20,384 bases of DNA, taken from a virus. Position 1 is the first letter of the stretch; each line of letters begins with the position of its first letter. Under the pieces are notes generated by a model that made no database searches, was not told the DNA's origin, and saw only the letters and a program-made list of their open reading frames with translations. Of the stretch, positions 1 to 20,384 are shown piece after piece. The position numbers were made by a program, and so were the translations under genes. The stretch spans positions 1 to 20,384 of IMG/VR virus record IMGVR_UViG_3300035698_009522. One strand, written 5' to 3'.

Positions 1-136
1 AAAACTTACGTCTAAAGGATTTTAGGTCTTAGGCCATATTAATCTATGGCTTGACAAGAGTACGTTGAGCATACACGATATAAACAAAAGGTGCAATGAT
101 GTAGGGTTGAGGTAGGAAGGAGAGCTTTTGACACAT
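1..136. other. Intergenic region with no recognised gene
   Basis: No convincing coding frame, tRNA or promoter was found beyond the operon terminator. A small perfect hairpin, GCCATA (33-38) and TATGGC (45-50), is present but has no T-tract and no recognised function. Confidence 0.5.
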
Positions 137-166
137 AAAACCCTCCTCTGGTTAGAGGAGGGAAAA
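137..166 (-). terminator. Rho-independent terminator at the end of the late operon
   Basis: A perfect 9-bp GC-rich inverted repeat, CCCTCCTCT (141-149) and AGAGGAGGG (154-162), has a 4-base loop. On the minus strand it is followed by TTTTATG. It lies about 70 bases after the stop of the small membrane-protein gene and should end the whole structural transcript. Confidence 0.88.
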
Positions 167-232
167 GTTTAATTCGAATAAATAATGAATCAAATATTGT
201 AAGTTGAACAACCAGACTTACAAAGTATATAT

Positions 233-526
233 CTAACCCCAAAACTTAGATACAATTTCAAATATAATAAATATGAATATACCACCAAATGCAAAGAAAG
301 AAAACTTTGGATACTTTCTTAAAAATCTATAATCCATTAATTCTTCATCATGTTTATGTACCATTATATCATTAGGACAAGGTCTTATAGATTCTTCTAA
401 TTCAATTGCTTGTATTTTAGTTTCGATCTTATTAACACGACCATTAGTCTTTTTAACTTCTGAATGTATTACAGCAAGTTTATCCATTACTCTACTAAAG
501 CGTTCATCAAGGTATTTTTGTTCCAT
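233..526 (-). CDS. Small coiled-coil protein with a C-terminal membrane segment
   Basis: This 97-aa protein has a charged coiled-coil N-terminus (about 5-45, with EVKKTNGRVNKIETKIQAIE), a short linker with CPND and HKHDEE, and one strong C-terminal transmembrane helix (about 75-95, FFAFGGIFIFIIFEIVSKF). This architecture and size resemble XhlA/hemolysin-type small phage membrane proteins found near lysis genes. No endolysin lies in this window, so a holin-like role is only a possibility; superinfection exclusion or membrane anchoring are alternatives. Its ATG overlaps the previous stop by one base (TAATG), and it is the last gene before the operon terminator. Confidence 0.6.
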   Translation of the reverse strand: MEQKYLDERFSRVMDKLAVIHSEVKKTNGRVNKIETKIQAIELEESIRPCPNDIMVHKHDEELMDYRFLRKYPKFSFFAFGGIFIFIIFEIVSKFWG

Positions 527-867
527 TATACAAGTGAGTTTACAAGGTTGAATCTATCTTGAACGACAGTAAACCTATTAGTTGAAGAGTCATCTATAAT
601 AATTTCATAAGAATAATCACCAGGAGTTAAGTCAAGAGTAGTAGAAGTTATCGAAAAATAGAAAGCTCCTGTAGCTATATCTTTACTTGTGTGCAACATT
701 GAAACATCTAAAGCTGAAGCCAGTGGATTTATTGGATACTTCTTCGCATACATATATCCTGAATAATCCGTAATATCGTAAATATCACCAGAAGCATCTT
801 CAACAAAACAAATTACTTGTTTGCTGTTATTCTGGTATCCTTGTAGTTTATTATTATAAGTGCTCAT
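526..867 (-). CDS. Stand-alone copy of the BppU-like N-terminal domain
   Basis: This 113-aa protein aligns with residues 1-119 of the downstream-encoded adhesin's neighbour at 887-2695. Shared segments include DASGDIYDITDYSGYMYAKKYP against DASGSVGDIIDGYDYWLYAKKYP, LDLTPGDYSYEIIIDD against NELDAGDYLYQVIAYD, and a common ending LVNSLV/LLDSLV. It lacks the BACON and LamG modules. It could be a baseplate plug that shares the same docking site, or the remnant of a shortened adhesin. The reading frame is intact and its stop overlaps the next start as TAATG, so it looks like a used gene rather than a decaying fragment. Confidence 0.72.
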   Translation of the reverse strand: MSTYNNKLQGYQNNSKQVICFVEDASGDIYDITDYSGYMYAKKYPINPLASALDVSMLHTSKDIATGAFYFSITSTTLDLTPGDYSYEIIIDDSSTNRFTVVQDRFNLVNSLV

Positions 868-886
868 AGGTCTTATTTATATTAAT

Positions 887-2695
887 TTAAATTCCATCTC
901 CATTATTCCAAAGTATGCTAACATCATATTCATTTAGGGTTCTACTAAATATACGTAATTGATCAAAAGCAGCTACGTCTCCTCCACCTGATCCAAAATG
1001 CAGGAATAAAGTTTCTGGAGTTCCTGATATTGAAGCATTAACATCTGTTGATCCTTGATAACTATTATTTATATAATAATATACTTTTTTATCAGCATCA
1101 TTAAATGTAACTACTATATGATTCCAATCAGCTAATTCCCAATTAGTCATAGTAATATTATCACCATCTCCATAATAAGTACAGCCTAATAAATTAGTAG
1201 TAGGAACTCCTGAAAGTCCTATATCAATAAAAGCAGGATATCCATCAGGATCGGTAATTCTAAATAATTTAATAGATCCAGATGTTCCTCTCTCTGCTTT
1301 TACCCATGAAGATATTGAGAAATCTTGGCCTTTTGATACTAATTGACTCCAAGGATAAGTTGAATTAGAAAGTCGTGCAATATCTGTAGGACAAGAAATT
1401 GCTTGATTTACTTTACCCGCAATATAACCTGGACTATTGATTTCAGTAAATGTATAGCCTCCAGCTGCTGATGTAACTGTATTATCAAATGTCCAAAATA
1501 AAGAAGGATCTAAATCAATTCCTATATAAGAAACATCGATTGTAAAATCAGCTAAATAAGTATTAGAGAAAGTAATAGTATCTGCTATATCAGCTGTTTG
1601 ATATATTGAAGTTGAAACTTTGACATTAATATTAGCTATTCCAGCACCTGAAGAAGGTTCTATTGTTAACCAACTTGGAGAAGAAGTAACTTCCCATTCA
1701 TTTAAAGTAATAGTATTCATAGAAACATCATAAGAAGATGCATCTAAATAAGTAGGACCATTGTCATAATCACCTGTGTATACTAATTCATCTGGACTTA
1801 CAGTTAATAAAATATTAAATGAAGCATCTACAGTAATAGTATAATAATAAGATGAATCTATATTAAACGATTCATATATAGAAGCTGGATCTAAAGAAGC
1901 TGTTAATAAAATAGATTCTGGTCCAGAACCTTCAGAAGTATCTAAAGTTATCCAACTTGGTATACCTGATACAGTCCAATTATTATCTGATGCAGTTGAC
2001 ACATCTAAATAAGTAGATACATTCAATGTGTCAAAAGTATAAACAGAAGAATCTGTACTTAAAGGTCTGATTGTAAAAGTAACTGGTATATTAATAGCTC
2101 CATAACTTGCAATATCAATTTGAATATCATCACTTTGATCTACAATTGGATCCGTATTTATTCCAACTGAAATATCAGTAGATACAGAACCAGCATCAGG
2201 ACTTAAATCTAACCAAGAAGGTTTAGTTATTGTCCATGTTGTACCAGAGGATAAGAATAATTCTTGAGTATATTGTCTGTCATGTACGGTAAAATTATAT
2301 AAGCTTGGATCAACACCTGCTACTATTCTATCAAAATCAACAACAAGTGAATCTAATAATTTAAAAGTATCTTCTGCAATTACGAATTGTTCTGATTTTA
2401 AAGTATCATAAGCTATTACTTGATATAAGTAATCACCTGCATCTAATTCATTAGTTTTATAAGGATATATTGGAAACTTTATTCTTCCTTCACCAGGATA
2501 TTTCTCACTAAATAATGGTCCAACTGAAACATCTACATTTGCAGATGAAGTAAGTGGATACTTCTTTGCATAAAGCCAATAGTCATAGCCATCAATTATA
2601 TCACCAACCGAACCTGAAGCATCAATTACATAAAAATTTACATATTGAGTCTTTCCTTTATAAAGTATTATTCTATTATCTTGTTGTCGAGCCAT
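887..2695 (-). CDS. Tail protein: BppU-like head, three BACON domains, LamG end
   Basis: This is a 602-aa modular adhesin. Residues 1-119 form a beta domain with YWLYAKKYPL and ELDAGDYLYQVIAYD, which may correspond to the N-terminal attachment domain of baseplate upper proteins; the next gene is a stand-alone copy of it. Three BACON domains follow (about 131-209, 216-299 and 302-391), each with the hallmark W-x-[VI]...PSW[LI]x[LI]...G pattern: PSWLDLSPDAG (159-169), PSWITLDTSEGSG (246-258) and PSWLTIEPSSGAG (340-352). The C-terminus (about 396-602) is a LamG-like jelly roll with FSISSWVKA, LADWNHIVVTFNDADKKVYYYIN and FDQLRIFSRTLNEYDVSILWNNG. BACON and LamG modules are associated with glycan or mucin binding, so surface-glycan attachment is likely. 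About 15 D-x-S motifs. Confidence 0.85.
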   Translation of the reverse strand: MARQQDNRIILYKGKTQYVNFYVIDASGSVGDIIDGYDYWLYAKKYPLTSSANVDVSVGPLFSEKYPGEGRIKFPIYPYKTNELDAGDYLYQVIAYDTLKSEQFVIAEDTFKLLDSLVVDFDRIVAGVDPSLYNFTVHDRQYTQELFLSSGTTWTITKPSWLDLSPDAGSVSTDISVGINTDPIVDQSDDIQIDIASYGAINIPVTFTIRPLSTDSSVYTFDTLNVSTYLDVSTASDNNWTVSGIPSWITLDTSEGSGPESILLTASLDPASIYESFNIDSSYYYTITVDASFNILLTVSPDELVYTGDYDNGPTYLDASSYDVSMNTITLNEWEVTSSPSWLTIEPSSGAGIANINVKVSTSIYQTADIADTITFSNTYLADFTIDVSYIGIDLDPSLFWTFDNTVTSAAGGYTFTEINSPGYIAGKVNQAISCPTDIARLSNSTYPWSQLVSKGQDFSISSWVKAERGTSGSIKLFRITDPDGYPAFIDIGLSGVPTTNLLGCTYYGDGDNITMTNWELADWNHIVVTFNDADKKVYYYINNSYQGSTDVNASISGTPETLFLHFGSGGGDVAAFDQLRIFSRTLNEYDVSILWNNGDGI

Positions 2696-2709
2696 TGTAT
2701 TACTTATTT

Positions 2710-3459
2710 TTAAACACCTTCACCTGAGTTATAAAGAGTACTTCTTTCTGTTGCATCTAAAGCTTTAGAATAGAAATAAAGTAAATCTAATTCTCCATTT
2801 GTTGACCATGTGGTTCCACCTATATCTCCCATAAATCCTACATTAGTACTTGTTGCATAACTTGGAGAAGCTGCTGATATTCTTTCAGCTGTATCTATAT
2901 AAAGCTTAATATTAGTTCCATCATCAATTATTTGATATAAATGCCAAGCACTGTCGCGAAAATCCGAAGCATAATATCCAAGAACACCAGCTCCATAATA
3001 AAGAAATGGACCTCCAGCAATTGATCCAGGAGGTGTATATGAAGCTCCTCCAATTCCCAATATCAAATTATTGTCGAAACTCATCGGTTTTTGATAATCC
3101 GCAGATGCATTTGTAAGCTTTAACCAAAAAGATATACTAAAATTAGTTTCGTTTGGAATTGCATAAACAGATGAATCTGTATCATTATAGATAGTTTTAC
3201 CTGTAGCAGTTGTTGTAGTTGAATTAGTTTTAAAGTCTTCATCTATAAGTCCAGTACCATAAACCCATGATATTGAACCATCAGTATCCCAAGCATTATT
3301 AGTACCGTAAGTATCATTTAATGATGAGTCAAAACCATATCTTGAAATAAGAGAATCTGTTGGATATGAATCTGGTATATCTGCAACATTACCTGTTCTG
3401 ATATAACCATCATTCCAAGTTAATAATGTATTATTATATTTTATAATTTTCTCTTGCAT
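2710..3459 (-). CDS. LamG-like tail adhesin (copy 2)
   Basis: This 249-aa paralogue of the preceding gene has the same N-terminal pattern (EKIIKYNNTLLTWNDGYI) and the same hinge, PTDSLISRYGFDSSLNDTYG, aligned with PTDHLLSRWQVEDDLTDSYG in copy 1. The jelly roll has NFSISFWLKLTN, DSAWHLYQIIDDGTNIKLYIDT and the closing LDLLYFYSKALDATERSTLYNSGEGV. The protein cores have diverged more than the ends, as expected for duplicated receptor-binding proteins under diversifying selection; this is an inference. Gaps to both neighbours are under 15 bases, so it is part of the same operon. Confidence 0.78.
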   Translation of the reverse strand: MQEKIIKYNNTLLTWNDGYIRTGNVADIPDSYPTDSLISRYGFDSSLNDTYGTNNAWDTDGSISWVYGTGLIDEDFKTNSTTTTATGKTIYNDTDSSVYAIPNETNFSISFWLKLTNASADYQKPMSFDNNLILGIGGASYTPPGSIAGGPFLYYGAGVLGYYASDFRDSAWHLYQIIDDGTNIKLYIDTAERISAASPSYATSTNVGFMGDIGGTTWSTNGELDLLYFYSKALDATERSTLYNSGEGV

Positions 3460-3472
3460 AATTTAATTAATT

Positions 3473-4195
3473 TTAAATACCTGAGCCTGAGTTATATAGC
3501 TGACTTATTTCGCTTACACTGAGCTTTTTATCATATAAATATACTTGATCCATATATCCTATTGTGTTACCCCAAGATCCATTTGAATCTAATATATAAA
3601 AACTATCAGCAGCATTACTATATGTTGTTGCATAAGTTCCAATTGAAACATTATCTACGTATAAGAATAGATTATTTCCATCATATCCTCCAACAACATG
3701 ATGCCAATTTCCATCAGTCATATCAGTTGTAGTAAATACTTTAACTTCTACTCCTCCAGCCCATAATCCAAATGCTCCATTTGTAGTACCTGGAAAATAA
3801 GTATATGCAACTGCAAATATAATACCACCCATTTCTAATGTTCTGGTATAAGCTGTTGTTGTATATTTCCACCAAGAAGATACAGTAAAAGCATGTCTTG
3901 TATTTACGGCAGCTCTTATAGATGCATTAGTTGTATAACCTCCTGCTCCTCCAACATATTGAGTAATAGCTTTACCTACTTTTCCAGTAGCATAAACTTG
4001 TGTAGCTACTGTACCAGTTAAATCATAAGCTCCATAACTATCAGTTAAATCATCTTCCACCTGCCAACGAGATAATAAATGATCTGTTGGAAATGAAGGA
4101 CCAGCTACAGGAATAAAAGGTTCAGGAGCTATTAAATAATTGTCTCCCCACCTTTGTAGCTTATCACCTTGTCTTATTATTTTCGTCTTTGCCAT
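3473..4195 (-). CDS. LamG-like tail adhesin (copy 1)
   Basis: This 240-aa protein has a short basic N-terminal segment (KIIRQGDKLQRWGDNYL) that probably anchors it to the tail, then a LamG/concanavalin-like jelly roll from about residue 40. Typical features: HAFTVSSWWKYTT (family 'ftvsaWvk'), DGNWHHVVGGYDGNNLFLYVDN (family 'dgnWHhva~tydg~~~~lYvDG') and IGYMDQVYLYDKKLSVSEISQLYNSG at the end (family '~iDevriynraLs~~Ei~~Ly~~g'). It is clearly paralogous to the next gene. LamG modules often bind glycans, so a receptor-binding role is plausible. Unlike its neighbours it has essentially no D-x-S motifs. Confidence 0.78.
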   Translation of the reverse strand: MAKTKIIRQGDKLQRWGDNYLIAPEPFIPVAGPSFPTDHLLSRWQVEDDLTDSYGAYDLTGTVATQVYATGKVGKAITQYVGGAGGYTTNASIRAAVNTRHAFTVSSWWKYTTTAYTRTLEMGGIIFAVAYTYFPGTTNGAFGLWAGGVEVKVFTTTDMTDGNWHHVVGGYDGNNLFLYVDNVSIGTYATTYSNAADSFYILDSNGSWGNTIGYMDQVYLYDKKLSVSEISQLYNSGSGI

Positions 4196-4198
4196 ATC

Positions 4199-5998
4199 TT
4201 AATATCCATTTTCAAATAATAATCTTCCCCATGTGTTTGTTGAATTACAAACATATAAATAAGAAGCATCTAAAATCCAATCTCCAACATTACCAGAAGC
4301 ATCACTATCAACTCCAGTAGAATCATATGTTATTTTCGATTGTATGTAATTACTCGCATCAACTATATCGTATAATGAAGCATCTACTAAAGTCTTATTA
4401 ATCCATAAATCATTAGTGTCATCCCAAGCAAGTGATTGATTCTCCACTACACTTGTTAAGCTTACGTCGTTTAAAATCCAAAAATAATCACTTGCATCAA
4501 CTACAGAATATAATGAAACATCGACTAAAGTCTTATTCATATACGTTGAACCATCAGTATCATAAGCAAGTACTTGATCGTTTGTCTCTCCTCCTATTGA
4601 AGTATCAGTTAAACCAGTTAATGTAGTAGAACCTCCTCCGCCTCCAGCTGCTATAGAAGCATCCTGAATAGCTTGATATTCCCAGATAGTATTTATTGAG
4701 GCATCAAATAATGTTTGAGTAATATCTCCAGTAACAGCGTCAATAGAAGCATCCTGAATAACGTTATAATCCCATAAAGCACCTATAGAATTATCGAATA
4801 CACTTTGGGAAATATCTCCGCCTGCTCCTCCTGCAACACTTACATCTAAAGCTCCAGCAACCCAAAATAATCCACTACCAATACTTGCTTCTTTAACAAA
4901 GGTTCCATCTGCTATAGTATTTTCTTTAGTTGAATCTAAAGAAAGAATTGAAGTATCTAAGTTAGTAATATCAGTATCATTAGATTGTATTGCTAAATCT
5001 AAAACTCCTAAAGAAGTATCAATATTAGTTATATCAGTATCATTTGATTGTATTGCTAAATCAAGCACGCCTACCGAAGTATCTAAGTTACCTATATCTG
5101 TTACATTAGTAGCTATATCAGTATCATTAGATTGGATTAAAGTATCCAAAGAAGCCACTGAAGTGTCTAAATTATCTAATCTTGTATCTCTTGTTGCTAA
5201 AGATCCATCTACATAAGCAAAAGTAACATCATTTTCCTCGAAAGTTTTTATTGAAGCATCTTGAATAATTCTATAACTATCTAACCAAGAAATACTAACA
5301 TCATTAGCACTTATATTATCTTCATTTGTTTGAATTAACGTATCTAAAACCCCAATAGAAGTTTCTAAATATCCAATATCAGTTACATTAGTAGTTATAT
5401 CAGTATCATTTGATTGTATTGCTAAATCTAAAACTCCTACTGAAGTATCTAAGTTAGCTATATCAGTATCATTAGATTGAATAGCTAAGTCTAAAACTCC
5501 TAAAGAAGTATCGATATTAGTAATATCTGTATCATTAGATTGAATAGCTAAGTCTAAAACTCCTAAAGAAGTATCGATATTAGTTATATCAGTATCATTT
5601 GATTGTATTGCTAAGTCAAGTACACCTACTGAAGTATCTAAGTTAGTTATATCTAATATATTATCAACTATTAAAAGACTTAATTCTCCTAATGATGTAT
5701 CGATATTAGTTACACTTGTAGTTAATCCTCCTATAGAAGTATCTAATATTTGGGTAAGTATATCAAGATTTGAAACTGAAGCATCTATATTGAATAATTC
5801 TAAATCAATACTTGCTAAAGAAGTATCTATATTTATGATTGCTAATGAATTAGCATTAATCGAAGTATCTCTTTCTGCAAGGGATCCGTCTACATATATT
5901 TTAGTAGTATATTGAGATCCACTTAATGTGACAGCTACATCAGCTATCCATCCATATACTGAACTATCAAATACTCTTCCACTAATTCTTTGTGACAT
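4199..5998 (-). CDS. Long coiled-coil tail fibre with 21-residue repeats
   Basis: This 599-aa fibre has a short N-terminal domain (1-40) and then a shaft of heptad-like sequence (about 40-355). The core repeat, N-[IL]-D-T-S-[LV]-G-V-L-D-L-A-I-Q-S-N-D-T-D-I-T, is exactly 21 residues (three heptads). It occurs eight times in two blocks (119-230 and 277-346), and two copies carry a 7-residue insertion TNVTDIG that keeps the register. A beta/glycine-rich distal part follows, with VIQDASI-type repeats, a Gly5 linker and LVDVSLY/LVDASLY repeats. The C-terminus DASYLYVCNSTNTWGRLLF resembles fibre-end domains. It has about 32 D-x-S tripeptides, the highest density in the window. The likely role is receptor contact or its scaffold. 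Confidence 0.75.
   Translation of the reverse strand: MSQRISGRVFDSSVYGWIADVAVTLSGSQYTTKIYVDGSLAERDTSINANSLAIINIDTSLASIDLELFNIDASVSNLDILTQILDTSIGGLTTSVTNIDTSLGELSLLIVDNILDITNLDTSVGVLDLAIQSNDTDITNIDTSLGVLDLAIQSNDTDITNIDTSLGVLDLAIQSNDTDIANLDTSVGVLDLAIQSNDTDITTNVTDIGYLETSIGVLDTLIQTNEDNISANDVSISWLDSYRIIQDASIKTFEENDVTFAYVDGSLATRDTRLDNLDTSVASLDTLIQSNDTDIATNVTDIGNLDTSVGVLDLAIQSNDTDITNIDTSLGVLDLAIQSNDTDITNLDTSILSLDSTKENTIADGTFVKEASIGSGLFWVAGALDVSVAGGAGGDISQSVFDNSIGALWDYNVIQDASIDAVTGDITQTLFDASINTIWEYQAIQDASIAAGGGGGSTTLTGLTDTSIGGETNDQVLAYDTDGSTYMNKTLVDVSLYSVVDASDYFWILNDVSLTSVVENQSLAWDDTNDLWINKTLVDASLYDIVDASNYIQSKITYDSTGVDSDASGNVGDWILDASYLYVCNSTNTWGRLLFENGY
4961..5644 (-). repeat. 63-bp direct repeats encoding the fibre shaft
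   Basis: Two blocks (5309-5644 and 4961-5170) hold eight degenerate 63-bp units. Two adjacent units share a 56-base exact match (5466-5521 and 5529-5584). Other copies differ mainly at third codon positions. The two blocks are separated by a segment that repeats the YVDGSLA[ET]RDT sequence seen near the protein's N-terminus, which suggests an older, larger duplication. Confidence 0.85.
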
Positions 5999-6037
5999 AA
6001 TTTTATAATTATTTTATATTCTATTTATCTAATTTAA

Positions 6038-7018
6038 TTAAGGTAAAGGCATTTTTATAATAGAACTATCTACATTAATCCATATTGAAACATCGTGTGA
6101 TAAAACACTTGTATCAAATACAGATATTATATCGGCTATTGTACTATTACTTGATCCATCAGTTGGAGAAGCATTATTACCTCCTGAGAAATTCAAAAAT
6201 ATATCACCTAAGGGAGTCCATGTTAAAATACCACTTAATACTCCATCTAATATTCCATCTATGCTCGTTGTATTTAGAGAACAATCTTCAGCGTATACTA
6301 CACTCATACCTATTGTTGTTGCAGGCCAATCCAATGTTACTAAATTACTATTTCGAGCTATCCGAAAATCTCCTCTTATATCTAATTCCATCAAATCCAA
6401 ATTATATAAGTCACAGTCTTCAGCATTATAAACTATCATTACATTTGTAGTCGTAGGATTTAAAATATAATGTAAATTAGGATTATTATAAGCTCTAAAA
6501 TAAAGATTTAAACCTGTAAAAGAAGAAATATCTAAAGTATCTGTTAAGTCACAAGAATGTGCTTCAAATCTTGATTGAGTATTAGAGATAGGAACTTTTA
6601 TTTCTGTTAATAAAGGATTTAAAGATGCTTTAAAATCAGTTAAAGTTCCAACTAAAGATACATCAAAAGTACCTACTAAATCACAACTATCAAAATTTAT
6701 TCTTTCTATTATTGTTAAACTTTCCGTAGTTGCAGGATAAATATTTATATTTTTTGTTCCTGCTGAACTATATTTATGATTTATGGATCTTCCCCAATAT
6801 TGTATTCCTCCACTTGTAAAAGTACCTCCATAAGTTCCAGTTACAATAGAACCATCTCCCATATCCCATATATTATTAAAGGTAGGAGTTGTATTCCATA
6901 GAGTAGTTGCAAAAGCATTAGTAGAAGCATTAGTTTGCCAGACAAAATCTTTAGGCAATAATTTACCTGATGTTTTTGATGCTCCTTGTTCTAATATTCC
7001 GTGTTCAATTGTATTCAT
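6038..7018 (-). CDS. PKD-like plus leucine-rich-repeat surface protein
   Basis: This protein is 326 aa from the ATG at 7018; a TTG two codons earlier is also in frame but less likely. The N-terminal third has a PKD-like pattern: IWDMGDGSIVTGT, then INHKYSSAGTKNINIY, close to 'WdfGDGs...HtYs~aGtytI~i'. The rest consists of repeats that start with C-[DS]-L (CDLVGTFDVS, CDLTDTLDIS, CDLYNLDLME, CSLNTTSID) spaced 44, 46 and 44 residues apart. Each unit looks like two leucine-rich repeats of about 22 residues (e.g. LNPLLTEIKVP, NNPNLHYI, NSNLVTLDWP). The arrangement resembles BspA-like surface LRR proteins of Bacteroidota. A role in host attachment is inferred from position among the fibres. Confidence 0.65.
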   Translation of the reverse strand: MNTIEHGILEQGASKTSGKLLPKDFVWQTNASTNAFATTLWNTTPTFNNIWDMGDGSIVTGTYGGTFTSGGIQYWGRSINHKYSSAGTKNINIYPATTESLTIIERINFDSCDLVGTFDVSLVGTLTDFKASLNPLLTEIKVPISNTQSRFEAHSCDLTDTLDISSFTGLNLYFRAYNNPNLHYILNPTTTNVMIVYNAEDCDLYNLDLMELDIRGDFRIARNSNLVTLDWPATTIGMSVVYAEDCSLNTTSIDGILDGVLSGILTWTPLGDIFLNFSGGNNASPTDGSSNSTIADIISVFDTSVLSHDVSIWINVDSSIIKMPLP

Positions 7019-7026
7019 TATCAATA

Positions 7027-8007
7027 TTATTTAAGATTACCAAATGCATACCAAGATCCACTTCCTTTATGAATGGCAGAAGCTCCAGCATATGCATCTC
7101 TTAATATTACAGATGAATCTGTTGTTAATAAATTGGAAGCATCTAAAGTAATATTTCCAATTCCTCCATTAATTATTGTTACTTGAAATCCAGTACTTAA
7201 ATCATCAGGTAATATTATAGTAAATGCTCCAGTAGCTTCTAATACATTATTATAATCACCAACTTGTACTATATAATTAGCAGTTTTAGTTGTAACAGTA
7301 GGATAAGTAGTTGCTACATTATTAATTAAAGTAATTATATTATCGCCTCCAACAAATAAATCTCCTCCAATAGATATATCATTAGTAATATAAGCATTAT
7401 TTAAATATGTGTCTCCTCCAATAGATATGTCATTATTAATATAGGTATTATTTAAATAAGTGTCTCCTCCTACTGATAAATCATAATTAATAGTAGTATT
7501 ATTATTAATTATGATAACAGAAGATGCATCCGGACCTATTAAGTCCCCTGTAACATATAAATCACCTCCTATTGATACATCATTTACTACTGTTAAACTA
7601 TTTAAATTAGAATTACCTTCTACAATTAAACTTAATATTGAAGTATCTCCTGCATCTAAATCATGTAAAATAGTATCTCTACCTACTTGAAAGTCATCTA
7701 CTACTTCTGCATCTCCACTAACATGTAAATTATTATCTATTCTAACATCATTACCAACATAAAGATCATATGCTATACTTACATCCTTTTCAAAGTAAAC
7801 ACTTGCATCAAACCAAGCATATTTTTTCCACTTTTTCTCTCCCCAAATATAATATTGATTAGAAGTGGTAGTTACAAACCTTTTAAGTGTTCCACCACCT
7901 CCTCCTCCTCCAGGATTATATGTAGCCATAGTGTTTTTGACACCTAAAGCTGTTTGATTATAATCAGAATCTTCTCTAAAAACTCTTCTTGTTACTACTG
8001 TTGGCAT
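7027..8007 (-). CDS. Tail fibre with beta-helix-like 17-residue repeats
   Basis: This 326-aa probable fibre subunit has a short N-terminus that ends in a seven-Gly linker (33-39), a region with QYYIWGEKKWKKYAWFD, then a long stretch (about 70-225) of short beta repeats of the type 'D-[VIL]-S-[IV]-G-G-D-x-[YF]'. Three consecutive units starting at residues 176, 193 and 210 are spaced exactly 17 residues apart. The pattern resembles the triple beta-helix shafts of phage fibres. The C-terminal domain (about 232-326) includes NYIVQVGDYNNVLEATGAFTI and IHKGSGSWYAFGNL, a small beta domain often found at fibre ends. It probably assembles as a trimer. There are about 11 D-x-S motifs. Confidence 0.7.
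   Translation of the reverse strand: MPTVVTRRVFREDSDYNQTALGVKNTMATYNPGGGGGGGTLKRFVTTTSNQYYIWGEKKWKKYAWFDASVYFEKDVSIAYDLYVGNDVRIDNNLHVSGDAEVVDDFQVGRDTILHDLDAGDTSILSLIVEGNSNLNSLTVVNDVSIGGDLYVTGDLIGPDASSVIIINNNTTINYDLSVGGDTYLNNTYINNDISIGGDTYLNNAYITNDISIGGDLFVGGDNIITLINNVATTYPTVTTKTANYIVQVGDYNNVLEATGAFTIILPDDLSTGFQVTIINGGIGNITLDASNLLTTDSSVILRDAYAGASAIHKGSGSWYAFGNLK
7365..7505 (-). repeat. 51-bp direct repeats in the fibre gene
   Basis: At DNA level the 17-residue units recur every 51 bases, for example the near-identical copies around 7365-7415, 7416-7466 and 7467-7505. Identity between adjacent copies is high enough for slippage or recombination to change fibre length. Confidence 0.7.
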
Positions 8008-8009
8008 AA

Positions 8010-10124
8010 TTATATAGTTATTTCATCATTTCCATATTCCCATAAATCAAGCGAATACTTATCTATTGTTGGATAATATGTATAGCTGGTAAGAGTGTAA
8101 TCTGTTCCAGCAGTCTCTGAATCATCATGAAACATGGTAAAAGGTTTTAAAAACTTAGTAAATATTGCATCAGTTCTTACTTTCTTTCTATGTTTACCAT
8201 ATAAAGAAAATCTATCTTTAATTAACCAATCTGCTAATTCATGTGATTCACCAGGATGTGTATCTTCTTCTTCCCATGCTGTTGTTTTTCCAGCATTTAT
8301 TGTTGTTGCTGATGGTGTTATAATAAATCCACTTGTAGAATTCCAACTTGATACATCAGAAACTAATAAATCTATTTTCTTCTCTTTATATACATTGTTG
8401 TTAATAATACCTTCAATTGTATTATCCATTTTTGGAGTATCCATTGTAATTACAAAATCTCCATAATAAGCATCCCATGGATAGTATGGATCTCCATTAC
8501 TTGTAACCGTTTCAGTTAACATATAGTAAGTAAATGAATGATCTCCAGCAACTAATCCACTAACATCACCAACTGGTATTTCAATACTAATATCTGTCAT
8601 CATGAATTCATCTAAATCTCCACCTGATGTAATAGTTTCATTTATTATTCCATTAGGAGCATAAGACTTATAATACCATGTTCCGGTTGCTTCCTCAAAA
8701 CCAATATAGCCATATGGATCTCCAGCAATTTCATTTACTTTTAAATTCCATCTATGAGTATATGTGTATTCATATTGTGGATAATATAATGGAGTATCCC
8801 AATAATTAGGAGACCATTTATATTCTATTTTTAAGGTAGAACCTTGATTCACTGTTGATGGATCTATTGTTTTAGCAGTAACTGTTCCCCTGAATCTGGT
8901 TGCTAATAAAGGTATGATTTCAGCACCATTACCTGCAGTCGAATCATGTGGCCAAGCTATTCTTTGTATTGGATTAGCTATTCTTTTATATGGATATTTT
9001 GGTCCAGATTTTTTAGTAAATCCCGGAACAAATTCGCCAGTTGTATAATTTGTAACTCGTCCTTCAATAAAATTAGCATCAGCACTATAAAACATAGTCC
9101 AACCTCTCATTTCAGGATAATTATTACCTGAATATTCTAAATCAGTTTTATACATTATTGAATTAGCATATCCCGGATAAGTTAAATTAGGTCCAGTTAA
9201 ATTTTGAAAGTCTTTTAATTTCTTATTGATTGTTATCTTACTTAAACCTGGATCTATTCTCATTCTTTGTGAAGAAGAAGTCATTTGTAAATCACTAAAA
9301 TTATATGAAGGATCTACAATGCTATCATAAGTGTTTGCTGTATAATATCCATAAGAAGTATCTGTCTTGTATATTTGATATTCTTTTGCATTAGTTACAT
9401 AAGGTGAAAATGTATCAAGATCACTATATCGTTCAATATACCATTTATCATCCCAAAAATAGAGATAACAATTAAAGGGCTTTAATATTGACTCAATTAT
9501 TGTAACTGCATCTTCTCTATCAGCATCATTTTTATAATATTGTTGTGAATTAATAGCAACTCTTTGAAATGCTCCATATATGGAAGATATTACGATACCA
9601 GGATTGTTTGGTTCCAACCTCATATTAACATATATTGACGTATCTTTACCAGTCATTCTTAAACAATAGTCTAAATAATTGATAATGGATTCATCAACAG
9701 GAGTATCAACTATTGTTGGTGAAAATCCCTTTAATTTGCTTATATAATTAGAAGCTGATATTTCTACTTCAGATTTATCAAGATATTTAACTGAAGTAGC
9801 TTCAGAATCAATCCATCCATTAAATAATCTTAGATTGGTACCATCAGCATCTGATGCATCTATGATTATTTTCCATTCTTTTTCATCTGCTGCCCATAAA
9901 TCGGAGTAATCCCAAAAAGAAGCATCATTTAATATTCTCATTGAGCAAGATTGTCCAATAATAGGTGAAAACCAGTCTTTCATCTTGTAATCTACCTTTA
10001 ATCCATTAGGTAATAATGTAAGATCGGTTACTGCTCCAGAATATCCATCTTGTTGTAAGAATACATCTCCTGTAACACCTCTTTTTGAAGCAAATGGAAT
10101 TTTATATTTAGTACTATAAGCCAT
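8010..10124 (-). CDS. Tail tip / baseplate hub protein
   Basis: This 704-aa protein lies directly after the tape measure, where siphoviruses encode the distal tail and tail-associated proteins. No separate Dit-size gene is seen, so it may combine both roles. Seen: an N-terminal beta domain with FSPIIGQSCSMRI and SEVEISASNYISKLKG, a helical segment INYLDYCLRMTG, and VTIIESILKPFNCYLYFWDDKWYIERY. The last resembles the 'iLksfnar~~~~~gkWyI' segment of tail-tip proteins in many Bacteroidota phages. The second half is beta-rich, with an Ig-like stretch around MDTPKM. No enzyme motif was found. The exact Dit/Tal assignment is inferred from position. Confidence 0.65.
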   Translation of the reverse strand: MAYSTKYKIPFASKRGVTGDVFLQQDGYSGAVTDLTLLPNGLKVDYKMKDWFSPIIGQSCSMRILNDASFWDYSDLWAADEKEWKIIIDASDADGTNLRLFNGWIDSEATSVKYLDKSEVEISASNYISKLKGFSPTIVDTPVDESIINYLDYCLRMTGKDTSIYVNMRLEPNNPGIVISSIYGAFQRVAINSQQYYKNDADREDAVTIIESILKPFNCYLYFWDDKWYIERYSDLDTFSPYVTNAKEYQIYKTDTSYGYYTANTYDSIVDPSYNFSDLQMTSSSQRMRIDPGLSKITINKKLKDFQNLTGPNLTYPGYANSIMYKTDLEYSGNNYPEMRGWTMFYSADANFIEGRVTNYTTGEFVPGFTKKSGPKYPYKRIANPIQRIAWPHDSTAGNGAEIIPLLATRFRGTVTAKTIDPSTVNQGSTLKIEYKWSPNYWDTPLYYPQYEYTYTHRWNLKVNEIAGDPYGYIGFEEATGTWYYKSYAPNGIINETITSGGDLDEFMMTDISIEIPVGDVSGLVAGDHSFTYYMLTETVTSNGDPYYPWDAYYGDFVITMDTPKMDNTIEGIINNNVYKEKKIDLLVSDVSSWNSTSGFIITPSATTINAGKTTAWEEEDTHPGESHELADWLIKDRFSLYGKHRKKVRTDAIFTKFLKPFTMFHDDSETAGTDYTLTSYTYYPTIDKYSLDLWEYGNDEITI

Positions 10125-10139
10125 TATTTAGATTATTTT

Positions 10140-12161
10140 TTAAAATGTTTCAGATAAAGTTAATTCCTTATTTAATATACCAACTAATTGTTCACCTTCA
10201 ATGATAAATTTGACATTACCACTTCCTGTAGTACCAAGCAATTGTTTTAACTTATCCAATGGTGCTATGACTTCCGGATTGGTTCTTGCACCAGAATATT
10301 CGCCGATTAAAGCATTTACCGGACCTGACACCACTCCGCCCTCAGAAAAAGATGCACTTGAAATAGCTGCTATTTGAGCTGCTCCTGCCGCTCCAGCTAA
10401 AACTGCGGCTATTAAACCCATCGGTATAAATGGTGTAGTTTGTAAAGCATTAACAACTGCCAATGCTGTACCTATAATTGCTTGAACATAAGCTATTTTC
10501 TTCTGTTTAGCAGCATATTTTTTCTCAATTTCAGCCTTCTTTTTAGCGTTATTTCCAGCTGCAGCAAGCTCTTTATTCTTAGAAGCTTCATAAAATGTTG
10601 AAATAGTGTCCGTTAATGACATCATAGCATCAGCATAAGCTTGTTGATTCTCTTGTTTTAATGCCATATTCTCATCCTCAGTAGCTTTAAGTTGCTCTTG
10701 AGCAGCTATTTCAGCTTCTAATCTCTTCTGAGCCCAATCCTGAGTGATTGCAGTCTTCCTCATTTCATATTCTTGATGCAATATAAGACCTTCATCTAAT
10801 GCACCTTTAAGATTAGCAAGTTGACCAGCTTCAGTTTGTTCGTTTAAATTAGCTTTATAGTTAGATAAGGATTGTTCAGCTGCTCGAGTCATTGATACTT
10901 TATTAGCAATAGCTTCTTCTTCAGCTTTTTTAAGTTCTGCTAACCTCTTTATTTCTGCTGTAGCTGCTGCTTGAGTCATATTGATATTCTCTATACCAAC
11001 TGCTCGAATAGTACCCATTATTTCTTCTTCTCTATTGGCTATTTCTCTGGTTTTATCAGCTCTTTCCTTATAAAGTCCTTGTAAAGTAGCATAAAGTGCA
11101 GCTTCTGCTTCTAAATCATCTACTGAAGACTCTGAAGCTGCATTAGTTTCTTGTTGTATTGATAAGGCTTCTTCAGCCATTGCTATTTTCTTAGCTGATA
11201 ACCCAGTTTCTAATTTGGTAGCTTGTTGAGTAGCTAATAATCTCTCTTTTAATGTTGATTTCTCTTTATCAGATGAAGTAAAGATAAGATCCGCTATTTG
11301 ACGTCTTGCATCAGCTTCAGATTTGGTTAAACCAATGGTATCTAATCTAAGTTGGAAGGTTCTTTCTTCTAATTTTTGATGAATCTTAGCTATTTCATTC
11401 ATTTTGGCCATAGCAGCAGATCCACGATTGACGATATCTTTAACATCCATACCAGTTGCCATCTTCACCGCAGCTTTCCCTACTTCGACCATGTTTTTCT
11501 TCATTTCATCGAAGTATTTAGCAGCTTCAGCCTTAGCATCTGAGTCAAATATACCTTTTATGGCTTGACCAAGTGCTTTAAATCCATTCTTTAAGAAATT
11601 GAATGAAGCTTTAAAGAATTCTATAAGTCCTTGCCATCTATTAACTAAGTTTTTCTTAATTGAATCCCATAAATCTGAAATTGCTTGTTTTGGATTCTCA
11701 AATGCCCATGACATCCAACGTCCTAATGAAATAAATGCATCTTGTACAACAGATAAAAGTCCTTTAAGATAACCCATTATAGAAGCAAACTTTCCAGCAC
11801 CATCCACACTACCTTTGAAGTAAGAAGTCAGAGCTTTGACAGCAAGTGCAATAGCTCCTACTATCAATCCAATTGGACCAAGTGCTACGTTTAATAATGT
11901 AGCTCCCATTGCCATTGACTTAAATCCGCCTAAAGCAGCTGAACCAGCAGGTCCCATACTTCCCATAGATGCAGAAATCTGAGACATTGCACCTCCTGCA
12001 TTCTTACTCATACCTTTAAAACTCTTTGAAGAAGATTTATCAGCTTTTGCAATACTTTTAGAATAACCTTTTATAGTTTTCTTACTGGATTCTACACCTT
12101 TATTTAAATCAGCACTATTTGCTCTTAGTCTAAGAACAAGATCCGCCATTATATTTGCCAT
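10140..12161 (-). CDS. Tape measure protein
   Basis: This 673-aa protein sets tail length and is probably ejected with the DNA. Seen: a Lys/Ser-rich N-terminal helical segment (about 10-55), a long hydrophobic Gly/Ala-rich stretch (about 79-112, LGPIGLIVGAIALAV), then charged coiled-coil-rich helices (about 250-560) and a second hydrophobic Ala-rich region. The C-terminus FSEGGVVSGPVNALIGE, followed by NPEVIAPLDKLKQLLG, is the common tape-measure ending. At about 0.15 nm per residue the tail would be roughly 100 nm; that ratio is general knowledge, not measured here. It almost lacks the D-x-S motif that fills the distal tail proteins. Confidence 0.92.
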   Translation of the reverse strand: MANIMADLVLRLRANSADLNKGVESSKKTIKGYSKSIAKADKSSSKSFKGMSKNAGGAMSQISASMGSMGPAGSAALGGFKSMAMGATLLNVALGPIGLIVGAIALAVKALTSYFKGSVDGAGKFASIMGYLKGLLSVVQDAFISLGRWMSWAFENPKQAISDLWDSIKKNLVNRWQGLIEFFKASFNFLKNGFKALGQAIKGIFDSDAKAEAAKYFDEMKKNMVEVGKAAVKMATGMDVKDIVNRGSAAMAKMNEIAKIHQKLEERTFQLRLDTIGLTKSEADARRQIADLIFTSSDKEKSTLKERLLATQQATKLETGLSAKKIAMAEEALSIQQETNAASESSVDDLEAEAALYATLQGLYKERADKTREIANREEEIMGTIRAVGIENINMTQAAATAEIKRLAELKKAEEEAIANKVSMTRAAEQSLSNYKANLNEQTEAGQLANLKGALDEGLILHQEYEMRKTAITQDWAQKRLEAEIAAQEQLKATEDENMALKQENQQAYADAMMSLTDTISTFYEASKNKELAAAGNNAKKKAEIEKKYAAKQKKIAYVQAIIGTALAVVNALQTTPFIPMGLIAAVLAGAAGAAQIAAISSASFSEGGVVSGPVNALIGEYSGARTNPEVIAPLDKLKQLLGTTGSGNVKFIIEGEQLVGILNKELTLSETF

Positions 12162-12175
12162 AATAAGTCTTTATT

Positions 12176-12903
12176 TTATGTTCTATTTATCTTGCTTTCT
12201 AAGACATCCATCTTGACCGACTTAGACTTTCTAATTGCCTTTTTATTAAGCCTTTTATACCAATCATCTGCTTTCATAGTACCATCAATTTGTTCCTGAG
12301 TAATTTGATTAGGACTTTCATCATCTTCGATAGGAAATACATCTTTCTTGAATTTAGGCCAGGAGATAACATTCTTTCTGGTTCTATTTGAATTAAATAA
12401 GATATATGTTTGAAGACGAGTACGTAGTAGATCAGCTTTAAGTTTAGAAGTTTCTTCATTAAGCCAAAAATACAAAACACCTTCTAATTCTCTTGGAGTA
12501 AATTCCAGAAATTTAGAAGGTGTAATATGAAGTCGAGAGGATGCTACTATAAATATATCCTCAATAGTTTCTAATTTTTTTTTGGTTCGCCTTTATCTGC
12601 TTGTTGTTTGAAAGCTTCTTGTTGGATGTCTATTAGGGACTTAGCAAATCCAAACATTATTTTTTGAAAATCTAAATAACATTCATCTAATATCCAAACT
12701 GAATCTTCTTTCTTTAAAGTTAATTCCTGATCTGCCATTTTAGCACCAGCAATAAGAGCATACCACATTATTGAAGACTGTGCTTCAAAGTTAGTATCAA
12801 GCTCTTCCATTGTAACTCCAGCTTCTTTTTGAGCCATCATTAATACATAATAAGAAATCCTTATTGGGTATTTCTCACCTTTGTAAGTTATAAATTCTAT
12901 CAT
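12176..12903 (-). CDS. Tail assembly chaperone GT fusion (-1 frameshift product)
   Basis: The shifted product joins 109 residues of G to 133 residues read in the -1 frame (12577 down to 12179), giving 242 aa. The part before the first possible start (TTG at 12475) is open and conserved-looking. It contains SRLHITPSKFLEFTPREL and GVLYFWLNEET, which resemble the 'pseFw.ltprEl..ll.gy' motif of T-type tail chaperone domains; in lambda the T domain recruits the tube protein. An independent start would lose this motif, so production by frameshift is the better reading. The C-terminus is basic (LNKKAIRKSKSVK). Confidence 0.82.
12571..12903 (-). CDS. Tail assembly chaperone, G-type (unshifted product)
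   Basis: This 110-aa protein begins with a beta hairpin (IEFITYKGEKYPIRISYYVL) followed by helices (AQKEAGVTMEELD, SIMWYALIAGAKMA), the layout of gpG-like chaperones that coat the tape measure during tail assembly. It ends GEPKKN. The last codons contain the A-run at which a fraction of ribosomes would shift into the -1 frame to give the longer GT product. It lies between the tube and tape-measure genes, as in lambda and most siphoviruses. Confidence 0.85.
   Translation of the reverse strand: MIEFITYKGEKYPIRISYYVLMMAQKEAGVTMEELDTNFEAQSSIMWYALIAGAKMADQELTLKKEDSVWILDECYLDFQKIMFGFAKSLIDIQQEAFKQQADKGEPKKN
12577..12583 (-). promoter_or_regulatory. Programmed -1 frameshift site (A AAA AAA)
   Basis: A run of nine A (12583-12575 on the minus strand) covers the heptamer A_AAA_AAA in the correct phase after codon CCA, two codons before the TAG of the G frame. 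Slipping back one base continues as AAA TTA GAA ACT with no stop for 133 codons. A possible stimulatory hairpin lies downstream: GAGGAT (12562-12557) pairs with ATCCTC (12542-12537) around a 14-base loop. Its 14-base spacer is longer than usual. Confidence 0.85.
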
Positions 12904-12938
12904 CTTTTTTGGTTAAGTATTTATTTGTATATTTATAC

Positions 12939-12964
12939 AAAAAGGGAAGAACTTAGTTCTTCCC
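12939..12964 (-). terminator. Rho-independent terminator after the major tail gene
   Basis: A perfect 9-bp inverted repeat, GGGAAGAAC (12944-12952) and GTTCTTCCC (12956-12964), has a 3-base loop and, on the minus strand, continues into TTTTTGT. It lies between the tail-tube stop at 12991 and the chaperone ATG at 12903. It likely limits expression of the chaperone and tape measure relative to the tube protein. Confidence 0.85.
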
Positions 12965-12990
12965 GACTTCGTTAAAAAGTGAATTTTTTC

Positions 12991-13416
12991 TTATCCAGTT
13001 GTCAAGGATTCTAATGCTCCAGTTCCTGCTATCTCTCCTGAGAATGATACTGCACTTCCAACTCCACCATCAAGTGATAAAGATGTTAAGTAACCAGTTC
13101 CTCCGTAATAGTCATTTAATGAAACGTCAGGCACTATATAAACTCCAATTGAAGTATCTAATCCTAATAAATTATCCATAAGATCATAAAAGGAAGCTGC
13201 TCCAGCATCTATAGTAGTGTTTGTCATTACAAGTCCTGAGAATGATACGGAATATCCATAAAGATCAGGTACATTTTGTTTAGCTCCGCCTGTAGCGTTT
13301 AAACAAGCTATTTCTATCATATCCTTTGATACAGAAAGAGAAAAATCAGTTGCGCAACCTATAATGGAACCGTCAATTGTTATCGACATTTGTTTGCTAA
13401 ATAATGGTGTTGCCAT
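12991..13416 (-). CDS. Major tail (tube) protein, TP901-1-like
   Basis: This 141-aa subunit should form the stacked hexamer rings of the tail tube. The N-terminus LFSKQMSITIDGSIIGCATD and SKDMIEIACLN fit the 'vllkidg..vaga~~~tls...e~id~t' opening of the TP901-1-type tube family. The segment GYSVSFSGLVMTN and the terminal SAVSFSGEIAGTGAL are two strands that repeat the 'sfsGe~~g~g' motif of this fold. It contains two D-x-S tripeptides in an apparent loop (DTSIG and DVSLN) plus a DGS near the N-terminus. The gene is followed by a terminator and then the tail chaperone. Confidence 0.88.
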   Translation of the reverse strand: MATPLFSKQMSITIDGSIIGCATDFSLSVSKDMIEIACLNATGGAKQNVPDLYGYSVSFSGLVMTNTTIDAGAASFYDLMDNLLGLDTSIGVYIVPDVSLNDYYGGTGYLTSLSLDGGVGSAVSFSGEIAGTGALESLTTG

Positions 13417-13443
13417 GTTTTTAAGTTTATTTTATTATTTTTT

Positions 13444-13457
13444 ATATTTTATATATC
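13444..13457 (-). promoter_or_regulatory. A/T-rich leader element upstream of the major tail gene
   Basis: The minus strand reads GATATATAAAATAT, followed by several A-rich blocks (AAAAAATAATAAAATAAA) up to the ATG at 13416. It overlaps the last base of the preceding stop codon. It is the same element seen before the small terminase, portal and protease genes, and here it has the longest A-rich leader, in front of a gene that must be highly expressed. Confidence 0.4.
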
Positions 13458-13840
13458 TAAGCTACGTAAAAAGAATCAAAATCCAAGGAGTTAATATAAA
13501 TCCCTTTTTCCAAATCAACAGAATGAATGTCACCCCTAAAAGTAATATCTTGAATTCCATCTTCCGTAGAACCGTTTAATAAAGTTGTAAGGTAATCACT
13601 AATGGTTTCTAATGTTCCAGTATCGTGACATACAAGCTTACAAGTTAAAGCGTAAGTAGTATAAGCATTCTTAGAATCTAAACAATTTGTTTGTTCCGAC
13701 TTTTGAAATGAATAGACTAACCAATTTTTAGTAAGACTATAATTATCAGGTAGGTTTTCATAATAGATTCCTCCAGTACAATATCCTGTTAATGAACTAT
13801 CGCCTTGTATTATTGTATTAAAGTTGCTTCCAAATGACAT
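13457..13840 (-). CDS. Probable tail terminator / tail completion protein
   Basis: This 127-aa protein lies between the gp10-like protein and the major tail protein, where siphoviruses encode the tail terminator (DUF3168/gp11-type). Seen: an N-terminal helix around FNTIIQGDSSL, a segment IYYENLPDNYSLTKNWLVYSF that resembles the family's 'IypgvaPqgt.~PyvvY', and alternating strands with a helix (ETISDYLTTLLNG) in the second half. No residue-level diagnostic motif is present, so the call is mainly positional, supported by size and pattern. Confidence 0.65.
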   Translation of the reverse strand: MSFGSNFNTIIQGDSSLTGYCTGGIYYENLPDNYSLTKNWLVYSFQKSEQTNCLDSKNAYTTYALTCKLVCHDTGTLETISDYLTTLLNGSTEDGIQDITFRGDIHSVDLEKGIYINSLDFDSFYVA

Positions 13841-13842
13841 TA

Positions 13843-14280
13843 TTATTTAATTTTTTTAAATTTTCTTCCAAGTATTGCTTTTAATTCATCCCCAAAATCA
13901 TTATTAAAAAATGATATAACGTTGGGTATGTTACTATCGATAGTTTTAGTTATAATAGGACGAGCTCTTATTTGTCCTAAGTTTCTACCAGATTTAGTAG
14001 TTCTGACTTTAGTACCGAATTCCATAAATCTTAGCCAAAATACATCAGTTGTTGCACCTACAAGTACTCCAGTTTCTCGATATTCTTTATCATACTTTAC
14101 CTTAATGGCTTTCTTAGTTGATGACTTATAAGGAAGAGCAGATTTAAGGGGCTTCGCAACTTTTTGAGTCGCTGCTTTTCTATTAACTGCTTTAATAATT
14201 TTATTAAGTTCTTTTGGCTTCAAAGAATCCATTGCCTTAACAAATTGATTTGTTCCTTCTAATTTCATCATGTCATCCAT
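13843..14280 (-). CDS. HK97 gp10-like neck/tail-completion protein
   Basis: This is a basic protein of 145 aa from the ATG at 14280. The open frame extends to a TTG at 14319, but the ATG at 14280 forms a TAATG overlap with the preceding stop, exactly as at two neighbouring junctions, so that start is preferred. Family features: a Lys-rich N-terminal helix, KPLKSALPYKSSTKKAI, then VLVGATTDVFWLRFMEFGT. The last resembles the conserved 'yarfvEfGT' of HK97 gp10-like proteins, followed by RARPIITKTID (family 'paaPFLrpA'). It is predicted to act at the tail-to-neck interface. Confidence 0.85.
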   Translation of the reverse strand: MDDMMKLEGTNQFVKAMDSLKPKELNKIIKAVNRKAATQKVAKPLKSALPYKSSTKKAIKVKYDKEYRETGVLVGATTDVFWLRFMEFGTKVRTTKSGRNLGQIRARPIITKTIDSNIPNVISFFNNDFGDELKAILGRKFKKIK

Positions 14281-14600
14281 TATTCGTCCTCCCAAACTAT
14301 ACACTGAAGTCGTTGCCAATCTTTTCTTCCATCAACAGTGATATGTTTTATTTTATAGTATTCATCGTTATAAAGTACTCTAAAATGGTAACCCACTCTA
14401 TCATCAAAACGAATCATGAATTCAACATTAGTATATGGAAGTGCACCCATTTCACTGAACTCTGTAGTACCTGCAATTTGTCTTACACTTGCATAACTCT
14501 CTTTAAAGAATTCCCAAGATTCAACAGGAGTACCTACTGAATTAACAGTGTTAGTTTCCTTCTCAAATATAATATTTTTATTTAGTAGATATGTTAACAT
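14280..14600 (-). CDS. Head-tail joining / head closure protein (SPP1 gp16-like)
   Basis: This 106-aa predominantly beta protein should act as the stopper or closure ring between connector and tail. The core SVRQIAGTTEFSEMG followed by VEFMIRFDDRVGYHFRVLYNDEYYKIKHI matches the 'a.v.p..g.e......v..~it.R~r.~~...mri.~~g~~y~I' pattern of the Phage_H_T_join family, and the size is normal. Synteny agrees: connector upstream and gp10-like protein downstream. It is linked by TAATG overlaps at both ends, so three neck proteins are probably translationally coupled. Confidence 0.85.
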   Translation of the reverse strand: MLTYLLNKNIIFEKETNTVNSVGTPVESWEFFKESYASVRQIAGTTEFSEMGALPYTNVEFMIRFDDRVGYHFRVLYNDEYYKIKHITVDGRKDWQRLQCIVWEDE

Positions 14601-15136
14601 TAGAATAAGACTATTTTAAATGAATCAAGGAGTCTGTGATAAGTATTAATGTCCTTGATAGTTGTTAAAGAATAAGATCCTCTTTCTACGTCGTATAAAT
14701 CTCCCACGACAACCATAACAGCCTGTTTTATAAGTGCTGGAACTTCTCCAGTCAGATATCCTGTAACATAGTTAACATAAAGAGGATCTTGATCTGTATT
14801 TTCATCAAGCTCTACATAAAATCCATTATAAAACTTCTCAGTATGATCTACAGTAATTGCTGTAGCTGCATCTGAAGCTTGTACTGAAGTTAAAGAATTA
14901 AAATTACCTTCATTAATAGAAAAAGAGTCTCCAATAAAATCTCTAATTTTTAAAACATTAGCTGTTTCTGCAATATCCTTTCCTATGTATTCTTCACATT
15001 TTTGAGTAGCTGCATAAATACAGTTTCTAATATAATCATTCTCTTTATCCCAATCATCATCTATTCTAAGATGGCGTTTTGCTTCCTCCAAAGATACAGG
15101 ATAATTAGTTTTAGTTTTGGTTGGTAATTCTCTCAT
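14600..15136 (-). CDS. Head-tail connector (gp6-like)
   Basis: This 178-aa neck protein probably forms the adaptor ring under the portal. The N-terminus VSLEEAKRHLRIDDDWDKEND and the following helix YIRNCIYAATQKCEEYIGK match the classic 'lalaeaKahLRvd...Dd..i..li.aA...ie.y.g' signature of the phage gp6-like connector family (Phage_connect_1). The C-terminus (VPALIKQAVMVVVGDLYDVERG) matches the family's last helix. Its stop overlaps the next gene's start as TAATG (14602-14598). It is the first gene after the capsid terminator. Confidence 0.88.
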   Translation of the reverse strand: MRELPTKTKTNYPVSLEEAKRHLRIDDDWDKENDYIRNCIYAATQKCEEYIGKDIAETANVLKIRDFIGDSFSINEGNFNSLTSVQASDAATAITVDHTEKFYNGFYVELDENTDQDPLYVNYVTGYLTGEVPALIKQAVMVVVGDLYDVERGSYSLTTIKDINTYHRLLDSFKIVLF

Positions 15137-15157
15137 TTTTATATTTTATTTTAAACT

Positions 15158-15193
15158 AAAAAACGTGGTGGCTTAATGACCACCACGTTTTAT
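15158..15193 (-). terminator. Rho-independent terminator after the capsid gene
   Basis: A perfect 12-bp inverted repeat, AAAACGTGGTGG (15160-15171) and CCACCACGTTTT (15180-15191), encloses an 8-base loop. On the minus strand the stem runs into an uninterrupted T-tract. It lies between the capsid stop and the connector ATG at 15136. The stem could also terminate plus-strand transcription. Because downstream neck genes lack an obvious promoter, partial readthrough is likely. Confidence 0.85.
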
Positions 15194-15212
15194 GTATTTA
15201 AATTATATGAGA

Positions 15213-16319
15213 TTATACTGCAGCAGATACATCAGCTGTAAAGTTAACAGCTAATTTATTAGTTACACCAGTATCAACTAATGCAACAGCAGTTAATTGA
15301 ATTTTACCTGATTTAGCATAAGTATAAGGATCCACGATTATCTCGATTCCACCCCATTGACCAACACATGTTCTGGAGAAGTCTCCAAAATAAACTTTGT
15401 TAGTATTAGCAGCAGGAACTCCATAAGCAGGATATCCATTTAAAGTATCATCAGCCCAAACAGCAGGTCCTGAAGTAGTTCCAAGAGCTATTTTTTGTTT
15501 TAAATAACCTTTAATAGCAGGAGTTGTTACATAAGCACCAGCACCGATATTAAGTCCACCGATAGAAGCTTCCATGTTAACTAAGTCTCCGAAAAGTAAT
15601 CCAGTAGCAGTTACACCAACAACTTGAGTTGCAGCATCTGTTTGAATAGTATCAAAAAGATCGTTAGTAACAGCATTCCAAATACCATTTACAAGGTTCT
15701 GAACGATACCATTATAGATAGCAGGATTTGTTTGTGCAAGTGTCTCTTTAGTAATTGCTTGTGCATGAGTTACTCTTCTCCCAGCTAATGTAAGATCAAC
15801 TACATTTAAAGAAGCATCAGCAGAGTCTGTATTCTCACCTGGGAAAGTAGCAGTATCTTGTGCCATTGAAGGTACAACAAAATTACCTGTTAATCCTGGG
15901 AAGAATGTTACTCCTAATTTCTTTAAGAATTCTTCACCTGGAGAGGTAAGTATATCTAAAGAATTAGCAACATCTTTATTAATAACATCAGTATTAGAAG
16001 TTGAAAGCATAGGCTCAACTCTAAATGACATAGAACCTGTTCCGTCTACAGCATCTCTTAAGAATGTTTGAAATTTTTCACCAAGGTTTGGTTCTGATCT
16101 TGGAGTTTCATCTGCTTCAACAGGAGCATCTTCAACTTCTTCTTTATTAGCTTGCTCAATAGTAAGCATAACTTTAATATCCTTATTCAAGGTTTGAAGC
16201 TCTGCATCAATGGAGTCAGCTCTTTCTTGTACCTCAGGAGTGATATTTTCAGTATCGATAGCTCTTAATTCTTCAACAAGAGCGTTTTTTTGTAATTTTA
16301 ATTCGTTTAATTTTTTCAT
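15213..16319 (-). CDS. Major capsid protein (HK97 fold)
   Basis: This 368-aa shell protein has a charged, helical N-terminal region (about residues 1-95) that looks like the scaffolding delta domain of HK97-type capsid proteins. Cleavage by the neighbouring protease would be expected around residues 95-110, but the exact site is not visible. The mature part has the E-loop/P-domain pattern (LTSPGEEFLKKLGVTFFPG), a long spine-helix region near VTHAQAITKETL, and a C-terminal segment YAKSGKIQLTAVALVDTGV typical of the fold. The C-terminus contains two D-x-S motifs (DASL in the mid-region and DVS five residues from the end). The gene is followed by its own strong terminator. Confidence 0.93.
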   Translation of the reverse strand: MKKLNELKLQKNALVEELRAIDTENITPEVQERADSIDAELQTLNKDIKVMLTIEQANKEEVEDAPVEADETPRSEPNLGEKFQTFLRDAVDGTGSMSFRVEPMLSTSNTDVINKDVANSLDILTSPGEEFLKKLGVTFFPGLTGNFVVPSMAQDTATFPGENTDSADASLNVVDLTLAGRRVTHAQAITKETLAQTNPAIYNGIVQNLVNGIWNAVTNDLFDTIQTDAATQVVGVTATGLLFGDLVNMEASIGGLNIGAGAYVTTPAIKGYLKQKIALGTTSGPAVWADDTLNGYPAYGVPAANTNKVYFGDFSRTCVGQWGGIEIIVDPYTYAKSGKIQLTAVALVDTGVTNKLAVNFTADVSAAV

Positions 16320-16326
16320 TTTAAAT

Positions 16327-16992
16327 TTAGTTATTTTTTAATTCTATAATTTTAATTTTGGTTGTAAACTGAGATTTCTCAGAAGCTTTATCTTGTTCCA
16401 TTTTTAATCTTTCTTCTTCTAATTTAGCTTCATCTGGTTTTTCATCTTCTCTAAACTCAGAGAGTTCTCGAGAGTCAACTGAAGTTTCAGGATAAGCTGC
16501 ATAAGTTACAGAAGATACATCTTTTAAGTCTGCTATTCTTTCAATCATTCTTAATGGAATATTATCTTCACCAGCTACAAATTTATAGTCAGTTTCATCT
16601 AATCTAAAGGCGAAGCTATTTTCTGTAATATCTCCTCTTTTAATCCTTAGCCAAAGTTTTTTAGCATCAGGATCTTCTGGTTCAATTTCTGCACGGAAAA
16701 ATAAGCCTTTATCGGTTTCGGAAAGTTGAAGAGTTCCAGAGCCTGTTCTGGCAAGTACTGTATTTCTATCGTGATTAAACGTAAAAATAACATCTAAGCC
16801 TTTTCTCTGTAATACCTCCGTGAATGATCCTCTTGCGATCTGTTCATAGAACAGTTCTCCATTTTCAAATATAAGTTTAGACCTTACATCAAAAACAGTT
16901 GCGTATCCTTCAATATACTTTTTGTTATCTTCTTCCAAAGCTCTAAAAGTATTATCGTCAGAATTGAAATATCGTCTTTCAAATTTTTGCAT
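16327..16992 (-). CDS. Prohead protease (peptidase S78 / HK97 family)
   Basis: This 221-aa serine protease should mature the procapsid by removing the N-terminal delta domain of the capsid protein. Visible family motifs: EGYATVFDV (28-36), ARGSF (53-57), the catalytic His in FTFNHDRNTVLART (His74), and the nucleophile in ITENSFAFRL (Ser126, equivalent to the family's 'GMSFGF'). DVSSVTYAAYPET (158-170) matches the conserved 'dVSpVtyPAYp' segment. The C-terminal 45 residues are highly charged and lack motifs. The gene sits directly upstream of the capsid gene, as expected for its substrate. Confidence 0.93.
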   Translation of the reverse strand: MQKFERRYFNSDDNTFRALEEDNKKYIEGYATVFDVRSKLIFENGELFYEQIARGSFTEVLQRKGLDVIFTFNHDRNTVLARTGSGTLQLSETDKGLFFRAEIEPEDPDAKKLWLRIKRGDITENSFAFRLDETDYKFVAGEDNIPLRMIERIADLKDVSSVTYAAYPETSVDSRELSEFREDEKPDEAKLEEERLKMEQDKASEKSQFTTKIKIIELKNN

Positions 16993-17002
16993 AATTTGAT
17001 AT

Positions 17003-17016
17003 TTATTTTATATATC
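17003..17016 (-). promoter_or_regulatory. A/T-rich leader element upstream of the prohead protease
   Basis: The minus strand reads GATATATAAAATAA in the 25-base gap between the portal stop and the protease ATG at 16992. It differs in one base from the elements before the small terminase and portal. There is no Shine-Dalgarno sequence in the gap. Confidence 0.4.
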
Positions 17017-17017
17017 T

Positions 17018-18280
17018 TTAATTTGTTTCTAATTCTACGTCTTCATTAACAGATGGATCAGTAGTTGAAATATCCTGTAAGTTATTAGCAGGAATAAAAT
17101 GTTTATCTCCACCTTCATAACGAGGTAGTCCTTCTGCGTCTGCTATTTGATCTCCACTTAATACTCCCATATTGAATAATGAAGTATAATAGCTTTGTTT
17201 AGTCTTACTATCTGTTTGTATTAATTCTTGAAGTGTAAAGTCAATAAAGTAACCTTTCTTTCTTTCCTTTTCAGTAAGTAACTTAAATTCCATCTCTTGT
17301 TTATAAGATCTTATAATTGGACCTAATCCGAATGTAGCGAAGTTCTTTGTTAATTCTTCTATATTCTTAAATGTTCCTGTTTCCAATCCTACGAAAGAAG
17401 GCGGAACATCATACCAAGCAGCAATCTGTCTTGAATCAAATGAACTTGATGCTAAGAATTCTGAATCAATTATATTCATTGAAAGTTGTTGAATCTCAGT
17501 AAAAGGAGGAAGTGTTGCTATTGTACCAGCATTAGAAGGTCCAACATTTTTATGCTTAAATTCCTTCATCGCTTCTATAAAGTTTTTCTGAAAAGCCGCA
17601 TCAGGTACAGTTGACTTTAAGAAGGCAGGTGAGAATGCATTGTTTTCATAATATGCATCTTGAGTGTTCTTTGCTTTATAAAGAGTACTCATATTCATTC
17701 TTTGAGCTTCAACAGGATTAATTCCCCATATTCCGTTTTTACTCACCATTCTAAAGTGAAGAATATTAGCTGAATTAATTACTTCTTTTTTAATAGTTCC
17801 ATTCTCCAATTTTCTATTATGTAAATAATACAATTGTGAACGAACCATTTTATAACCCTCAATTCTATTAGAAGGTATTAGCTCAAGCTTTTCTACTTTA
17901 CCTGTTTTAGAGTTTCTCCATATTCGAGCGAATGAATTTCCTTTCAAGTTTCTATTATATTCAATAGCTGAAAAGAAATCATTAGAGGTCATTATTCCAT
18001 CTGGTGAATAATGAAGTATTTCTTGTCTATAATCGTCTGCTAAAATAACGTTTCCATTACTTGTAGTTTGATAGACGTTTATTGGTAGTCTTGCTAAGTT
18101 ATCAGCAAGCACTTTGCAGCATTTAACTGCAATTCCTATTTTCTCAACATCAGAGTTTTGAAACGTATTTTTGGACAGTCCAGTTAAAAGGGGTGTTACC
18201 ACCTGATCCTCATATGTTTGTTCGGTACCTAACCAAATATTGCCAAAACCTGAAAAAAGATTACGAAATGAATTTGTCAT
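17018..18280 (-). CDS. Portal protein (HK97 family)
   Basis: This 420-aa protein should form the dodecameric ring at the capsid vertex through which DNA enters and leaves. Family features visible: NLARLPINVY (61-70) in the N-terminal wing, the NLKGNSFARI segment (111-120), the stretch around 186-206 including INPVEAQRMNMS, and the conserved IAAWYDVPPSFVG near 286-298. The last is followed by a helix-rich stem/clip region and a C-terminal LSGDQIADAEGLP segment typical of this family. The length is normal. The gene lies between the large terminase and the prohead protease, the standard HK97 order. Confidence 0.95.
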   Translation of the reverse strand: MTNSFRNLFSGFGNIWLGTEQTYEDQVVTPLLTGLSKNTFQNSDVEKIGIAVKCCKVLADNLARLPINVYQTTSNGNVILADDYRQEILHYSPDGIMTSNDFFSAIEYNRNLKGNSFARIWRNSKTGKVEKLELIPSNRIEGYKMVRSQLYYLHNRKLENGTIKKEVINSANILHFRMVSKNGIWGINPVEAQRMNMSTLYKAKNTQDAYYENNAFSPAFLKSTVPDAAFQKNFIEAMKEFKHKNVGPSNAGTIATLPPFTEIQQLSMNIIDSEFLASSSFDSRQIAAWYDVPPSFVGLETGTFKNIEELTKNFATFGLGPIIRSYKQEMEFKLLTEKERKKGYFIDFTLQELIQTDSKTKQSYYTSLFNMGVLSGDQIADAEGLPRYEGGDKHFIPANNLQDISTTDPSVNEDVELETN

Positions 18281-18292
18281 TTTTTTGACTAC

Positions 18293-18306
18293 TTATTTTA
18301 TATATT
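18293..18306 (-). promoter_or_regulatory. A/T-rich leader element upstream of the portal
   Basis: On the minus strand this is AATATATAAAATAA, 12 bases upstream of the portal ATG at 18280 and followed by a run of A. It is identical to the element before the small terminase. It probably belongs to an SD-independent initiation leader. Confidence 0.4.
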
Positions 18307-18315
18307 TATATATCT

Positions 18316-19980
18316 TTAATATGCATCTGATAAGTCTAATTGATTCATAGACCTAAATATTCCTTCTATACTCATAGCAGTTGAAACACATCCATCAACA
18401 CTGTCGATACTTTTATTCTTGATTATCTTGATGTTACCATTACCATCTTTATATATAATAACATTACGGAAGTTCCACCTGAGTGCACCATTATTACTTG
18501 ATTTCCATTTACCATCATAAATAAGTTTTTCTAAGTATTTCATAGGTTCATTAAAACTCATCGTATTTTGAGCAAACACTATACAATTAATACCAAGTTC
18601 TTGTTCAATTTTGGGTATCAATAAAGCAGAGTTAAACTTATCATAATAAAGAGTTTCAATATTATAGTCTTTAGATAAATTACTAATAGTATTGAACAAT
18701 AATTCATAATCTATTGTAGCGGTTTGGCATTGTATGATGTCTCCGGATCTGATCCAAGGTAATAAATCAACGCCATTCTGCCTGATTCGTTTTCTCGCAT
18801 TATTGGCAAAAAAGAATATTGTTCTTGTGTAAACAAAGTCTCCTTCGTTGAATGAGAGTGACAAGGCAGTAAGGTCACGGGTGCTACTGAGATCAATACC
18901 AGCATAACATGTCTTTCCTTTAAATCTTTTCCAATCAACTTCTTCTTCGAAACAAGGTTTTAATACTTCTTCCTCAATCCATTGATCAGCTTCGTTAGTA
19001 AATATATTTAGATGTTTAGTTAAGAAACTATTCAATTGAGATGGTAAGTTTTTAGCTTGGTTATACTCACTAATTAACTTCTCTAATGGAAAGGTTATAT
19101 TCAAATTAGGATTTGACTTAATCCATAATGAGGTATCTCTCCAATCATCACCTTCATCTAAAGTAAACAACATAAAGAAAAATTCACTATCTTCAGCTTC
19201 TTTATTAAGTACTCTTTTACCAGTTTCAAACAACTCATAAGCTAAAGAGTTACAACTAAATCCAGCAGTACTTGTTAAAAAGATAACAGGATTCTCTCTA
19301 CTTATTGTTCCTGACTTTAAATTATTGAATATGTCTGCATTCTCTTGCTCATGTATTTCATCTAATAAACACATGCTGGAACCTAATCCATCTAACATTC
19401 TTGGATTAGCAGCTTTAATCTTACAATAACCTCCTTTACTTCTATCCTTAAATATGATCCTATATCTTTGAGCTTCTAATCTTTTAGATAAAGCAGGTGA
19501 GTGATTGATTATTGATGTAGCTATATCCAATGCAAGTGAAGCCTGATCTCTTGAGTTAGCTATCAATATAGATTGTGGATCTACTACCCCATCTGCAATT
19601 AATCCGTATAATTGTAATGCTGCTGAGAATGTAGTTTTACCTGACTTCTTTCCAGTGAATAAGTAAGCATAATTATACTTTCTTTTATTATCTTTAACTT
19701 TATATAAACCAAATATATTGATTAATATAAAGATCTGAAAGGGTGTTGGAATGAACCTTGCATACCTATCATTACAATTGATATTAATATACCAAAAGAA
19801 CGTAAATACTTGATTTACTTTTTCATCATCTGCATATATGTCTTCTCTATTTATATCTTCAACATATCTCTTTACTGCTAACTTGATCCACTTATTAGTT
19901 ATAACAGAACCATCCTGTACATCATCGATCCACTTTAATACCGATTCCCATAAGTGATCTTTATATTCTTTCTTATCCAT
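18316..19980 (-). CDS. terL: Terminase large subunit (HK97-type)
   Basis: This 554-aa ATP-driven DNA packaging motor and nuclease docks on the portal. The ATPase domain has a Walker A loop GKKSGKTT (residues 110-117), a Walker B strand MCLLDEIH (203-210) with the catalytic Glu, and a coupling motif FLTSTAG (234-240). The RNase H-like nuclease domain starts at GIDLSSTRDL (361-370; Asp363), with a second acidic site at YYDKFNSALL (Asp447) and a third at SIDSVDG (Asp526/Asp529). All expected catalytic positions are present, and the length is normal for the Terminase_1 family. The start codon overlaps the small terminase stop by one base. The protein looks intact and functional. Confidence 0.95.
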   Translation of the reverse strand: MDKKEYKDHLWESVLKWIDDVQDGSVITNKWIKLAVKRYVEDINREDIYADDEKVNQVFTFFWYININCNDRYARFIPTPFQIFILINIFGLYKVKDNKRKYNYAYLFTGKKSGKTTFSAALQLYGLIADGVVDPQSILIANSRDQASLALDIATSIINHSPALSKRLEAQRYRIIFKDRSKGGYCKIKAANPRMLDGLGSSMCLLDEIHEQENADIFNNLKSGTISRENPVIFLTSTAGFSCNSLAYELFETGKRVLNKEAEDSEFFFMLFTLDEGDDWRDTSLWIKSNPNLNITFPLEKLISEYNQAKNLPSQLNSFLTKHLNIFTNEADQWIEEEVLKPCFEEEVDWKRFKGKTCYAGIDLSSTRDLTALSLSFNEGDFVYTRTIFFFANNARKRIRQNGVDLLPWIRSGDIIQCQTATIDYELLFNTISNLSKDYNIETLYYDKFNSALLIPKIEQELGINCIVFAQNTMSFNEPMKYLEKLIYDGKWKSSNNGALRWNFRNVIIYKDGNGNIKIIKNKSIDSVDGCVSTAMSIEGIFRSMNQLDLSDAY

Positions 19981-20315
19981 TAGTTATTAAAGTCTTTATC
20001 AAACCCATCATCTACTTCCACTTCCTTAGCCCAATCCTTTCTATCGGTTGGAGCTATGTTTAACTTTGAGTATAAGTTCTGAACATTCTTTAAAGCAGTA
20101 TCGTATATTCCTACATAAGGAGACTTTTGATAATAAGGATCACGTTCGGGATTACGAACAGTATTGATCATAAGTCCACCTGACATAATACCTTCTTTTG
20201 CTAACTTAACTAATTCGAAATTAAATACGAGTTCTTCTATAAGCTCCTCATCGCTTGGCTTAAAGTTGTCTCCCAGTAGTTCAAGGATCCTTTTCTTTAA
20301 AGCTATTTTCTTCAT
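19980..20315 (-). CDS. Terminase small subunit, P27-like
   Basis: This 111-aa protein probably recognises phage DNA and hands it to the large terminase for packaging. Seen: a basic helical N-terminus, a predicted helical middle, and a C-terminal segment LYSKLNIAPTDRKDW that resembles the 'lGLtPasR' signature near the end of P27-family small terminases. Position also supports it: the gene sits directly before the large terminase, whose ATG overlaps its stop codon as TAATG (19982-19978). That overlap suggests translational coupling. The sequence between the two signatures is not diagnostic, so the family call rests mainly on the C-terminal motif, size and synteny. Confidence 0.75.
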   Translation of the reverse strand: MKKIALKKRILELLGDNFKPSDEELIEELVFNFELVKLAKEGIMSGGLMINTVRNPERDPYYQKSPYVGIYDTALKNVQNLYSKLNIAPTDRKDWAKEVEVDDGFDKDFNN

Positions 20316-20321
20316 AGGGTT

Positions 20322-20335
20322 TTATTTTATATATT
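20322..20335 (-). promoter_or_regulatory. A/T-rich leader element upstream of the small terminase
   Basis: On the minus strand this reads AATATATAAAATAA and lies a few bases upstream of the ATG at 20315. Nearly the same 14-mer precedes the prohead protease, portal and major tail genes. No Shine-Dalgarno sequence is present, so it may act as the A-rich translation-initiation leader used in Bacteroidota. A promoter role cannot be excluded. Confidence 0.4.
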
Positions 20336-20342
20336 CTGAATC

Positions 20343-20384
20343 CTATATAATACCCTTTAGTATGTATTGGGGTTCAAGCTCTCC
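20343..20384 (-). CDS. Possible 3' end of an upstream gene (partial)
   Basis: The right edge, read on the minus strand, stays open from the window end to a TAG at 20345-20343 and would encode the tail GELEPQYILKGII. A second frame is also open and ends at a TAA in the same stretch (ESLNPNTY). One of the two is probably the C-terminus of the gene before the small terminase, but too little sequence is present to choose between them or to assign a function. Confidence 0.3.
   Translation of the reverse strand, partial: GELEPQYILKGII

Follow-up and report, generated by a model that had tools for sequence, protein, structure and literature searches.

The window, the whole stretch of DNA analyzed here, comprises 20,384 nucleotides, positions 1 to 20,384 of the IMG/VR virus record IMGVR_UViG_3300035698_009522. 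Two overlapping reading frames, G and T, lie between a tail tube gene and a tape measure gene. The features of this region are as follows.

12991..13416, minus strand: tail tube protein, the neighbor upstream of G (phrog_1407 major tail protein, E 1.8e-16)
12571..12903, minus strand: G, an ATG open reading frame (ORF) for a predicted tail assembly chaperone of 110 aa with the C terminus GEPKKN
12575..12583, minus strand: run of nine A's (A9), the proposed slippage site, with an in-phase A_AAA_AAA at 12583-12577
12176..12583, minus strand: T in the -1 frame, run included (KKKLETIED...), with 132 residues beyond three lysines
12537..12562, minus strand: weak 6-bp hairpin GAGGAT/ATCCTC (12562-12557 with 12542-12537), 12 nt past the run
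12477..12523, minus strand: strong hairpin within T, centered on conserved T-P codons, 51 nt past the run
10140..12161, minus strand: tape measure protein, the neighbor downstream of T (phrog_3336, E 5.9e-12)

G begins with the ATG at 12903, and its 3' end reads CCA AAA AAA AAT TAG, the TAG ending at 12571. A first-pass annotation of the same DNA had placed an in-phase A_AAA_AAA two codons before this stop, and the heptamer was found at 12583-12577. The -1 frame reads KKKLETIEDIFIVASSRLHITPSKFLEFTPREL... and runs to a stop codon at 12178-12176; its reported 133 open codons were confirmed with the end of the run as the starting point. The motif FLEFTPREL had been said to lie ahead of any start, and indeed the first ATG, GTG, or TTG in this frame is a TTG at 12475, past the motif. 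The predicted fusion has the expected length of 242 aa and reads ...PKKKLETIED across the junction. On both strands together, the window contains a single A9, and its presence alone is not unusual because dinucleotide shuffles average 1.84 A9 per window. It is in its place and in its conservation among relatives that the A9 is beyond chance, and a chance origin was set aside on the strength of these two properties.

The order of tail tube, G, T, and tape measure, with G and T overlapping, is the classic order of tail genes. The window's own G and T matched no Pfam or PHROG family, and a Pfam search with relatives of G returned only weak, unrelated names. Fourteen of the 15 aligned T proteins (all except that of the window) matched phrog_16333, whose function is unknown. 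The same family also matched T of Cellulophaga phage phi18:1, T of Bacteroides phage F4, and the T part of L143, a relative in which G and T form one natural ORF in a single frame (2698-3324), an A8 run separating the two parts. The AlphaFold model of G had a pLDDT of 92, and its best match in BFVD was a "Tail assembly chaperone protein" (E 7.4e-5), the sole match at E<=0.001; a fold search of the same model against the PDB gave no match at this threshold. The model of T was weaker (pLDDT 78), with the T protein of phi18:2 as its best match (E 0.045). In the record of Cellulophaga phage phi39:1, structural proteins flagged by mass spectrometry (MS) flank G and T, which are themselves unflagged, a hint that would fit chaperones absent from the finished particle. 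The first-pass reading of a G/GT tail assembly chaperone pair therefore holds up on gene order, the overlap, a T without an early start, T homologues in Cellulophaga and Bacteroides phages, the fusion in L143, and the fold of G. This assignment is well supported, about as surely as sequence allows.

The named relatives are phages of Cellulophaga, Flavobacterium, Croceibacter, and Bacteroides, so that Bacteroidota is the likely host phylum, and the window probably derives from a siphovirus-like phage of this phylum. A scan of genome contigs with the tail tube protein gave no confirmed match, tblastn of named phages with one G and with the tail tube protein gave no match, and neither did an initial T scan of viral contigs. 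Among the other putative tail proteins of the window, inspected by eye, three encoded at 887-5998 (minus strand) have similar C termini (LWNNGDGI, LYNSGEGV, and LYNSGSGI), and the one at 4199-5998 (minus strand) contains repeats of the type NIDTSLGVLDLAIQSNDTDI.

Relatives of the window (the window clade) were assembled by searches with the tail tube protein and G, and a separate T-protein search used patterns drawn from the T core, not from the A-run. The junction in the window clade is mostly NNT AAA AAA AAA TAR, with the A9 beginning at codon position 1. Among the best 80 of the 89 loci confirmed by the T-protein search, exactly A9 was present in 70; the remainder comprised 8 loci reading CCA AAA GCG TAA with a canonical C_CCA_AAA, 1 with A8 (the fused L143), and 1 cut by the contig start. 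In total, 117 junction loci were collected (104 A9, 8 CCCAAAA, 3 A8, 1 A10, and 1 A18). Clustering at 80% T identity reduced these to 57 lineages, 55 with an A-run and 2 with CCCAAAA. The first-pass annotation had pointed to related phages as a check on the slippage site, and there exactly nine A's were kept by the cluster representatives of 52 of the 55 A-run lineages. The exceptions were L041 (A8G), L046 (A18), and L143 (A8). The Cellulophaga cluster was scored by its A9 representative and also contains the A10 of phi17:1. Not included in the counts were L019 and L044, whose contigs end before the junction, and L147, whose run is cut by the contig start, while L077 and the five distant relatives L060 and L064-L067 stand outside the 57 lineages. 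In L004, T is cut off by the contig end, and its -1 reading starts KKIETIEEVFVVAA.

The run keeps its length in all three codon phases. A9 occupies phase 1 in 24 lineages (19 of the window clade, 4 of the Bacteroides type, and Flavobacterium phage 11b), phase 2 in 21 lineages, all of the Bacteroides type, and phase 3 in 7 lineages (the window, L018, four of the Bacteroides type, and Cellulophaga). These phase counts use a manual reading of L132; G of L132/L133, L077, and L099 was also set by reading. How many A's an in-phase A_AAA_AAA requires depends on the phase of the run: nine for phase 1, eight for phase 2, and seven for phase 3. Since nine A's are found in every phase, a property of the run itself is indicated. 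With a fixed heptamer and free flanks, exactly nine A's would be expected in 13-18% of cases; no P value is attached to the conservation because the lineages share ancestry and hence are not independent. G+C content varies widely, from 31.7% in the window to 48-53% in L070-L072. Relative to L029, L004, L014, L037, and L005, the window's A9 is shifted by one base and its length is still nine, as if a T had changed to A at one end and an A to T at the other.

T lies in the -1 frame in nearly every lineage, the exceptions being L046 and the Cellulophaga phages. Bacteroides phages F1, F2, and F4 and Flavobacterium phage 11b carry A9 at the junction. As deposited, Cellulophaga phages phi18:1, phi18:2, phi12:1, and phi12:3 have A9 with T in +1, phi17:1 has A10 with T in -1, and phi39:1 has A8 with T in +1 (manual reading). 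These six Cellulophaga phages represent a single host species and one sampling area. The 18-A run of L046 (3832-3849) may be misassembled; as it stands, T lies in +1 after the run and is thus out of reach of a -1 ribosomal shift. A C_CCA_AAA replaces the A-run in L095-L101 and L103, Bacteroides-type relatives that form two sister lineages, a natural swap of site type at the same junction. In three distant relatives (L064, L065, and L067), the run is short and its end reads A_AAA_AAG. Judging from these comparisons, most of this T family appears to be arranged with A9, and a few lineages with a classical ribosomal heptamer instead. In Croceibacter phage P2559Y, an A10 (L073:3030-3039) occurs within the single ORF of gene 0014, and the tape measure gene follows directly. 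Here, slippage would yield a shorter product, possibly a mirror image of the window case.

Long A-runs are scarce elsewhere in the regions analyzed. Expected run numbers were taken from a first-order Markov model of the coding strand of lineage representatives, with the junction excluded. In the window clade, 0 runs of at least nine A's were found off the junction in 174,557 nt (23 loci), versus about 19 expected, and in 30 Bacteroides-type and two CCCAAAA loci, 0 were found in 168,784 nt, versus about 2.9 expected. Runs of eight A's off the junction numbered 4 and 0 in these two sets, versus 27.1 and 6.9 expected. In an earlier count of 37 loci (260,971 nt, including near-duplicates and five distant relatives), all 30 runs of at least nine A's were at the junction. 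Within genes, A7 occurred at about half the codon-shuffle expectation per phase (9 versus 15.5, 6 versus 13.3, and 9 versus 19.7). As the three phases are depleted alike, the avoidance of long A-runs does not track the reading frame. Depletion also extends to in-frame A_AAA_AAA and A_AAA_AAG (25 found versus 67.7 expected), which a ribosomal cost would predict too. Alternatively, long A-runs may be purged for mutational reasons.

According to the review by Atkins and colleagues (PMC5009743), nine A's or T's are a site of efficient slippage by bacterial RNA polymerase in vivo, the RNA:DNA hybrid of the Thermus enzyme spans 9-10 bp, and Thermus dnaX transcripts acquire one or more extra A's. In the mechanism proposed here, most of the product would end at the G stop and a minority would pass into T in the -1 frame to give the 242-aa GT. 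By the lambda analogy, this fusion would connect the tape measure with subunits of the tail tube. The frame change would arise mainly at transcription. RNA polymerase, whose RNA:DNA hybrid of 9-10 bp is about as long as the nine-base tract, would slip there and insert one A in part of the mRNAs, and ordinary translation of these would produce GT. Ribosomal -1 slippage at A_AAA_AAA may contribute too. One extra A in the transcript leads into the T frame as observed and to the identical 242-aa protein. For this reason, the -1 frame of T fits insertion-biased polymerase slippage as well as it fits the ribosome, and a peptide across KKKLETIED cannot separate the two mechanisms.

The folding of the RNA around the run was also considered. 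The hairpin GAGGAT/ATCCTC, which the first-pass annotation had described, does exist (-6.1 kcal/mol) and is weak, with a z of -2.6 and 5 of 200 shuffles folding equally well. In 18 window-clade sequences aligned in the same register, all six pairs form in 2 (the window and L002) and five pairs in 3 more, and the hairpin was consequently rejected as a conserved stimulator. A far stabler hairpin, at 12523-12477 (-22.6 kcal/mol, z -6.7), escaped that annotation; none of 200 shuffles equaled it in stability. Of 22 window-clade lineages, 10 reach a folding energy of -15 kcal/mol or lower in this region. In a comparison of six sequences, two-sided changes affect 6 of the 19 pairs of the strong hairpin, and none of 500 shuffles reached the covariation score, in a test that favors the hairpin because the structure was taken from the window itself. 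The score drops when the arms are slid, and two of the six sequences pair one base out of register. A second window-clade subgroup of seven sequences supports the hairpin less strongly: 2 of 12 predicted pairs have changed on both sides and the covariation term is unfavorable. The usual stimulator of -1 frameshifting lies 5-9 nt downstream, and the strong hairpin, at 51 nt from the run, is beyond this spacing. It may act in mRNA decay, in ribosome queuing, or in something else; as a downstream RNA feature, it would weigh somewhat for a ribosomal mechanism.

Across the A-run lineages, the 60 nt past the run are slightly more folded, with a mean z of -0.81 (n=54), versus 0.03 in control windows (n=162). 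At +4 to +49, the mean z is -1.5 in the window clade (22 lineages) and -0.36 in the Bacteroides type (30 lineages); at +50 to +95, it is -3.0 and -0.31, respectively. The signal belongs to the window clade, and the scarcity of structure in the Bacteroides type speaks for the polymerase. Compared with protein-preserving recodings (P<=0.02), exceptional folding at +50 to +98 was seen for 10 lineages of the window clade (of 22) and 1 of the Bacteroides type (of 30); at +4 to +49, the numbers were 2 and 1, respectively. For the two CCCAAAA lineages, folding was exceptional at +4 to +49 in L103 and at +50 to +98 in L095. No clear upstream stem-loop of the kind that stimulates polymerase slippage was seen upstream of the run in the lineages folded. 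A terminator scan of the region flagged a single site, which precedes G, and left the hairpin in T unflagged. Between the tail tube stop and the G start, at 12964-12944 (minus strand), a terminator-like GGGAAGAACTAAGTTCTTCCC is followed by TTTTTGTATA. It could leave G, T, and the genes behind them less transcribed than the tail tube gene; such sites numbered 1 found versus 1.9 expected in shuffles.

G/GT is a textbook example of ribosomal frameshifting in phages, and programmed -1 ribosomal frameshifting at A_AAA_AAA, aided in the window clade by downstream structure and with the extra A's adding slipperiness, is the main rival to polymerase slippage. The in-phase heptamer two codons short of the G stop and a T frame of -1 in nearly all lineages are what this reading predicts, and the window-clade structure in both intervals speaks for it. 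The same structure counts against the polymerase, since RNA that has not yet been copied cannot act on it. In addition, every A9 contains one in-phase A_AAA_AAA, and the C_CCA_AAA of the two sister lineages (in L103 with strong structure directly behind it) and the A_AAA_AAG of the three distant relatives show that ribosomal sites work at this junction, which argues against the polymerase reading. The lambda precedent, as given in PMC5009743, is also ribosomal. However, this reading leaves unexplained why exactly nine A's are kept in phases 2 and 3, where fewer would do, and why longer runs are lacking among the 52 lineages; the heptamer alone fails to account for A9 conservation in three phases. 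The structure offers limited help, as the proximal part beats recodings in just the three lineages noted above (two window clade and one Bacteroides type) and the strong hairpin lies past the usual spacing. We therefore regard a ribosomal explanation as possible but rather doubtful. The -1 frameshift that the first-pass annotation called clear is not clear as a ribosomal mechanism: exactly nine A's, kept by relatives in any phase, point at least as much to polymerase slippage. A homopolymer of about nine A's or T's with conserved length, one mark of programmed transcriptional slippage, is what the junction contains. On balance, we lean toward GT being made chiefly through transcriptional slippage at A9, the better-supported mechanism; a mixture of polymerase and ribosomal slippage is also possible. 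The argument that opposite shift directions (phi18:1, phi18:2, phi12:1, and phi12:3 versus phi17:1) prove polymerase slippage was not relied on, because a homopolymer read one base too short would account for all the +1 cases, with T truly in -1.

T might instead be a separate gene with its own start, the overlap being incidental. GenBank records do list T as a separate hypothetical protein, and 38 of 56 lineages have some ATG, GTG, or TTG between the run and the core motif. Nevertheless, the remaining 18, the window included, have none, and the start positions disagree among the 38. Homologues with a conserved start of their own for T, which the first-pass annotation had named as counterevidence, were thus not encountered. 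Even Cellulophaga phages that share an identical T (100% over 102 aa) have different annotated starts, L143 has one fused ORF, and the A9 is located right at the G/T overlap, so that a separate T is very unlikely. Run length might also vary in the DNA itself through replication slippage, with phages switching between G and GT, as the A9 and A10 of the Cellulophaga relatives could suggest. That difference may be a sequencing error, however, and A9 is present in 70 of the best 80 of the 89 T-search loci. Tail assembly moreover requires G and GT in one cell, as described for lambda in PMC5009743, and this last reading is the least credible of all, close to negligible.

Several known systems resemble the proposed one in part. 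As in lambda gpG/gpGT (PMC5009743), the gene order is kept, the chaperone frames overlap, and a minor -1 fusion would be made between the tail tube and the tape measure; unlike in lambda, where the site is a ribosomal heptamer, the conserved feature here is the A9 tract. As in dnaX of Thermus thermophilus (same source), a nine-base homopolymer at which the polymerase adds residues would give two products, here by inference; the unslipped dnaX message yields the long product, whereas here the slipped message would. Cellulophaga phages phi18:1, phi12:1, and phi17:1, Bacteroides phages F1/F2/F4, and Flavobacterium phage 11b share with the window the T homologue, the tail tube and tape measure flanks, and A9 (A10 in phi17:1), but their T is annotated as a separate hypothetical gene and their G sequences are strongly divergent. 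L064, L065, L067, L095-L101, and L103 share the gene order and the -1 T frame but, unlike the window, have short canonical ribosomal heptamers and no A9. In PMC3711429, a chaperone cluster is described as similar to an HK97 protein, and frameshifting of 6% and 7% is given for two genes. A full-text literature search, with subscription papers mostly outside its scope, returned no recognized report of a phage tail chaperone made by polymerase slippage or of a frameshifted G/GT in Bacteroidota phages, which is not proof of novelty.

Homologues of dnaX differ in whether the polymerase or the ribosome does the slipping, and we slightly favor regarding the A9 phages as the phage counterpart of dnaX. 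By a similarly narrow preference, siphovirus-like Bacteroidota phages would set their G:GT ratio by polymerase slippage on an A9 of fixed length and not by ribosomal frameshifting. The A9 and C_CCA_AAA sister lineages offer a natural comparison of one problem solved by two machines. The A9 rule simplifies the annotation of GT where the records of named phages show two hypothetical proteins. If the reading is true, tools that look only for heptamers misread the G/GT fusion of the whole group, and the ratio of two assembly proteins would be fixed at transcription, via the RNA polymerase of the host.
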